Position numbers and translations under genes: made by a program. A DNA stretch of 64,000 bases from Agromyces seonyuensis (lineage in GTDB: Bacteria > Actinomycetota > Actinomycetes > Actinomycetales > Microbacteriaceae), in the NCBI RefSeq assembly GCF_009789225.1, contig NZ_WSTA01000007.1, forward strand, positions 1 to 64,000, given 5' to 3'. The number at the start of each line of letters is the position of its first letter. Within the stretch, counting starts at the first letter, position 1. Below, piece by piece: positions 1-64,000 of the stretch. The notes under the pieces were generated by a model. That model saw only the letters and a program-made list of their open reading frames with translations, searched no databases and was not told where the DNA came from.

Positions 1-226
1 CATCAATCCAAAGGAATCCCGTCTGGCAAAACCAGACCGGGGTTCAATAAATTGGCATTGAACATAGTGCACGCTGTTGAGTTCTCAAGGAACGGACACC
101 GCAAAGCTCCCGCCGTTGGACGGCGTTCACTGAGGGCTTCGTTTGTCTCCGACTGCCGGCGCCGAGCGCACGACTTGCCAGTCACCGAAGTTCGGCGCCT
201 GGGAGAAGGTCGGAATCATCATCGTA
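1..226 (-). other. 5' leader of an rRNA operon (16S lies off the left edge)
   Basis: Read on the minus strand, 69-88 gives TTGAGAACTCAACAGCGTGC, followed by a short AT-rich stretch and a GTCTGG-caaaa-CCAGAC hairpin (21-37, flanked by CCC/GGG). This is the arrangement I know from actinobacterial pre-16S leaders, where it takes part in antitermination and RNase III processing. The 16S gene itself is not in the window. Identification rests on recalled leader sequences, not on an alignment. Confidence 0.65.
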
Positions 227-249
227 GTCGTCTTGGTGCAAGATCGCAA
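221..249 (-). promoter_or_regulatory. Candidate rRNA operon promoter
   Basis: On the minus strand a -35 TTGCGA (244-249) is separated by exactly 17 bases from a -10 TACGAT (221-226). It faces the rRNA leader and precedes it by a normal distance. Further tandem promoters may lie upstream (249-360) but none is clear. Confidence 0.5.
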
Positions 250-457
250 ACTTGGGCGACTCGATGGTCCCGCTTGAGGCCGGCTGCGGGGCTTCTCAGC
301 TCTTCCGCTTGCCGCACCTTTGGGGTGACGAGTAAGAACATTACGTGCAGCGGGCCGATCGGCCAAATCGGAGTACGCATCCCGGGCGTGTCCCGCGGAA
401 TCCCGCGGATCTGCGCTCCGGAACGGATCGGTCCGGCCTTCCCGGAGCGGCTCGCCG

Positions 458-490
458 GGTCTCGATACGGCGCTTCGCGCCTACTCGACC
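458..490. repeat. Dispersed intergenic repeat, copy A
   Basis: A 33-bp unit starts GGTCTCGATACG and ends CTACTCGACC around a GC-rich GGCGC/GCGCC stem. Similar units occur at four other places in the window, always between genes or at gene ends. Here it abuts a 19-bp tandem array. Confidence 0.8.
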
Positions 491-616
491 GACGGAAGCG
501 CGCTCGACCGACGGAAGCGCGCTCGACCGACGGAAGCACGCTCGACCGACGGAAGCGGGCTCGACCGACGGGAGCGGGCTCGACCGACGGGAGCGGGCTC
601 GACCGACGGAAGCACG
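484..616. repeat. Seven tandem copies of a 19-bp repeat
   Basis: Units begin at 484, 503, 522, 541, 560, 579 and 598 and follow CTCGACCGACGGAAGCGCG, varying mainly at the last bases and at one A/G. There are no spacers, so this is a minisatellite and not CRISPR. The unit overlaps the right end of the dispersed repeat at 458-490, suggesting expansion of that end. The whole stretch from about 250 to 689 shows no convincing gene. Confidence 0.9.
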
Positions 617-689
617 CACGGACGCGAACGCGGCGTCGCCCCTGGGGGCGACGCCGCGCGACATCCGGTCTGCCGTCAGCCGAGGGCCG

Positions 690-5552
<4,863 letters not shown>

Positions 5553-5674
5553 CCTCGGACCTCCGCGTCCCGATCGCGCGGAGCTCGACGTTCCTCCTGC
5601 GATGCATCCGCGGCACGCTCAACGGGTCGTAGGCGCGGCCGTCGGCCAACGTTCGAGTCGACCCGCTCATCGCG

Positions 5675-5748
5675 GGTCGAGTAGCGCGGAGCGCGTATCG
5701 AGACCGTCTCACGCGGTCTCGATACGGCCCTGGCGGGCCTACTCGACC
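5675..5748. repeat. Inverted pair of dispersed repeats, copies B1 and B2
   Basis: 5675-5705 is a reverse-oriented unit (GGTCGAGTAG ... TATCGAGACC). 5715-5748 is a forward unit (GGTCTCGATACG ... CTACTCGACC). The pair can fold into a large hairpin. A small stem CGACCCGC/GCGGGTCG just upstream (from about 5659) adds to it. It lies between hrpA and the MFS gene and may act as a transcription barrier. Confidence 0.8.
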
Positions 5749-5814
5749 AGCGAGGTCGCGGTTCGACCGACGAGGTCATGCCGACGGCACCCCCGTTTCC
5801 CCTGAACACGTCGA

Positions 5815-5820
5815 TAGATT
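5815..5820 (+). promoter_or_regulatory. -10 box, leaderless start of the MFS gene
   Basis: TAGATT ends 8 bases before ATG 5829, the same spacing as for hrpA. This decides the start against the upstream ATGs at 5778 and 5823. Confidence 0.55.
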
Positions 5821-5828
5821 GGATGCCC

Positions 5829-7040
5829 ATGGGGGCCTATTCGACTCTGCTGAAGTCTCCCGGCGTCGCGCGGATCATCGCGGCGCAGCTCGTCGCGCGA
5901 TTCCCCGGCGGGATGCTCGCGCTCGCATTCCTCATCCATATCGAGCACATCACCGGCTCGTACGGCTCGGCGGGCCTGGTGCTCGCGGCGACCTCGATCG
6001 GCCAGGCGATCTCGGGCCCGCTCACGAGCCGGCTCATGGGCCGGCTCGGCATGCGCCCCGTGCTCATCGTCACGACGGCGGTGAGTGCGCTCGCGATCGT
6101 CACGATCGGCCTCTTCGATTCGTTCGCCCTCTGGGTGTACGTCGTGCTCGCGCTGATCTCCGGCCTCTTCTACCCGCCGATCCAGCCGGCGGTGCGCACC
6201 ATCTACCCGAAGATGGTCAACTCCCGCCAGCTCACGCCGCTCTTCTCGCTGGATGCCTCGGCGCAGGAGATCATCTGGGTCGTCGGCCCCGTGGTGACGA
6301 CGCTCATCGCGACCCAGGTCTCCCCCATGGCGGCGATCCTCGCCGCCGTCGTGCTCATGGTCGGCGGCGGCGCGTGGTTCATCGCCTCCCCCGAACTCGG
6401 GCGCGTGCGCATCCCGCGTTCGAAGCGCAAGTTCGGCGTCGTGCTCGGCCGACCGCCGGTGCTGCTCGGCACGATCGTCGGCTTCCTCCTCATCGGCGCC
6501 TGCTCGGCGATCGAGGCGGGCGTCGTGTCGGTCTTCGGCGAGGGCGACGCGCGCGCGGGTCTCGTGCTCGGCATCTTCTCCGTCGGCTCGCTCGCGGGCG
6601 GTCTGCTCTTCGGCACCCGTCCGATCAGCCAGTGGGCGATGGCGCGCCGCATGTTCATCGTGTTCTTCGGCATGGCGCTCGCCGCGTTCGTGCTCGATTT
6701 CTGGTGGCTCTCGGTCTCCCTGTTCATCGCGGGCATCGGCATCGCCCCCGTGCTCGCCGTCATCTTCGCGACCGTCTCCTCGAGCGTGAAGTTCAGCGAC
6801 ACCGCGGAGGCCTACGGCTGGATCGGCACCGGCCAGCTCATCGGCGCGGCGCTCGGATCGGCGTTCGCCGGCTTCATGATCGACGGCTACGGATCGGTCG
6901 GCGCCTTCTGGATCGCCACCGGGTTCGCCTTCTTCGGCTTCCTCGTGCCGCTCCTCGGCCACCGCTGGCACCCCGACCTGCGCGGCCGCGACGCCAGCCC
7001 CATCCCCGACACCGAACCGGTGCCCGTGCAGCCCAGCTGA
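5829..7040 (+). CDS. MFS transporter
   Basis: The 403-residue inner-membrane protein has about 12 hydrophobic segments and the MFS loop 2-3 signature region (SRLMGRLGMRP). It resembles the drug:H+ antiporter families used for export of small molecules, but the substrate is unknown. The start is fixed by the -10 box 8 bases upstream, giving a short N-terminus before the first membrane segment. It is followed after 17 bases by an aldo/keto reductase with its own GGAGG site, so the two may be cotranscribed. Confidence 0.88.
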   Translation: MGAYSTLLKSPGVARIIAAQLVARFPGGMLALAFLIHIEHITGSYGSAGLVLAATSIGQAISGPLTSRLMGRLGMRPVLIVTTAVSALAIVTIGLFDSFALWVYVVLALISGLFYPPIQPAVRTIYPKMVNSRQLTPLFSLDASAQEIIWVVGPVVTTLIATQVSPMAAILAAVVLMVGGGAWFIASPELGRVRIPRSKRKFGVVLGRPPVLLGTIVGFLLIGACSAIEAGVVSVFGEGDARAGLVLGIFSVGSLAGGLLFGTRPISQWAMARRMFIVFFGMALAAFVLDFWWLSVSLFIAGIGIAPVLAVIFATVSSSVKFSDTAEAYGWIGTGQLIGAALGSAFAGFMIDGYGSVGAFWIATGFAFFGFLVPLLGHRWHPDLRGRDASPIPDTEPVPVQPS

Positions 7041-7057
7041 TCCGACCGGAGGCCTCC

Positions 7058-7900
7058 ATGTCCGCACCCGCCCCGCTCCTGCCGCTCTCCGACGGCCGCA
7101 CGATCCCGCAGGTCGGGTTCGGCACCTACAAGATCCCCGCCGAGGACACCGGGCGGCTCTGCCTCGACGCGATCGACGCCGGGTACCGCCACCTCGACAC
7201 CGCCGCGCTCTACGGGAACGAGGCGGGTGTCGGCGAGGCGGTGCGGGCGGCGGCCGACCGCGGCGTCGCGCGTGACGAGTTGTTCGTGACGAGCAAGGTG
7301 TGGAACGCCGACCACGGCTTCGACGAGACGCTGCGCGCGTTCGAGCACTCGATGGACCTCCTCGGCCTCGACCGGCTCGATCTCTATCTGATCCACTGGC
7401 CGGTGCCGTCGGCCGACCGGTACGTCGATACCTGGCGCGCGCTCGTGCGGCTGCGCGAGGAGGGCCGGGTCGCCTCGATCGGCGTCTCGAACTTCCACGC
7501 CGCGCACCTGCAGCGCCTCGACGACGAGACCGGCGTCCTCCCCGTCGTCGACCAGGTCGAGTGCCACCCGTGGCTGCCGCAGACCGGGCTCTCGGCCTGG
7601 TGCGCGGAGCGGGGAATCCTGATCGAGGCCTGGTCGCCGCTCGCCCGCGGGCGGGTGATCGGGGATGCGACCCCGCCCGTGCTCCGGGCCATCGCCGACA
7701 AGCACGGGCGCACCGCCGCCCAGGTCGTGCTGCGCTGGCACGTGCAGCACGGTCGCGTGCTGCTGCCGAAGGCGTCGAGCCCCGCGCGCATCGCCGAGAA
7801 CCTCGCGCTGTTCGACTTCGAACTCGACGACGACGACCTCGCGGGCATCGCAGGGCTCGAGTCCGGCGAACGGACGGGTCGGAACCCGGACTTCGACTGA
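7058..7900 (+). CDS. Aldo/keto reductase
   Basis: This 280-residue AKR is a paralogue of the one at 690-1523. The tetrad is Asp47, Tyr52, Lys80 and His113 (LIHWP), and the NADP-binding region PKASSPARIAEN is near the C-terminus. The ribosome site GGAGG precedes the ATG by 6 bases. It lies 17 bases after an MFS gene on the same strand, hinting at a shared role such as reduction plus export of a carbonyl compound; that link is inference. Confidence 0.92.
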   Translation: MSAPAPLLPLSDGRTIPQVGFGTYKIPAEDTGRLCLDAIDAGYRHLDTAALYGNEAGVGEAVRAAADRGVARDELFVTSKVWNADHGFDETLRAFEHSMDLLGLDRLDLYLIHWPVPSADRYVDTWRALVRLREEGRVASIGVSNFHAAHLQRLDDETGVLPVVDQVECHPWLPQTGLSAWCAERGILIEAWSPLARGRVIGDATPPVLRAIADKHGRTAAQVVLRWHVQHGRVLLPKASSPARIAENLALFDFELDDDDLAGIAGLESGERTGRNPDFD

Positions 7901-7910
7901 CCAGTCCGCC

Positions 7911-8027
7911 GGTCGAGTCGGCGCGAGGCGCCGCACCTTTCCGCCGGTCGAGTCGGCGCGAAGCGCCGTATCGAGACCCGTGAGCAGGGTGCGCGGTCTC
8001 GAGACGCTCCTTCGTGGCTACTCGACC
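7911..8027. repeat. Cluster of three dispersed repeats, copies C1-C3
   Basis: Two reverse-oriented units (7911-7937, shortened, and 7946-7978) face one forward unit (7995-8027). They sit between convergent genes. The forward unit extends into the MFS gene on the minus strand and provides its last codons and TAG stop (8018-8020). Confidence 0.8.
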
Positions 8028-9316
8028 CGCGGGTTCTCCGCCGAGTTCTCCGCTTCCGAAGCCTCCAGCGCCGCACGCGCCGCCTCCGGCTCCGGCAGTC
8101 CGGTGAGGAAGCGCCACGACGCCGCCGCGACGAGCACCGAGACGGCACCGCCGATGAGGAAGGGCAGCGCGAGGTCGACGCGGGCGACGAGCCCGCCGAG
8201 CAGGCTGCCGAGCGGCATCGCGCCCCAGAGCAGCGTGCGCCAGGTGCCGTGCACCCGGCCGAGCAGCCGGCCGGGGATCATCGACTGGCGCAGCGACATC
8301 ACGAGGATGTTCCACACCGTGATCGCGAGCGAGAGCAGCGCGTTCGCGGCGAGCACGACCCAGAGGTTCGGGATGCCCGCCACGAGCAGCGCGAGGCCGA
8401 TGAGCACGTTCGCGGCCGCCATCGCGACGCCGAGGCCGAAACGGGCCTGCGCGCGGTGGGCGAGCGCCGCGCCGACGAGCGCCCCGGCGACGCCGGAGAG
8501 CGCCGCGAAGCCGAAGAACGCCTCGGGCAGGCCGAGCGGTCCGAGCAGGTAGAGCACCCAGCTCGCGAGCGCGAACGAGCACGCGAGCCCGCCGATCGTC
8601 GAGACGATCCAGAGCGTCACGAGCATCCGGCTGCGCGTGATGAAGCGCCAGCCGTCGGCGAACTGACGGTGCCAGGGCACCCGCAGCTCGTCGGCGACGA
8701 CGTGCTGGCGGCCGGAGGCCGCGCGCGGCAGCAGCAGGGCGAGCACGCCGGCGAGCAGGAAGCACACCGCCGGTGCGCCGATCGGGATGAGCACCGAGAC
8801 CGCGAACAGCAGCGACGTCAGGGGGCCGGCGAGGAACTGCTGGGTGATCTGCTCGCCCGCCTCGAGCCGGCCGTTCGCGCGCGGCAGGCTCGCCGCCGGC
8901 ACGATCGACGGCGGGATCGCGCGGCTCGCGCCGTCGTAGAGCGTCTCGAAGACGCCGTACACGAACACGACGCCGAGGAGCCAGAGGATGTCGAGGCGGC
9001 TGGTCAGCGCGAGCACGAAGAGGAGCACCGAGAGGAGGACGCGCACGGCCTGCGCGATCGCGAGCGCCGCCCGACGGTCGATGCGGTCGACGACGATGCC
9101 GGAGGGGATCGCGAAGAGCAGCCACGGCAGCATCGCGAACGCGGCGACGAGGCCGATGAGGAACGGGTCGTCGGTCAGGCGGGCGGCCAGGAGCGGCACG
9201 AGCGTGCGCACGATGCCGTCGCCGAGATTCGAGGCGAGGGCCGCCGTGAGGAGGTTCGCGAACGGGCGGCCGAGGCCGCGGGCGGGCGAGGCGTCGGTGA
9301 TCTCCTCGGTGGGCAC
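8018..9316 (-). CDS. MFS transporter
   Basis: The 432-residue protein has about 12 membrane segments and resembles the DHA3/MefA-type MFS (IPSGIVVDRIDRR between segments 2 and 3). Such proteins export macrolides and other drugs; its substrate is not known. It starts with GTG at 9316, which follows a TAGGGT -10 box by 6 bases. The last residues, Arg-Val-Glu-stop, come from an intergenic repeat, so the original C-terminus may have been different. It is divergent from an acyl-CoA dehydrogenase-like gene. Confidence 0.9.
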   Translation of the reverse strand: MPTEEITDASPARGLGRPFANLLTAALASNLGDGIVRTLVPLLAARLTDDPFLIGLVAAFAMLPWLLFAIPSGIVVDRIDRRAALAIAQAVRVLLSVLLFVLALTSRLDILWLLGVVFVYGVFETLYDGASRAIPPSIVPAASLPRANGRLEAGEQITQQFLAGPLTSLLFAVSVLIPIGAPAVCFLLAGVLALLLPRAASGRQHVVADELRVPWHRQFADGWRFITRSRMLVTLWIVSTIGGLACSFALASWVLYLLGPLGLPEAFFGFAALSGVAGALVGAALAHRAQARFGLGVAMAAANVLIGLALLVAGIPNLWVVLAANALLSLAITVWNILVMSLRQSMIPGRLLGRVHGTWRTLLWGAMPLGSLLGGLVARVDLALPFLIGGAVSVLVAAASWRFLTGLPEPEAARAALEASEAENSAENPRVE

Positions 9317-9322
9317 CCGATC

Positions 9323-9328
9323 ACCCTA
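9323..9328 (-). promoter_or_regulatory. -10 box, leaderless GTG start of the MFS gene
   Basis: On the minus strand TAGGGT is followed by 6 bases and then GTG (9316). Confidence 0.55.
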
Positions 9329-9377
9329 GGGGCGACCGCCCCCGCACTCGGCAGGGCCGTCCACACCCCCGGCCCGC

Positions 9378-9383
9378 TAGCGT
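9378..9383 (+). promoter_or_regulatory. -10 box, leaderless start of the acyl-CoA dehydrogenase-like gene
   Basis: TAGCGT is followed by 6 bases and ATG 9390. The divergent MFS gene has the same arrangement, leaving 73 bases for both promoters. Confidence 0.55.
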
Positions 9384-9389
9384 GGGCCC

Positions 9390-10556
9390 ATGGCCGGCCC
9401 CGAAGACGCACTGCTGGATGACGACCTGCTCGCCCGGTTCCGGGAGCGGGCGGCGGTGTACGACCGCGAGAACCGCTTCTTCGACGAAGACCTCGCCGAG
9501 CTCGTCGCGATCGGGTACCCCCGGGTGCTCGTGCCGCTCGAGCACGGCGGGTTCGGCTGGTCGCTCGAGGATGCGGTGCGCGCGCAGGCGCGCCTGGCAT
9601 CCGCCGCCCCCGCGACGGCCCTCGCGATCAACATGCACCTCGTGTGGACGGGCGTCGCGAAGGTGCTCGCCGACCGGGGCGACGACGCCCTCGCGTTCCT
9701 GCAGCGCGAGGCGGGCGCCGGCGAGCTCTTCGCCTTCGGCATCAGCGAGGCCGGCAACGACCTCATGCTCTTCGGCTCGCGCTCGACCGCCGCGCCCGAC
9801 GGCGACGGCGGCTACCGCTTCAGCGGGCGCAAGATCTTCACGTCGCTCTCGCCCGCGTGGACCCGCCTCGGCACGATGGGGCTCGACTCGGAGTCGGCCG
9901 ATGCGCCGAAGATCGTCTACGGCTTCGTCGAGCGCACCGACGCCGTCGAGGTGCTCGACGACTGGGACACGATGGGAATGCGCGCGAGCCAGTCGCGCAC
10001 GACGATCCTGACCGAGGCGCCCGCGAGCGCCGACCGCATCGTCCGCCGGCTCGACCCGGGCCCGAACCCCGACCCGTTCGTGTTCGGCATCTTCGCGTGC
10101 TTCGAGCTGCTGCTCGCCGCCGTCTACTCGGGCATCGGCGACCGGGCGATCGAACTCGCGATCGCCGCGGCGAAGCGACGGACCTCGATGAAGGCCGGCG
10201 GGGCGCCGCTCAGCGACGACCCCGACATCCGCCATCGCATCGCCGGCGCGATCATCGACCAGGATGCGATCGCGCCCCAGCTGACCTCCCTCGCGCGCGA
10301 CGTCGACCGGCAGGTCGACCATGGCGCGAAGTGGTTCGCCCGGCTCTCGGCGATGAAGGTGCGCTCGACGGAGACCGCCAAGCGCACCGTCGACGAGGCC
10401 GTCCGGGTCGCCGGCGGCTCCTCGTACTTCGCGGGGAACGAGCTCGGGCGCCTGTACCGGGACGTGCTCGCCGGCGTGTTCCATCCCTCCGACGACGAGT
10501 CGGCGCACTCGACGGTGGCCGCCGCCTGGATGGGCGCGGTCGGCGCCGTCGACTAG
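9390..10556 (+). CDS. Acyl-CoA dehydrogenase family flavoprotein
   Basis: The 388-residue protein has the three acyl-CoA dehydrogenase parts in order: an N-terminal helical domain, a middle beta domain with the FAD-binding ISEAGND and GRKIFTS strands, and a C-terminal helical domain with the VAGGSSYF motif. It belongs to the branch that often annotates as putative monooxygenase-like or DszC-like, because the C-terminal catalytic Glu region of classical dehydrogenases is not evident. Substrate unknown. A 58-residue membrane peptide follows after 39 bases. Confidence 0.87.
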   Translation: MAGPEDALLDDDLLARFRERAAVYDRENRFFDEDLAELVAIGYPRVLVPLEHGGFGWSLEDAVRAQARLASAAPATALAINMHLVWTGVAKVLADRGDDALAFLQREAGAGELFAFGISEAGNDLMLFGSRSTAAPDGDGGYRFSGRKIFTSLSPAWTRLGTMGLDSESADAPKIVYGFVERTDAVEVLDDWDTMGMRASQSRTTILTEAPASADRIVRRLDPGPNPDPFVFGIFACFELLLAAVYSGIGDRAIELAIAAAKRRTSMKAGGAPLSDDPDIRHRIAGAIIDQDAIAPQLTSLARDVDRQVDHGAKWFARLSAMKVRSTETAKRTVDEAVRVAGGSSYFAGNELGRLYRDVLAGVFHPSDDESAHSTVAAAWMGAVGAVD

Positions 10557-10595
10557 AGTCGAAGAGGTTTTTCCGAGAATAGAGAGGCGGCGGCG

Positions 10596-10772
10596 ATGAA
10601 CGGCGTGCTTTGGGTGATCATGTTCGGCCTCTTCAGCCTCGGCGTGTGGCTGTTCTCCGCGGCGTTCGCCGTCGTCGGCTTCGAGGCGCCGATCTTCATC
10701 CTCGGCATCCTGCTCGTCTCGGCCTCGCTCGCGATCCCGTTCCACGTGCTCGGTCAGAGCCAGAAGAACTGA
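10596..10772 (+). CDS. Small membrane protein, unknown
   Basis: This 58-residue gene codes for two hydrophobic segments (about residues 5-25 and 29-48) and a polar end GQSQKN. A purine-rich site (GAGAGGCGG) precedes the ATG. It lies between the acyl-CoA dehydrogenase-like gene and an AlaX-like gene on the same strand. I do not recognise a family. Codon use matches the surroundings, so it looks real. Confidence 0.65.
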   Translation: MNGVLWVIMFGLFSLGVWLFSAAFAVVGFEAPIFILGILLVSASLAIPFHVLGQSQKN

Positions 10773-10796
10773 CGCGCCGACGCCTCCCGGGTTGAG

Positions 10797-11678
10797 ATGA
10801 CCCTCCCGCGCAGCGGCACGCTCGTCGCCTATCCGACCGGCGCGCTCGACGGCGAGTCCGTCGTGCGGCACGTCGAAGCACTGCCCGACGGTCGCGCCGC
10901 CGTGCTGACGGATGAAACTCCGGTGCATCCCGTCGACGCCCGCTGGCCGGACCAGAGCGCCGATCGGGCGGAGTTCGTCCTGGGCGGCGACGGGTCGCGA
11001 CGCATCCCCATCGTGGACGCGATCGTCGGCGCGACCGACGGCGCGTCCCTCTTCGTCGGCGACGACGTCCCGGTGCGGCCGGGCGCCGAGGGCTGGGCAT
11101 CCGTCGTCGTGCACGTCGTGGATGCGGCCGATGCGGGCGCACTGCAGGAGGGCGACGCGGTCGGCTTCCAGGTCGACCCCGAACTGCGCGCGGCGCTCTC
11201 GCTCGGGCACACCGCGTGCCACCTCGCGTCCCTCGCCCTCAACCTCGCCGTCGCCGACCGCTGGAGCAAGCAGCCGCGCACCGACGGCCTCGGCACCCCC
11301 GACTTCGACGGCCTCGCGATCGAACGCTCGCGCATCCTCGAGGGCGGCTCGCTCGACCGCTACCGGCTGAACAAGTCGCTGCGGCGCGCGGGGTTCCAGA
11401 CCGAAGGTCTCGTCGACGCCCTCGCGGAGATCGAGCGCCGGGTCGAGGCGCGGCTCGCGATCTGGGTCGACGCCGCCGCGCCGATCCGCATCGAGCGCGC
11501 CGGCGACGCCCTCGCCGACCGCCGCGAGTGGGTGGCCGAACTGCCCGAGGGCACGGTGCGCATCCCCTGCGGCGGCACCCACGTGCACTCGACGGCCGAG
11601 CTCGCCGGGCTCCGCGTCGGCTTCACGCTCGACGACGACGCGGGCACGCCGGTGCTCGTGATGTCGTCCTCGCGCTGA
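10797..11678 (+). CDS. AlaX-like tRNA-editing protein
   Basis: The 293-residue protein carries the zinc-site motifs of the AlaRS/ThrRS second additional domain: His138 and His142 in GHTACH, and Cys258 and His262 in CGGTH. Such free-standing AlaX proteins hydrolyse mischarged Ser- or Gly-tRNA(Ala). The region before residue 130 corresponds to a divergent beta-barrel domain as in long AlaX. No synthetase domain is present. It starts 24 bases after the small membrane gene. Substrate specificity is inferred from the family. Confidence 0.8.
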   Translation: MTLPRSGTLVAYPTGALDGESVVRHVEALPDGRAAVLTDETPVHPVDARWPDQSADRAEFVLGGDGSRRIPIVDAIVGATDGASLFVGDDVPVRPGAEGWASVVVHVVDAADAGALQEGDAVGFQVDPELRAALSLGHTACHLASLALNLAVADRWSKQPRTDGLGTPDFDGLAIERSRILEGGSLDRYRLNKSLRRAGFQTEGLVDALAEIERRVEARLAIWVDAAAPIRIERAGDALADRREWVAELPEGTVRIPCGGTHVHSTAELAGLRVGFTLDDDAGTPVLVMSSSR

Positions 11679-11721
11679 GCGCGGGGCGCGACGCGGGCGC
11701 CCCCTGCTCCCGCTGCTCCGG

Positions 11722-12816
11722 CTACTCCGACGAGCCCACGATCGGCGGGACGATCGCCGCGGGCGGCTCGTAGCCGCGCTCGGCGAGCAGCTCCCGCACG
11801 CGCGGCACGACCTCGGTCGCGTACAGCCGGATCGAGCGGAGCATCCACTCGTGCGGCAGCGTGCCGTTCGAGAACTTCAGGTCGAAGCGGCTCGCGCCCA
11901 CCGCGATGATCGCGCGCGCCGCCTTCTGCGCCACGGTCTCGGGCGCTCCGGCGAACATCGCCCCGTTGGGGCCGGCCTCCCCCTCGAACTGCGAGCGCGT
12001 CGCCTCGCCCCAGCCGCGCTCGCGGCCGATGCGGTTCATCAGGTCGCGGTAGTTCGGCCAGACCTCGTCCTTGGCCTGCTGGTCGGTCTCCGCGAGGTGG
12101 CCCGGCGAATGGATGCCCACGGGCAGCGGCGCGTGCCCGAACTGCGCGAGCGCCTTGCGGTACAGCTCGGAGAGCGGCGCGAAGCGCGCGGGGCTGCCGC
12201 CGATGATCGCCAGCATGAGCGGCAGGCCGTAGCGGGCCGCCCGCACGACGGACTCCGGGCTGCCGCCGACGCCGACCCACGTCATGAGCTTCCGGTCGCC
12301 CTCGATGGGCGGGAAGATCCGCTGCCCCTCGAGCGGCGAACGGAGCCGACCGGTCCACGTGATCGGGCCGCCGTCGCGGATGGCGGCGAACAGCTCGAGC
12401 TTCTCGTCGAAGAGCTCCTGGTAGGCGGCGAGGTCGTAGCCGAAGAGCGGGAACGACTCGATGAAGGAGCCGCGGCCGAGGACGACCTCCGCGCGGCCGT
12501 TCGAGACCGCATCGAGTTCGCTGAAGCGCTGGAACACGCGCACGGGGTCGTCGGAGCTCAGCACCGTCACGGCGCTGCCGAGGTGGATGCGCTCGGTGCG
12601 CGAGGCGATCGCCGCGAGCACGACCTCCGGCGCGGAGATCGCGAACTCCTCGCGGTGGTGCTCCCCGACGCCGAAGAAGTCCAGGCCGAGCGAGTCGGCG
12701 AGCACCGCCTGTTCGACGGCGTTCCGGATCGTCTCGGCGTGCGAGAGCCGCCGCCCTTCGAGATCGAACGTGACATCGCCGAACGTATCCAGTCCGAACT
12801 CCACCTGCTCCGGCAT
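11722..12816 (-). CDS. LLM-class flavin-dependent oxidoreductase
   Basis: The 364-residue luciferase-like monooxygenase begins EFGLDTFGD and has the signature FGVGEHHREEF near residues 50-60, typical of the flavin-binding TIM barrel. The region VGVGGSPESVVRAARYG and the C-terminal GAPETVAQK are also family hallmarks. These enzymes use FMN or F420 to oxidise varied substrates; none can be assigned. The ATG at 12816 is chosen over one 39 bases upstream because of the GGGAG site before it. Confidence 0.9.
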   Translation of the reverse strand: MPEQVEFGLDTFGDVTFDLEGRRLSHAETIRNAVEQAVLADSLGLDFFGVGEHHREEFAISAPEVVLAAIASRTERIHLGSAVTVLSSDDPVRVFQRFSELDAVSNGRAEVVLGRGSFIESFPLFGYDLAAYQELFDEKLELFAAIRDGGPITWTGRLRSPLEGQRIFPPIEGDRKLMTWVGVGGSPESVVRAARYGLPLMLAIIGGSPARFAPLSELYRKALAQFGHAPLPVGIHSPGHLAETDQQAKDEVWPNYRDLMNRIGRERGWGEATRSQFEGEAGPNGAMFAGAPETVAQKAARAIIAVGASRFDLKFSNGTLPHEWMLRSIRLYATEVVPRVRELLAERGYEPPAAIVPPIVGSSE

Positions 12817-12971
12817 CGCAGCTCCCTCCCGGGCCCGGGCGTCGCCCGGCGGCATCCCCCCGATGCGACCCGTACCCGCACGAGCCTATGCCGCTCGCCC
12901 GACTGCGCGCACGGAATGCCCGACCGGTGCGCCGCGTTGCGCAACTCGGGGGCGGAAGCGAGAGTGGAACA

Positions 12972-13619
12972 GTGGAACGACGAGCGGTCATCGGGATCTA
13001 CGGCGCCGGGAAGGTGGGCACCGCCCTCGCCCGGCTGCTCGTGGGCGCGGGGTACGAGGTGCGGATCGCGGGTTCGCCGCGGCAGACCGCCCTCGAGCTG
13101 CTCGTGAGCGTCGTCGCCCCCGGAGCCCGGGTCGCGAGCCCCGACGAGGTCGCCGACGCGGACGTCGTCGTCGTCGCGGTGCCGTTCGGCAAGGCCGACA
13201 CGGTGCCGTGGGACCGTTTCGACGGCACGGTCGTCGTCGACGCCATGAACTACTGGCCGCCGATCGACGGCACGATCCCCGCCATCGAGGCGGACGGCCG
13301 ACCGACGAGCGTCATCCACGCCGATCTGAACCCCCGCGCCCGCCTCGTGAAGTCGCTCAACCACCTCGGCTACCACGAGATGGAGGACGACGCCCTGCCC
13401 GAGGGCGACCCGCTGCGGCGGGCGCTCGCCGTCGCCGGCGACGATCCGGATGCCCGCGCGGCGGTCGCCGCGATCGTCGACGACATCGGCTTCGACGCCG
13501 TCGACCTCGGCCCCCTCGCGTGCGGCGTGCTCCTCGAACCCGGCGGACCGGTCTTCGGCCGCGAGCTCGACGCCGACGAGCTGCGCCGCCTCGCCGAGCG
13601 ACGGCAGCACGCCGCCTGA
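12972..13619 (+). CDS. NADPH-dependent F420 reductase-like protein
   Basis: The 215-residue protein has an N-terminal Rossmann motif GIYGAGKVGTAL (residues 8-19) and matches the 'NADP oxidoreductase coenzyme F420-dependent' family, with VVVVAVPFGKA and the MNYWPPIDG loop. It probably transfers hydride between NADPH and a flavin or F420-like cofactor. The GTG at 12972 lies after a GGAAGCGAGAG ribosome site. It is divergent from the luciferase-like gene, a pairing that would suit F420 or flavin supply, but that is inference. Confidence 0.85.
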   Translation: MERRAVIGIYGAGKVGTALARLLVGAGYEVRIAGSPRQTALELLVSVVAPGARVASPDEVADADVVVVAVPFGKADTVPWDRFDGTVVVDAMNYWPPIDGTIPAIEADGRPTSVIHADLNPRARLVKSLNHLGYHEMEDDALPEGDPLRRALAVAGDDPDARAAVAAIVDDIGFDAVDLGPLACGVLLEPGGPVFGRELDADELRRLAERRQHAA

Positions 13620-13682
13620 GCGCGGACGGCTGGGCCCGGCCCGCGCCGGCCGCCCGAGCGGTCCGCCCGGACGGCCGAGCGC

Positions 13683-15056
13683 TCACACGGGGTGCGCTGC
13701 GACGAACACGCCGTCGGGATCGACGGCGGCCTTGATCTCCCGCAGCCGCCCGAGGGCGGTGCCGAAGCCGTGCGAGCGGTCCACGAGCGGCCCGTCGACG
13801 AAGGTGAGCGCGAGCGCGTCGACCCGCCACGGTGAGAACGCCGCGATGCCGGCCTGCACGGCGGCAGCGGCCTGGACCGCCGCCTCCGGCACGGGGACCA
13901 CGGCGATGGTGTGCGCGAGATACTCGCCGTCGATCGCGGTCACGGCGCCGCCGTCGAGGGCCGGACGGCGGATCGCGCCGCCGAGGTGGCGCAGCTCGGT
14001 GATGAAGAGCCCGGGCGCCGTGCCGATCTCGACGAACTTCGACACCGCGTCGTCGGGCAGGCCGCCGAGCACGACGTGCGCGGTGAGCGCCGGGGTCGGC
14101 CCGGGCGGGTCCAGATGCACCTGCACGAGGGCAGCGGCGGGCATCGGTGCGAACGTGTCGACCTCGGGCCCGAGGGCGCGGAGGGGCTCGAGGAGCGTCG
14201 CAGCACCTTCGTCGGACTCGAGGATCGCGCCGTCGACGACGACGAGGTCGCGGCCGCTCAGGAACGGCGGCAGGTCCGGCATCGGCGGGAAGTGCAGGAT
14301 GCGCAGCGTCGTCGTGGCGCTCTCCGGCGCCGCTCGCGTGAACGCGGCCCACGCCGCCGACACCTCGGCCGCGCGCGACGCGTCCCAGAGGAGCATCCCC
14401 GCGAAGACCTCTGGCTGCGCGAGCAGGTCGAGCTCGATCGAGACGACGATGCCGAAGGCGCCCGAGCCGCCGCGCAGCGCCCAGAACAGGTCCGGATGCT
14501 CGTCGCGGCTCGCCCGCACGAGCGCGCCGTCGGCGAGGACGACCTGCACGGCGCGGACCGAGTTGATCGCGAGGCCGTGCGCACGGGCGTAGAAGGAGAG
14601 CCCCCCGGAGAGGCTGTAGCCGACGACGCCGACGTCGCCCGCGCTGCCGTGCAGGGCGGTGAGCCCGTGCGGTGCGGCCGCCTCGAGGACGTCGTTCCAC
14701 TGGGAGCCGCCGAGCACCCGCGCCGTGCGGGCGACGGGGTCGACGACGGCACCGCGGAGCCCGGCGAGCGAGACGAGCACGACGTCGCCGAGTGCGGTGC
14801 CGGCGAGCGCGCCGGCGGCGTGACCGGTCGCCTGGGGTGCGATGCGCAGCCCGGCGGCGACCGCGGCGCGCACGACGTCGACGACGTCCTCCGCCGTCTC
14901 GGGCCGGGCGACCGCGATGGGCCGCTGGTCGAACGCGACGTTCCACGGCATCCGGGCGGCGTCGAAGCCGTCGTCGCCGGGGAGCAGGATGCGCGCGCCG
15001 AGGGCGTCGCGGAGCCGGACGGCCCGGGGGTCGAGGGCGAGATCGGGGATGGTCAT
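13683..15056 (-). CDS. FAD-binding oxidoreductase (PCMH/BBE type)
   Basis: The 457-residue flavoprotein has a PCMH FAD-binding domain (about residues 35-210) with His79 in ATGHAAG, the position of the covalent histidyl-FAD link of 6-hydroxynicotine oxidase relatives, and GYSLSGGLSF. The second covalent Cys of the berberine bridge enzymes is not evident. A C-terminal berberine-bridge-like tail ends in DPDGVFVAAHPV. Start at 15056 has GGAGG upstream. It is divergent from a LuxR-type regulator with a palindromic region between, so it is the likely target of that regulator. Confidence 0.9.
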   Translation of the reverse strand: MTIPDLALDPRAVRLRDALGARILLPGDDGFDAARMPWNVAFDQRPIAVARPETAEDVVDVVRAAVAAGLRIAPQATGHAAGALAGTALGDVVLVSLAGLRGAVVDPVARTARVLGGSQWNDVLEAAAPHGLTALHGSAGDVGVVGYSLSGGLSFYARAHGLAINSVRAVQVVLADGALVRASRDEHPDLFWALRGGSGAFGIVVSIELDLLAQPEVFAGMLLWDASRAAEVSAAWAAFTRAAPESATTTLRILHFPPMPDLPPFLSGRDLVVVDGAILESDEGAATLLEPLRALGPEVDTFAPMPAAALVQVHLDPPGPTPALTAHVVLGGLPDDAVSKFVEIGTAPGLFITELRHLGGAIRRPALDGGAVTAIDGEYLAHTIAVVPVPEAAVQAAAAVQAGIAAFSPWRVDALALTFVDGPLVDRSHGFGTALGRLREIKAAVDPDGVFVAAHPV

Positions 15057-15133
15057 GGGGAGTTCCTCCGGTTCGTGCGGGCATCCGTTCGGACGCCCTG
15101 CCGAGGAGGATCCTCGGGCGACGGCGCCGCCGG

Positions 15134-15179
15134 CATCCCAGATGGCAGGGGAATTCGCTCCCCCCAGATCACTGGGATG
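15134..15179. promoter_or_regulatory. Nested inverted repeat between FAD oxidoreductase and LuxR gene
   Basis: Outer arms CATCCCAG (15134-15141) and CTGGGATG (15172-15179) are perfect. Inside lies GGGGA-attcgc-TCCCC. The element sits in the divergent promoter region and is a good operator candidate for the neighbouring LuxR protein. Confidence 0.55.
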
Positions 15180-15212
15180 GCGGCTCGGCCCGCACCGGGC
15201 CACACTGTGCGC

Positions 15213-16346
15213 ATGAGCACGGCCATCGCCTTCGCGCGCGTCCGCAGCGACGTCGACGTGCTCTCGCGCGCCGGCTTGCCGCTGCTGCAGTTCATCGACG
15301 AGGCGAGCGCTGCGCTGCAGCAGGCCGTGCCCTTCGTCGCGGGGTGCCTCTCCACCCTCGATCCGGCGACCACGATGGTGTCGAGCACCCGGAAGCTCGG
15401 GGCGCTCGAGGAGCGCAACGACGCCGACGTGCCTTGGGCGAAGGTCGAGTACGGCGGGCTCGAGCCGACCGCGTTCACGGCGATGCTCGCGGCGGGCCGC
15501 ACGAGCGTGAGCGTCGCCCAGTCGACCGGCGGCGACCTCGACCGCTCGCCGCGCATGTCGGAGGTCGTGCTGCCGCGCTTCGACTTCGGCGACGAGGCGC
15601 GCACGGTGTTCGCCGAGCGCAGCGGCGCCTGGGGGTCGCTCGCGATGTTCCGGGGGGCCGGCGAACCGGACTTCGATCACGACGAGCTGGCACTGCTCGC
15701 CGAGCTCGCGCCGGCATTCGCCCGCGGCCTGCGCACCGGGCTCCTCGCCCAGCACGGCGGGGATCGCACCGAGTCCGGCGGCGGTCCGGCCGTCGTCATC
15801 ATCGACGCCGACGACAGGATCGCCGCGTCGAGCCCGGGCGCCGAGGCGCACCTCGCCCGCATGGGACTCGCGCCGGGCGGCGGGGACCCCCGCTTCATCG
15901 TGCACGGGCTCGCGACGGGGGCCCGGCGCTTCGCCCGCGGCGAGAGCGATCGGATGCCCCGCATCCGCGCCCGCACCGCCGACGGCGTCTGGCTCGTGCT
16001 GCAGGCCGCGCCGCTCGGCGGCGGCGGGGAGCGCGCCGGGGACGTCGTGGTCACGATCGAGGAGGCGCGCCCGCAGGAGGTCCTCGACCTCGTGGCCGAC
16101 GCCTTCGGCCTCACCGCGCGCGAACGCGATGTCGTGGGCGCCGTGCTGCGGGGCGCCGACACCCGGGAGATCGCCGCGTCGCTGCACCTCTCCCCGTACA
16201 CCGTGCAGGACCACCTGAAGTCGGTCTTCGACAAGGCCGGGGTGGGCTCGCGACGCGAGCTCGTGGCACGGGTCTACTTCGACCAGTACGTGCCGCGCGC
16301 GGGCAACGCCCTCGGACCGGCCGGGTGGTACACGGCCGGGTCGTGA
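15213..16346 (+). CDS. LuxR-type transcriptional regulator
   Basis: The 377-residue protein ends with a LuxR helix-turn-helix (about residues 296-352: LTARERDVVGAVLRG ... SPYTVQDHLKSVFDKAGV). The preceding 290 residues look like a GAF/PAS-like sensor pair with no phosphoacceptor receiver motif. It therefore probably senses a ligand rather than being phosphorylated. The ATG at 15213 gives the best N-terminus. It is divergent from the FAD oxidoreductase, with a 46-bp nested palindrome between them. The stop codon lies in the first unit of a 14-bp tandem repeat. Confidence 0.85.
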   Translation: MSTAIAFARVRSDVDVLSRAGLPLLQFIDEASAALQQAVPFVAGCLSTLDPATTMVSSTRKLGALEERNDADVPWAKVEYGGLEPTAFTAMLAAGRTSVSVAQSTGGDLDRSPRMSEVVLPRFDFGDEARTVFAERSGAWGSLAMFRGAGEPDFDHDELALLAELAPAFARGLRTGLLAQHGGDRTESGGGPAVVIIDADDRIAASSPGAEAHLARMGLAPGGGDPRFIVHGLATGARRFARGESDRMPRIRARTADGVWLVLQAAPLGGGGERAGDVVVTIEEARPQEVLDLVADAFGLTARERDVVGAVLRGADTREIAASLHLSPYTVQDHLKSVFDKAGVGSRRELVARVYFDQYVPRAGNALGPAGWYTAGS

Positions 16347-16379
16347 CGACCTGGTCGTGACGACCTGGTCGTGACGGCC
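16340..16379. repeat. 14-bp tandem repeat, nearly three copies
   Basis: Units of GTCGTGACGACCTG start at 16340, 16354 and 16368 (last one imperfect). The first unit carries the stop codon of the LuxR gene; further units offer extra in-frame or near-frame TGA triplets. Likely slippage product. Confidence 0.8.
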
Positions 16380-16449
16380 GCACCGCGACGATCACGCCGT
16401 CGGCACTCGCCCGGGCGGCGGCGATGCGGCACCGGGCGGCGCGCGGACG

Positions 16450-16455
16450 TAGGGT
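16450..16455 (+). promoter_or_regulatory. -10 box, leaderless start of the M20 peptidase
   Basis: TAGGGT is followed by 6 bases and ATG 16462. Confidence 0.55.
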
Positions 16456-16461
16456 TTCCGC

Positions 16462-17835
16462 ATGTCCCCCGCAGCACCCGATTCGAACGGCTCCGACCCC
16501 CTCGCCGCTCCCGCCCGGCCCGGCATCGGCGAGCGGCTGTCGCAGCTCATCCGGCACGCGACCGTCTCCGCCGAGCTCGCCGAACGCGGACCCGAGCCGT
16601 TCGAGGCGCTCGTCGCCTCCCTCGCGGAGCTCTACCCGCTCGTCCACGAACGGCTCGAGCTCGAGCGGGTGACCGACTTCGGCCTCCTGTTCCGCTGGCC
16701 CGGGGCATCCGATGCGAAGCCGCTCGTGCTCATGGCCCACTACGACGTCGTGCCCGTCGACGAGAGCGACGACTGGCGCTTCCCGCCGTTCGAGGGGCGC
16801 ATCGCGGACGGGATCGTCTACGGCCGCGGCGCCCTCGACGACAAGGGTCCGCTCGTCGTCGTGCTCGACGCCGTCGAGAACCTGCTCGCCGCGGGGCACG
16901 AGCCCGCCCAGGACGTCTACCTCAGCTTCGGCGGCAACGAGGAGGTCTACGGCCTCGCGGCCGTCGCGATCAGCGATCTCCTGCACGAGCGGGGCATCCG
17001 GCCCTGGCTCATCGTCGACGAGGGCGGTGCCGTCGTCGACGCGCCGCTGCCGTTCGTCACGGCCACGGCCGCGATGGTCGGCGTCGGCGAGAAGGGCATC
17101 GCGACCCTGCGCCTCAGCGCCCGCGGCGACGGCGGGCACGCCTCGGCGCCGCCCACGATCACGGCCGTCGGCCGCGTCGCCCGCGCGGTGGACCGGCTCA
17201 CCCCCGGCACGTTCCCGGCGCGCACCCCGCGCGCGGTGACCGTGATGCTGCAGCGCTTCGCGCCGCACGCCCGCGGCCTCGGCGGCGTCGCGCTCAAGGT
17301 GCTCGCGGGCTGGCCGTGGCTGACGGCACGGGTCTTCGCCCGGCTCGGCGGCGAGCCCGCCGCGCTCGTGCGCACGACCGTCGCGCCGACGATGCTCGAC
17401 GGCGGCACCGCCGCCAACGTGCTGCCCTCGCAGGCGGGCGCGATCGTGAACCTCCGCATCGCCCCCGGGGAGACCGTCGACGGCACGGCGGCGCGCGTCC
17501 GTCGCCGCATCCGCGACCCGAAGGTCGACGTCGTGGTCGTGGAGGGCAGCGACCCGTCGCCGCAGTCGGCGACCGACAACGCGCAGTTCGGACTCATCGA
17601 GGCCGCCGTCGGGGCGTCCTACCCGGGCACCGTCACCGCGCCGTACCTCATGATGGCGGCCTCGGACGCCCGCTTCTTCCACCGCTACTCGGGCTCGGTC
17701 TACCGATTCGCACCCCTGTCGATGTCGTCGGCGCAGCGCGCGAGCGTGCACGGGGTCGACGAGCGCGTCACCGTCGACAGCCTCGAGCGCGGCGAGCGGT
17801 TCCACCGCGCGCTCATCGTGTCGCTGCCGCGCTGA
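16462..17835 (+). CDS. M20-family metallopeptidase
   Basis: The 457-residue cytoplasmic zinc peptidase resembles CPS1/Gly-X carboxypeptidase. Zinc and catalytic motifs are present: LMAHYDVVP (His and Asp), GALDDKG and GGNEEVYG (catalytic Glu pair), DEGG, and a late His region. A dimerisation domain lies in the middle (HASAPPTITAVGR). It would cleave dipeptides or N-acyl amino acids. The mRNA is probably leaderless. It stands alone between the LuxR gene and an MFS gene. Confidence 0.9.
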   Translation: MSPAAPDSNGSDPLAAPARPGIGERLSQLIRHATVSAELAERGPEPFEALVASLAELYPLVHERLELERVTDFGLLFRWPGASDAKPLVLMAHYDVVPVDESDDWRFPPFEGRIADGIVYGRGALDDKGPLVVVLDAVENLLAAGHEPAQDVYLSFGGNEEVYGLAAVAISDLLHERGIRPWLIVDEGGAVVDAPLPFVTATAAMVGVGEKGIATLRLSARGDGGHASAPPTITAVGRVARAVDRLTPGTFPARTPRAVTVMLQRFAPHARGLGGVALKVLAGWPWLTARVFARLGGEPAALVRTTVAPTMLDGGTAANVLPSQAGAIVNLRIAPGETVDGTAARVRRRIRDPKVDVVVVEGSDPSPQSATDNAQFGLIEAAVGASYPGTVTAPYLMMAASDARFFHRYSGSVYRFAPLSMSSAQRASVHGVDERVTVDSLERGERFHRALIVSLPR

Positions 17836-17908
17836 CGCCCCCCGGGCCGCCCGTCCGGCGCATTCGGCGATCGGCTGCCGCGGTGACGGCGCGGTAACAC
17901 GCACCGCG

Positions 17909-17914
17909 TACAGT
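17909..17914 (+). promoter_or_regulatory. Candidate -10 box for the MFS gene at 17986
   Basis: TACAGT lies 72 bases before the GTG start and is preceded at 19 bases by TGACGG. Unlike many neighbours this gene has a leader and a ribosome site (AGGAG). Confidence 0.4.
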
Positions 17915-17985
17915 GTTCTCACCCCGACGACCGACGCGCCTCCCCCGGCGGGCCGGCCGAGCTCTCCCGTCCCCCAGGAGCCCCA

Positions 17986-19455
17986 GTGTCCCGCAGCACC
18001 CTCAGCCGAGCGACGACGTCCTTCGCCGCGATCATCGGCTTCCTCGCGTTCGTCGAGTTCACGAGCGGCATCATCCAGGGCTACTACACGCCCCTACTGA
18101 CCGACATCGCGCGCCACCTCGGCGTGCACGACGCCGACGTGAACTGGCTCGAGGGGTCGCAGCTCATGCTCTCGGCGCTCGTCGTGCCGGCGTTCGCGAA
18201 GCTCGGCGACATGGTCGGCCACAGGAAGATGCTCGTCATCTCGACGGCCGTGACGGCGATCGCCTCGTTCGCCCTCGTCTTCTCCGACGAGTTCTGGGTG
18301 TTCCTCGTGGCGTGGGCGCTGCAGGGCTTCTACGTCGTCTGGCTGCCGCTCGAGATCGCGCTCATCTGGTCGCGCTCGCGCAGCACCCCGCGCCCCGCGG
18401 CGATCACGCGCCGCGCGGCAGGCATCCTCGTGGCGTTCCTCGAGTTCGGCGCGATCGCGGGCGCGCTGCTCGGCGGGGCGCTCATCGACTCCCTGCCGCT
18501 CCAGATCGTGCTGCTCGTGCCGGCGATCGCGGTCGCGCTGTGCTTCTTCGTGATCCTCTTCGGGGTCAAGGAATCGCCCGAGCTCACGGGCGGCAAGCTC
18601 GACACGACGGGCCTCACGCTCATCTCGCTGGCGCTCCTCGCCCTCACGGGCGGCCTCAGCTTCCTGCGCCTCAACGGCCCGGCAGACCTGCTCTCGTGGT
18701 CGCTCGTCGCACTCGGCCTGCTGCTCGTGTGGCCGTTCGCGAAGTGGGAGCTGCGCCACCCCGACCCGCTCATCGACGTGCGCATGTTCCGGAACCCCGC
18801 GCTCTGGCCCGTGTTCGTCACCGCCGGCCTCTTCGGCGTCAGCGTGCTGGGCGCACAGGCGCCCCTGTCGACGTTCGCCCGCACGGATCCGACCGAGGTC
18901 GGCTACGGACTCGGCACCGAGGGCTTCGCCACCTCCCTCCTCATCGGCGGCTACGTGCTCGCGATGACGGTCGGCGCGCTGCTCTTCCCCGTGGTCACGC
19001 GCTTCGTCGCGCCCCGCGTCGCCCTCATCTGCGCGTCGTTGCTGGTCGCGGCCGGGTATCTGTTGTTCGTGCCCTTCCACGGCGACTACGCCCAGGTGAT
19101 GACGAACATGGTCATCGTCGGCATCGGTTCGGGCGCGCTCGTCGCGGCCCTGCCGGCCGCCGCCGCCGCGGCCGCTCCGCCGACGCAGACGGGCGTGGCG
19201 ACGGGACTCACGAACTCCGTGAAGACCGTCGGCGGCGCGATCGCGTCGTGCGTGTTCGGCATCGCGCTGCTCTCGCACGTCGGCGGGGGCTCGCACTCGA
19301 CCGCCGGCTCGTTCAGCGGCTACCTCACCGTGTGGCTCGTCTGCGGCGGCACCGCGGTGGTCTGCGCGATCGTGCTCGCGTTCGTGCCGAAGCTCGCCTT
19401 CGCCGACCCGACGCCCGTCGAGGACGACGCGCTCGAGGCGCCCGTCGCCTCCTGA
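17986..19455 (+). CDS. MFS transporter, 14-segment DHA2 type
   Basis: The 489-residue protein has about 14 membrane segments as in EmrB/QacA-type multidrug exporters, with the loop AKLGDMVGHRKMLV after segment 2. It starts with GTG (AGGAG 6 bases upstream). It is convergent with another 14-segment MFS gene, with a strong bidirectional terminator between. The two share fold but little close sequence, so they are not a recent duplication. Substrate unknown. Confidence 0.9.
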   Translation: MSRSTLSRATTSFAAIIGFLAFVEFTSGIIQGYYTPLLTDIARHLGVHDADVNWLEGSQLMLSALVVPAFAKLGDMVGHRKMLVISTAVTAIASFALVFSDEFWVFLVAWALQGFYVVWLPLEIALIWSRSRSTPRPAAITRRAAGILVAFLEFGAIAGALLGGALIDSLPLQIVLLVPAIAVALCFFVILFGVKESPELTGGKLDTTGLTLISLALLALTGGLSFLRLNGPADLLSWSLVALGLLLVWPFAKWELRHPDPLIDVRMFRNPALWPVFVTAGLFGVSVLGAQAPLSTFARTDPTEVGYGLGTEGFATSLLIGGYVLAMTVGALLFPVVTRFVAPRVALICASLLVAAGYLLFVPFHGDYAQVMTNMVIVGIGSGALVAALPAAAAAAAPPTQTGVATGLTNSVKTVGGAIASCVFGIALLSHVGGGSHSTAGSFSGYLTVWLVCGGTAVVCAIVLAFVPKLAFADPTPVEDDALEAPVAS

Positions 19456-19460
19456 CCCGA

Positions 19461-19519
19461 GCGACCCCGAGGATGCTCGCGCGGCCCGCGCGGGCATCCT
19501 CGCCTCGTCTCGGGGTCGC
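19461..19519. terminator. Bidirectional nested-hairpin terminator
   Basis: Outer perfect arms GCGACCCCGAG (19461-19471) and CTCGGGGTCGC (19509-19519) enclose a second stem GAGGATGC ... GCATCCTC. It lies exactly between two convergent MFS genes. Confidence 0.7.
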
Positions 19520-19524
19520 GCCCG

Positions 19525-21030
19525 TCAGAGCGCGCGCGACTGCGCCTTGCGGCGCGCGCCGAGGTCGACGACCGACACGACGAACGCGATGCCGATGAAG
19601 ACGGCGACGCCGGCCATGCCGACGCCGTAGGCGTGGTGGTAGACCGAGAGCTGCGACTCGCTCGACGGCTCGCCCGCGATCGTCGAGTAGAAGAGCGAGA
19701 GCGTCACGGCTGAGCCGATCGCGGTGCCGATGCGCTGGCCGAGCTGCCCGACCGACCCGGCGAGGCCGCCCTGGCGAACCGGCACCTCGGCGAGCGTCAG
19801 CGTCTGGTTCGGGGAGACGACGAATCCGCCGCCGGCGCCGGCGATCACCATCGCGCCCGCCATCGCCCACGGCGTGATCTCAGCCGGGGTGAGGATCGCG
19901 AGCAGCACGAGCAGCGCGAACCCGGCGAGCAGCACGATGAGGCCGAGCACCACGAGGGGCCGGCCGAACCGCTCGACGAGCTTCCCGCCGTACCAGGACG
20001 TGACCGCCGACGTCAGCGCGAAGCCGATCGTGACCATGCCCGCGTAGAGCGGCTCGAGCCCGAGCCCGTTCTGGAGGTAGAGCGTCGTGAGCAGGAACGC
20101 CGCGGGCATCCCCGCGAAGTACACGGCGACGAGCAGCGTGCCGTTGCGCCACGAGGTGATCGAGAACAGCGCCGGCGGGATCAGCGGGCTCTTGCCGCTC
20201 GCGGCGTAGCGCTGCTCCCACCAGATGAACAGCGCGAGGCCGAGCACGAACACGACGAGCAGCCACCACCGCGCCGGGTTGTCGGCCGACGTGCCGGTCG
20301 TGAAGAGGAAGGGCCACATGAGGGCGAGCACCGTGACGGCGAAGATGAGGATGCCCACGGGGTCGAGCTGGAGCGCCCGCGACGAGCGCGTGCGGGTCTG
20401 CGGCAGCACCCAGATCGCGAGGGCGATCGCGATGAGCACGAGGGGCACGTTGATCCAGAAGATCCAGCGCCAGCCGTCGGTCGGGCCGCCGAGGGCGATG
20501 AGCAGCCCGCCGAGCGTCGGGCCGAAGGCCGTCGCGATGCCGATCGTCGCGCCGAAGAGGCCGAACGCGGTGCCGCGCTCGCGCCCCTGGAAGAGCTGCT
20601 GCACGAGGCCGAGCACCTGGGGCATCTGGATGCCCGCCGCGACGCCCTGCGCGAGGCGCGCGATGAGCAGCACCGTCGCGTTCGGCGCGAGGGCGGCGAC
20701 GAGGCTCGTAAGGCCGAAGAGGCTGAGTCCCACGATGAAGAGCGCCTTGCGGGAGCGCTGATCGCCGAGGCGCCCCATCGGCACGAGGACGAGGCCGAAG
20801 GTCAGCACGTACCCGGCGACGATGAGCTGGAGCTCGGTGGAGCCCGCGCCGAGGGCGGTCTCGATCGAGGGCAGCGCGACGTTCACCTTCGACAGGTCGA
20901 GGATCGTGATCGCGGCGACGGAGACGGCCACCCAGTAGGCCTGCCACTTGCGGTTGCGCGTCAGCGGGATGTCGCGCGTCTTCGGGGGTTCCTCCCGTGC
21001 CGGCCGTGCGTGCGTCGTCTCGTCGCTCAT
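19525..21030 (-). CDS. MFS transporter, 14-segment DHA2 type
   Basis: The 501-residue protein has about 14 membrane segments, motif A-like GRLGDQRSRKALF, and motif C-like GPTLGGLL in segment 5, all typical of drug:H+ antiporters of the DHA2 family. A 25-residue polar N-terminus precedes segment 1. The ATG at 21030 follows GGGGGAG. It is convergent with the other DHA2 gene and divergent from an aldo/keto reductase. No regulator is adjacent. Confidence 0.9.
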   Translation of the reverse strand: MSDETTHARPAREEPPKTRDIPLTRNRKWQAYWVAVSVAAITILDLSKVNVALPSIETALGAGSTELQLIVAGYVLTFGLVLVPMGRLGDQRSRKALFIVGLSLFGLTSLVAALAPNATVLLIARLAQGVAAGIQMPQVLGLVQQLFQGRERGTAFGLFGATIGIATAFGPTLGGLLIALGGPTDGWRWIFWINVPLVLIAIALAIWVLPQTRTRSSRALQLDPVGILIFAVTVLALMWPFLFTTGTSADNPARWWLLVVFVLGLALFIWWEQRYAASGKSPLIPPALFSITSWRNGTLLVAVYFAGMPAAFLLTTLYLQNGLGLEPLYAGMVTIGFALTSAVTSWYGGKLVERFGRPLVVLGLIVLLAGFALLVLLAILTPAEITPWAMAGAMVIAGAGGGFVVSPNQTLTLAEVPVRQGGLAGSVGQLGQRIGTAIGSAVTLSLFYSTIAGEPSSESQLSVYHHAYGVGMAGVAVFIGIAFVVSVVDLGARRKAQSRAL

Positions 21031-21147
21031 CCGCGCTCCCCCCAGTCCGCCCGGCCAGCCTACGCCCGCCGTCGGTCTCGTCGGTCTCGTCGGCAGGCCG
21101 CGAGCGGATGCCCCGTGCCGCGCCCGCGCGCAGCGCCGCCGCGGCGC

Positions 21148-21153
21148 TACCCT
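21148..21153 (+). promoter_or_regulatory. -10 box for the aldo/keto reductase at 21207
   Basis: TACCCT lies 53 bases before the ATG; the leader carries a GAGGGG ribosome site. Confidence 0.4.
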
Positions 21154-21206
21154 GACTGCGAGGTCCGCCGGGGGCGGCGGACCGGGCGGCCGACGAGGGG
21201 ACGCGG

Positions 21207-22142
21207 ATGACGGGCGCAGCGCGATTGGGGATCGGATTGGCCGCGGTCGGCCGTCCGGCCTACATCACGGACGGACGCGATCGCGACCTCGGCGCGGGCG
21301 CCGATCGATCGGTGCCGGAGCTCGAGTCCAGGGCGCACGACGTGCTCGAAGAGGCCTGGTCGCTGGGCCTCCGCTTCATCGACGCGGCACGCTCGTACGG
21401 TCGCGCCGAGGCGTTCCTGGGGAGCTGGCTACGCGCGCATCCCGAGCGGCGCTCGCGCCTCACGATCGAGTCGAAGTGGGGGTACGCCTACGTCGGCGGG
21501 TGGCGGATGGACGCCGAGGTCCACGAGGTCAAGGAGCACAGCACGGCGATGCTCCGCCGGCAGTGGCCGGAGACCCTCGGCGCCCTCGGCACGACGCCGG
21601 ACCGCTACCTCGTGCACTCCCTCACCTCGGACAGCCCCGCGTTCGACGACCCCGGCCTGCTCGACGCACTGCGCGGCCTGGCGGATCGCGGCGTGCGCGT
21701 CGGCCTCTCGACGAGCGGGCCGAAGCAGGCCGACGCGGTGCGGATGGCCCTCGACCTGCCGGATACGCCCTTCTCGGTCGTGCAGTCGACGTGGAACCTG
21801 CTCGAGTCCTCGGTCGGTCCGGCGCTCGCGGAAGCGGCCGATGCGGGCTGGGCGGTCGTCGTCAAAGAAGCGCTCGCCAACGGCCGACTGCTCGACGCCG
21901 AGGCGGTGCCTGGGCTCGCCGCCCTCGCAGCCGACCACGGACTCTCCCTCGACGCGCTCGCGATCGGCGCGGCCCTCGGCCGGCCGTGGGCCGAGACCGT
22001 GCTGAGCGGGGCCGTCGCGCCCGAGCAGTTGCGCGCCAACGACACCGCCCGGCCGCTGCCGCTCGACGAGGCGACGCTCGCCGCCTGCGCCGTCCCAGCC
22101 GCCGAGTACTGGGCGGCCAGGGGCGCCCGCCCGTGGACCTGA
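21207..22142 (+). CDS. Aldo/keto reductase family protein
   Basis: The 311-residue protein is an AKR of the D-threo-aldose/galactose dehydrogenase-like branch, different from the two others in this window. The N-terminal GLGIGLAAVGRP-like strand, FIDAARSYGRAE (Asp and Tyr of the tetrad), ESKWGY (Lys) and YLVHSL (His) are visible. It is followed by a methyltransferase gene on the same strand after 64 bases. Substrate unknown. Confidence 0.87.
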   Translation: MTGAARLGIGLAAVGRPAYITDGRDRDLGAGADRSVPELESRAHDVLEEAWSLGLRFIDAARSYGRAEAFLGSWLRAHPERRSRLTIESKWGYAYVGGWRMDAEVHEVKEHSTAMLRRQWPETLGALGTTPDRYLVHSLTSDSPAFDDPGLLDALRGLADRGVRVGLSTSGPKQADAVRMALDLPDTPFSVVQSTWNLLESSVGPALAEAADAGWAVVVKEALANGRLLDAEAVPGLAALAADHGLSLDALAIGAALGRPWAETVLSGAVAPEQLRANDTARPLPLDEATLAACAVPAAEYWAARGARPWT

Positions 22143-22206
22143 CCGCGGCGCGTCGATCGTCACGAAGCGGTGGCGGCGTCGGCCGCGCCTCCCCCAGGGT
22201 GGCCCC

Positions 22207-23256
22207 ATGGACGACGACCGCACGACGGCCCTCGCCGACCGCCTCGCCGAGGCGGCGCTCGGCGCGCTCGAGCTGTACTCGGTGCGCCTCGGCGACGCCC
22301 TCGGCCTCTACCGCACGCTCGCCGAGACCGGCCCGCTGACTCCCGACGGCCTTGCGACGGCCGCCGACATCGCCCCCCGCTACGCGCGCGAGTGGTGCGA
22401 GCAGCAGGCCGTCGCGGGCATCCTCGACGCGCTGCCCGACGGCCGCTTCGCGCTCCCCGACGCGCACGTCCCCGTGCTCGTCGACCCCGCGCATCCGGCG
22501 CACGCCGCGCCGTTCGGCTCGCTGCTCGCCGGCGTCGGCATCGCCCTCGACGAGCTCATCGCGGCGTATCGGACCGGCACCGGTGTGCCGTACGCCCACT
22601 ACGGCGCCGCCTTCCGGCACGGACAGGCGGGCATCAACCGCCCGGCGTTCAGCCTCGAACTCCCGGATGCCTGGCTCGGCGCCGCCCGCGATCTCGTCGA
22701 CCGGCTACGGGACGCGCCCTCGCCGCGCATCGCCGACCTCGGCTGCGGCGAGGGGTGGTCGACGATCGCCCTCGGCCGGGCGTTCCCCCATGCCGACGTC
22801 GTCGGCGTCGACCTCGACCCGGGCTCGATCGAGGACGCCGCCCGCCACGCGGCCGAGGCCGGCTCCGACATGCGCTTCGAACTCGCCGACGCCGCCTCGC
22901 TCGACGGAGCGTTCGACCTCGTCCTGATCCTCGAGGCGCTGCACGATGTGGCCGACCCGGTCGGCGTGCTGCGCGCCGCGCGGGGTTCGCTCGCCGACGA
23001 CGGCGCGCTCCTCGTGCTCGACGAGCGGGTCGCCGACGAGTTCACGGCGCCGGGCGACGCGGTCGAACGCCTCATGTACGGCTGGAGCGTGCTCCACTGC
23101 CTGCCGGCCTCGATGGCCGAGCAGCCGTCGGCCGCCCTCGGCACGGTCCTGCGCGCATCCACCGTGAACCGGCTCGCGATCGAAGCCGGCTTCACGCGCT
23201 TCGCCGAACTGCCGATCGAGCACGACTTCTTCCGCCTGTACCGGCTCGAAGGGTGA
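22207..23256 (+). CDS. Class I SAM-dependent methyltransferase
   Basis: The 349-residue protein has an N-terminal winged-helix/dimerisation region (about residues 1-90), then a Rossmann methyltransferase domain with motif I IADLGCGEGWSTI (about residues 174-186) and acidic VVGVDLDPGS. It resembles mycobacterial Rv2258c-type methyltransferases and small-molecule O-methyltransferases. The acceptor is unknown. It lies close after an AKR gene and may be cotranscribed with it. Confidence 0.88.
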   Translation: MDDDRTTALADRLAEAALGALELYSVRLGDALGLYRTLAETGPLTPDGLATAADIAPRYAREWCEQQAVAGILDALPDGRFALPDAHVPVLVDPAHPAHAAPFGSLLAGVGIALDELIAAYRTGTGVPYAHYGAAFRHGQAGINRPAFSLELPDAWLGAARDLVDRLRDAPSPRIADLGCGEGWSTIALGRAFPHADVVGVDLDPGSIEDAARHAAEAGSDMRFELADAASLDGAFDLVLILEALHDVADPVGVLRAARGSLADDGALLVLDERVADEFTAPGDAVERLMYGWSVLHCLPASMAEQPSAALGTVLRASTVNRLAIEAGFTRFAELPIEHDFFRLYRLEG

Positions 23257-23355
23257 CGGTCTCCGTCCACGTCCCGGCCGCCGCATCACCGGTCGCCGCG
23301 TCCCCGGCTCCCGCACCCCCGAACGCGGACCTCGCCGAGGCGAGCGACGCCGCAC

Positions 23356-23361
23356 TACGGT
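23356..23361 (+). promoter_or_regulatory. -10 box, leaderless start of the carboxypeptidase
   Basis: TACGGT is followed by 6 bases and ATG 23368. Confidence 0.55.
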
Positions 23362-23367
23362 GAGCGC

Positions 23368-24714
23368 ATGCGCCCGAGGACCCGAGACCGCGCGATCGCC
23401 GCGACCGGCCTCGCCCTGCTCCTCGGAGTCTCCGTCATCGCGGGCGTCCGCGGCACCCTCGTCCATTCCGACGCCCTCGCGCTCGCCCGGTTCGAGGAGG
23501 CTGCGGAGGCGCACGAGGCGAGCGCCGCCGAGGCAGCAGATGCGGCAGGCGACTACGCCGCGGCGCTCGAACTCGCCGTCCGGACCCACGACGCCGGTGC
23601 CACCGCACACGCGGCGGCGGATCCGGCGCTGCTCGCCGACCCGTCGTCGCTCGACGGCCTCGGCACCGCGCTCAGCGCCCTCGCCGAAGCGGCCGGGCTC
23701 GCCGTCGGTGCGGACGGCCGCGCGGCGACGATCCTGGCCCCCACGGCCGAGCTGGACGCCTCCTCGCCGGAACTTCCCGAGGGACGCGCCGAACGGGTGC
23801 GGGCGTCCGAGGACCTCGACGCCGACGCGGTCGCCCTCGAGACACGGGCCGCGACCCAGCGCGCCGCCGTCGCCCGGCTCGACACCGCGAGCGACGACGC
23901 AGAGGCCGCGCTGTCGGCACTGCTCGGCGCGGCCCACGCGCACGGCACGGCGGCCGCCCTCCCCGAACTCGCCTCGGCCGAATCCCGGGCCGTGTACAGC
24001 GCGGCCGTCGCCGCCCTCGCCGACGACGCCGCACTGGCGGATGCCGCAGGACGCCTCGCCGCCTACCGCGACGCCTGGAGCGCCGTGACGGCCTCGCAGG
24101 CTGCCGCCGAAGCCGCCCGCGCCGCGGCCGAGCAGGCCGCCGAGGAACGGGCACGCACCGCCCCGCCGGCCGGCGGCGAGAGCGGCGGCGAGAACGTGGA
24201 GCCCACCTACATCCAAGGCATCCTCGTCGTGAACAAGACCTACGGGCTGCCGCGTTCCTTCGGGAACGGACTGACCTCGGAGACCATCGCAGCGTTCGAG
24301 GCGATGCGCGCCGAAGCCGCCGCGCAGGGCCTCGACCTGTACATCTCGAGCGGTTTCCGCTCCTACGACTCCCAGTCCGCGATCTACAACCGGTACGTCG
24401 CGAACGAGGGCCGCGCGGGCGCCGACCGCCACTCCGCGCGGCCCGGCCACAGCGAGCACCAGACGGGGCTCACGTTCGACCTCAACACGATCGCCGAGTC
24501 GTTCGGCAGCACCGCGGAGGGGCAGTGGGTCGCCGACAACGCCCACCGGTTCGGCTTCATCGTGCGTTACCCGCCCGGTAAGGAGGCCGTCACCGGCTAC
24601 GTGTGGGAGCCGTGGCACCTGCGCTACCTCGGGGTCGACACGGCGACAGCGGTGCACGCGAGCGGGCTCTCCCTCGAGGAGTACCTCGGCATCACGTCCG
24701 TCTACGCGGAGTGA
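23368..24714 (+). CDS. D-alanyl-D-alanine carboxypeptidase, VanY/LdcB type
   Basis: The 448-residue exported protein has an N-terminal membrane anchor (about residues 10-27), a long Ala/Glu-rich helical region to about residue 270, and a C-terminal VanY domain. The zinc and catalytic motifs are SGFRSY, SEHQTGLTFDL and EPWHLRY. It trims peptidoglycan stem peptides outside the membrane. The helical spacer probably holds the domain away from the membrane. The mRNA is probably leaderless. Confidence 0.92.
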   Translation: MRPRTRDRAIAATGLALLLGVSVIAGVRGTLVHSDALALARFEEAAEAHEASAAEAADAAGDYAAALELAVRTHDAGATAHAAADPALLADPSSLDGLGTALSALAEAAGLAVGADGRAATILAPTAELDASSPELPEGRAERVRASEDLDADAVALETRAATQRAAVARLDTASDDAEAALSALLGAAHAHGTAAALPELASAESRAVYSAAVAALADDAALADAAGRLAAYRDAWSAVTASQAAAEAARAAAEQAAEERARTAPPAGGESGGENVEPTYIQGILVVNKTYGLPRSFGNGLTSETIAAFEAMRAEAAAQGLDLYISSGFRSYDSQSAIYNRYVANEGRAGADRHSARPGHSEHQTGLTFDLNTIAESFGSTAEGQWVADNAHRFGFIVRYPPGKEAVTGYVWEPWHLRYLGVDTATAVHASGLSLEEYLGITSVYAE

Positions 24715-24789
24715 GCACCGGCCGGCCGGCGGCCGGAACCGAGGGAGCACGACGCGCGGAACTGACGCCGGAACGGGACGCTGGAAACG

Positions 24790-24823
24790 ATGAAGGCCGG
24801 CACCTTCCGGTGCCGGCCTTCAT
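24790..24823. terminator. Strong hairpin terminator
   Basis: A perfect 15-bp stem (ATGAAGGCCGGCACC / GGTGCCGGCCTTCAT) has a TTCC loop. It lies between the carboxypeptidase gene and the minus-strand tRNA-Ala and probably serves both, with the T-richer tail (CGTTTCC) on the minus strand. Confidence 0.75.
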
Positions 24824-24831
24824 GCTCAGTG

Positions 24832-24904
24832 TGGACCCAGGGGGATTCGAACCCCCGACCTTCTCATTGCGAACGAGACGCGCTACCAACTGCGCCATGG
24901 GCCC
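24832..24904 (-). tRNA. tRNA-Ala (CGC)
   Basis: The minus strand folds into a full cloverleaf. The acceptor stem is GGGCCCA with TGGGTCC. The D arm is GGCGCAGTTGGTAGCGC. The anticodon loop TTCGCAA has anticodon CGC. The T arm is GGGGG-TTCGAAT-CCCCC and the discriminator is A. CCA is not encoded. A TAAAGT -10 box (24917-24922) lies 12 bases upstream. Confidence 0.95.
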
Positions 24905-25041
24905 GAGCCGTGTACGACTTTAGCACGCTCCCGAGGGTGGTTCTGACCACCCGGCCCCCACCGCGCCTCCCCGGCACACCGAGACGGCCCGACCTCGAGG
25001 ATGCCTCGACGGACCGGCGGCGCAGCGGGATCGAGACCGGC

Positions 25042-26142
25042 TCAACCGGCGTTGCGACGACGTGCCAGCACGGAGTCGAGACCCTCGAAACCTGCGGCGG
25101 ACTCGTCGACGTAGCCCATGCGGGCGTACGGGCTCAGCGTTGCCGCAGGAGCTGCGGGAGCCTCGGGCTCGGGCTCGCGGCGTTCGGCCGCGGCCGGCAG
25201 TGCGGGCACTTCCGGCTCGAGCTCGGCGGCGCGACGCTCGAACTCCGCGGACTTGGTCGCGGCCGTGAGGCGGGCCGCCTCCTCGACGGAGGCCATGGCC
25301 ATCGCCGCCACGGTGCCCCGCGAGAGCGTGAGCGGCCTCGGCAGCGGCTGCGGCGTCCATGCGTGCTCCTCGCCCTCCCCCGCATCCACGTCGAACGGCT
25401 CGTCGTCGGCGGCGGTCGAACGTTCGACCGTCGGCGCCGCGGGCACGGCCGGCACGGCGGCGGGCGCCGTGATGCGTCGCCGCGCGAGCGTCCGCAGGCC
25501 CGACCAGGCGAACAGGGCGAAGAGCGAGCCCGCGCCGATCAGGATGCCGCCCACGACCAGTCCGCCGTCGAGCAGGATGCTGACGCCGACGCCCGCTCCC
25601 GCGAGCGAGCTCAGGAGCATCGTCGTGCACGCCAGGCGCCCGCGTCGGAGCGCGGCCCGGGCGCGCAGCGCCCGCTCGAGACCGGCGGCGGGCACGACCG
25701 GTCCGGCGGTCTCGACGTCCGGAGCATCGGAGCCGGGGAGCATCTCAGCCGGGGCCGGGGCCCCCGCGGCGGGCGCGACGTCGGCCGTGGACTCGACGAC
25801 GCCGTCGACCGGCTCGACGACGCTCGCGCCCTCGGACGGCCCGTACACGACGCTGCCCGCGGCGACGAGGGCGTCGACCCGGCGGTCGGCGGCGCGGTCC
25901 TGCTCCTGCTGCAACCGCTTGAGGCGGCGACGCTGCTTGGCGACCTCGCGCGCGGTCGCCTCGACCTGCACCGCCTCGGGCGTCTCGGACGTCTCGGCGA
26001 GGATCCGCAGCGTCTGCTGGAGCCGGACGGCGTTGCGCTCAGTGGCGAGATACTGCCGGCGGCGGAACCAGCTCGGCAGCAGATACGCCACCCAGAGTGC
26101 CGCGGCGATCACCACCAGCACGCCCCCGCCGATCCCGTCCAT
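25042..26142 (-). CDS. sepX: SepX/GlpR-like division membrane protein
   Basis: The 366-residue protein begins with a membrane segment and the pattern WVAYLLPSWFRRR near residues 17-29, then NAVRLQQTLRIL, the hallmark of actinobacterial SepX (Streptomyces) and GlpR (Corynebacterium). A helical charged region follows, then two membrane segments around residues 180-220, and a long disordered acidic/Ala-Pro tail. SepX and GlpR help place the division septum with SepF and Glp. The position beside rimJ and galU supports the call. Glp, its usual partner, is missing from this locus. The start is leaderless (TATCGT, 6 bases upstream). Confidence 0.8.
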   Translation of the reverse strand: MDGIGGGVLVVIAAALWVAYLLPSWFRRRQYLATERNAVRLQQTLRILAETSETPEAVQVEATAREVAKQRRRLKRLQQEQDRAADRRVDALVAAGSVVYGPSEGASVVEPVDGVVESTADVAPAAGAPAPAEMLPGSDAPDVETAGPVVPAAGLERALRARAALRRGRLACTTMLLSSLAGAGVGVSILLDGGLVVGGILIGAGSLFALFAWSGLRTLARRRITAPAAVPAVPAAPTVERSTAADDEPFDVDAGEGEEHAWTPQPLPRPLTLSRGTVAAMAMASVEEAARLTAATKSAEFERRAAELEPEVPALPAAAERREPEPEAPAAPAATLSPYARMGYVDESAAGFEGLDSVLARRRNAG

Positions 26143-26148
26143 GGATCG

Positions 26149-26154
26149 ACGATA
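26149..26154 (-). promoter_or_regulatory. -10 box, leaderless start of sepX
   Basis: On the minus strand TATCGT is followed by 6 bases and ATG 26142, so sepX has its own promoter despite following rimJ. Confidence 0.5.
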
Positions 26155-26240
26155 CGAATCAGACGGGCTTCACCGCGCCAGCCGAGCGGGCGTGTCCCGG
26201 CAATGGGACGCCGACTCCCCAGAACTGGGGGCGGCCGGAC

Positions 26241-26900
26241 TCACCGATCGAGGCGGAGCGGCACGCTCGCGGCGGCGACGTCCTCGGGCCACGGCGTCGA
26301 GACGCCCACCGGAACGCGACCCTCCTGCCAGCGCCGCAGCACACCGCCCGGCACTTCCTCGCGAACGAGGCCGAAGGCGTAGTGGTCGCGCCAATCCCCG
26401 TCGATGTGGATGAACCGACGCCGCAGCCCCTCGTAGCGCCAGCCGAGCTTCGCGACGACGCGCAGCGACGGCTCGTTCTCGGGCCGGATGCAGATCTCCA
26501 TGCGGTGCAGCCCGAGTTCGAAGAAGCAGTAGTCGGTCGCGAGCGCCACCGCCGTCGGCGTGATCGAGCGCCCCGCGAGTGTGCTCGACACCCAGTACCC
26601 GATCGACGCCGAGGCGAGCGAGCCGTACGTGATCGCGGAGACGTTCAGCTGCCCTGCGAACTCCCCGCCGTACTCGACGACGAACGGCAGCGCGTGCCCG
26701 GACCGAGCGTGGGCGAGCAGATTGCGGATGCTCGCCCGGGTGTCGATGACGCTCGACCCTCCGGGATAGGTCGCCTCCCAGCGCCGCAGCCAGACGCGAT
26801 CCTCGAGCAGCTTGCGTTCGAGCACGCGGCCGTCGCGCAGACGGATCGGCCGGAGCACGACGTCGCCGTCGCGCAATGTCGGCACGGGGAGGGGTGCCAT
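26241..26900 (-). CDS. rimJ: GNAT acetyltransferase, RimJ/RimL type
   Basis: The 219-residue protein is a GNAT N-acetyltransferase. The N-terminal LRPIRLRDG, the middle strands GQLNVSAITYGS and SIGYWV, and NEPSLRVVAKLGWRYEG in the acetyl-CoA region are typical of RimJ/RimL. Family members acetylate protein N-termini such as ribosomal proteins; the actual target here is unknown. The gene starts 2 bases after galU ends, so the two are cotranscribed and probably translationally coupled. It is the Rv0995 equivalent of the conserved galU-rimJ-sepX block. Confidence 0.85.
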   Translation of the reverse strand: MAPLPVPTLRDGDVVLRPIRLRDGRVLERKLLEDRVWLRRWEATYPGGSSVIDTRASIRNLLAHARSGHALPFVVEYGGEFAGQLNVSAITYGSLASASIGYWVSSTLAGRSITPTAVALATDYCFFELGLHRMEICIRPENEPSLRVVAKLGWRYEGLRRRFIHIDGDWRDHYAFGLVREEVPGGVLRRWQEGRVPVGVSTPWPEDVAAASVPLRLDR

Positions 26901-26902
26901 CC

Positions 26903-27799
26903 TCAGCTCTGCTCGAAGCCGGCGACGTACGACGCCAGCCAGGCGCGCAGGTCGGAGCCGAGGTCGGGGCGTTCCGCCGCGATCTGCACGACGGCCTTGA
27001 TGTAGTCGAGCTTGTCGCCGGTGTCGTAGCGACGACCGCGGAACACGACGCCGTAGACGCCGCCGGTGCCCTCGACGTCGTTCGCCATCTCCATGAGGGC
27101 GTCGGTGAGCTGGATCTCACCGCCCTTGCCGGGGGCTGTGTGCTCGAGGATGCCGAACACCTCGGGCTTGATGACGTAGCGGCCGATGATCGCGAGGTTC
27201 GACGGAGCGACGTCGGCGTCGGGCTTCTCGACGAGGCCCGTGACGCGGACGACGTCGGGGTCGTCGGTCTGCTCGACCTCGGCGGCGCCGTAGAGGTGGA
27301 TCTGATCGGGCTCGACTTCGAGGAGCGCGATGATCGTGGCATCGCGACGGTCGTGCTCCTCGATCATGCGGGAGAGCAGCGGGTCGCGCTCGTCGATGAG
27401 GTCGTCGCCGAGGAGCACCGCGAACGGCTCGTCGCCGACGTGCTTCTTCGCCCGGTGCACGGCGTGGCCGAGCCCCTTCGGGTCGCCCTGGCGGACGTAG
27501 TGGATGTCGGCGAGCGCCGAGGACTCCTGGACGCGGCCGAGCTTGGCGGCGTCGCCCTTCTGCTCGAGGGTGTGCTCGAGTTCCGCGACGCGGTCGAAGT
27601 GGTTCTCCAGGGCGTTCTTGTTGCGCCCGAGGATGACGAGGACGTCGTCGAGTCCCGCCGCGACGGCCTCTTCGACCACGTACTGGATGGCCGGCTTGTC
27701 GACGACCGGGAGCATCTCTTTCGGGAGGGCCTTCGTCGCCGGGAGGAAGCGGGTGCCGAGTCCGGCCGCAGGGATGACGGCCTTGGTGATCTTCGTCAT
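26903..27799 (-). CDS. galU: UTP-glucose-1-phosphate uridylyltransferase
   Basis: The 298-residue nucleotidyltransferase makes UDP-glucose from UTP and glucose 1-phosphate for wall and capsule sugars. The N-terminal binding loop AAGLGTRFLPATKALPKEM is intact, followed by DKPAIQYVVEEA and the LGDDLIDERDP metal region. The C-terminal YDTGDKLDYIKA is typical. It is divergent from the folate gene and heads the galU-rimJ pair. Its mRNA seems leaderless. Confidence 0.96.
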   Translation of the reverse strand: MTKITKAVIPAAGLGTRFLPATKALPKEMLPVVDKPAIQYVVEEAVAAGLDDVLVILGRNKNALENHFDRVAELEHTLEQKGDAAKLGRVQESSALADIHYVRQGDPKGLGHAVHRAKKHVGDEPFAVLLGDDLIDERDPLLSRMIEEHDRRDATIIALLEVEPDQIHLYGAAEVEQTDDPDVVRVTGLVEKPDADVAPSNLAIIGRYVIKPEVFGILEHTAPGKGGEIQLTDALMEMANDVEGTGGVYGVVFRGRRYDTGDKLDYIKAVVQIAAERPDLGSDLRAWLASYVAGFEQS

Positions 27800-27805
27800 G
27801 GCGAG

Positions 27806-27811
27806 AGCCTA
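27806..27811 (-). promoter_or_regulatory. -10 box, leaderless start of galU
   Basis: On the minus strand TAGGCT is followed by 6 bases and ATG 27799. Confidence 0.55.
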
Positions 27812-27837
27812 CCGGGCGGTCCCCGGGGCACGCGGCC

Positions 27838-27843
27838 TAGGAT
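27838..27843 (+). promoter_or_regulatory. -10 box, leaderless start of the folate gene
   Basis: TAGGAT is followed by 7 bases and ATG 27851. Both divergent genes are leaderless within a 51-base gap. Confidence 0.55.
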
Positions 27844-27850
27844 GAGGCCC

Positions 27851-28426
27851 ATGCCCGACCCGGACGTCGAGAAGCGGATCCTCCGCGCCGAACTGCGCGA
27901 GCGCCGTCAGAACATGAGCCAGCACGAGCGGGACGCCGCATCGGCGGGCATCACCGAGCGGCTGCAGTCGCTCGTCGAGCAGCACGGTGCGACGTCGCTG
28001 TCCGCCTACCTGTCGATGCCCTCCGAACCCGACGTGCGGCCGTTCGTGAACTGGGCCGAGGCCCGAGGCATCCGCGTGCTGTTCCCGATCTCCCGGGAGG
28101 ACGGCCTGCTCGACTGGACGGTCGGCGAGGAGCAGACCGAGATCACGGGCATCACGGGCGTGCCCGAGGCCGAGGGCGAACTGCTCGGCCCGATGGCCAT
28201 CAACGACGTCGACCTCATCATCGTGCCGGCCGCCGCGATCGACTCGACGGGCCTGCGCCTGGGCTGGGGTCGGGGCTATTTCGACAAAACCCTGGGTTCG
28301 ATGGGAAAATGTCCTCCGGTGTACGCCGTCGTCTTCGATTCCGAAGTGGTCGAGTCGGTGCCCCGCGAGGTGCACGACCAGCCCGTCGACGGCGTCGTGA
28401 CGCCCACGCGCACGCTGGAGTTCTGA
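27851..28426 (+). CDS. 5-formyltetrahydrofolate cyclo-ligase
   Basis: The 191-residue enzyme converts 5-formyl-THF to 5,10-methenyl-THF with ATP. The N-terminal KRILRAELRERRQNM, the substrate loop around YLSMPSEPDVRPF and the C-terminal ATP loop LRLGWGRGYFDKTL are diagnostic (the usual GGYYDR is GRGYFDK here). It is divergent from galU, as in mycobacteria, and is followed after 55 bases by an FmdB-type gene. Confidence 0.94.
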   Translation: MPDPDVEKRILRAELRERRQNMSQHERDAASAGITERLQSLVEQHGATSLSAYLSMPSEPDVRPFVNWAEARGIRVLFPISREDGLLDWTVGEEQTEITGITGVPEAEGELLGPMAINDVDLIIVPAAAIDSTGLRLGWGRGYFDKTLGSMGKCPPVYAVVFDSEVVESVPREVHDQPVDGVVTPTRTLEF

Positions 28427-28481
28427 CGGTCCTCCCGCCCGAACGGCCGCGAACGACGATATCCGGAAGAGAATCCCCCGA

Positions 28482-28760
28482 ATGCCCACGTACTCCTACC
28501 GCTGCACCGTGTGCAACGACGCCTTCGACATCCAGCAGTCCTTCAGCGACGCCTCGCTCACGGAGTGCCCCGCCTGCGGCGGCAAGCTCCGCAAGCTCTT
28601 CTCCGCGGTCGGCGTGACGTTCAACGGCTCCGGCTTCTACCGCACCGACTCGCGTGCCGCCTCGACGTCGTCCTCGTCGTCGTCGGGCTCCTCGGCGTCG
28701 TCCGCCGGCTCGTCGTCCGGGTCGTCGTCCTCCTCGTCGAGCGCCGCCGCCGCCGGCTGA
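28482..28760 (+). CDS. FmdB-family zinc-ribbon protein (Ruc-like)
   Basis: The 92-residue protein has a zinc ribbon made of YRCTVCN and CPACGG (two CxxC pairs, residues about 8-11 and 30-33), then a low-complexity tail of Ser, Gly and Ala. The mycobacterial protein at the same place, Rv0991c (Ruc), is a redox-controlled chaperone whose cysteines bind zinc and whose disordered tail helps hold unfolded proteins. The synteny (5-FCL, fmdB, mscL) makes the same role plausible but not shown. Confidence 0.85.
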   Translation: MPTYSYRCTVCNDAFDIQQSFSDASLTECPACGGKLRKLFSAVGVTFNGSGFYRTDSRAASTSSSSSSGSSASSAGSSSGSSSSSSSAAAAG

Positions 28761-28811
28761 CCGGCGCCCGCGCGTTCGTCAACCCCTCGTCCCCCGTTCC
28801 GCCGGATTCGC

Positions 28812-28817
28812 TAGCGT
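28812..28817 (+). promoter_or_regulatory. -10 box for mscL
   Basis: TAGCGT lies 50 bases before the ATG; the leader has a GGGAGCAGG ribosome site, so mscL has its own promoter. Confidence 0.45.
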
Positions 28818-28867
28818 GGACGGTTCCGGACCCGACCGACGGGTCCGTCGACCACAGAGGGAGCAGG

Positions 28868-29329
28868 ATGCTCAAGGGATTCCGGGACTTCATCGCCCGC
28901 GGCAACGTGATCGACCTGGCGGTCGCCGTGGTCATCGGCGCCGCGTTCACGACCATCGTCAACGCGATCGTCAGCGGCATCGTCAACCCGCTCATCGCGC
29001 TCATCTTCCAGGCGGAGACGCTCGACCAGGCGCTCGTCTTCCAGGTGCCGACGCTCACCGGGGGCGAGACGACCTTCTCGTTCGGCCTCGTGATCGGTGC
29101 GATCATCAACTTCCTGGCCGTGGCGGTCGTCGTGTACTTCGCGTTCGTGATGCCGATGAACAAGCTCAAGGAGCGCCAGGAGGCCAAGGCGAGGGCCGCT
29201 GCCCTCGCCGCCGGCGTCGTCGAGCCCGAGGTCCCGCTCAGCGAGACCGAACTGCTCATCCAGATCCGCGATCTGCTCGCCGAGCAGTCGTCGGGCGCCT
29301 CCGGCACTCACGGCTCGCACTCCGCGTAA
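28868..29329 (+). CDS. mscL: Large-conductance mechanosensitive channel
   Basis: The 153-residue MscL has the N-terminal helix MLKGFRDFIARGNVIDLAVA, the gate-forming TM1 (AVVIGAAFTTIVNAIVSG), a periplasmic loop of normal size, TM2 (about residues 75-97) and a charged C-terminal bundle (KLKERQEAKARAAAL) followed by a short tail. It opens under membrane tension to release solutes on osmotic downshock. It completes the block also found in mycobacteria. Confidence 0.96.
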   Translation: MLKGFRDFIARGNVIDLAVAVVIGAAFTTIVNAIVSGIVNPLIALIFQAETLDQALVFQVPTLTGGETTFSFGLVIGAIINFLAVAVVVYFAFVMPMNKLKERQEAKARAAALAAGVVEPEVPLSETELLIQIRDLLAEQSSGASGTHGSHSA

Positions 29330-29335
29330 CCGGAC

Positions 29336-29605
29336 TCACCAGTGCGGGGGCTTCTCCCGCGCGATCCGGTCGTCGTCCGCCCCGCCCGCGCCCCGCGCGG
29401 CGGGGCGGTCGTCGTCGTGGGAGCCCGGCACCGCCGACTCCGGCGCGGGATCGGACCCCGGCGCTGGCGTGAGCCTCGCGCGCCGGGAGCCGCGTGCGCG
29501 GATGACGCGCTGCCGAGGTTCCTCCGCCGGATGCTCCGTGCCTGCGATCGTGCCGTCCCCGTCGGACGCGCCGGCGTCCGGGCGGTCGGCCGTCGGCTCA
29601 GGCAT
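29336..29605 (-). CDS. Small hydrophilic protein coupled to the helicase-like gene
   Basis: This 89-residue reading frame starts at an ATG that overlaps the stop of the large upstream gene in ATGCCTGA, a translational coupling arrangement. The product is rich in Ala, Asp, Arg and Pro, probably disordered, and ends ...DDDRIAREKPPHW. The RxxPPHW ending resembles short actinobacterial hypothetical proteins I have seen, but I know no function. Could be spurious; the overlap and the lack of a competing gene favour it. Confidence 0.5.
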   Translation of the reverse strand: MPEPTADRPDAGASDGDGTIAGTEHPAEEPRQRVIRARGSRRARLTPAPGSDPAPESAVPGSHDDDRPAARGAGGADDDRIAREKPPHW

Positions 29606-32600
29606 CCGAACGCGGCTTGCCGAGCAGCGCCGCGACCCGCTCGGCGACCGACTCCGGGTTCGCGAACAGCTCGAAGCTGTGCACGCGGAGGTAGTACCAC
29701 CCGAGCCCGCGGAGCATCGCCGGACGCAGTCGCAGCGCCTCTCGCAGGTCGAGATCGGCGAGGGCGGCATCCGTCTCGACGACGACCGCGCGCCCGGCGT
29801 GCGAGGCCGCGAGGGCCAGCCGGCCGCGGTGCCCGAGCGTGACGCGGATGCCGCGCTTGCCGAGCCGCGCGGCGAGGTCGAGCAGCATCGGCTCGCGGTC
29901 GTCGGCGGCCGCGGCCGGGGCGCCGGCCTGCCGTGCCTCCGTCTGCTGCAGGATGTCGCGCAGCGCCAGCACGCCGTGCGACTGCCGGGCGTCGTCGATG
30001 TGGTCCGCGTGGAACGCCGCGACGATGTCCATCGAGCGGCGGGCGCGCGTCATCCCGACCGCGAGGAGACGATCGCCGCCCGGCTCGCCGAGCGGGCCGA
30101 AGGTCGAGAGCAATCGGCCGTGCGGGGTCCGGCCGAAGCCGACCGAGAAGATGACGCGGTCGCGGCTCTGCGCGACCGCCTGCTCGAGGGTGAGCACCGT
30201 GAACGGCTCGGCGCGGTCCTTCAGGATGAAGTCGGTGAGATCGGTGCGCTTCGCGAAGGCCGAGAGCACCGCCTGGTGCACGCGCGTCGCATGGCGCGGG
30301 CTCGCCGTGATGACCATGAGCGACTCGGTCGGCCGCTTCACGGCGTGGTCCATGACGAGCTCGACGACCTTGACGACCTCGTTGTCGACGGACTCGACGG
30401 TGCCGGATTCGCGGTCGGGCAGCCCGTTGCCCTCGACGAAGTGGAGGTTCAGCGAGCCGTGCCCGAGGAAGCTCCCCGCCCAGGGCAGCGACTCGATGCG
30501 GCCGTCGTAGAAGCGGCGGTTGACGAGTTCCGCGAGGTCCTCGCCGCCGGCGCGGTAGCTGCGGGTCAGCTCGAGCCGCGGGAGCAGTTCGGAGAGCCGT
30601 GCGAACGCCGACTCGGCGTGGAGCCCCTCGACCTCCTCGCCCGTCGTGCGGGGACCGGCTGGGCCGTCGCGGAGTCCGGTCTCGAACGGCGTCGGGGTCT
30701 GGGTCACGGGATCGCCGACGGCCACGACCTGGCCCGCGCGGCGGATCGCGCCGAGGCTCTCGGCGAACGTCGCGGCACCGGCATCCACGAGGATGACGGT
30801 GTCGAAGGCGAGCTCGTCGGGGATCGCGGGGACCTCGTAGGGGCTCGAGAGCCACACGGGCGCGAGCGAGCGGAACAGATGCGGCGCGCTCTCGACGACG
30901 GAGCGGGCGCCCACCCGGTCGCCCCGGAGCAGCCCGCGGAGCTCGGCCGCCTCCTCGGGGTGGTCGACGAGCCCGATCTTCCAGCTCTCCGCGAGCTTCC
31001 ACGCGAGCTTCGGGCCGGCGCTGTCGGCGTGCGCCTGGTCGACGAGGCGGAAGTCGGCCTCGAGACGGTCGAGGACGGCGGTGTTGGCGCCGAGCAGTGC
31101 GCGCTCCTCGGCGAGCAGGTGCTCGAGCCCCGACTGCCACCAGGCGAGCTCGAGCTCGGCGCCGACCTCGCCGGCCGGCACGTGCCGCTTGGAGAGGTCG
31201 ACGAGGAGCGGGTCGAGACCGAAGCCGCGCAGCTCCTGCAGCACGGCGGTGCGCTCCTGGAGGTTCGCGAGCACCTCGCTCTCGGCCGCGAGCCCCTCGA
31301 GCATGGTGCGGAGTTCGCGCAGCGGCCGGGCGGCGAGGCGCTGCGGCGAGCCCTCGATGCCGAGCGGTGCGTCGAGGACCGCGAGATCGGCCTCGATGCG
31401 CTCGTAGGAGGCGAAGACGTCGTCGATGCCGACGGGGACGGCCGGGATCGCGCCCGCGGTCGTGTAGCGCTGCCACAGGGTGCGCTGCTGCTGGACACGT
31501 CGGAGCGCGTCGTGCAGGTCGCCGACCGAGGCGCCGGGGCGCACGTACTCGAGCGCGAGCCGCCGGAACTGGCGCCGGTGGGCGCCGCTCATCTTCACCT
31601 CGCGGCGCGGCGCGGTCGCCGCGATGAGCTCGCCGAGCGGCCGGTCGTAGACGGAGGGCTGGAAGCGGTCGAGCGTGGTCTTGATGTCGAGGAGGAGCCG
31701 CAGGAAGACGCCGAGCTCGGCGACCGATTCGAAGGGACGCAGCCGGGTGTCGGCGATGAGCTGCTCGGCGCGGTCGACGAGACGCGGCACGCCCGTGCGG
31801 GAGAGCTGCTGCGCGAGCTTGTGCGCGGTCTCCGCTTCCTCGCTCGTGTGGAACGCGGCTCCGTACCAGGGCGAGTCGCCCGGGCCGTAGCGGAACTCGC
31901 CGAGCTCCGCAGCGCGCGCGAGCTGCGCGGCGACGCGCTCACGGCCGGTCGCGAGCTCCGCGAGGCAGTCGCGGTCGAGCCGTGCGGAGGTGCGCGGCGC
32001 CGTCGGCTGCAGGGCGAGCCGGGCGAGCTCGCCGAGCGCGTCGAGCACCGAGATGCCGAGCGCGGCGTCGGTGCGCGAGAGCGCCGCCCGGTAGTCGACG
32101 AGCACCTTGCGCAGGCGCACGAGCGCGTCGTCGACGTCGGCGATGCGCGGCTGCTCGGCCTTCTCGTTGCGCGAGATCGAGGCGATGAGGTCGCGGCGCA
32201 GTCCCGAGTTCGTCACGGCGGCGCCACCGAGGCCGACCTGCGCGAGCCGGTGCGCGATGCCCTCGAGGCTCGAGCGGCGGGGGCCGACGACGAGCACGCG
32301 GCGGTCCGCCGCGACGAGGGCGCCGATGGCGTTGACGACGGTCTGGGTGCCGCCGGTGCCGGGCAGCGTCGAGACGACGATCGAGCGCCCCGCGGCGATC
32401 TCGGCGACGACCTGCTCCTGCTCGGCGTCGGCGGCGAGGAGCAGCGAGTCGGTCGAGGGCGGGCGCTCGTCCGAGGGCACGAGCGCGACGGGCTCGTCGC
32501 GCTGCGCGAACCGCGCGCGGGCCCGGGAGTCGCCGGCGACGGCGTCGATGAGCGGATGCCCCAGTCGCTGGGCATCCCGCGCCATCGCCGGCCCCGCCTC

Positions 32601-33341
32601 GGCGAAGTTCGACACCACGAGCCGCGGGGCGACCTGGAACCACGGCAGGTGCGCCGTGAGGCCGCGCAGGCGGTCGATGACGGGCTGCGGCTTGAACGCC
32701 CCGTTCGAGATCGCGAGGGCGACGAACGCGTCGGCGTCGAGCGAGATGCGGAACTGGTCGGCGAGCTCGCGGGCGAGCGCCGGGTTCAGGAACGGCTGGC
32801 CCTTGAGTTTGAGCTCGAAGTCGCGCCCGTACCGGCGGATGGCGAGCGGCCACAGCAGGACCGGGGCGAGGTACGCGTCTTCGCCGCGCTGCCATTTCGC
32901 GAGGCCGATCGCGAGGAAGACGGAGTCGATGCCGCGCACCGAGCGCAGCTCGATGCCCTTGTCGGTGATGGCGCCTGCGGCGAGCTTGGCGGCGCGGAGC
33001 GCCAGTTCGTCGCGGATGAGGTTCGAGAGGTGCGTCGAGTTGCCGGTGATGAATTGCGGCAGGCCGCCGGGATGGGTGGTCGAGAGCTCGATCCGCGTGC
33101 GCTCGTCGTCGGCGAAGCGGAGCAACGGCGAGCGGCCGCCGACGGCGGCCAGTTCGTCCCGCCACCGCTCGCGGGTCGCCTCGACGAGGTCGACCGGATG
33201 CTCGTCGGGGGCCCCCGTCGTCACGCTCTCCGGCGCGGCGCTGCGAGCGTCGGCGTACTCGGGGGCGAACGCCAGGGCAGTATCGCCATCGGTGTCGAAC
33301 GGGATTCCGTCCGCACCCTCTGAACCGTCGAGCCGCCGCAC
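29598..33341 (-). CDS. SF1 helicase-like protein with replaced ATPase residues
   Basis: The 1247-residue protein has the order of large SF1 (Upf1/DNA2-like, DUF4011-type) helicases: an N-terminal domain, a P-loop region, a long insert, motif II, motif III (VGDPVTQTPTPF), motif V/VI (VAVGMTRARRSMD-like) and a Vsr-like C-terminal domain (RGLGWYYLRVHSFELFANP). Yet motif I reads PGTGGTQT at 327-334, with Gly331 where the Walker lysine should be, and motif II reads VDAGA with Ala854 in place of Glu after Asp853. ATP hydrolysis is therefore doubtful. The GTG start follows a leaderless TAGGGT box. An 89-residue gene is coupled to its stop. Role unknown. Confidence 0.8.
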   Translation of the reverse strand: MRRLDGSEGADGIPFDTDGDTALAFAPEYADARSAAPESVTTGAPDEHPVDLVEATRERWRDELAAVGGRSPLLRFADDERTRIELSTTHPGGLPQFITGNSTHLSNLIRDELALRAAKLAAGAITDKGIELRSVRGIDSVFLAIGLAKWQRGEDAYLAPVLLWPLAIRRYGRDFELKLKGQPFLNPALARELADQFRISLDADAFVALAISNGAFKPQPVIDRLRGLTAHLPWFQVAPRLVVSNFAEAGPAMARDAQRLGHPLIDAVAGDSRARARFAQRDEPVALVPSDERPPSTDSLLLAADAEQEQVVAEIAAGRSIVVSTLPGTGGTQTVVNAIGALVAADRRVLVVGPRRSSLEGIAHRLAQVGLGGAAVTNSGLRRDLIASISRNEKAEQPRIADVDDALVRLRKVLVDYRAALSRTDAALGISVLDALGELARLALQPTAPRTSARLDRDCLAELATGRERVAAQLARAAELGEFRYGPGDSPWYGAAFHTSEEAETAHKLAQQLSRTGVPRLVDRAEQLIADTRLRPFESVAELGVFLRLLLDIKTTLDRFQPSVYDRPLGELIAATAPRREVKMSGAHRRQFRRLALEYVRPGASVGDLHDALRRVQQQRTLWQRYTTAGAIPAVPVGIDDVFASYERIEADLAVLDAPLGIEGSPQRLAARPLRELRTMLEGLAAESEVLANLQERTAVLQELRGFGLDPLLVDLSKRHVPAGEVGAELELAWWQSGLEHLLAEERALLGANTAVLDRLEADFRLVDQAHADSAGPKLAWKLAESWKIGLVDHPEEAAELRGLLRGDRVGARSVVESAPHLFRSLAPVWLSSPYEVPAIPDELAFDTVILVDAGAATFAESLGAIRRAGQVVAVGDPVTQTPTPFETGLRDGPAGPRTTGEEVEGLHAESAFARLSELLPRLELTRSYRAGGEDLAELVNRRFYDGRIESLPWAGSFLGHGSLNLHFVEGNGLPDRESGTVESVDNEVVKVVELVMDHAVKRPTESLMVITASPRHATRVHQAVLSAFAKRTDLTDFILKDRAEPFTVLTLEQAVAQSRDRVIFSVGFGRTPHGRLLSTFGPLGEPGGDRLLAVGMTRARRSMDIVAAFHADHIDDARQSHGVLALRDILQQTEARQAGAPAAAADDREPMLLDLAARLGKRGIRVTLGHRGRLALAASHAGRAVVVETDAALADLDLREALRLRPAMLRGLGWYYLRVHSFELFANPESVAERVAALLGKPRSDA

Positions 33342-33348
33342 AACGGAA

Positions 33349-33354
33349 ACCCTA
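33349..33354 (-). promoter_or_regulatory. -10 box, leaderless GTG start of the helicase-like gene
   Basis: On the minus strand TAGGGT is followed by 7 bases and GTG 33341. This decides the start against an in-frame ATG 162 bases upstream that would overlap the rhodanese gene. Confidence 0.55.
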
Positions 33355-33454
33355 CGAGACGGGCGCCGCTTTCCCGGCAGCGCAGGGGGGTTTCGGCGTA
33401 TTCGCCGCATCCGTCCGATCCCCGGCGCCCGGCGACCGTCCGGGCGGCATCGCC

Positions 33455-33460
33455 TAGCGT
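33455..33460 (+). promoter_or_regulatory. -10 box for the rhodanese gene
   Basis: TAGCGT lies 29 bases before ATG 33490; the leader has a GGAGC ribosome site. Confidence 0.45.
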
Positions 33461-33489
33461 GGTGGTACCAGTCCCGAACGGAGCAGCCG

Positions 33490-33792
33490 ATGCAGTCCAT
33501 CACCCCCGCCGAGGTCCACGCCCAGGACGGCGCCTACATCCTCGACGTCCGCGAGCCCTCGGAGTGGGCGGAGCGCCACGTCGAGGGCGCCCACCACATC
33601 CCGCTCGGCGAACTCGTCGCGCGCTTCTCCGAGCTGCCGGTCGACGAGACGGTCTACGTCATGTGCCTCGTCGGCGGGCGCAGCGCGCAGGCGACGCAGT
33701 TCCTCGAGGTGCAGGGGTACGAGGCCGTGAACATGTCGGGCGGCATCGACGCCTGGCAGGGCCAGGGCCTCCCGGTCGTCGCGGGCGCCTGA
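33490..33792 (+). CDS. Rhodanese-like single-domain protein
   Basis: The 100-residue protein is one rhodanese domain: LDVREPSEW at residues 18-26, HIPLGEL, and the active loop MCLVGGRS with catalytic Cys59, ending in [12 protein letters not shown]. Such proteins carry persulfide sulfur for transfer or detoxification. The six-residue loop fits the sulfurtransferase class. It is divergent from the helicase-like gene and convergent with alanine dehydrogenase. Confidence 0.93.
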
Positions 33793-33799
33793 TTCTGCT

Positions 33800-33826
33800 C
33801 CGGATGCCCGTCGCACGGGCATCCGG
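33800..33826. terminator. Bidirectional hairpin terminator
   Basis: A perfect 12-bp stem CCGGATGCCCGT / ACGGGCATCCGG with a CGC loop lies between the convergent rhodanese and alanine dehydrogenase genes. Confidence 0.7.
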
Positions 33827-33832
33827 TCACGC

Positions 33833-34933
33833 TCACCGAGCGGGCGAGAACGCGAGCCCGTGGGCTTCGGCCACGGCGGCGTTGACGAGGCGGCCGTCCT
33901 GCGTCGAGAGGCCGAGCGCGAGCGCCGGGTCGGCGGCGAGCGCGGCCGGGGCGCCGAGGTCGGCGATCCGCACCGCGTAGGGCAGCGTCGCGTTCGTGAG
34001 CGCGGGCGTCGAGGTCGCCGGCACGGCGCCGGGCATGTTGGCGACGCAGTAGTACAGCACGTCGTGCACGCGGAACGTCGGGTCGTCGTGGGTCGTCGGT
34101 CGCGACCCTTCGAAGCAGCCGCCCTGGTCGATCGCGATGTCGACGAGCACGCTGCCGGGGCGCATCGTGGCCACCATGTCGAGCGTCACGAGCTTGGGTG
34201 CGGCGGCGCCGGGGATCAGCACCGACCCGACGACGAGGTCGGCCCCGGAGACCGCACGGGCGATCTCGTACGGCGTCGACGCGAGGGTGCGCACGCGCCC
34301 GTCGAAGCGGGCATCGAGCTCCCGGAGCCGCGCGAGGGACACGTCGAGCACCGTGACGTCGAAGCCGAGCCCGAGGGCGATGCGCGCGGCGTGCTCGCCG
34401 GCGACGCCGCCGCCGATGACGACCGCGCGGGCACGGTCGGTGCCGGGCACGCCCGAGGGCAGGATGCCCCGGCCGCCGGCCGCCTTCAGGAGGCTGCCCG
34501 ACCCGACGATGGGCGCGAGCCGGCCCGCGACCTCGCTCATGGGCGTCAGCAGCGGGAGGGATCGGTCGGGCAGCTGCACGGTCTCGTACGCGATCGACGT
34601 CGTGCCGGCGGCGAGGAGCGCCTCGGTGAGCGGCCGGTCGGCCGCGAGGTGGAGGTAGGTGAAGAGCACGAGGTCCTCGCGGAGGAAGCCGTACTCGGCG
34701 GGCGTCGGCTCCTTCACCTTGAGGACGAGCTCGGCGGCCCACGCCTCGGCTGCGGTCTCGACGATCTCTGCGCCGGCGGCGGAGTAGGCGGCGTCGTCGA
34801 ACCCGCTGCCGGCACCTGCGCCCGCCTGGACGAGCACGCGGTGACCGCGGCCGGCCAGGGTGTGCACGCCCGCCGGGGTCGCGGCGACCCGGTACTCGTG
34901 GTTCTTGGTCTCGGACGGAACGCCGATCAGCAT
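33833..34933 (-). CDS. ald: Alanine dehydrogenase
   Basis: The 366-residue enzyme interconverts L-alanine and pyruvate plus ammonia with NAD. The start [16 protein letters not shown], the substrate region LVLKVKEP and [10 protein letters not shown] (catalytic His) and the nucleotide loop [13 protein letters not shown] are diagnostic. The C-terminal [20 protein letters not shown] is also typical. The ATG at 34933 follows GAGGAG. It is divergent from an Lrp/AsnC gene, the known type of ald activator in actinobacteria, so it is probably induced by alanine through that protein. Confidence 0.96.
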
Positions 34934-34983
34934 GGTGACTCCTCGTCGGTGCAGGTGCGCAAATAGTGGAGCATCGTGCGAAG

Positions 34984-35045
34984 ATCGGAAAGCGTAGCCG
35001 AACATCGTTCGGCATAATGCTCCGAATCGACGTGATCGTTCCGAA
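34984..35045. promoter_or_regulatory. Array of CCGAA/TTCGG half-sites between ald and lrp
   Basis: A 7-bp-arm palindrome GCCGAAC-ATC-GTTCGGC (34997-35013) is joined by further half-sites CCGAA at 35022 and 35041 and a related CGGAA at 34986. A CATAAT -10 box for lrp lies at 35013-35018 inside the array. Multiple spaced half-sites fit Lrp-type octamer binding. Confidence 0.6.
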
Positions 35046-35058
35046 GGCGGCCCCTCCC

Positions 35059-35535
35059 ATGCCCACCGTACCGAACCTCGGCCTCGACGAGACCGATCGC
35101 GCGCTCATCGGCCTGCTCCAGCAGGACGCCCGGATGCCGAACTCGGAACTCGCCCGCCGCGTCGGCATCGCGCCGTCGACCTGCCACGCCCGGGTGCGCT
35201 CGCTCGTGGAGCGGGGCGTCATCCGGCGCTTCACGGCCGAGGTCTCGCCGGCGGCGCTCGGCGCGACGCTCCAGGCGCTCGTGAGCGTGCGCATCCGCCC
35301 CGGTGCCCGACACCTCATGGAGCAGATCTCGGAGGAGCTGCGCCGCGAGCCCGAGGTCGCGCAGCTCTTCTTCCTCGGCGGCACCGAGGACTTCCTCGTG
35401 CATGTGCGCGTCCGCGACAGCGATCACGTGCGCCAGTTCGTGCTGAAGAACCTCTCGGCCAACCCCGCCGTCGCCCTCACCGAGACGAACCTCGTCTTCG
35501 ATCACCACACCGGATCGGACCGGTTCCTCGACTGA
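35059..35535 (+). CDS. Lrp/AsnC-family regulator of ald
   Basis: The 158-residue protein has an N-terminal HTH ([18 protein letters not shown] ... [17 protein letters not shown]) and a C-terminal RAM/AsnC ligand domain. It probably binds alanine or another amino acid and controls the divergent ald gene, as AldR does in mycobacteria. The ATG at 35059 is chosen because it follows GAAGG and lies downstream of the CATAAT box; an earlier in-frame ATG at 35017 overlaps that box. Confidence 0.9.
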
Positions 35536-35672
35536 TGCGGTCCGCCCGGGAGCGGACCTTTCGGTTTCCCTGCGAAAGCTGTCGGTTTCCCCAGGAAGGT
35601 CGCCGCCGTCCCCGGTTCGTCGTACGCTGCCTCCGGCCGGTCCGAAGACGAACCGGCCGTGAAGGAGACCCG

Positions 35673-35957
35673 ATGTCCACCGTCGTGCATCACATCCCCC
35701 AGCACCGCATCCCCGCCGACTTGCCCCACCGCGTCGCCGAGCCGACCCTGCCGTCGATCGGCCTCTGGTGGCCGTCCCTCGACCGCGAGCTCAAGCGGCG
35801 CGTCGTCGCCGACCTCCGGGCGCCGCTGCCCGTCGAGGTCGTCGAGCACGCGCGCCGCGTCGGCGGCCTCGTCGGCCACGCCCGAGGCCGCCTCCGTCTC
35901 GGCGCCAACGACCTCGCCTACGTGGAGGCCTGGCAGCGCACCTGCGACTTCAAGTAG
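35673..35957 (+). CDS. Small conserved-looking protein, unknown
   Basis: This 94-residue reading frame begins STVVHHIPQHRIPADLPHRV and contains LPSIGLWWPSLDRELKRRVVADL. It has no membrane segment or signal. The start has a good GAAGGAG ribosome site and a TACGCT -10 box about 45 bases upstream, and a clean terminator follows. I do not recognise the family. The basic helical middle could bind nucleic acid or a protein partner, but nothing shows it. Confidence 0.7.
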   Translation: MSTVVHHIPQHRIPADLPHRVAEPTLPSIGLWWPSLDRELKRRVVADLRAPLPVEVVEHARRVGGLVGHARGRLRLGANDLAYVEAWQRTCDFK

Positions 35958-35977
35958 GCCGACCGCACCACGACGCT

Positions 35978-36007
35978 CGAGGCATCCGTCGGTCGACGGA
36001 TGCCTCG
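35978..36007. terminator. Bidirectional hairpin terminator
   Basis: A perfect 13-bp stem CGAGGCATCCGTC / GACGGATGCCTCG with a GGTC loop is followed by TTCG. It lies between the small protein gene and the convergent universal stress gene. Confidence 0.75.
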
Positions 36008-36043
36008 TTCGTCGTGCGGGCCGCGAACTCGGCCCTGGGCAGG

Positions 36044-36901
36044 TCAGCGGATGACCGCGACCGGCGAGACCAGGTTGGTGAGCACGCCGTGGCTCACGCT
36101 GCCGAGGAAGAGCCGAGCGAACGCACCGCGGCCGTGGGAACCGACCACGACGAGGCTCGCCTCCCGCGCCGCCTCGACGAGCGCCGTCACGGCGTCCTCC
36201 TGCACGACGAGCTTGCGCAGGTCGAGCCCCGGATGCCGCTCCAGGACGCCCTCGAGCGCGGTGTCGAGCTCCGCCGTCGCACCCTCCTCGAGGTCGGCGG
36301 CGTATTCGGGCTGGTACGTGAACTCGAACCCGTAGTTCGCATCGGAGAGCAGCGGCACGACCCAGGCGTGCACGGCGTGCAGCGGCACCCCGAGGCGCAC
36401 CGCCTCCCCCGCCGCGAATGCCAGCGCCCGCTGAGCCTGCTCCGACCCGTCGACGCCGACGACGACCGCGGCGCGCTCGTGCACGTCGATGTCGGGCACC
36501 ACCACGACGGGCACATCGGCGACGGCCGCGAACTTCAGGCTGCGCGTCCCGCGCGTCGATGCACGCTCGCCGCCCGTCCAGTCGCTGCCGACGACGAGCG
36601 CGTCGGCGTCGCGGGCCTTGGTGCCGATGATGCGGAACGGATCGCCCTGCTCGATCGTCTGCACGACGTCGAGCTCGGGGTCGATCTCGCGCGCCAGGCG
36701 CTCGCCGTTGCCGAGGAACTCGCTCGCGGCCGACTGCGCCTGGATGAGGAAGCTTCCGGAGCCCCCCGCGCCGATGACCCCGTCGATCACGTGCACGAGC
36801 TCGAGCGACTCCCCCAGCGCGGACGCGCGCTCCGCCGCCCACCGCACCGTCCGTTCGTCCGCAGGCGAGCCGTTGACTCCGGCGACGATCCGTCCAACCA
36901 T
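36044..36901 (-). CDS. Universal stress protein, two Usp domains
   Basis: The 285-residue protein has two tandem Usp domains (about 1-140 and 145-285). The second keeps the ATP-binding pattern GSHGRGAFARLFLGSVS (G-x2-G-x9-GS), while the corresponding loop of the first (GSDWTGGERASTRGT) is degenerate, so perhaps only one site binds ATP. Tandem Usp proteins are common in actinobacteria and respond to hypoxia or starvation. The start has AGAGGGG upstream. It is divergent from lsr2. Confidence 0.9.
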   Translation of the reverse strand: MVGRIVAGVNGSPADERTVRWAAERASALGESLELVHVIDGVIGAGGSGSFLIQAQSAASEFLGNGERLAREIDPELDVVQTIEQGDPFRIIGTKARDADALVVGSDWTGGERASTRGTRSLKFAAVADVPVVVVPDIDVHERAAVVVGVDGSEQAQRALAFAAGEAVRLGVPLHAVHAWVVPLLSDANYGFEFTYQPEYAADLEEGATAELDTALEGVLERHPGLDLRKLVVQEDAVTALVEAAREASLVVVGSHGRGAFARLFLGSVSHGVLTNLVSPVAVIR

Positions 36902-37099
36902 CTTTCGAACCCCTCTTCCGATCGGTCGCCTTCGAATCTACGCCGCGCAGCCGAACGCGCGCTCGGAAATCCCGTTCCCGAGCATCCGAGTGCGAGTTCC
37001 TCGACCGCGGGGGCTCGCATTTCCCGCCGTCTCCGAAACGGATTCCCCGGAAATCGGAATTCCCTCGCGATTGGATGTCGGAATTGCATCGATTGCGAA

Positions 37100-37105
37100 T
37101 AGCAT
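37100..37105 (+). promoter_or_regulatory. -10 box, leaderless start of lsr2
   Basis: TAGCAT is followed by 7 bases and ATG 37113. The 210 bases upstream are unusually AT-rich for this genome and hold several GGAATTCC-like words. Confidence 0.5.
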
Positions 37106-37112
37106 TCCGCGT

Positions 37113-37457
37113 ATGTCGAAACGAATCATCGAACAGCTCGTCGACGACCTGGACGGCACCGTGCTCGAGGCCGGAGCCGGTGAGTCGGTCGATTTCTCCC
37201 TCGACGGCAAGCGCTATCAGATCGATCTGACCGAAGCGCACGCCGAGGAGCTGCGCGCCGCGCTCGCCCCCTACATCAAGGCTTCCCGACTCGTCTTCGC
37301 GCCGCAGTCCACCCCGAGCGCCCGCAAGGGCGGCGGCGGCAAGAGCCCGAAGGAACTCGCGGCGATCCGCGAATGGGCGAATGCGAACGGGCATTCCGTG
37401 TCGTCGCGCGGCCGTGTTCCCGCGACCGTTCTGGATGCCTACGCCGCAGCACACTGA
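37113..37457 (+). CDS. lsr2: Lsr2 nucleoid-associated protein
   Basis: The 114-residue protein has the Lsr2 N-terminal dimerisation domain (LVDDLDGTVLEAGAGESVDFSLDGKRYQIDL) and the C-terminal DNA-binding domain with SPKELAAIREWANANGHSVSSRGRVPATVLDAY. The RGR triplet is the AT-hook-like loop that inserts into the minor groove. Lsr2 silences AT-rich horizontally acquired DNA and bridges DNA. The AT-rich upstream region may be an autoregulatory target. A terminator follows. Confidence 0.96.
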   Translation: MSKRIIEQLVDDLDGTVLEAGAGESVDFSLDGKRYQIDLTEAHAEELRAALAPYIKASRLVFAPQSTPSARKGGGGKSPKELAAIREWANANGHSVSSRGRVPATVLDAYAAAH

Positions 37458-37496
37458 CCGCCCGCGGCATCCGAATACCGGGCCGCCTGAATGGAC

Positions 37497-37527
37497 GACC
37501 CGCCGGGAATTCCGGCGGGTCGTTCTA
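37497..37527 (+). terminator. Terminator of lsr2
   Basis: An 11-bp perfect stem CGACCCGCCGG / CCGGCGGGTCG with loop GAATT is followed by TTCT. Confidence 0.75.
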
Positions 37528-37591
37528 CTGTTCTCGGGAATGCGCCAGCGAGCCGCCGACGGGGATTCCCCGGACGTGGTCGAATACGGCC

Positions 37592-38050
37592 ATGTACGCA
37601 TTCGTCGTGCTCGCGCAGACGCTCTTGCTGCCGGTCGGCTGCACCGCGATCGAATGGCTGGGCGGCAACGGCGACCTGCTCCCGATCTTCGGGAAGTGGC
37701 TGCTGTTCTGGGGAATCGGCACCCGGCTGCTCCTGGCCGGGTTCACGCAGGTCCTCGATCCGGCACGGACGCTGCAACTGCTGCGCGTCCACGAGTCGAC
37801 GGCCGACGTCCTCGTGCGCGAGCTCGGATTCGCGAACCTCGGCATCGGGCTCGTCGCCGCGGTGTCCGCATTCGTGCCCGGCTGGATCGTCCCCGGGGCG
37901 GGCGCCGGCGTCGTGTTCCTGGCCGCCGCGGGCATCGGGCACCTCGGTCGGGCGGAACGCAGCGGGCGCGAGACGCTCGCCATGTGGACCGACCTCTGGG
38001 TCGCGGCGGCGATGCTCGTCGTGATCGTCGCCGAGCTGTTCGCGCGCTGA
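37592..38050 (+). CDS. Membrane protein, unknown
   Basis: The 152-residue protein has about four hydrophobic segments (residues about 3-22, 30-50, 88-120 and 132-150) and a polar cytoplasmic stretch DPARTLQLLRVHESTADVLVRELGFANLGIG between them. The ATG at 37592 gives a short N-terminus before segment 1. No catalytic motif is visible and I do not recognise the family with certainty. It lies between lsr2 and a VanZ-type gene. Confidence 0.75.
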   Translation: MYAFVVLAQTLLLPVGCTAIEWLGGNGDLLPIFGKWLLFWGIGTRLLLAGFTQVLDPARTLQLLRVHESTADVLVRELGFANLGIGLVAAVSAFVPGWIVPGAGAGVVFLAAAGIGHLGRAERSGRETLAMWTDLWVAAAMLVVIVAELFAR

Positions 38051-38099
38051 ACCCGGACGCGGAACACGGGCGCCCGGACCGGGCGCTCGGACCGGGCGC

Positions 38100-39164
38100 T
38101 CAGACCGTCGCGTGCACGCGCTCCGGCGCTGCGGTCGCGACCGGGGCCGTGCGCGCGTCGGCGACGCCCATCCCCGCGACGAGCGCGGCGAGCCCGCGCC
38201 GGTCCCGGGTCGCGAACACGGCGCCGACGCTCACCAGTCCGACGAGCACGGCGGCCCAGTCGGCGTCGACGACCAGCAGCAGCTGGAAGCCGCCGACGCC
38301 CGCGGCGAAGCGCACGAGGCGGCTGAGCCGGCGGCGGCCGCGACCGCCCGTGCCGACGAGGAGCAGGGCCGTCTCACCGGGGGTCGATCCTCGTCGGATC
38401 GTCCAGATCGCCGCGGCGACGAGCACGATCGCATCGCCGAGCCACCAGCCCGCTCCTGTCGCCTCGGGCCGGATGAGCCGGACCGCGAGCATCGCGGCGA
38501 GGTCCAGCACCGCCCCGAGCCCGCCGACGATGACCCAGTCGAGGGCCATGCCGAGGAACCGCCGGCCCGCCGTCACCGGGCGCGGCGCCGCCGGGTCGGG
38601 CGCCGTCGAGCGGCGGTACGGCAGCAGCATCCAGGCGAGCAGCGACCCGAGCAGCACGCCGAGCCCGTTCGCGGCGAGGTCGTCGACGTCGAAGACCCGG
38701 TAGGCGCAGTCGTAGACCCACCACACGCCGGTCGCCTGCGTCGCCTCGACGGCCATCGAGACCGCGAGGCCCGTGAACATCGTGAAGACGAGTCCCTGAC
38801 CGAAGTGCGCGCGCAGCAGGAACCCGAGCGGCACGAACAGCAGCACGTTGAGCGCGTACTGCTGCAGTGCCGCGCTGCCGATGAGCGACGAGCCGGCGAT
38901 CCGGTCGGCACCGATGCTCTCGAGGAACTGGAACGAGTGCAGGTTCGCCGGCGCGCATACCAGTTCGCCGGGAGCCGGCAGCGGCAGGAGCGTGTACGCG
39001 AGCAGGGCGATGCCGTAGACGAGGAGTGAACTCCAGCCGACGAGCCGTGCGGGGCCGATGGTGCCGCGGCGCCGGATCTCGAGCACCACCGCCGGCACCA
39101 GCACGGCCGCCGCCAGCACCCCGCCGAGGACGAGCGCGAGGATTCCGGGCGTCAGTCGATCCAT
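38100..39164 (-). CDS. VanZ-like and RDD domain membrane protein
   Basis: The 354-residue protein has an N-terminal VanZ-like part (about residues 35-180: NVLLFVPLGFLLR, EATQATGVWWVYDCAYRVFDVDDLAANGLGVLLG) and a C-terminal RDD domain (about residues 195-300, with RRFLGMALDWVIVG). The VanZ/RDD fusion is known in Actinobacteria but its role is not; VanZ of Enterococcus gives low-level teicoplanin resistance. The ATG at 39164 is chosen since GGAGG stands 10 bases before it. Confidence 0.85.
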   Translation of the reverse strand: MDRLTPGILALVLGGVLAAAVLVPAVVLEIRRRGTIGPARLVGWSSLLVYGIALLAYTLLPLPAPGELVCAPANLHSFQFLESIGADRIAGSSLIGSAALQQYALNVLLFVPLGFLLRAHFGQGLVFTMFTGLAVSMAVEATQATGVWWVYDCAYRVFDVDDLAANGLGVLLGSLLAWMLLPYRRSTAPDPAAPRPVTAGRRFLGMALDWVIVGGLGAVLDLAAMLAVRLIRPEATGAGWWLGDAIVLVAAAIWTIRRGSTPGETALLLVGTGGRGRRRLSRLVRFAAGVGGFQLLLVVDADWAAVLVGLVSVGAVFATRDRRGLAALVAGMGVADARTAPVATAAPERVHATV

Positions 39165-39249
39165 TGCGAAGGCCTCCATCGGGGTTCGGGCACGGGTTCC
39201 AGGGTAGGGGCGGGCGGGCATCCGCCCGAACCGGGCGGAGCACGACGGC

Positions 39250-40971
39250 TCAGTCGAGCCGGGGCGTCCGCGGCGGCTCGTCGCGCCACGGCGCGAGGCG
39301 CTCGAACGCGCTCGCGAGCCCGAGCAGGCGAGCGTCGTCGTAGGCGCGGCCCGCGAGCGTCAGTCCCACGGGCATCCCGATGTCGGCCAAGCGCCCCATG
39401 GGGACGGTGACGGTCGGCACGCCGAGGTGGCGGATCGCGAGGTTGCCGTTGGCCACCCACACGCCGTTGCGCCAGCCTGCGTCGGCCGCGGCCGCGTCGA
39501 CGTCCATATCGGCCCGGCCGACGTCGGCGACCGCGGGGAACGCGAGCGCGTCGAGCCGGACCTCGTCCATCCAGTCCTCGAGGTCGAGCCGGCGGGTGCG
39601 CTCGAGCCCGCGGACGCCGTCGGCCAGTTCCGGGATGTCGGCGAAGCCGGCGATCGGATGCGCGCGCACGTGCGCCGGGTATTCGGCGATGTCGTCGTCG
39701 AAGCCCGTATAACGGTCGGGCAGGGCGCCGAGCGGATGCGGGAAGATGCGTGCGCCGTCCACCGCGGCCAGGCCCGGGAACGCCGGGTCGCCGTTCGCCG
39801 CCAGGAAGTCGTCCCACGCCCACGCGGAGAGGTCGAGGATCTCGCGCCGGAGGTACTCGGGCGACACGAGCCCGCGCGTGGCGATCGTCGGGGCGCCCGG
39901 CCGGTCGCCCTCGTAGTTCGAGACGAGCGGGAAGTCCACGACGACGACCTCGGCGCCGGCGCCCTCCAGCACGGCACGCGCTGCCGCCCAGCGTTCGAGC
40001 ACCGACGCCCGCGTCTCGATGCGCCGCCCCGTGGGGCCGCCGATGCCGGGATGCTCGGCCGTCCCGGCATCCTCGTCGGCGTTCACGTACATCGCGGGCA
40101 CGCCGATGCGGAGCCCGGCGACCGCGGCCCGGGCGTCGTCGTCGGTCGCCGCCGCGAGCGCCCGGTAGTCCGCGGGGCGCACCGACGACGCGGGCGGGAT
40201 CGGCACCCACGGCTGCGCGCGCCAGAAGTCCCCGCGGGTCTCCCGGTCGTCGGCCACGACGACGTCGAGCACCTCGAGCAGGTCCGCCATCGTGCGGGTG
40301 TGGGGCACGACGACGTCCATCGTCGGCACGAGCGGCCAGTTGCCGCGCACCGAGATGACGCCGCGCGAGGGCGTATACGCGCAGAGCCCGTTGTTGGACG
40401 CCGGGCCGCGGCCGCTCGACCACGTCTCCTCGCCGAGCCCGAAGGCCGAGAAGCTCGCCGCGGTCGCGACGCCCGAGCCGTTGGACGAACCGGACGCGAA
40501 CGGCGCCGGGAGCCAGTCTGCCGAGTACGGGCTCTCCGCACGGCCGAAGAGGCCGCGCTGCATGCCGCCGTTGGCCATGGGCGGCATGTTCGTGAGCCCG
40601 AGGCAGATCGCGCCGCCGGCCCGCAGCCGCTCGATCGTGAAGGCGTCGCGCTGCGCGACGAGGTCGGCGAACGCGGGACTGCCGGCCGCGGCGGTGAGCG
40701 CGCGCACCAGGTAGCTGTCCTTCGCGGTGTACGGGATGCCGTCGAGCGGCCCGCGCACCGCGCCTGCGGCACGGCGCGCGTCGGAGGCCGCCGCTTCGGC
40801 GAGCGCGCCGGGGTTGCGCACGACGACGGCGTTCAGGGCGGTGGCCGTGCCCGGGACGTCGTACGCGTCGATCCGGTCGAGGTAGGCGGTGACGAGCTCG
40901 ACGCTCGTCGCCTCGCCCGCCTCGAGGGCGGCACGCAACCGGGCGATGGATGCCTCGACGACGTCGATCAT
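39250..40971 (-). CDS. Amidase-signature family enzyme
   Basis: The 573-residue enzyme has the Ser-cisSer-Lys triad region of the amidase family: Lys in GIPYTAKDSY, SGSSNGSGVATAAS (cis-Ser) and the nucleophile region WSSGRGPASNNG, which replaces the common GGSIRxPAS. It hydrolyses an amide or carbamoyl bond. Its ATG overlaps the stop of the agmatine deiminase gene by 4 bases, so the two enzymes are made together. That suggests it acts on N-carbamoylputrescine or a related ureido compound, instead of the usual nitrilase AguB. The substrate is inference. Confidence 0.88.
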   Translation of the reverse strand: MIDVVEASIARLRAALEAGEATSVELVTAYLDRIDAYDVPGTATALNAVVVRNPGALAEAAASDARRAAGAVRGPLDGIPYTAKDSYLVRALTAAAGSPAFADLVAQRDAFTIERLRAGGAICLGLTNMPPMANGGMQRGLFGRAESPYSADWLPAPFASGSSNGSGVATAASFSAFGLGEETWSSGRGPASNNGLCAYTPSRGVISVRGNWPLVPTMDVVVPHTRTMADLLEVLDVVVADDRETRGDFWRAQPWVPIPPASSVRPADYRALAAATDDDARAAVAGLRIGVPAMYVNADEDAGTAEHPGIGGPTGRRIETRASVLERWAAARAVLEGAGAEVVVVDFPLVSNYEGDRPGAPTIATRGLVSPEYLRREILDLSAWAWDDFLAANGDPAFPGLAAVDGARIFPHPLGALPDRYTGFDDDIAEYPAHVRAHPIAGFADIPELADGVRGLERTRRLDLEDWMDEVRLDALAFPAVADVGRADMDVDAAAADAGWRNGVWVANGNLAIRHLGVPTVTVPMGRLADIGMPVGLTLAGRAYDDARLLGLASAFERLAPWRDEPPRTPRLD

Positions 40972-42032
40972 CGGGTGCCGCCGCCGGTCCCGGCCGCGGG
41001 GACTGCGGGCTGCTGCTGGGTGATGCAGTGCACGCCGCCGCCGCGCGCGAAGATCGGCCGGGCGTCGACGCTCACGACACGGCGCCCGGGGTAGGCCGCT
41101 TCGAGGATGCCGCGGGCACGGGCATCCGCGACCTCGTCGCCGAAGCCGCACGCCACGACGCCGCCGTTGACGACGAGGTGGTTGACGTAGCTCCAGTCGA
41201 GCGGGCCGTGCTCGTCGGCGAGCGTCGCGGGCGCGGGCAGCGCCGTGACCTCGAAGGGCCGGCCCGCGGCGTCGCGCTCGTCCGCGAGGAGGTCGCGGAG
41301 CGCCTCGGTGACGGCATGGTCGGGGTGCGACGGGTCGGCCTGCTCGTGCAGCAGGAGGCGGCCGGGCGCCGGCATCGTCGCGACGATGTCGACGTGGCCG
41401 TTCGTGCCGAACTCGTCGTAGTCGCGCTCGAGCCCGCGCGGCAGCCAGATCGCCCGCGTCGCCCCGATCGTGCGGGCGAGCTCGGCCTCGACGCCGGCCT
41501 TCGTCGCGCCGGGGTTGCGGCGGGGATCGAGTTGCACGGTCTCGGTGAGCAGCACGGTGCCCGCGCCGTCGACGTGGATGCCGCCGCCCTCGTTCACGAG
41601 ATCGGAGTCCACGCGTTCGGCGCCGACGCGCTCCGCGACGAACGCGCCGATTCGCGCCGAGAGCTCCCAGTCCGCCCAGTCCGGGGCGCCCCATCCGTTG
41701 AACGTCCAGGTGACGGCGCCGAGGACGCCCGGCCGCTCGTCGTCGAGGACGAACGTCGGGCCGAAGTCGCGCATCCAGAACTCGTCGAGGGGCGCCTCGA
41801 CCAGCTCGATCGCGTCCGTGCCGCCGAGCATCCGCCGCGCGCGGACCCGCTCGCTCGGGTCGACGACCATCGTCACCGGTTCGAACTCGGCGACGGCCCG
41901 GGCCGTCGCCGCCCACGCCGCGTAGCCCTCCTCGCGCTCGGCGTCGTTCGCACCGAGGGTGTATCCCTCGCGGGGGAACGCCATCCAGGTGCGTTCGTGC
42001 GGATCGGTCTCCGCGGGCATCCGCCAGGCCAT
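40968..42032 (-). CDS. aguA: Agmatine deiminase
   Basis: The 354-residue protein belongs to the agmatine deiminase/peptidyl-arginine deiminase family. The N-terminal RMPAETDPHERTWMAFP, the ENGG-like VNEGGGIHVDG, EFWMRDFGPTF and the catalytic Cys in GGGVHCITQQQP are all present. It converts agmatine to N-carbamoylputrescine and ammonia. It overlaps the downstream amidase gene by ATGA. The start has GAGG upstream. Confidence 0.93.
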   Translation of the reverse strand: MAWRMPAETDPHERTWMAFPREGYTLGANDAEREEGYAAWAATARAVAEFEPVTMVVDPSERVRARRMLGGTDAIELVEAPLDEFWMRDFGPTFVLDDERPGVLGAVTWTFNGWGAPDWADWELSARIGAFVAERVGAERVDSDLVNEGGGIHVDGAGTVLLTETVQLDPRRNPGATKAGVEAELARTIGATRAIWLPRGLERDYDEFGTNGHVDIVATMPAPGRLLLHEQADPSHPDHAVTEALRDLLADERDAAGRPFEVTALPAPATLADEHGPLDWSYVNHLVVNGGVVACGFGDEVADARARGILEAAYPGRRVVSVDARPIFARGGGVHCITQQQPAVPAAGTGGGTR

Positions 42033-42162
42033 CCGGCACCTCGCTCTCGGTCCCCGATCGCCGGCGGTCGCCGCGGCGGTCCGGGCGATCGGGTCCGGCC
42101 GGGCGGGTCGGGTGCGGTCAACCTACACCGCCGCGACGGAGGCGGGCGAGCCGCCCGACGCC

Positions 42163-42168
42163 TACGCT
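42163..42168 (+). promoter_or_regulatory. -10 box for the AlkD-like gene
   Basis: TACGCT lies 22 bases before ATG 42191, with a GAGGGGG ribosome site between. Confidence 0.4.
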
Positions 42169-42190
42169 GGCGGCGAGCGAGGGGGATGCG

Positions 42191-42886
42191 ATGACGGACG
42201 CGGCGGGGCTCGTCGCCGAGCTCGAGTCGATGGCGAGCGACGCCGAGCGCGAGAAGTATCGGCGCTACTTCCCACCGGACCCGGAGGCGCCGTTCATCGG
42301 CGTGCGGATGGGGGCGGTGTTCGAGCTCGGGAAGACGGCGCTCGACCTGCCCGAGACGGAGCTCGAGACCCTGCTCGAGGTGCCGACGCACGAGGTGCGC
42401 GCACTCGCCTGCAGCATCATGGGCAAGTCGGCGGCGGCCCGCCGCACCGGCGACGAACGCCGCGCCGCGCTCTACGACCTCTACCTTCGCCGCCACGACC
42501 GCATCGACCAGTGGGACCTCGTCGACCTCGCCGCGCAGCAGGTCGTCGGCGGCCGGCTGCTCGAACGCGACCGCGCTCCGATGCATCGGCTCGCGGCATC
42601 CGCGTTCTGGCCGGAACGGCGCACCGCGCTCGTCGCGTGCTTCGCGTTCCTGAAGCGCGGCGAGCTCGAGGATGCGTATGCGATCGCCGGGCGCCTCGCG
42701 CAGGACGAGGCTCCCTACGTGGCCAAGGCCGTCGGATGGGTGCTGCGGGCCGCGGGCGACGTCGACCGCGACCGGCTCACGGCGTTCCTGGACGAGCGCG
42801 CCGCCGGGATGCCCCGGGAGGCGCTCCGCGCGGCGATCGAGCACTACCCGCCCGACGAGCGTGCGCGCCTCCGCGCGCTGCGCTGA
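42191..42886 (+). CDS. AlkD-like DNA alkylation repair protein
   Basis: The 231-residue protein has the HEAT-like repeats of the AlkC/AlkD glycosylase family: FIGVRMGAVFELGK, HEVRALACSIMGK, RIDQWDLVDLAAQQ, WPERRTALVACFAFLK and YVAKAVGWVLRAAG line up with the conserved helices. AlkD-type enzymes remove positively charged alkylated bases without base flipping. The Trp/Asp/Arg signature (QWDLVD, WPERR) supports activity. It is convergent with a zinc-finger gene. Confidence 0.85.
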   Translation: MTDAAGLVAELESMASDAEREKYRRYFPPDPEAPFIGVRMGAVFELGKTALDLPETELETLLEVPTHEVRALACSIMGKSAAARRTGDERRAALYDLYLRRHDRIDQWDLVDLAAQQVVGGRLLERDRAPMHRLAASAFWPERRTALVACFAFLKRGELEDAYAIAGRLAQDEAPYVAKAVGWVLRAAGDVDRDRLTAFLDERAAGMPREALRAAIEHYPPDERARLRALR

Positions 42887-42906
42887 CCCGAGCGTCGACG
42901 ATCGGC

Positions 42907-43263
42907 TCAGCCGGCGGCCTTGAGCGCCCGCAGGATGTCCTTCCAGTCATCCGGCACCCGGCCCGAAGGCCCCGGGACGGTCTCCTCATCGGGGCGGTGC
43001 TCGGGCGGCGCGAGCGGCGCTCCGTCGACGTAGTCCTCGGCGACGTAGTCCCAGAACCAGTCCTCGCCGGGCTCGAACGTGCGGATGACCCGATGCCCGG
43101 TCTCGGCCGAGTGCGCCCGCGCGTGCTTGCGGGGCGACGAGTCGCAGCAGCCGATGTGCCCGCACGCCGTGCAACGGCGCAGGTGCAGCCACCAGCCGCC
43201 GTCGGCGTCGCACTCCACGCAGCCGGTGCCCGACGGCGCGATGGCCGGATCGATCTGCTCCAT
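42907..43263 (-). CDS. UBP-type zinc-finger protein
   Basis: The 118-residue protein has a ZnF-UBP domain (CVECDADGGWWLHLRRCTACGHIGCCDSSP followed by KHARAHSAETGHRVIRTFEPGEDWFWDYV), the fold that in eukaryotes binds the ubiquitin C-terminus. Bacteria of this group lack ubiquitin, so its ligand is unknown; free-standing versions are frequent in Actinobacteria. The C-terminal 35 residues are Pro/Glu/Asp-rich. The ribosome site GAGGGGG precedes the ATG. Confidence 0.9.
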   Translation of the reverse strand: MEQIDPAIAPSGTGCVECDADGGWWLHLRRCTACGHIGCCDSSPRKHARAHSAETGHRVIRTFEPGEDWFWDYVAEDYVDGAPLAPPEHRPDEETVPGPSGRVPDDWKDILRALKAAG

Positions 43264-43422
43264 CAGTCCCCCTCGGTCGCGGCGGCGGACGGTTCGAACG
43301 CCGTCGGCACGAAGCCGAGGGTAACGCCGCGGATGCGACGCGGGCCAGCCCCTCCGGAGAAAACCTCAGCCTGCCGAAGGCGAGCCCGGCGCCCAGGGCC
43401 GCTCCAGCCCGAGCGGAGCGCC

Positions 43423-43428
43423 TATCGT
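43423..43428 (+). promoter_or_regulatory. -10 box for the short LysR gene
   Basis: TATCGT lies 66 bases before ATG 43495. Confidence 0.35.
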
Positions 43429-43494
43429 GGAGGGGGCCGGGATGCTCGACGCACGCTCCTCGTGCCGACCGCCGCGGGCCGATGAAAGGCGATC

Positions 43495-43842
43495 ATGGAC
43501 ACCAATCTGCTCATCCGGTTCGTCACCGTCGCCGAGCGAGGGCACTTCCCGAAGGCGGCCGAATCGCTCGGCATCCCCCTCGCCTCCCTCTACTCCTCGA
43601 TCGAGAAGCTCGAACGGGAGGTCGGGCAGCCGCTCTTCGCACGCGACCGCGCCAAGACGCAGCTCACCCCGGCGGGAACACTCTTCCTCGACACCGCTCG
43701 GGCCGAGATCGCCGCGGCGCCCCCGCCCCCGCCCAAGCCCGTCGTGCCGGCGGGCGGCAAGGCCAAGGCGTCGAAAGGCAAGGGGCGCACGCCCGTGGTC
43801 AAGGGCCAGCCGAAGCCCTACAAGAAGCGGCAGGGCCGCTGA
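43495..43842 (+). CDS. LysR-type DNA-binding domain with basic tail
   Basis: The 115-residue protein starts with a complete LysR winged-helix domain (NLLIRFVTVAERGHFPKAAESLGI ... LEREVGQPLFARDRAKTQLTPAG) but has no effector domain. After residue 75 it continues as PPPPPKPVVPAGGKAKASKGKGR, a proline hinge and a Lys/Arg-rich tail ending PYKKRQGR. The tail looks designed for DNA contact, as in nucleoid proteins, rather than a frameshift remnant, since no LysR effector sequence follows in any frame. A GATGAAAGG site lies before the ATG. Confidence 0.85.
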   Translation: MDTNLLIRFVTVAERGHFPKAAESLGIPLASLYSSIEKLEREVGQPLFARDRAKTQLTPAGTLFLDTARAEIAAAPPPPPKPVVPAGGKAKASKGKGRTPVVKGQPKPYKKRQGR

Positions 43843-43864
43843 CCGCGGCGATCGCCCGACTCGG

Positions 43865-43936
43865 TGCCCCTGGAGGGACTCGAACCCCCAACCCTTTCCT
43901 TAGGACGGAACTGCTCTTCCATTGAGCTACAGAGGC
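43865..43936 (-). tRNA. tRNA-Arg (CCT)
   Basis: The minus strand folds as a tRNA with acceptor GCCTCTG/CAGGGGC, D arm GCTCAATGGAAGAGC, anticodon loop GTCCTAA (anticodon CCT, reading AGG), T arm GGGGG-TTCGAGT-CCCTC and discriminator A. CCA is not encoded. A TAGAAT -10 box at 43947-43952 stands 10 bases upstream. Confidence 0.93.
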
Positions 43937-43949
43937 TGACCGGTCGATT

Positions 43950-44369
43950 CTAGCGGGGCGCGACCGGCGTTCCGGGCAGCACCGGGGCCGACGCCCAGGC
44001 GAGTCCGGCGAGCACCGCATGCCGCGCACGCGGATCGACGAGGTCGGCGGCGCGGATGCCCGTGCCCGTGGCATCCACGACGAGATCGGCCCGTGCGAGC
44101 CGCGATTCGTCGGCGTACGGCGCTGCGGACGCGCACCACTCGACCTCGTAGCCCTGGGCGACGAGCATCCCCGTGATGTTCTCGCCGCGCTCGACGCAGT
44201 CCTTCGCGCCGACCGCGTCGGCCGGACCGACGAGCACGAGGACGCGCTGCTTCCCGCTCACCGCCGACCGCCGCGGGCCGCCGAGGAGCGTCGCCTCGAC
44301 GCGATCGGGTCGATGGCGGATGCCGCTCGGGGGCGGCTCGGAATGCAGACACGTCGTCGGGTCATGCAC
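43950..44369 (-). CDS. Hypothetical protein, start uncertain
   Basis: This frame codes for up to 139 residues. From about residue 38 it looks like a real small alpha/beta protein (KQRVLVLVGPADAVGAKDCVERGENITGMLVAQGYEVEWC ... ADLVVDATGTGIRAADLVDPRARHAVLAG), with a P-loop-free Rossmann-like pattern. The first 37 residues look noncoding, so a GTG near residue 38 may be the true start. I do not recognise the family. It lies just upstream of tRNA-Arg on the same strand. Confidence 0.45.
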   Translation of the reverse strand: MHDPTTCLHSEPPPSGIRHRPDRVEATLLGGPRRSAVSGKQRVLVLVGPADAVGAKDCVERGENITGMLVAQGYEVEWCASAAPYADESRLARADLVVDATGTGIRAADLVDPRARHAVLAGLAWASAPVLPGTPVAPR

Positions 44370-44413
44370 CGATCATCCCCGACGACCCGGCCGATGTCGA
44401 ACCCGGCGGCGAG

Positions 44414-44419
44414 TAGCCT
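44414..44419 (+). promoter_or_regulatory. -10 box for the lactonase gene
   Basis: TAGCCT lies 49 bases before ATG 44469; the leader has a GGAAGGCGGAG ribosome site. Confidence 0.4.
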
Positions 44420-44468
44420 TGCGGAGGTTCGGCGCTGAGCACGCGACGACGCGGACGGAAGGCGGAGC

Positions 44469-45497
44469 ATGGCGGGCACGAGGTTCTGGATCGGCGCATC
44501 GACGACGGGGATGCTCGGCAGCCCGGCCGCGGGCATCCGCCCCCTCGACGTCGACGCCGACGGCACCGCTCGGCTCGGCGCCCCCGTCGACGTCGGCCCG
44601 AACCCGCAGTTCCTCGCGAGCGTGCCCGGCATCGACGAACTCGTCGTCGTCCACGAGTTGTCCGAGGGCCTCGTGAGCGCCTGGCGCATCGAGGGCGACG
44701 CCCTCTCGCCCGACGGGCATCCGGTGGGTGCGGGCGCCGACCCGTGCCACGTCGCGGTCGGCGGCGACCCGGCGGCCGCGTACGTCGCCAACTACTCGAG
44801 CGGCTCGCTCACCGTGCATCCGCTGACCTCGACCGGCCCCGGCATCGCCGACCCCGTCGTGACCTATGAGGGCACCGGTCCCGTTCTCGCGCGGCAGGAG
44901 GCGTCCCACGCCCACCAGATCGTCGTCGACGCCGCTGCCGGCGAGCTCCTCGTCGTCGATCTCGGCGGCGACGCCGTGCACGTGCACGCCCTCGACACGC
45001 TCGAGCACCGCCGCACCGTGCTCCTGCACGGCGGCGCCGGCCCGCGCCATCTCGTGCTCGTCCCCGGAACCGAGCGCCGCATCGCGATCGTCGCGTGCGA
45101 ACTCGACCGCACCGTCGCCGTCGTCGACCTGGATGCGGGCGTCGAACTCGGCGCCGTCTTCGCGAGCGCCGGCGACGACCCGCACGGGCTCGGCCTCTCG
45201 GCGATCCGGATGACGTCGGGCGGCATCGTCCTCGTCGGCGACCGTTCCACCGATTCGCTGCGAGCCTTCCGGTACGATCGCGCGGAGCGCACCCTCGAAC
45301 CCGTCGGCGCGGTGCCGACCGGAGGCCGGCATCCCCGCGACCTCGAACTCACCGCCGATGAGCGGTTCGCCCTCGTCGCGGACCAGGCCTCCGACTCGAT
45401 CGCGATCGTCGCGCTCGACGAGGACGGTGTGCCCACGCACGTCGCGTCGACCGTCTCGACGCCGGCACCGGCCTGCGTACTGCGCCTGACCGACTGA
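44469..45497 (+). CDS. Lactonase-type beta-propeller protein
   Basis: The 342-residue protein has the repeated beta-propeller strands of the Pgl (6-phosphogluconolactonase, YbhE-type) family: PNPQFLASVPG, DPCHVAVGGDPAAAYVANYSSGSLTVHPL, SHAHQIVVDAA and GGRHPRDLELTADERFALVADQASDSIAI. Such proteins hydrolyse 6-phosphogluconolactone or other lactones. No signal peptide is seen. Activity on phosphogluconolactone is the family default and not proven by the sequence. Confidence 0.86.
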   Translation: MAGTRFWIGASTTGMLGSPAAGIRPLDVDADGTARLGAPVDVGPNPQFLASVPGIDELVVVHELSEGLVSAWRIEGDALSPDGHPVGAGADPCHVAVGGDPAAAYVANYSSGSLTVHPLTSTGPGIADPVVTYEGTGPVLARQEASHAHQIVVDAAAGELLVVDLGGDAVHVHALDTLEHRRTVLLHGGAGPRHLVLVPGTERRIAIVACELDRTVAVVDLDAGVELGAVFASAGDDPHGLGLSAIRMTSGGIVLVGDRSTDSLRAFRYDRAERTLEPVGAVPTGGRHPRDLELTADERFALVADQASDSIAIVALDEDGVPTHVASTVSTPAPACVLRLTD

Positions 45498-45533
45498 GCC
45501 GCCGTCGCGCGTGCGACGTCCCGGAAACGAGCG

Positions 45534-45560
45534 ACGGCCGGTCCGAAGGACCGGCCGTTC
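45534..45560. terminator. Bidirectional hairpin terminator
   Basis: Perfect 11-bp stem ACGGCCGGTCC / GGACCGGCCGT with GAA loop, followed by TTCG, between the convergent lactonase and CHAP genes. Confidence 0.75.
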
Positions 45561-45574
45561 GCAGCTCACCCGAC

Positions 45575-46474
45575 TCAGGCGGGCGGGTAGAGGTAGAGCA
45601 CCGAGTTCGCCGGGATGACCCGACGGTGGTACGAGTGATCGCTGTTCTGGTTGTATTCCTCGATCACGACCGTGCCGTCGCCCGGAATGGACTGCACGTA
45701 GGCGACGTGGTTGTACGTGAACCAGGCCACCGCGCCGACGACGGGTTCGTTCGAGGTCGGCCAGCCGTTGCGGACCCAGGCGTCGGCCCACGAGTACGCG
45801 CTGCCCGTGCCCGACATGTTGTTCGTGAACCAGTACGGACCGGTGGTGCCGCGGTCGCGGTTGAGCCGCCAGGCCACGAAGTCGACGCATTCGCGCGTGT
45901 AGTAGCCGAGCGGTGAGAGCTGCGAGTCGGCGGCGGTGTTCCACCAGGGGTAGTCGTCGCCTTCGGCCTGCACGCCGATCGTCGCGTACGAGCCGGTGCC
46001 GGCGCGTGCCGCCACTTCGGCCTGCCAACGCGCTGCCTCGGCGGCCGCCTCTTCGCGGCGGGCGCGCTCGATGTCCTCGGCCGTGACGACCGAGTAGCCG
46101 TCCTCAGCCGTGGTCGGCGCATTGGTCGCGAGGCCGGAGACGCTCACGTCCTGGGCGCCGGCGGAGGTCAGGTCGAAGAGCTGGGAGTGCTCGTCGCCGC
46201 CGAGGCCGGGCAGGAACGCGTAGGCGGGCAATGCCACCGTGCCGAGCATCGCCGGCACCAGGAGCGCCGTGCCGACCACGCGCAGGGCGCCGCGCTTGCG
46301 CTTCAGATCGGGGCGGGCCGCGACGGCGGCCTCGATGCGGGCCGCGCGCGCCGCAGCACGTCGTTCGGCTCGGGTGGGTTTCGCGGGTCGGTGCGCGGTC
46401 TCCTGCCGGCCTCCCGACTGCCGGTGCGTGCCGCGACCTTCCGTCGCGTCGACACCTGCCTCGTGGCTCGTCAC
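45575..46474 (-). CDS. Secreted CHAP-domain peptidoglycan hydrolase
   Basis: The 299-residue protein has a long basic N-terminus (RAERRAAARAARIEA), a membrane-spanning signal (about residues 65-87, GTALLVPAMLGTVALPAYA), a helical linker with YSVVTAEDIERARREE, and a C-terminal CHAP domain with the catalytic Cys in RECVDFVAWRLNRD, the His in YNHVAYVQSI and EEYNQNSDHSY. It should cut peptidoglycan peptides. The GTG at 46474 follows GAGGAG. It shares its N-terminal plan with the NlpC/P60 protein at 47483-48382. Confidence 0.9.
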   Translation of the reverse strand: MTSHEAGVDATEGRGTHRQSGGRQETAHRPAKPTRAERRAAARAARIEAAVAARPDLKRKRGALRVVGTALLVPAMLGTVALPAYAFLPGLGGDEHSQLFDLTSAGAQDVSVSGLATNAPTTAEDGYSVVTAEDIERARREEAAAEAARWQAEVAARAGTGSYATIGVQAEGDDYPWWNTAADSQLSPLGYYTRECVDFVAWRLNRDRGTTGPYWFTNNMSGTGSAYSWADAWVRNGWPTSNEPVVGAVAWFTYNHVAYVQSIPGDGTVVIEEYNQNSDHSYHRRVIPANSVLYLYPPA

Positions 46475-46540
46475 TCGTACTCCTCGGGTTCACCGACTCG
46501 GGGCTTCCGGTTCACACCGGGGCGCCCGCGGGCTCGACCC

Positions 46541-46568
46541 ACGATAGGCCAGTGATTCCGATTTGTCA
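46541..46568 (-). promoter_or_regulatory. Promoter of the CHAP gene
   Basis: On the minus strand TGACAA (46563-46568) is separated by 16 bases from TATCGT (46541-46546). The transcript has a leader of about 60 bases. Confidence 0.5.
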
Positions 46569-46624
46569 CGGCGAGGTCACGGCGTCGCGCGGATCCGCTT
46601 CGAGCGGGCCCGCGCGGTAGACGC

Positions 46625-47119
46625 TCAGGCGGCCGTCTCCAGGTACTCGTCCCACTCCGGCTGGGAACGCTCGAAACCGCCGATCAGCCACGATCTCCCG
46701 TTGGGCGCCCCAGGCGTCGTGCGCAGCTCCCAGCCGACTTCGGCGGGGGTGCGGTCGCTCTTGACGTTGTTGCACCGGAGGCAGCACGCGACGAGGTTCT
46801 CCCACGAGTCGGCGCCGCCGCGCGAGCGGGGCAGGACGTGGTCGATCGTCGAGGCCGACTTCCCGCAGTATGCGCACCGGTGCTCGTCGCGGCGCAGGAC
46901 CCCGCGCCGCGTGACCGGGATCGTGCGTGAGTGGACCTGCCGGATGTAGCGGGTCAGCAGGATGACCGAGGGCCGATCCCACTGGCCGCTCGCCGAGCAG
47001 ACCGGCCGTCCGGCCGCTTGCAGCACCACGGCCTTGCCGTGGAGGACGAGCAGGAGCGCGCGGCGGTACGAGACGACCGCGAGCGGTTCATATCCGGCGT
47101 TGAGCACGAGGGTGCGCAT
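46625..47119 (-). CDS. HNH endonuclease
   Basis: The 164-residue protein begins MRTLVLNAGYEPLAVVSYRRAL, the common start of actinobacterial HNH proteins, and has zinc-binding CAYCG and CLRC pairs around the HNH core STIDHVLPRSRGGADSWENLVACC ... N. It probably cuts or nicks DNA, but this housekeeping-type family has no known specific role. The ATG at 47119 matches the family start; the frame extends upstream without similarity. Confidence 0.92.
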   Translation of the reverse strand: MRTLVLNAGYEPLAVVSYRRALLLVLHGKAVVLQAAGRPVCSASGQWDRPSVILLTRYIRQVHSRTIPVTRRGVLRRDEHRCAYCGKSASTIDHVLPRSRGGADSWENLVACCLRCNNVKSDRTPAEVGWELRTTPGAPNGRSWLIGGFERSQPEWDEYLETAA

Positions 47120-47482
47120 GCAGTGCCTTTCGATCGGTGCTGGATGGCTTCCAGCCGCGGAACGGGCGATCGATCCCGTGCGCCGCGATGCCGATCCGGG
47201 CATCCGTCGCCGCGCACTCCGGTCCCCGGAAACGCAGAACGGGCACCGCCGGAATGGCGGTGCCCGTTGCAGCACGTCGGGGGTGGCGCACGCCGAAGCG
47301 TTGCGCCGGACGATGGCGGAATTGCGCGCGCTCATCCTTGGAACGGATGCCCTGCGCCTTCCCCATTTCGCCCCTCCGGTACTCGGAATCGGTCTCAGGC
47401 TATGCCGGAACGGCGCCGAGGGGAAGATGCGGCGCGCGGCGGACGACCGGGAGACATGCCCGGTTCGTCCGCCGTTCGCACC
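47120..47482. other. Intergenic region with terminator, no gene seen
   Basis: This 363-base gap holds the hairpin at 47238-47268 and the promoter region of the HNH gene. I see no plausible coding sequence or RNA gene in it. Confidence 0.6.
47238..47268 (-). terminator. Terminator of the NlpC/P60 gene
   Basis: A perfect 13-bp stem AACGGGCACCGCC / GGCGGTGCCCGTT with loop GGAAT lies 215 bases after the NlpC stop and upstream of the HNH gene. Confidence 0.7.
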
Positions 47483-48382
47483 TCAGCCGTTGATGCGGAC
47501 GACCGAATAGGCGCTCGTCCACAGCGCCTGCACGCGCACGCTCGCACCGGCGTACGGCGCGTGGAGGATGTTGCCGTTGCCGGCGTAGAAGCCGATGTGA
47601 CCGTCCATCACGATCAGGTCGCCGGGCTGGGCTTCGGAAATCGAGATGGGCGTGCCCATGGCCGCGATGCCGGTCACCGAGTGCGGCATGGAGATGCCGT
47701 ACTGGGCGAAGACGTAGCTGACGAAGCCGGAGCAGTCGAAGCCCGCGGGCGTCGCACCGCCGAAGAGATACGGCACGCCCTGGTACTGCAGCGCCGTCTG
47801 GTACACCGCGCTGACGCTGTAGCTCGTCGACGGGGCCGCGTAGACGGCGGACGACGACGACGCGGCCGTCGCCGCTGCGGACGCGGCGGCCGCGGCCTCT
47901 GCCTGGCGGGCGGCTTCGGCCTGACGGGCGAGTTCGGCCTGACGGGCGGCCTCCGCAGCAGCGGCCGCGGCGGCCTCCTGGGCGCGGATCGTGTCGCCGT
48001 CGACGACGGCGTAGCCCTCGCCGGACTCCGCGGCGATCGCGGCGGTGTCCTCGACGTCGAGCGTCTGGGCGGCTTCGCGCGAGAGCGCCGTGACGCTCAT
48101 CGCGGCGGCCGCGGGGTCGATGCCGCGCATCGCGGGGTCGACGGGGCCGGCCGCGTAGGCGGGCACCGCGACGGTCGCGAGCATGCCGGTGGTGGCCGCG
48201 GCGACGGCGAGACCGGCGAGACGACCGCGACCGCGGGCACGGGTTCGAGCGCGACGCGCGGAGCGCGACGGCACGACCGCGGCCAAGTCGCCTTGGCTGC
48301 GGACTGGGACGGGCAGGCCCGTCCGGGCGGGAACGGCGAGCGACTCGAGGGCGCGCTCATCCTGGGTGATCGGGTTCTGCAA
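47483..48382 (-). CDS. Secreted NlpC/P60 endopeptidase
   Basis: The 299-residue protein has a basic N-terminus, a signal segment (GRLAGLAVAAATTGMLATVAVPAYA), an Ala/Glu-rich helical linker with YAVVDGDTIRAQE, and an NlpC/P60 domain with catalytic Cys in AGFDCSGFVSYVF, His in GHIGFYAG and a later His in ILHAPYAG. It hydrolyses peptidoglycan stem peptides. The start is taken as TTG at 48382 because GGAGG lies 7 bases before it; no ATG in frame is as well placed. The leader is about 150 bases long. Confidence 0.9.
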   Translation of the reverse strand: MQNPITQDERALESLAVPARTGLPVPVRSQGDLAAVVPSRSARRARTRARGRGRLAGLAVAAATTGMLATVAVPAYAAGPVDPAMRGIDPAAAAMSVTALSREAAQTLDVEDTAAIAAESGEGYAVVDGDTIRAQEAAAAAAAEAARQAELARQAEAARQAEAAAAASAAATAASSSSAVYAAPSTSYSVSAVYQTALQYQGVPYLFGGATPAGFDCSGFVSYVFAQYGISMPHSVTGIAAMGTPISISEAQPGDLIVMDGHIGFYAGNGNILHAPYAGASVRVQALWTSAYSVVRING

Positions 48383-48715
48383 GGGGGGACCTCCGTCGCC
48401 CCCGCGACGACACCGGATCGGTGCGCCTCGCCGTTCCGCGCGCACTGCGCATCGGTGTTCCTCTGACCGAGGGACGGCAAGGGGGCGCCTCGGTCGCGTT
48501 CCGCGTCGGGTTGTTCCGCGAACTCGACGACGATAGCCCCGCCCTCGGAGGAATCCTCAATCGAGGGGTGCCGCTTGCACGGGATTCCCAGCTAGCGCCG
48601 ATGCCGCGCCCGGCGGACGTTCGCTCAGGAACTCCCGGTCAAGCGATGAAACGATGCACCGCTCAGCGTGGGAGCCAGGAGCGAGCCGTGTCGGGGCCAG
48701 GCGCCGGCGCGGCGA
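48383..48715. other. Long 5' leader of the NlpC gene, no gene seen
   Basis: This 333-base gap contains a TATCGT -10 box (48531-48536, minus strand) with TTGAGG 19 bases upstream. About 150 bases of leader follow, with four GGAAC words and GC-rich inverted repeats. NlpC genes in Actinobacteria often carry a c-di-AMP (ydaO) riboswitch; I could not fit its consensus here with confidence. Confidence 0.4.
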
Positions 48716-49408
48716 TCAGCGCGCGATAAAGAGGTGCGAGGCGACCTCGACCGGCACCTCGAGTCCGCTCTCGGCACCCTCGACCGCGATGTGGATGAAC
48801 GCGCCGCGCCCGGTGAACGTCGCCGTCGCCCCCGGCAGGATGCCAGCCTCCTTGAACTGCGCGAGCAACTCGGGGTCGAACTGCACCGGCTCCGCGAGAC
48901 GGCGCAGCACGGCCGTCACGGGGGCGGTCTCGCCGTCGAGTGCGGCGACGAGGTTCTCGACGCCGTCGAGGAACGGTTCGGCCGGCTCGACGCCGAGCTC
49001 TTCGAGGCCGGGGATCGGGTTGCCGTACGGCGACTCCGTCGGCCCGCCCAGGATGTCGATGAGTCGACGCTCGACCTGCTCGCTCATCACGTGCTCCCAG
49101 CGGCAGGCCTCGTCGTGCACGTACTCCCATTCGAGCCCGATGACGTCGGCGAGCAGCCGCTCGGCGAGCCGGTGCTTGCGCATGACGTGCACGGCCTTCG
49201 CCCGACCCGAGGGCGTGAGCTCGAGGTGACGGTCGCCGGAGACGACGACGAGTCCGTCGCGCTCCATGCGGGCGACGGTCTGCGAGACGGTCGGGCCGGA
49301 ATGCCCCAGCCGCTCGGAGATGCGGGCACGGAGCGGCACGATGTTCTCCTCCTCGAGGTCGAGGATGGTGCGGAGATACATCTCCGTCGTGTCGATCAGA
49401 TCCGTCAC
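48716..49408 (-). CDS. DtxR/IdeR-type iron-dependent repressor
   Basis: The 230-residue regulator has the DtxR HTH (ISERLGHSGPTVSQTVARMERDGLV), a dimerisation domain and an SH3-like C-terminus. All metal ligands of DtxR are at the same numbers: Met10, Cys102, Glu105, His106 (site 2) and His79, Glu83, His98 (site 1). The Cys marks it as iron- rather than manganese-sensing. It starts with GTG after GGAGGA. With iron it should repress siderophore and iron-uptake genes; none of these lie in this window. Confidence 0.93.
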   Translation of the reverse strand: MTDLIDTTEMYLRTILDLEEENIVPLRARISERLGHSGPTVSQTVARMERDGLVVVSGDRHLELTPSGRAKAVHVMRKHRLAERLLADVIGLEWEYVHDEACRWEHVMSEQVERRLIDILGGPTESPYGNPIPGLEELGVEPAEPFLDGVENLVAALDGETAPVTAVLRRLAEPVQFDPELLAQFKEAGILPGATATFTGRGAFIHIAVEGAESGLEVPVEVASHLFIAR

Positions 49409-49442
49409 GCAATTCCTCCGTCCGAGCGTCCTGCCAGCCTAG

Positions 49443-50645
<1,203 letters not shown>

Positions 50646-50657
50646 CCTGCCGCCCTG

Positions 50658-50894
50658 ATGGGTTTCCTCGACGTCGACGGGACGCGCCGGCCCGCACCGG
50701 AGCCGGCGCGGGTCGACGTGCGCGTGCCCGTCGCCGTCGGAACGCTGCTCTGGATGCTCGCCGCGACGGTCGCCGGCTTCGCCTACGGTCCCCTCGACGC
50801 CGACGGGCTCGGCTGGTGGCTCACCGCCGCGATCGTCGGCGTGGTGCTGGGCTTCGTCGGGCTCGCGGTGCTGCTGCTGCGCAGCGAGCGCTGA
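50658..50894 (+). CDS. DUF2530 membrane protein
   Basis: The 78-residue protein has two membrane segments (about residues 25-42 and 53-73) and the DUF2530 pattern with GFAYGPLDADGLGWWLTAAIVG. It follows serC by 12 bases and is likely cotranscribed, as commonly seen in Actinobacteria. Function unknown. Confidence 0.85.
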   Translation: MGFLDVDGTRRPAPEPARVDVRVPVAVGTLLWMLAATVAGFAYGPLDADGLGWWLTAAIVGVVLGFVGLAVLLLRSER

Positions 50895-50900
50895 GCCGGC

Positions 50901-51545
50901 TCAGTCCCGGTCGTCCTCGTCGTCCGAGTCATCCTCGTCGTCCGAGTCATCCTCGTCGTCCGAGTCATCCTCGTCGTCCGAGTCATCCTCGTCGTCCGAG
51001 TCATCCTCGTCGTCCGAGTCGTCGTCGTCCGAGTCGTCGTCGTCCGAGTCGTCGTGGTCCGCGAACTCGTCGGCGGGCGGCTCCTCGCCGCGCGCGGCGG
51101 CCTCGGCCGCAGCGGCCTCCTGCTGCGCGCGGTACTCGGCCATGCGCTCGGCCCACGGCACCCACGCGGGCGCGAGCAGCGCGCCCTCGCCGGGCACGAG
51201 CTCGGTCTCGAGCACCTGGGGGTCGCCCTCGGGCAGCCGCGCGAGCGTGACCGTCCAGTGCCAGCCGGGGTAACCCGCGAGGTTCGTCGCGAAGTGGAGC
51301 GAGAGCAGGTGCTCGCCCTCGACGGTGTGGCCGACGGGCTCGCCGACGCTCTCGGGCGCCGTGATCGCGTGCAGCGCCTCGCGCGCCACGTCGACCGCGG
51401 TGAGCAGCACCTCGTCGGGGGCGGCCTCCGCCTCGACGGGCGGTTCGTCGACGACGTCGGCCGTCTCGGCCGCGAGCGCCCCGGCCTCGGCCGCCTCGGC
51501 CTCATCGGCGCCGCGCTCGGCCGGCGCCGCCGTCTCGTCAGACAT
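50901..51545 (-). CDS. DUF3027 protein with acidic repeat tail
   Basis: The 214-residue protein has an Ala/Glu-rich N-terminus, a DUF3027 core (about residues 45-140, with HFATNLAGYPGWHWTVTLARL and LLAPAWVPWAERM) and a C-terminal tail of DSDDED repeats encoded by 18-bp DNA repeats. DUF3027 proteins sit next to cold-shock genes in Actinobacteria, as here, where the start overlaps the stop of the csp gene by 8 bases (ATGTCTGA). Function unknown; the acidic tail resembles those of nucleic acid-mimicking or histone-binding proteins but that is only a resemblance. Confidence 0.88.
   Translation of the reverse strand: MSDETAAPAERGADEAEAAEAGALAAETADVVDEPPVEAEAAPDEVLLTAVDVAREALHAITAPESVGEPVGHTVEGEHLLSLHFATNLAGYPGWHWTVTLARLPEGDPQVLETELVPGEGALLAPAWVPWAERMAEYRAQQEAAAAEAAARGEEPPADEFADHDDSDDDDSDDDDSDDEDDSDDEDDSDDEDDSDDEDDSDDEDDSDDEDDRD
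50911..51048. repeat. In-gene tandem repeat of 18 and 15 bp
   Basis: Five perfect copies of the 18-bp unit TCATCCTCGTCGTCCGAG (50929-51018) follow a near copy at 50911. Two 15-bp shortened units (51019-51048) end it. All keep the reading frame of the DUF3027 gene and code for Asp/Glu/Ser. Confidence 0.92.
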
Positions 51546-51918
51546 CGAAGTCGTCCGCGACTTTGCGCAGCATCGCCGCGATGCGGCGGGACTTGTCGTT
51601 CGCCGGGTAACGGCCGTGACGCAGGTCGCCGGAGAGCGCGTCGAGCATCGTGATGAGGTCGCCGACGACGACGGCCATGTCGTTCGCGTCCTTGCGGCGC
51701 AGCTTCACGACGCTCGGGCCGTCTTCGAGGACGCGCACGGAGAGCGCCTCGGGGCCTTTGCGGCCGTCGGCGACGCCGTACTCGAGCTTCATTCCGGGCT
51801 TGACCGTGACACCGGCCGGGACGGCCGAGGCGTGCAGGAACACCTGGGCGCCGTCGTCGCCCGAGATGAACCCGAATCCCCGGTCCTCGTTGAAGAACTT
51901 GACCTTGCCAGTGGGCAT
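51538..51918 (-). CDS. Cold-shock domain protein with C-terminal extension
   Basis: The 126-residue protein has an N-terminal cold-shock domain (GKVKFFNEDRGFGFI with RNP1, and QVFLHASAV as RNP2) of about 65 residues, then a 60-residue helical extension (VVKLRRKDANDMAVVVGDLITMLDALSGDLRHGRYP) found in the actinobacterial long Csp type. It binds single-stranded RNA or DNA. The start 51918 fits the GAGG site upstream and the family N-terminus. It heads the csp-DUF3027 operon. Confidence 0.93.
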   Translation of the reverse strand: MPTGKVKFFNEDRGFGFISGDDGAQVFLHASAVPAGVTVKPGMKLEYGVADGRKGPEALSVRVLEDGPSVVKLRRKDANDMAVVVGDLITMLDALSGDLRHGRYPANDKSRRIAAMLRKVADDFDV

Positions 51919-52012
51919 GTTGCGGCGTACCTCGTTCACGATCGTCGCGCCGGAGCGCGCGGGTCAGGAATACCCATTCTACCGGGGCGTCCGGCGCCCG
52001 AGCCCGTCGGCG

Positions 52013-52018
52013 TATCCT
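52013..52018 (+). promoter_or_regulatory. -10 box, leaderless GTG start at 52025
   Basis: TATCCT is followed by 6 bases and GTG 52025. Confidence 0.55.
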
Positions 52019-52024
52019 TGGCGG

Positions 52025-52387
52025 GTGAGTGAAACCCGTCCCGTCTCCGACTCGCGCGTCGAGCGCATCCTCGCCTACATGGTCGCGGCGACGATCGGCG
52101 TGTCGATCCTCGCGTTCGTGGCGGTCATCATCGGCTCGTCGGTGAACGCCGAGGTCGACGGCTGGGCGATGACGGGGGTCTGGCCGGTCGTCATCATGCT
52201 GCCGTGGTTCGGGCTGCCGCTCGCCTTCGCGCTGCTCATCGCCCTGCTCATCACGAGCACCGTGCGCCGGCGCAAGGAGGCGGCCGCCGCCACGACGGCG
52301 CAGGCCGACGCCGAACGTGCCGCCAAGAGCGCGAACCGCGGCCAGGGCGGCTCGAGCCGCAAGAAGAACTCGCCGAAGCGCCGCTGA
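52025..52387 (+). CDS. Small membrane protein, unknown
   Basis: The 120-residue protein has two membrane segments (about residues 15-40 and 52-77) and a basic Lys/Arg/Ser-rich cytoplasmic tail (RGQGGSSRKKNSPKRR). The GTG start follows a leaderless -10 box. Similar proteins occur in many Microbacteriaceae; I know no function. It is divergent from the cold-shock gene. Confidence 0.78.
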   Translation: MSETRPVSDSRVERILAYMVAATIGVSILAFVAVIIGSSVNAEVDGWAMTGVWPVVIMLPWFGLPLAFALLIALLITSTVRRRKEAAAATTAQADAERAAKSANRGQGGSSRKKNSPKRR

Positions 52388-52453
52388 GCGCGGCTTCTCG
52401 GCCCGTTCTCCACGGCGCGGATACCCGGCGCGGCGCGCTTCGCGAAGACGGTG

Positions 52454-53092
52454 CTATCGGGCGACGGGCGCCGGCAGCGACGGGCGCTGCTTCACGATGA
52501 GCAGCCGGTACGGCCCGCGCTCGCTCCACCAGCGGTGGTCGACGCCGCCGGCGAAGTAGGCGGAGTCGCCGACGCCGAGCTCGCGGACCTCGCCGTCGAG
52601 CTCGAGGACGAGCACGCCCTCGAGCACGTGCAGGAACTCGTCCTCCGCGTGCCGGAAGACCTCGCCGGGCTCGGCGTTCTCCCCGCGGTACTCGATCGGC
52701 CGGAAGGGGCGGTCGCCGTGCGCGAGCATCCGGCCCTCGCCCTCGGCGAAGTCGGCGATGGCGCCGTCCGCTGGAGCGGCCGGCACGAGGTCGATGCGGG
52801 CGCCGCCGTCGGCGGGATCCGCCTCGCCCGCGGCGACGAGCTCGATGGGGCTCGTGCCGAGGGCCACCGCGAGGCGGCGCAGCGTCGACATGGACGGCTG
52901 CGCGAGCCCGCGCTCGAGCTGGCTGAGGAACGGGTGCGAGAGTCCCGTGGCCGCGGCGAGCTGCACGAGCGTGAGCCCGCGCAGCCGCCGCAGCGTGCGC
53001 AGGTGGGCGCCGAAGCGCCGACCCGCGAGTTCGTCGTCCACGACGACGGGGACCGGGGCGACCTCGCCGTCCGGGAGGCTCGTGCTCGTCAT
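52454..53092 (-). CDS. XRE-cupin transcriptional regulator
   Basis: The 212-residue protein has an N-terminal XRE HTH (LRTLRRLRGLTLVQLAAATGLSHPFLSQLERGLAQPSMSTLRRLA) and a C-terminal cupin (EPGEVFRHAEDEFLHVLEGVLVLELDGEVRELGVGDSAYFAGGVDHRW) as in PuuR and SutR types. The gene is the last of a five-gene ABC importer operon, 8 bases after a permease. It probably senses the imported compound or a product and controls the operon, perhaps through the palindrome at 56958-56976. Confidence 0.9.
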   Translation of the reverse strand: MTSTSLPDGEVAPVPVVVDDELAGRRFGAHLRTLRRLRGLTLVQLAAATGLSHPFLSQLERGLAQPSMSTLRRLAVALGTSPIELVAAGEADPADGGARIDLVPAAPADGAIADFAEGEGRMLAHGDRPFRPIEYRGENAEPGEVFRHAEDEFLHVLEGVLVLELDGEVRELGVGDSAYFAGGVDHRWWSERGPYRLLIVKQRPSLPAPVAR

Positions 53093-53100
53093 GTCGCGTC

Positions 53101-54000
53101 TCAGCCCTGCTTCGTCGGCACCATGCCCATGCGGGCGAGCACCAGGTCCTCGATGATCTGCACGAGGTTGTAGAGCAGCAGCGTCAGGAGGGTGATGACG
53201 GCGACGGAGGCCCAGAGCTCGTCGAACTTCGCCGACGCGCTGAACTTCTGGATCATGCCGCCGATGCCCTGACCGGTCGAGAGCCACTCGGCGAGCAGCG
53301 CGCCCGTGACCGCGCCCGGCACGGAGACGCGCGCCGCGGCGAAGAGCGACGGCAGCGCGCCCGGGATGCTGACCTTCAGGAGCGCGACGAAGCGGTTGCC
53401 GCCGTACACCTTCACGAGGTCGAGGCTCTCGGGGTTCGCGCGACTGAGGCCGAACAGCACGTTCGCGAGCGCCGGGAAGAGCACGACGATGGTGCCGATG
53501 ACCGCGACCGACGCGGGCGTGCCGCGCCCCGTGATCAGGATGATGACGGGCGCGATCGACACGAGCGGGATCGTGCGCAGCAGCAGCGCGAGGGGCATGA
53601 CGCCCGCCTCGATCGTCTTCGACAGGCTGAACGCGACGCCGAGCAGGATCGCGATGACCATGCCGACGACGAAGCCGATCGCGGCGTCCGAGAGCGTCTG
53701 GGCGATGAGCGGCTGCATCATGGCGCGATGCGCGGCCGCGGTGTCGTCGGCGGCGGCGCCCGGTTCCGTCACGAAGAGGAACTGGAAGACGTCGACGGGT
53801 CCCTTGGCCACGTACGGCGAGATGCCCGTGAAGCTCACGACGGCCTGCCAGAGCGCGATCACCACGACGAAAGTGATGAGCGCGTTGAGGGACGCCGAGC
53901 CGAGCGTGCGCAGGACCGCGCGCGACCGGTCGGCGCGGAGGGCGCGCCGGGTGTCGTCGCGCGAGCGGACGGCCCGCGAGGGCGCGGTCAGGACGCTCAT
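53101..54000 (-). CDS. ABC transporter permease
   Basis: The 299-residue protein has about six membrane segments and the permease EAA loop (DLVKVYGGNRFVALLKVSIPGALP) of the SsuC/TauC/ThiX class. Its start overlaps the previous permease stop by ATGA. The soluble N-terminal 40 residues are basic. Two different permease genes in one operon suggest a heterodimeric membrane channel. Confidence 0.92.
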   Translation of the reverse strand: MSVLTAPSRAVRSRDDTRRALRADRSRAVLRTLGSASLNALITFVVVIALWQAVVSFTGISPYVAKGPVDVFQFLFVTEPGAAADDTAAAHRAMMQPLIAQTLSDAAIGFVVGMVIAILLGVAFSLSKTIEAGVMPLALLLRTIPLVSIAPVIILITGRGTPASVAVIGTIVVLFPALANVLFGLSRANPESLDLVKVYGGNRFVALLKVSIPGALPSLFAAARVSVPGAVTGALLAEWLSTGQGIGGMIQKFSASAKFDELWASVAVITLLTLLLYNLVQIIEDLVLARMGMVPTKQG

Positions 54001-54809
54001 GCGGTCCTCCTTCCCGAGACCCAGGGGGTCACGAGCTTGGCGATGAGGCCGACGATGCCGTACCCGACGAGGGCGACGACGGCCGTGAGCAGGAACACCG
54101 ACCACACGCCGGCCGAGTCGAGCTGGCCCTGCAGGCGGATGAGCGTCGGGCCGACGCCGCGGTCGATGCCGCCCATGTACTCGCCGAGCACGGCGCCGAG
54201 GAACGCCGTGGGCACGGCGATCTGGAGCGCGTTGAGGATGGACGGCAGCGCGGCGATGAGGCGCACCTTGACCAGCTGGGTCCAGCGGTTGCCGCCGTAG
54301 ACCCGCACGACGTCGAGGCTCGCCTTGTCGGCGGACTTGAATCCGCCCACGGCGCCGACGACGGTCGTGAAGAACACCGACAGCGCGGCGAGGAAGATCG
54401 CCGTCTCGCTCGGGTCGCCCGGCACTTTGGCGCCGCCGAGGATGACGATCGAGATGCCGCCGACCGCGACCACCGGGAGGCAGTAGGTGACGACGGCGAC
54501 CTGGGTGACGACCGTCTCGCTGCGGGGGAACACCAGCACGAACGCCGAGAGCAGCAGCGCGAGCGCGTTGCCCCATGCGAACCCGATGAGTGCGGCGGTG
54601 ATCGTGGGCTGGAAGACGGACCACGCCCCCGCGATGTTGCCCTGCACGAACAGCCAATCGAAGACGGCCGCCGGCGAGGGCACCGGGTTGAAGGACGTGC
54701 CCGCCTGCTCCTGGAACGCCAGGATCGAGAACAGCCACCACACGGCGATGAGCACGACGCCGCCGATGAGGCCGGCGAGCCAGCCCGGCATCCCCTTGCG
54801 CGCGCCCAT
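53997..54809 (-). CDS. ABC transporter permease
   Basis: The 270-residue protein has about six membrane segments and the EAA loop (DVVRVYGGNRWTQLVKVRLIAALPSI). It belongs to the same class as the next gene but is only distantly similar, so the pair is probably a heterodimer. It starts 1 base after the ATPase gene and overlaps the next by ATGA. Confidence 0.92.
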   Translation of the reverse strand: MGARKGMPGWLAGLIGGVVLIAVWWLFSILAFQEQAGTSFNPVPSPAAVFDWLFVQGNIAGAWSVFQPTITAALIGFAWGNALALLLSAFVLVFPRSETVVTQVAVVTYCLPVVAVGGISIVILGGAKVPGDPSETAIFLAALSVFFTTVVGAVGGFKSADKASLDVVRVYGGNRWTQLVKVRLIAALPSILNALQIAVPTAFLGAVLGEYMGGIDRGVGPTLIRLQGQLDSAGVWSVFLLTAVVALVGYGIVGLIAKLVTPWVSGRRTA

Positions 54810-54810
54810 C

Positions 54811-55695
54811 TCAGTCCTCCGAGACGTGGGCCGCCGCCGCGCCGATGCCGCCGTCGGCGGACACCTCGGCCGCGACGTCGGCCGCGGGCGAGTGCTCGCC
54901 GTCGCCGAAGAGCAGCTCGGAGGCGCGGTCGACGAGGGCGTGGAACTCGGGCGTGCGCTGCATCTCGGGCAGACGAGGCCGCGGCAGGTCGACCTCGATG
55001 ATCTCCTTGATGCGACCGGGACGCGGCGACATCACGGCGACGCGGTCGGAGAGGAAGATCGCCTCGCTGATGCCGTGCGTGACGAGCAGCGTCGTGGCTG
55101 GCTTCTCGGTCCAGATGCGCTGGAGCTCGAGGTTGAGGTTCTGGCGCGTCATGTCGTCGAGGGCGCCGAACGGCTCGTCGAGCAGCAGCACGGAGGGCTT
55201 CAGCACGAGCGCTCGCGCGATGGAGACGCGCTGGCGCATGCCGCCGGAGAGCTGGGAGGGCTTGGCGTTCTCGAAGCCGCGGAGGCCGACGAGGTCGATG
55301 AGTTCCTCGACGTAGGCCTTGTCGACGCTCTTGCCGGCGACCTCGAAGGGCAGCTGGATGTTCTTGCGGACGCTGCGCCACGGGAGCAGCGCGTGGTCCT
55401 GGAAGGCGATGCCGAGCTCGCCCTGCTTGCGCAGTTCGTGGGGCGTGTGGCCGTCGACGCTGACCTCGCCCGCGGTGGGCTGCTCGAGGTCGGCGAGGAT
55501 GCGCAGGATCGTCGACTTGCCGCAGCCGGAGGGACCGAGCAGGGAGAGGAACGTGCCCTTGTCGGTGTGCAGGTCGGTGTCGGACAGCGCCTGCAACGTC
55601 GAGCCGCCGCGCAGGGCGAACGACTTGGAAAGACCGGTGATCCGGATGCCGGTGCCCTCGCGGGCACCGGCATCCATCGTGAGTTCGTCGCTCAT
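54811..55695 (-). CDS. ABC transporter ATP-binding protein
   Basis: The 294-residue ATPase has Walker [11 protein letters not shown]-loop FQDHALLPW, signature [15 protein letters not shown] and Walker [11 protein letters not shown], followed by the H-loop VTHGISEAI. The sequence is of the SsuB/TauB/NMT1 type. It lies 6 bases after the binding-protein gene. The C-terminal 50 residues (Ala-rich) are an extension beyond the usual length. Confidence 0.95.
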
Positions 55696-55701
55696 GACGC
55701 C

Positions 55702-56790
55702 TTAGGGCAGGTAGGCCTTGAGCTCGGGGTTCTCCTCGTAGATCTCGTCGATGATCGACGTGTCGAAGAGCTGGTCGGCCGTGAGCTCCCAACCGGAGTT
55801 GGCGAGGGAGGCGAGGGTCGACTCCTGGAGCTCGTCCGAGATGGTGAAGAGGCCGTTGGCCTCGGTCTCCTCGGTCGAGATGAGCAGGTTCTGCGCCTCG
55901 AGGCCCTTCTGCGTCTTGACCGGGTCGAGGTCGCCGAAGGTGAGGTCGCCGGCCGCGGCCGACTCGTTGTAGTGCTTGACGACGAGGTCGACCGTGTCTT
56001 CGATCGGCTGCTGGAACACGTCGGTCCAGCCCTTGATCTCGGCGATTAGGAAGGCCTTGATGAGGTCGCGGTTCTCGGCGAGGTACTGGTCGGTGACCGC
56101 GTAGGACTCGGCGACGTAGGGCAGGCCGTTGTCGGCGTAGGGGAGGTTGGTGACGTCGTAGCCCGCGAGCTCCACCGTGAGGGACTCGTTGGTGAGGTAG
56201 GCCATGAAGCCGTCGACCTCGCCGTTCATGAGGGGCGTCGGGTCGAAGTCGACCGGGACGATCTCGAGCTCGGACTCGTCGATGCCGTTGGCGGCGAGAA
56301 GGGCCGCGAACACGGAGGCGTTCGAGTCCTGGACGCCGATCTTCTTGCCCTTGAGGTCCTCGGGCGTCGCGATGTTCGCGCCGTCCTTCAGGGAGAGGAT
56401 CGTGAACGGGTTCTTCTGGAACGTGGTCGCGACGATCTTGAGCGGCGCGTCCTCGGTGGCGACCGCGGCGCCGACCGAGGCGGCGTCGGAGAGGGCGACC
56501 TGCACGGTGCCGCTCAGGAGCTTGGCCACACCGGTGTCGGGACCGGCGATGCCGGTGACGGTGCCGAAGCCGGCCTCGTCGTAGTAGCCCTTGTCGTAGG
56601 CATAGTACTCGCCCGCGAACTCCTCGTTCTTGATCCAGGAGTACTGGACGCTGATGTCGCCGTAGGAGGCCGACTCGCCGTCGCTCGATGCGGAGTCCGC
56701 GTCGCCGGAGGCGCAGGCCGAGAGCGCGAGGATCGCGGCCGCAGCGGCGGCGGCGACGCCGATGCGCCGGAAGCGGGACAGTTGTGCCAT
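55702..56790 (-). CDS. NMT1/THI5-type substrate-binding lipoprotein
   Basis: The 362-residue protein has a lipobox LSAC (Cys26) after a short signal. The mature part is of the NMT1/THI5 family: WIKNEEFAGEYYAYDKGYYDEAGF, then PEDLKGKKIGVQDSNASVF and FMAYLTNES. Relatives bind thiamine precursors, riboflavin, nitrate, sulfonates or taurine, and the ligand cannot be fixed from the sequence. It heads the operon. The start is chosen for the signal peptide; the long upstream frame has no similarity. Confidence 0.9.
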   Translation of the reverse strand: MAQLSRFRRIGVAAAAAAAILALSACASGDADSASSDGESASYGDISVQYSWIKNEEFAGEYYAYDKGYYDEAGFGTVTGIAGPDTGVAKLLSGTVQVALSDAASVGAAVATEDAPLKIVATTFQKNPFTILSLKDGANIATPEDLKGKKIGVQDSNASVFAALLAANGIDESELEIVPVDFDPTPLMNGEVDGFMAYLTNESLTVELAGYDVTNLPYADNGLPYVAESYAVTDQYLAENRDLIKAFLIAEIKGWTDVFQQPIEDTVDLVVKHYNESAAAGDLTFGDLDPVKTQKGLEAQNLLISTEETEANGLFTISDELQESTLASLANSGWELTADQLFDTSIIDEIYEENPELKAYLP

Positions 56791-56840
56791 GTTCGTGAGT
56801 CTCCAGTCGTCGGAGAGCGTGCCGTGCTGCGGGCGATGGG

Positions 56841-56900
56841 GATCCTCGGGGGAATTGCAGAAGCCGCGGTGCTGTGGCCGCGGCTTCATCGCCGAGGATC
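56841..56900 (-). promoter_or_regulatory. Structured leader of the ABC operon
   Basis: Two nested inverted repeats lie upstream of the binding-protein gene: outer GATCCTCGG/CCGAGGATC (56841-56849 and 56892-56900) and inner GAAGCCGCGG/CCGCGGCTTC (56860-56869 and 56878-56887). They would fold in the mRNA leader. No T-run follows, and I found no TPP riboswitch consensus. Confidence 0.5.
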
Positions 56901-56947
56901 GCGCGCGAGCGCGACCCGTCCAGGGTTGGGGTGCTGTGTCGGGGGCG

Positions 56948-56953
56948 AATCTA
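56948..56953 (-). promoter_or_regulatory. -10 box of the ABC operon
   Basis: On the minus strand TAGATT lies about 158 bases before the ATG; the palindrome at 56958-56976 covers its -35 region. Confidence 0.45.
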
Positions 56954-56957
56954 CGAG

Positions 56958-56976
56958 ATGTTGATTTCACCAACAT
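56958..56976. promoter_or_regulatory. Palindromic operator candidate
   Basis: ATGTTG-ATTTCAC-CAACAT has perfect 6-bp arms and overlaps the -35 area of the ABC operon promoter, so binding would repress it. The XRE-cupin protein of the operon is the likely ligand-controlled binder (inference). Confidence 0.55.
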
Positions 56977-57046
56977 GGCCGGGTGTTTCCGGCCCGTAAA
57001 CTCCCGATAAGGATGCCCGACGCGCGGCGTACGGGAAAATCGAGCC

Positions 57047-57829
57047 ATGCGAATCGATCCCCTCGTGGAACCCGGCCCGGAACTGGCGCCCGAGGACCGC
57101 GCGCGCTACGCCCGGCAGCTCGCCCTGCCGGCCGTCGGGGAACTCGGCCAGCGCCGCCTCGGGGCCGCCCGCGTGCTCGTCGTCGGGGCCGGCGGACTCG
57201 GCTCGCCCGTGCTGCTCTACCTCGCCGCCGCCGGGGTCGGCACGATCGGCATCGTCGACGTGGACGCCGTCGAGGTCTCGAATCTGCAGCGCCAGGTCAT
57301 CCATTCGACGGCCGATCTCGGCCGCTCGAAGGTCGCTTCGGCGGCCGAGTCGGTGCGCGCCCTGAATCCGGGCGTCGTCGTCGAAGAGCACGACTACCGG
57401 ATGACGGTGCGGAACGCGGCCGAGCTCGCCACCGGGTACGACCTCGTCGTCGACGGCAGCGACACGCTCTTCACCCGCTATCTCGTCGCCGACGCGTGCG
57501 AGGCGGCCGGCAAGCCGCTCGTCTGGGGCTCGGTGCTCGCCCTCGACGGACAGGTGACGGTGTTCTGGTCGGAGGCGCCGGACGGCGCGGCGCGCGTGCT
57601 CCGCGACCTGCATCCCGACACCGGCAACCCCTTCGACACGTTCGGCGTGTGCGCGACCGAGGGCGTCTCCCCCGCCGTGTGCGGCCTCATCGGCTCGGCG
57701 ATGGCGGGCGAGGCGATCTCGCTCATCACGGGCGGCGAGGTGCTGCTCGGCCGGGTGCTCGTCTACAGCGGCCAGTTCAAGTCGTGGGCGGAGCTCGAGG
57801 TGCTGCCTGCCGTGCCGTCGGTCGAGTAG
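57047..57829 (+). CDS. ThiF/MoeB-like adenylyltransferase
   Basis: The 260-residue E1-like enzyme has RYARQLALPAVGELGQ, the ATP loop VLVVGAGGLGSP, NLQRQVIHS, the Asp of VDGSDTLFTRYLVADAC and GSAMAGEAISLITG. This is the core that adenylates the C-terminal Gly-Gly of MoaD or ThiS. The two CxxC zinc motifs of MoeB and ThiF are absent, and there is no C-terminal rhodanese domain. The last residues (Ser-Val-Glu-stop) come from an intergenic repeat. MoaD and MoaA genes lie 2 kb further, so a role in molybdopterin synthesis is likely. Confidence 0.85.
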   Translation: MRIDPLVEPGPELAPEDRARYARQLALPAVGELGQRRLGAARVLVVGAGGLGSPVLLYLAAAGVGTIGIVDVDAVEVSNLQRQVIHSTADLGRSKVASAAESVRALNPGVVVEEHDYRMTVRNAAELATGYDLVVDGSDTLFTRYLVADACEAAGKPLVWGSVLALDGQVTVFWSEAPDGAARVLRDLHPDTGNPFDTFGVCATEGVSPAVCGLIGSAMAGEAISLITGGEVLLGRVLVYSGQFKSWAELEVLPAVPSVE

Positions 57830-57938
57830 CGGCGCGCATCGAGGCCGGAGGCGCGGGTCTCGATACGGCGCTGCGCGCCTACTCGACCAGCGGCACGGCT
57901 GCGGGGGTCTCGATACGGCGCTGCGCGCCTACTCGACC
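57820..57938. repeat. Cluster of three dispersed repeats, copies D1-D3
   Basis: A reverse unit (57820-57846, giving the end of the ThiF gene) is followed by two forward units, 57856-57888 and 57906-57938, that are identical over 33 bases. The last one supplies the end of the TetR gene on the other strand. Confidence 0.9.
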
Positions 57939-58648
57939 GGCGGAAGCGACGGATCGGCCGCGCGGCGGACGAGGCCGTCGAGGAGCAGGTCGAGGCCGAA
58001 CTCGAACTCGGTCTGGTCGTCGCACCAGCCCAGGGTCGAGTCGGGGTCGTCGTGGACCACCTCGGCGAGCATCGCCGCGAGGTTCGGCGCGACCATCGCG
58101 AGCTGCTCGAGCGCACCGGCGGGCAGCTCGCCGCCGTCGTCGCTGAGCTCCTGCACGTAGCCGTAGACGCGGCTGCCGAGCGCGTGCAGCGCGTGGTGGA
58201 TCAGGTCGTACGCGAGGCCGCCGTCGTGCATCGCGGCGACGATGCCGTCGACGTGCCGGGCGGCGTTCGGCCCGGGTGCGCCGCGCGCGTTGAGCACCCA
58301 CGGCACCCAGGGATGCCGCAGCAGCACGCGGCGCGCGGCGAGGATTCGGGCGCCGACGGCCGCGTCCCAGGCCGGGGCCGGAGTCACCGCGGCGCCGTTC
58401 GGCACGGCGGGCGCGCTCGCGAGCGTCTCGGCCGCGATCTCGGCGAACACCTCCTCGATCGCGCCGTCGAGGATCGCGTCCTTGTTCGGCAGGTGGTGGT
58501 AGATCGACATGGCCTCGACCCCGAGCCCGTCGGCGAGCGCGCGCATGGTGAGGCCGTCGAGGCCGCGCTCGTCCGCGAGGGCGATCGCGGCGCGCAGGAT
58601 GCCGCCGCGCGTCAGCCGCGAGCGCGTCGCGCGATCGGTCTCCGCCAT
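57929..58648 (-). CDS. TetR-family regulator
   Basis: The 239-residue repressor has an N-terminal HTH (ALADERGLDGLTMRALADGLGVEAMSIYHHLPNKDAILDG) and a C-terminal TetR_C domain of the tetracycline-repressor type. It is divergent from an alcohol dehydrogenase gene, with tandem palindromes between them. Its own -10 box lies inside one of these sites, so it should repress itself and the dehydrogenase. The last residues (Pro-Pro-Val-Glu-stop) are provided by an intergenic repeat. Confidence 0.92.
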   Translation of the reverse strand: MAETDRATRSRLTRGGILRAAIALADERGLDGLTMRALADGLGVEAMSIYHHLPNKDAILDGAIEEVFAEIAAETLASAPAVPNGAAVTPAPAWDAAVGARILAARRVLLRHPWVPWVLNARGAPGPNAARHVDGIVAAMHDGGLAYDLIHHALHALGSRVYGYVQELSDDGGELPAGALEQLAMVAPNLAAMLAEVVHDDPDSTLGWCDDQTEFEFGLDLLLDGLVRRAADPSLPPVE

Positions 58649-58654
58649 GGGCTC

Positions 58655-58660
58655 ACCTTA
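58655..58660 (-). promoter_or_regulatory. -10 box, leaderless start of the TetR gene
   Basis: On the minus strand TAAGGT is followed by 6 bases and ATG 58648. It overlaps the operator copy at 58657-58668. Confidence 0.5.
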
Positions 58661-58739
58661 CGCCGTACGGATCGTCCCGAAGCACTGGACGGACCGCGGC
58701 GGCCGTGCTTGCCTTACGGCGTAAGTCTTACGTCGTAAG
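58657..58739. promoter_or_regulatory. TetR operators, two perfect and one partial
   Basis: Two perfect 13-bp palindromes, CTTACG-G-CGTAAG (58713-58725) and CTTACG-T-CGTAAG (58727-58739), lie 1 base apart just before the dehydrogenase start. A related site, CTTACGCCGTAC (58657-58668), lies at the TetR start. The common core CTTACGnCGTAAG should be the binding site of the divergent TetR protein. Confidence 0.8.
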
Positions 58740-58749
58740 GGAGCGCATC

Positions 58750-59805
58750 TTGCACACCGAACCGCAACCCTCCGCCACGACCGGTGCCGCCCGCGTGGCC
58801 GCCCCCGGTGCCGCCCGTCCGACCATGCGGGCCGCGCTGGCCGACCGCTTCGGGCCGCCGGAGGTCGTCCGCATCGGCGAAGCGCCGCGGCCGGAGCCGG
58901 GAGCGCACGAGCTTCTCGTGCGGCTGCGGGCCTCGACGGTCAGCATCGCCGACCACCGGCTCCGCAGCCGCAGCGTCCCGCGCGGGCTCGGGCTGCTCGT
59001 CGGGCCGGCCATCGGGTTCCGCCGGCCCAAGCACCGCATCCTCGGGATGGAGGGCGCGGGCGTCGTCGAGGCGATCGGCTCAGCGGTGACGCGGTGGCAA
59101 CCCGGTGACGAGGTCGTGCTGATGCGCGGCGCCGCGTTCGGCTGCCACGCCGAGTACGCCGTCGTCGCCGAGGACGGCCAGCTCGCCCGGAAGCCCGCGG
59201 AGCTCTCCTTCGAGGAGGCCGCCGCGATCGTGTTCGGCGGGCACACGGCCCTGCGCTACCTCGACGTCGTCGAACTCGGCCCCGGAACCTCGGTGCTCGT
59301 GAACGGCGCCTCCGGGGCGGTCGGCACGGCCCTCGTGCAGCTCGCCGCGGCCCGCGGGGCCGAGGTCGTCGCCGTCACGAGCGGGCGGAACGCCGACCTC
59401 GTGCGCTCGCTCGGCGCCGGCCGGGTCATCGACTACACGAGCGAGGACTTCACGGCGTCCGGCGAGCGCTTCGACGTCGTCGTCGACTGCGTCGGGAACG
59501 TGCCGCTCGCCCGGCTGCGGAACACGGTCCGCACCGGCGGCACGCTGCTGCTCGTCATCGTCGGGCTCGGCGGGATGCTCGCGGGCGGTTGGCACGCGCG
59601 GCGCGCGGGCATCCGCGTCGACCGCGACGGCGCGCCCGGCAGCGCCGACCTCATGGAGCGGCTCGTCGCCGAAGCGACCGCGGGACGGCTGCGACCCGTC
59701 GTCGACCGCACGTATCCGCTCGAGGAGATCGTCGAGGCGCACCGATACGTCGACACGGGGCGCAAGCGCGGCAACGTCGTGCTTACCGTCTCGCCGGTCG
59801 AGTAG
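58750..59805 (+). CDS. NAD(P)-dependent alcohol dehydrogenase (MDR family)
   Basis: The 351-residue medium-chain reductase has the GroES-like domain (HRILGMEGAGVVEAIG) and a Rossmann domain with VLVNGASGAVGTALVQLA. It lacks the zinc-binding Cys pattern of classical alcohol dehydrogenases and resembles quinone oxidoreductase-like enzymes. The TTG at 58750 is taken as the start since AAGGGAG stands 6 bases before it; the ATG at 58825 has no ribosome site. Expression is likely controlled by the divergent TetR protein. The C-terminus ends in repeat-derived Pro-Val-Glu-stop. Confidence 0.88.
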   Translation: MHTEPQPSATTGAARVAAPGAARPTMRAALADRFGPPEVVRIGEAPRPEPGAHELLVRLRASTVSIADHRLRSRSVPRGLGLLVGPAIGFRRPKHRILGMEGAGVVEAIGSAVTRWQPGDEVVLMRGAAFGCHAEYAVVAEDGQLARKPAELSFEEAAAIVFGGHTALRYLDVVELGPGTSVLVNGASGAVGTALVQLAAARGAEVVAVTSGRNADLVRSLGAGRVIDYTSEDFTASGERFDVVVDCVGNVPLARLRNTVRTGGTLLLVIVGLGGMLAGGWHARRAGIRVDRDGAPGSADLMERLVAEATAGRLRPVVDRTYPLEEIVEAHRYVDTGRKRGNVVLTVSPVE

Positions 59806-59874
59806 CGAAGCGCATCGACGCCCGGTGAGTCGCGTGCGGGGTCTCGATACGCTCGCTGCGCTCGCTACTCGACC
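59796..59874. repeat. Pair of dispersed repeats, copies E1 and E2
   Basis: A reverse unit (59796-59822) gives the end of the alcohol dehydrogenase gene, and a forward unit (59840-59874) lies between it and moaD. Together with copies D1-D3 they flank the TetR-dehydrogenase pair. Confidence 0.85.
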
Positions 59875-59885
59875 AGCGGGCGCGC

Positions 59886-60137
59886 TCAGCCGCCCGCGAA
59901 CGGCGGGAGCACGTCGACCTTCGCCCCGGCGGGCACCGCGGCGCCGGGATCGCGCGTCGCGCGGCCGTCGACGAGGAACGAGCACCGGCCGAGGATGTCA
60001 GCGACCTCCGGCACCGCATCGGGCACGCGCTGGAGCGCCGCGACGACGCCCGACACCGTGTCGGACTCCGGCGCCACCTCGAGCATCCCGTGCCCGACGG
60101 CAGCGCGCGCCGCCGCGAAGAGCCGCACCGTCACCAT
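59886..60137 (-). CDS. moaD: MoaD-type molybdopterin synthase sulfur carrier
   Basis: The 83-residue ubiquitin-fold protein starts MVTVRLFAAARAAVG and ends with the required Gly-Gly (PPFAGG). Its C-terminal thiocarboxylate gives sulfur to cyclic pyranopterin. It is translated from the ATG at 60137, placed 9 bases after GGAGG. An ATG at 60146, overlapping the MoaA stop, is an alternative. It is coupled to moaA. Confidence 0.88.
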   Translation of the reverse strand: MVTVRLFAAARAAVGHGMLEVAPESDTVSGVVAALQRVPDAVPEVADILGRCSFLVDGRATRDPGAAVPAGAKVDVLPPFAGG

Positions 60138-60142
60138 CCGCG

Positions 60143-61222
60143 TCATCCTCCGATCGCGCTCATCGTGCGCTCCGGCTGCACGAAATCGGCCCGGCCGAGC
60201 TCGTGCCCGGCGGGCTTGACCCACATCGCCGCGCGCCAGCGATCGGCGAGCTCCGCGTCGGACTCGCCGTCGCGGAGGGGCTGCAGCAGTCCGTACTCCT
60301 CATGCGAGAAGAGGCACGAGCGCACGTCGCCCTCCGCCGTCAGGCGGGTGCGGCGGCAATCGGCGCAGAACGGCTCGGTGACGCTCGCGATGATGCCGAG
60401 GGTGCCGAGGCGACGGCCCCCGCCGTCGAGCACGGCGAAGCGTTCCGCGGGAGCGCCGTCGCGCGGCGCCTCGTCGGGGGCGAGCGTGCGGCGCCGCCCG
60501 ATCGTCTCGCGGAGCTCGGCGGCCGTCACCATGGTGCGCCGGTTCCACGAGTGGTCGGCGTCGAGGGGCATCTGCTCGATGAAGCGCAGTTCGTAGCCGT
60601 GCTCGAGGGCCCAGTCGAGCAGTTCGATCGACTCGTCCTCGTTGACGCCGGGCAGCAGCACGGCGTTGAGCTTGATCGGCGCGAACCCCGCCTCGTCGGC
60701 CGCGGCGATGCCGGCGAGCACCCGGTCGAGGAACGGCCGGCGGGTGACGGCCTCGAACGTGTCGTGGCGGAGGGAGTCGAGCGAGACGTTGAGCCGGTCG
60801 AGGCCGGCCGCCTTGAGCTTGCCGGCACGGGCATCCAGGCCGATGGCGTTCGTCGTGAGGGAGATCTCGGGGCGCGGCTCGATCGCCGCGATGCGGGCGA
60901 CGATGTCGACGAGGTCGGCGCGCAGCAGCGGTTCGCCGCCCGTGAACCGCACCTGTCGCACGCCGAGCCGCTCGACGCCGATGCGCACGAGCCGCTCGAT
61001 CTCGTCGGCCGTCATCGTGCGTTCGCGGCCGATCGACGGGAGTCCCTCGGCGGGCATGCAGTAGGTGCAGCGCAGGTTGCAGCGGTCGGTGAGCGAGACG
61101 CGCAGGTCGGTCGCCATGCGGCCGAACCGGTCGACGAGACCCGCGGCATCGGGACGCCCGGCGGCGTCGGCGCGGGCGGTCGCGCCGCGCACGAGCGGGA
61201 TGCCGAGAGCCGTGGGTGCCAT
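60143..61222 (-). CDS. moaA: GTP 3',8-cyclase MoaA
   Basis: The 359-residue radical SAM enzyme starts molybdopterin synthesis from GTP. The N-terminal cluster is CNLRCTYC (Cys48, Cys52, Cys55), and the C-terminal cluster is provided by CADCRRTRLTAEGDVRSCLF. It ends with Gly-Gly, which MoaA needs for activation. The start is leaderless (TAGGCT 6 bases upstream). It shares an operon with moaD and is divergent from the molybdate importer genes. Confidence 0.96.
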   Translation of the reverse strand: MAPTALGIPLVRGATARADAAGRPDAAGLVDRFGRMATDLRVSLTDRCNLRCTYCMPAEGLPSIGRERTMTADEIERLVRIGVERLGVRQVRFTGGEPLLRADLVDIVARIAAIEPRPEISLTTNAIGLDARAGKLKAAGLDRLNVSLDSLRHDTFEAVTRRPFLDRVLAGIAAADEAGFAPIKLNAVLLPGVNEDESIELLDWALEHGYELRFIEQMPLDADHSWNRRTMVTAAELRETIGRRRTLAPDEAPRDGAPAERFAVLDGGGRRLGTLGIIASVTEPFCADCRRTRLTAEGDVRSCLFSHEEYGLLQPLRDGESDAELADRWRAAMWVKPAGHELGRADFVQPERTMSAIGG

Positions 61223-61228
61223 GCCGCC

Positions 61229-61234
61229 AGCCTA
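61229..61234 (-). promoter_or_regulatory. -10 box, leaderless start of moaA
   Basis: On the minus strand TAGGCT is followed by 6 bases and ATG 61222. Confidence 0.55.
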
Positions 61235-61346
61235 GGCGCGTGACCGGCGGCGAGGCCGTCCCACGGTGCATCCATCGCCGACGCGAACGACCCGTTCGCC
61301 GTGTCATCCGGCCCGCCGTCGGTGGCGACCGTCGCAGATACGGCGC

Positions 61347-61352
61347 TATCGT
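61347..61352 (+). promoter_or_regulatory. -10 box, leaderless GTG start of the HTH-TOBE gene
   Basis: TATCGT is followed by 7 bases and GTG 61360. It fixes the start of the modABC operon. Confidence 0.55.
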
Positions 61353-61359
61353 CTCGTTC

Positions 61360-61758
61360 GTGACGCAGATACGGGTTTCGGAGGCGGCAGGCCTCCTCGG
61401 AGTGAGCGACGACACGGTTCGACGCTGGATCGACTCGGGCGCGCTCTCGGCCGCCGACGACGCCCACGGGCGGCTCGCGGTCGACGGCGCCGAGCTCGCG
61501 GCCCTCGCCGTCGAGCGCGCCAACGCCCCGGCCGACGGCGGCACCGCCTCGGCGCGCAATCGCTTCACCGGGCTCGTGACCCGCGTGCAGATCGACGGGG
61601 TCATGGCCCAGGTCGACCTGCAGGCCGGTCCGTTCCGCGTCGTGTCGCTCATGTCGGCCGAGGCCGCGCGCGAACTCGCGCTCGAGCCCGGTTCCGTCGC
61701 CACCGCGGTCGTCAAGGCGACGACCGTCATCGTCGAAACCCCCGGAGGACGCAGATGA
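61360..61758 (+). CDS. HTH-TOBE molybdate-responsive regulator
   Basis: The 132-residue protein joins a MerR/excisionase-like HTH ([26 protein letters not shown], residues 3-28) with one Mop/TOBE domain ([27 protein letters not shown] ... [13 protein letters not shown]). TOBE domains bind molybdate or tungstate. It is the first gene of the modABC operon and its stop overlaps the modA start by ATGA, so it is the likely molybdate sensor and autoregulator of uptake. It is divergent from moaA and could control that as well. Confidence 0.88.
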
Positions 61759-62573
61759 CCCGAACCCGCCGCTCCCGCTTCGCGCTCGGCGCGACCGTCC
61801 TCGCCGCGGCGCTGACGCTCGCGGGCTGCGCCTCCTCGGCTGGCGACGACCCGGCGGACGGCACGACCGGCACGGCGACGACCGGCCCGGAGCTCACGGG
61901 CGACCTCACGGTCTACGCCGCCGCGTCGCTCACGGCGGTGTTCGAGGAACTCGGCGATCGGTTCGAGGCCGCCAACCCGGGCGTCGAGATCGCCTTCTCG
62001 TTCGGCGGCTCCTCCGGGCTCGTCACGCAGCTGCAGGAAGGCGCCATCGCCGGGGTCTTCGCCTCGGCCGACGAGGCGAACATGGGCAAGCTCGTCGACG
62101 CCGGCCTCGTCGAGACGGAAGCCCCCCGGATCTTCGCGACGAACGTGCTCGAGATCGCGACGCCGCCGGACAACCCCGCGGGCATCGCGGCGTTCGCCGA
62201 TCTCGCCGCACCCGGCGCGCGCGTGGTCGTGTGCGCGGAGCAGGTGCCGTGCGGCGCCGCGACGGCGAAGGTCGAGACGGCGACCGGCGTCGCGCTCTCC
62301 CCCGTCAGCGAGGAGCAGTCCGTCACCGACGTGCTCGCGAAAGTCGCCTCGGGCGACGCCGACGCCGGACTCGTCTACGCGACCGACGTGCAGGGAGCGG
62401 GCGGCAGCGTGCTCGGCGTGCCGTTCGACGAGTCCGCCGAGGCCGTGAACCGCTACCCGATCGCGGCCCTCGCCGACGCGCCCGACGCCGACCTCGCCGC
62501 CGCGTGGGTCGCCTTCGTGCTCGGACCCGACGGGCAGGAGGCGCTGGCGGCCGCCGGATTCGGCGCACCGTGA
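61755..62573 (+). CDS. modA: Molybdate-binding lipoprotein ModA
   Basis: The 272-residue protein has a lipobox LAGC (Cys25) and the ModA motifs [39 protein letters not shown] and [10 protein letters not shown], which hold the oxyanion ligand. A further conserved region is [16 protein letters not shown]. It binds molybdate outside the membrane. It overlaps the regulator gene by 4 bases at its start and modB by 4 bases at its end (GTGA). Confidence 0.95.
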
Positions 62574-63535
62574 GCGCCGGGGCGCCGGGCGCCGATGCGA
62601 CGCGGCTCGGCGGAGCGCCACGTCACGGCGGCCCGTCGGGCGTCGCACCCTTCCCGCGGTGGCTGCCGTTCGTCGCGGCCGTCGGGGCGCTGCTCGTCGT
62701 CGTCCCGCTCGTCGCCGTCGTCGCCCGCGTCGACTGGGCGCAGCTGCCGGCGCTGCTCACGAGCGAATCCTCGCTCGCGGCCCTCTGGTTGAGCCTCTCG
62801 ACCTCCATCGCGGCGACCGCCGCGTGCATCGTGCTCGGCGTGCCGCTGGCGGTGGTGCTCGCGCGCTCGACGTTCCGCGGCATCGCGGCCGTGCGTGCCC
62901 TCGTGCTCGTACCGCTCGTGCTGCCGCCCGTGGTCGGCGGGCTCGCGCTGCTCTACGCGTTCGGCCGGCGCGGGCTCATCGGGCAGGCGCTCGAACCGTT
63001 CGGCATCGTCATCCCGTTCACGACGCTCGCGGTCGTCATCGCACAGACGTTCGTCGCGCTCCCGTTCCTCGTGCTCTCGCTCGAAGGCGCGCTGCGCACC
63101 GCGGGCGACCGCCACGAGCTCGTCGCCGCGACCCTCGGCGCCTCGCCGTCACGGGCGTTCCGCACGGTCACGCTGCCGCTCGTGCTGCCGGGGCTCGCCT
63201 CCGGGGCGCTGCTCGCGTTCGCGCGATCGCTCGGCGAGTTCGGGGCCACGCTCACGTTCGCGGGCTCGCTCGAGGGCGTCACCCGCACGCTCCCGCTCGA
63301 GATCTACCTCCAGCGCGAGGTCGACCCGGACGCCGCCGTCGCCCTCTCCCTGCTCCTCATCGTCATCGCGCTCGTCGTCGTGGTGCTCGGGCGGAACGCG
63401 CTCGGCGGCGGGGCGTTCCGCGCGGCGCCGAGGGCGGCATCCTCGCCGGTGCCGTCGAGCCGGCCGCCCGCGCCCGCGCCTGCGCCTGCGCCTGCTCGAG
63501 CGGACGAGACCCACGGTGCGGAGGACGAGCGATGA
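62570..63535 (+). CDS. modB: Molybdate ABC permease ModB
   Basis: The 321-residue permease has about six membrane segments and the EAA loop [27 protein letters not shown] followed by [15 protein letters not shown], typical of ModB. It starts with GTG overlapping the modA stop. The C-terminus after about residue 280 is a Pro-Ala repeat ([10 protein letters not shown]) of unknown use, not usual in ModB. Confidence 0.95.
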
Positions 63536-64000
63536 CGCCCCCGGAGTCCGCTCGCGGGATCGGGCTCGCCGTCGACATCGCCCTGCCGCCGCGGCTCGCC
63601 CACATCGCCTTCGCCGTCGCGCCCGGCGAGACCCTCGCGATCACCGGCGACAACGGCGCCGGCAAGTCGACGCTCCTCGCGATCCTCGCGGGGCTCCTGC
63701 GGCCGGCATCTGGCACGGTCTCGCTCGAGGGCCGGATGCTCGCCGCCGACGGCGTGCACGTCCCGCCGCACCGCCGCGGCATCACGCTGCTCGGCCAGGG
63801 CGCGCCGCTGTTCCCCCATCTGTCGGTGCTCGACAACGTCGCCTACGCGCCGAAGGCGGCCGGTGCCGGCCGCACCGCCGCACGGGAGGTCGCCCGCGCG
63901 CGGCTCGACGAGGTCGGGATGCTGGGCTTCGCCGCTCGGCGCCCGCACGAGCTCTCGGGCGGGCAGGTCCGCCGCGTCGCCATCGCGCGCGCTCTCGCGG
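63532..64000 (+). CDS. modC: Molybdate ABC ATPase ModC (cut by the window)
   Basis: The first 156 residues are present. The P-loop is GDNGAGKST, the Q-loop [12 protein letters not shown] and the signature [15 protein letters not shown]. It overlaps the modB stop by 4 bases. The rest, including any C-terminal TOBE domain, lies beyond the right edge. The operon order regulator-modABC supports the assignment. Confidence 0.93.

Follow-up and report, generated by a model that had tools for sequence, protein, structure and literature searches.

The large minus-strand gene in the window (the whole stretch of 64,000 nucleotides analysed here) probably encodes, as we hold with moderate confidence, an ATPase-dead protein of Upf1 fold that acts as a non-motor scaffold, belongs to the core genome, and is co-translated with a disordered docking microprotein. 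Selection for a non-catalytic function, as the earlier note had proposed, is well supported by the retention of the gene, by purifying selection and by a loss that is confined to motifs while the scaffold is kept. The earlier note had thus caught the loss of the motor but overlooked its age, the altered nuclease domain and the coupling to, and fusion with, the microprotein. The locus comprises the following open reading frames:

29598..33341, minus strand: pseudohelicase gene, 1247 amino acids, GTG start, frame closed by a stop codon
29336..29605, minus strand: overlapping microprotein ORF, 89 amino acids, C-terminal end DDDRIAREKPPHW
28511..29329, plus strand: mscL ORF, convergent neighbour, kept across the order and beyond
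26876..28426, plus strand: ORF with 5-formyltetrahydrofolate cyclo-ligase, conserved neighbour

The intact, stop-terminated frame of 1247 residues that had been described from the letters alone was recovered, and its start is plausible since several congeners carry in-frame stops just 5' of the corresponding position. The longest pseudohelicase frame, from a GTG at 33503, comprises 1301 amino acids, and residues are accordingly numbered in both the 1247- and the 1301-residue frame (331 = 385, 852 = 906, 853 = 907). The gene is single-copy in the Agromyces-like source genome, and its closest named relatives are found in Agromyces species with 72-74% identity. On its 5' side no conserved partner gene was found within 4.5 kb upstream at 50 loci.

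The degenerate motifs and the recognisable domains of the protein map as follows:

32769..32936, minus strand: DUF4011 match (Pfam PF13195), 23.8 bits against a cut-off of 22.2
32340..32363, minus strand: degenerate motif I (Walker A) PGTGGTQT, Lys replaced by Gly331/385
30774..30791, minus strand: degenerate motif II (Walker B) LVDAGA, aligned to FDEASQ, Asp replaced by Val852/906 and Glu by Asp853/907
30036..30053, minus strand: motif VI MTRARR, arginines retained in nearly the whole family
29619..29891, minus strand: C-terminal Vsr/MTES_1575-type nuclease-fold domain, Asp of RIDLAV replaced by Ala1230, Asp1245 invariant

Motif I and motif VI read as had been claimed, with Gly331 at the position of the Walker A lysine, but the assignment of Ala854 to the Walker B glutamate was off by one residue. 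A gap-free alignment with same-locus orthologues that kept the motif places FDEASQ on LVDAGA, so that Val852 occupies the position of the Mg-binding Asp and Asp853 that of the catalytic Glu, Ala854 being the ordinary Ala of DEA; DDAS and DDAG, intermediate forms that occur in other families, give the same register. In the alignment of homologues that had been suggested as a check, which comprises 145 distinct sequences of the family (1301-residue numbering), neither Lys385 nor Asp906 is found in any sequence, Gly385 is present in 124, Asp907 (in place of Glu907) and Gln387 in 144 each, and the two motif VI arginines in 138 and 144. A sequencing error in the source genome, named beforehand as a possible refutation, is ruled out by this family-wide loss, and so is chance. 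Other families within the order have even lost the P-loop as such, with sequences like SGRNGVSS and FPKGTAEQ in its place. Residues that are invariant in intact members and lost in degenerate ones include, amongst others, Lys385, Asp906, Glu907, Ser909 and the nuclease Asp1230, and scaffold residues along the full length are kept at 80-100% in the degenerate members.

With respect to its domains, the protein passes the gathering cut-off of PF13195 with a partial match (95-156 of 158) and matches AAA_11 and AAA_12 of Pfam weakly. The Vsr-like C-terminal domain noticed earlier is present: the MTES_1575 domain (PF18741), which has been traced to PMC3710099, scores only 19.7 bits against a gathering cut-off of 38.2, yet it is confidently modelled by AlphaFold2 as the last domain. 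Of its putative acidic active-site residues, the RIDLAV Asp is lost in 144 of the 145 family sequences, and the Asp of the next strand (D1245) is kept in all of them. Modelled by AlphaFold2 with 66 orthologues, residues 105-1301 reach a pLDDT of 93.3 and a pTM of 0.83, and the predicted two RecA-like domains stand in an Upf1-like arrangement within superfamily 1 (SF1), while the motor residues (Walker A Lys, Walker B Asp-Glu) are gone. The closest solved folds are those of Senataxin, Aquarius, Upf1, Ighmbp2 and Dna2 (Foldseek, best E 2.5e-14), and profile searches also match Senataxin, Upf1 and Ighmbp2. Compared with these best structural and sequence matches, however, the pseudohelicase has a dead motor and added parts, namely DUF4011, a large helical insertion and the nuclease-fold domain.

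Orthologues are present in all 25 congeners (the source genome counted among them), in 149 of 150 sampled genomes of the family representing 85 of 85 genera, and in 117 of 119 sampled genomes of the order, including genomes of 0.93 Mb and 0.8 Mb. Outside the order, any match was obtained in only 12 of 92 genomes of the class. Members of 20 families share one locus, at which mscL is usually the convergent neighbour, followed by 5-formyltetrahydrofolate cyclo-ligase, and this holds for intact and degenerate members alike. Intact members (GPPGTGKSQT, FDEASQ, RIDLAV) reside at the same locus in two families (L061/L096 in one, L071, L077, L087 and L089 in the other), one of which also has degenerate members, and linkage to mscL is also seen for a degenerate relative from f38, a family belonging to another order. 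Since a few families have all catalytic residues at the same locus, the ancestor there was a complete helicase-nuclease resembling ProA and Hhe.

The loss of the motor is ancient and not specific to the source genome. Parsimony requires two changes on the tree, and unconstrained trees scatter the degenerate members to more than one place. Many independent losses were considered, but the AU test does not reject a single clade of dead members (p 0.62), and the claim is therefore limited to one or a few motor losses. The nuclease Asp, in turn, went through six or more changes of state on the tree.

Among 16 close pairs, dN/dS is 0.03-0.17 overall and similar across domains; a single distant pair, the window versus L003, gives 0.35 at a dS of 0.61. 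Within the genus, the gene diverges about as much as two of its neighbours, the alanine dehydrogenase and cyclo-ligase genes. The genome of the window is that of an outlying species of the genus, and a gene-specific acceleration there was rejected because the neighbouring genes diverged equally. Since the protein is still folded and under purifying selection, it probably works as a non-motor scaffold.

Three other fates of a dead helicase have to be weighed against this scaffold role. Nucleotide might still be bound, and perhaps slowly hydrolysed, in a remodelled pocket: the family keeps PGTGxTQT, Asp907 and the motif VI arginines near-invariantly, which makes some role of the pocket possible. 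However, this is improbable given that Lys and the Mg-binding Asp are missing from all 145 sequences, that the P-loop has been destroyed in other families of the order, and that no compensating lysine is kept among congeners, a candidate K three residues before the P-loop being S, Q or E in some of them. Inhibition of an active paralogue is a common fate for dead enzymes and had also been put forward for this protein, but a genome search found no second DUF4011 protein in the source genome, 24 of the 25 congeners searched have one match per genome, and the only other AAA_12 helicase above the cut-off (contig C141, GPPGTGKT and IDEAGQ intact) has a different architecture; we consider such an inhibitor very improbable. 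Just as little is to be said for a gene decaying under relaxed selection whose loss is still to come: divergence between families is fast and branches are long, but dN/dS is low in all domains, frames are intact, and streamlined genomes retain the gene.

The microprotein ORF, which is absent from the program-made list of open reading frames, starts with an ATG that overlaps the pseudohelicase stop codon by 8 nt (ATGCCTGA). Its end, DDDRIAREKPPHW, fits a tail motif [ND]D-x-R-[LI]-xx-[DE]-x-PPHW, which in most families follows a D/E-rich stretch and WG[DE]. Of 167 loci, 150 have the motif 3' of the helicase gene; in 16, comprising intact as well as degenerate members, it is fused in frame to the C-terminal end of the helicase, and a few helicase loci have no detectable tail. 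Amongst the named loci of the family, 75 of 80 have it, and three of the five misses come without downstream DNA. Downstream windows totalling 147 kb contain the strict motif 49 times, whereas 2.7 Mb of further sequence from these loci contain none. No significant match to the microprotein was found in Pfam, NCBIfam or the PDB, and nothing was found on a PPHW tail in the literature.

With a profile of the tail, matches at E <= 1 were obtained in 91 of 98 genomes of the class, many of them strong and others only weak. Outside the order the microprotein is found without the helicase, usually by mscL, an FmdB-type zinc ribbon gene or both, and with no conserved gene upstream. The microprotein gene is class-wide and older at the locus than the helicase, and adjacency alone could explain coupling and fusion. 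That the helicase was simply inserted 5' of an old microprotein gene, overlap and fusion being neutral, is a possible if doubtful explanation; it accords with the lone microprotein beside mscL in other orders and with the AlphaFold2 model of a fused orthologue, in which the tail is disordered (pLDDT 56-63) and docking on the helicase, which had been considered, is not seen. A disordered and undocked tail is, however, also what is expected if a short linear motif binds something else. Against a purely positional link, the tree calls for six or more switches between the fused and separate states, through which the tail motif stayed intact, and 4-nt start/stop overlaps are in strong excess, which suggests selected coupling: of 192 separate cases, 77 have the nearest start codon precisely at -4, counted from the helicase stop, the choice of the nearest start biasing towards small distances but not towards an exact -4 overlap. 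Another alternative takes the protein to be a working anti-phage protein whose dead motor is a sensor that triggers another effector, its role thus being defence and not housekeeping. The nearest named families are indeed ProA (NCBIfam NF058533, 7e-93 over ~630 residues) and Hhe (NCBIfam NF042953, 1e-41 over ~460 residues), and PADLOC reports PDC-S37/Hhe, a system on which nothing was found in the literature under the name PDC-S37. However, the scores are far under the cut-offs (312.1 vs 1500 bits for ProA, 142.5 vs 2000 bits for Hhe), vertical and near-universal retention at one locus in 20 families and in genomes of 0.8-0.9 Mb is unlike an accessory defence gene, and a separate long Hhe-like ORF occurs sporadically, in one of 25 congeners. 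Retention in streamlined genomes in particular argues against a purely defensive role, and we regard the defence reading as quite unlikely.

The pseudohelicase shares with ProA and Hhe a DUF4011-type N-terminus, an SF1 helicase core and a Vsr-like C-terminal nuclease domain, but differs from them in its length (~1250 instead of ~1800-1900 residues), in its lost catalytic residues, and in being a core, vertically inherited and microprotein-coupled gene. Inactivated SF1 folds that scan single-stranded DNA are known from RecC and AddB (PMC4824097), and the pseudohelicase likewise is an SF1 fold devoid of motor motifs; RecC and AddB, however, are UvrD-like subunits of a helicase-nuclease complex, whereas the pseudohelicase has an Upf1 fold and no motor gene was found nearby. 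A lineage-wide loss of helicase motifs is also seen in PriA of Deinococcus radiodurans, which binds DNA without ATPase activity (PMC4504706), yet PriA is a known restart factor, while the ancestor of the pseudohelicase was a defence-like helicase-nuclease. The protein belongs to neither of these families, whose dead folds nevertheless provide precedents for a scaffold mode of action.

The preferred scaffold reading can be laid out as follows. An SF1 helicase of Upf1 fold with a Vsr-like nuclease domain, kin of the anti-phage proteins ProA and Hhe, would have been fixed as a core gene next to mscL in an actinobacterial order. The residues for ATP binding and hydrolysis were lost in most lineages, and later often one nuclease residue too. 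Used in the manner of RecC/AddB and the Deinococcus PriA, the remaining scaffold might bind nucleic acid or another partner via its retained helicase and nuclease surfaces, presumably in a housekeeping role. The protein and its disordered microprotein would be made in a coupled fashion and may be physical partners, the C-terminal PPHW motif docking on common cellular machinery or on the scaffold. A bolder version, which we think unlikely, takes the PPHW microprotein for a peptide that docks on a universal machine, and the dead helicase for the order-specific receptor or carrier of this peptide, both together forming an undescribed core complex of nucleic-acid maintenance that derives from a retired anti-phage-type helicase-nuclease.

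Genes for anti-phage-type helicase-nucleases are usually regarded as mobile and accessory. Here, one of them apparently came to be carried almost universally in an order and to be inherited vertically, with its scaffold kept and its motor dropped, which offers a clear test case of how an immune-type enzyme can be turned into a structural protein, and leads to a class-wide microprotein that has neither a Pfam or NCBIfam model nor a solved relative among those searched. Taken together, this suggests that the protein serves a lasting structural function and not that of a motor.

Immediately 3′ of the pseudohelicase gene lies a small open reading frame that had previously not been listed:

29336-29605, minus strand, microprotein ORF of 89 aa with a PPHW C-terminal end

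This ORF belongs to a class-wide microprotein family adjoining mscL, for which Pfam and NCBIfam hold no model. In the window, the small protein gene and mscL are convergent (28511-29605). The title of one paper (PMC10070815) describes bacterial mscL and arfA as tied by antisense regulation, too; the resemblance of the two arrangements is possibly a coincidence.

Amongst the most reduced genomes, those of L098 (0.93 Mb) and L078 (0.8 Mb) have retained the dead helicase, and in neither of them was a tail motif ([ND]D-x-R-[LI]-xx-[DE]-x-PPHW) detectable downstream of it.

An open frame of 1284 codons (29469-33323, plus strand) runs antisense to the entire pseudohelicase gene; it is a typical shadow ORF of high-GC DNA and as such prone to mis-annotation.

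On the 5′ side, an alanine dehydrogenase gene and a divergent Lrp-type regulator gene (33833-35535) are found, a pair that also precedes the gene in the checked congeners but not in the family's other genera.

With respect to other helicases, a congener that also holds the core gene carries a separate 2185-aa ORF matching the pseudohelicase protein (G015:C22:159542-162391), which is an accessory gene resembling the anti-phage helicase-nuclease Hhe. The window's own genome encodes a further Upf1-like helicase (L156, G000:C141), whose intact motifs, GPPGTGKT and IDEAGQ, make it a useful internal control.
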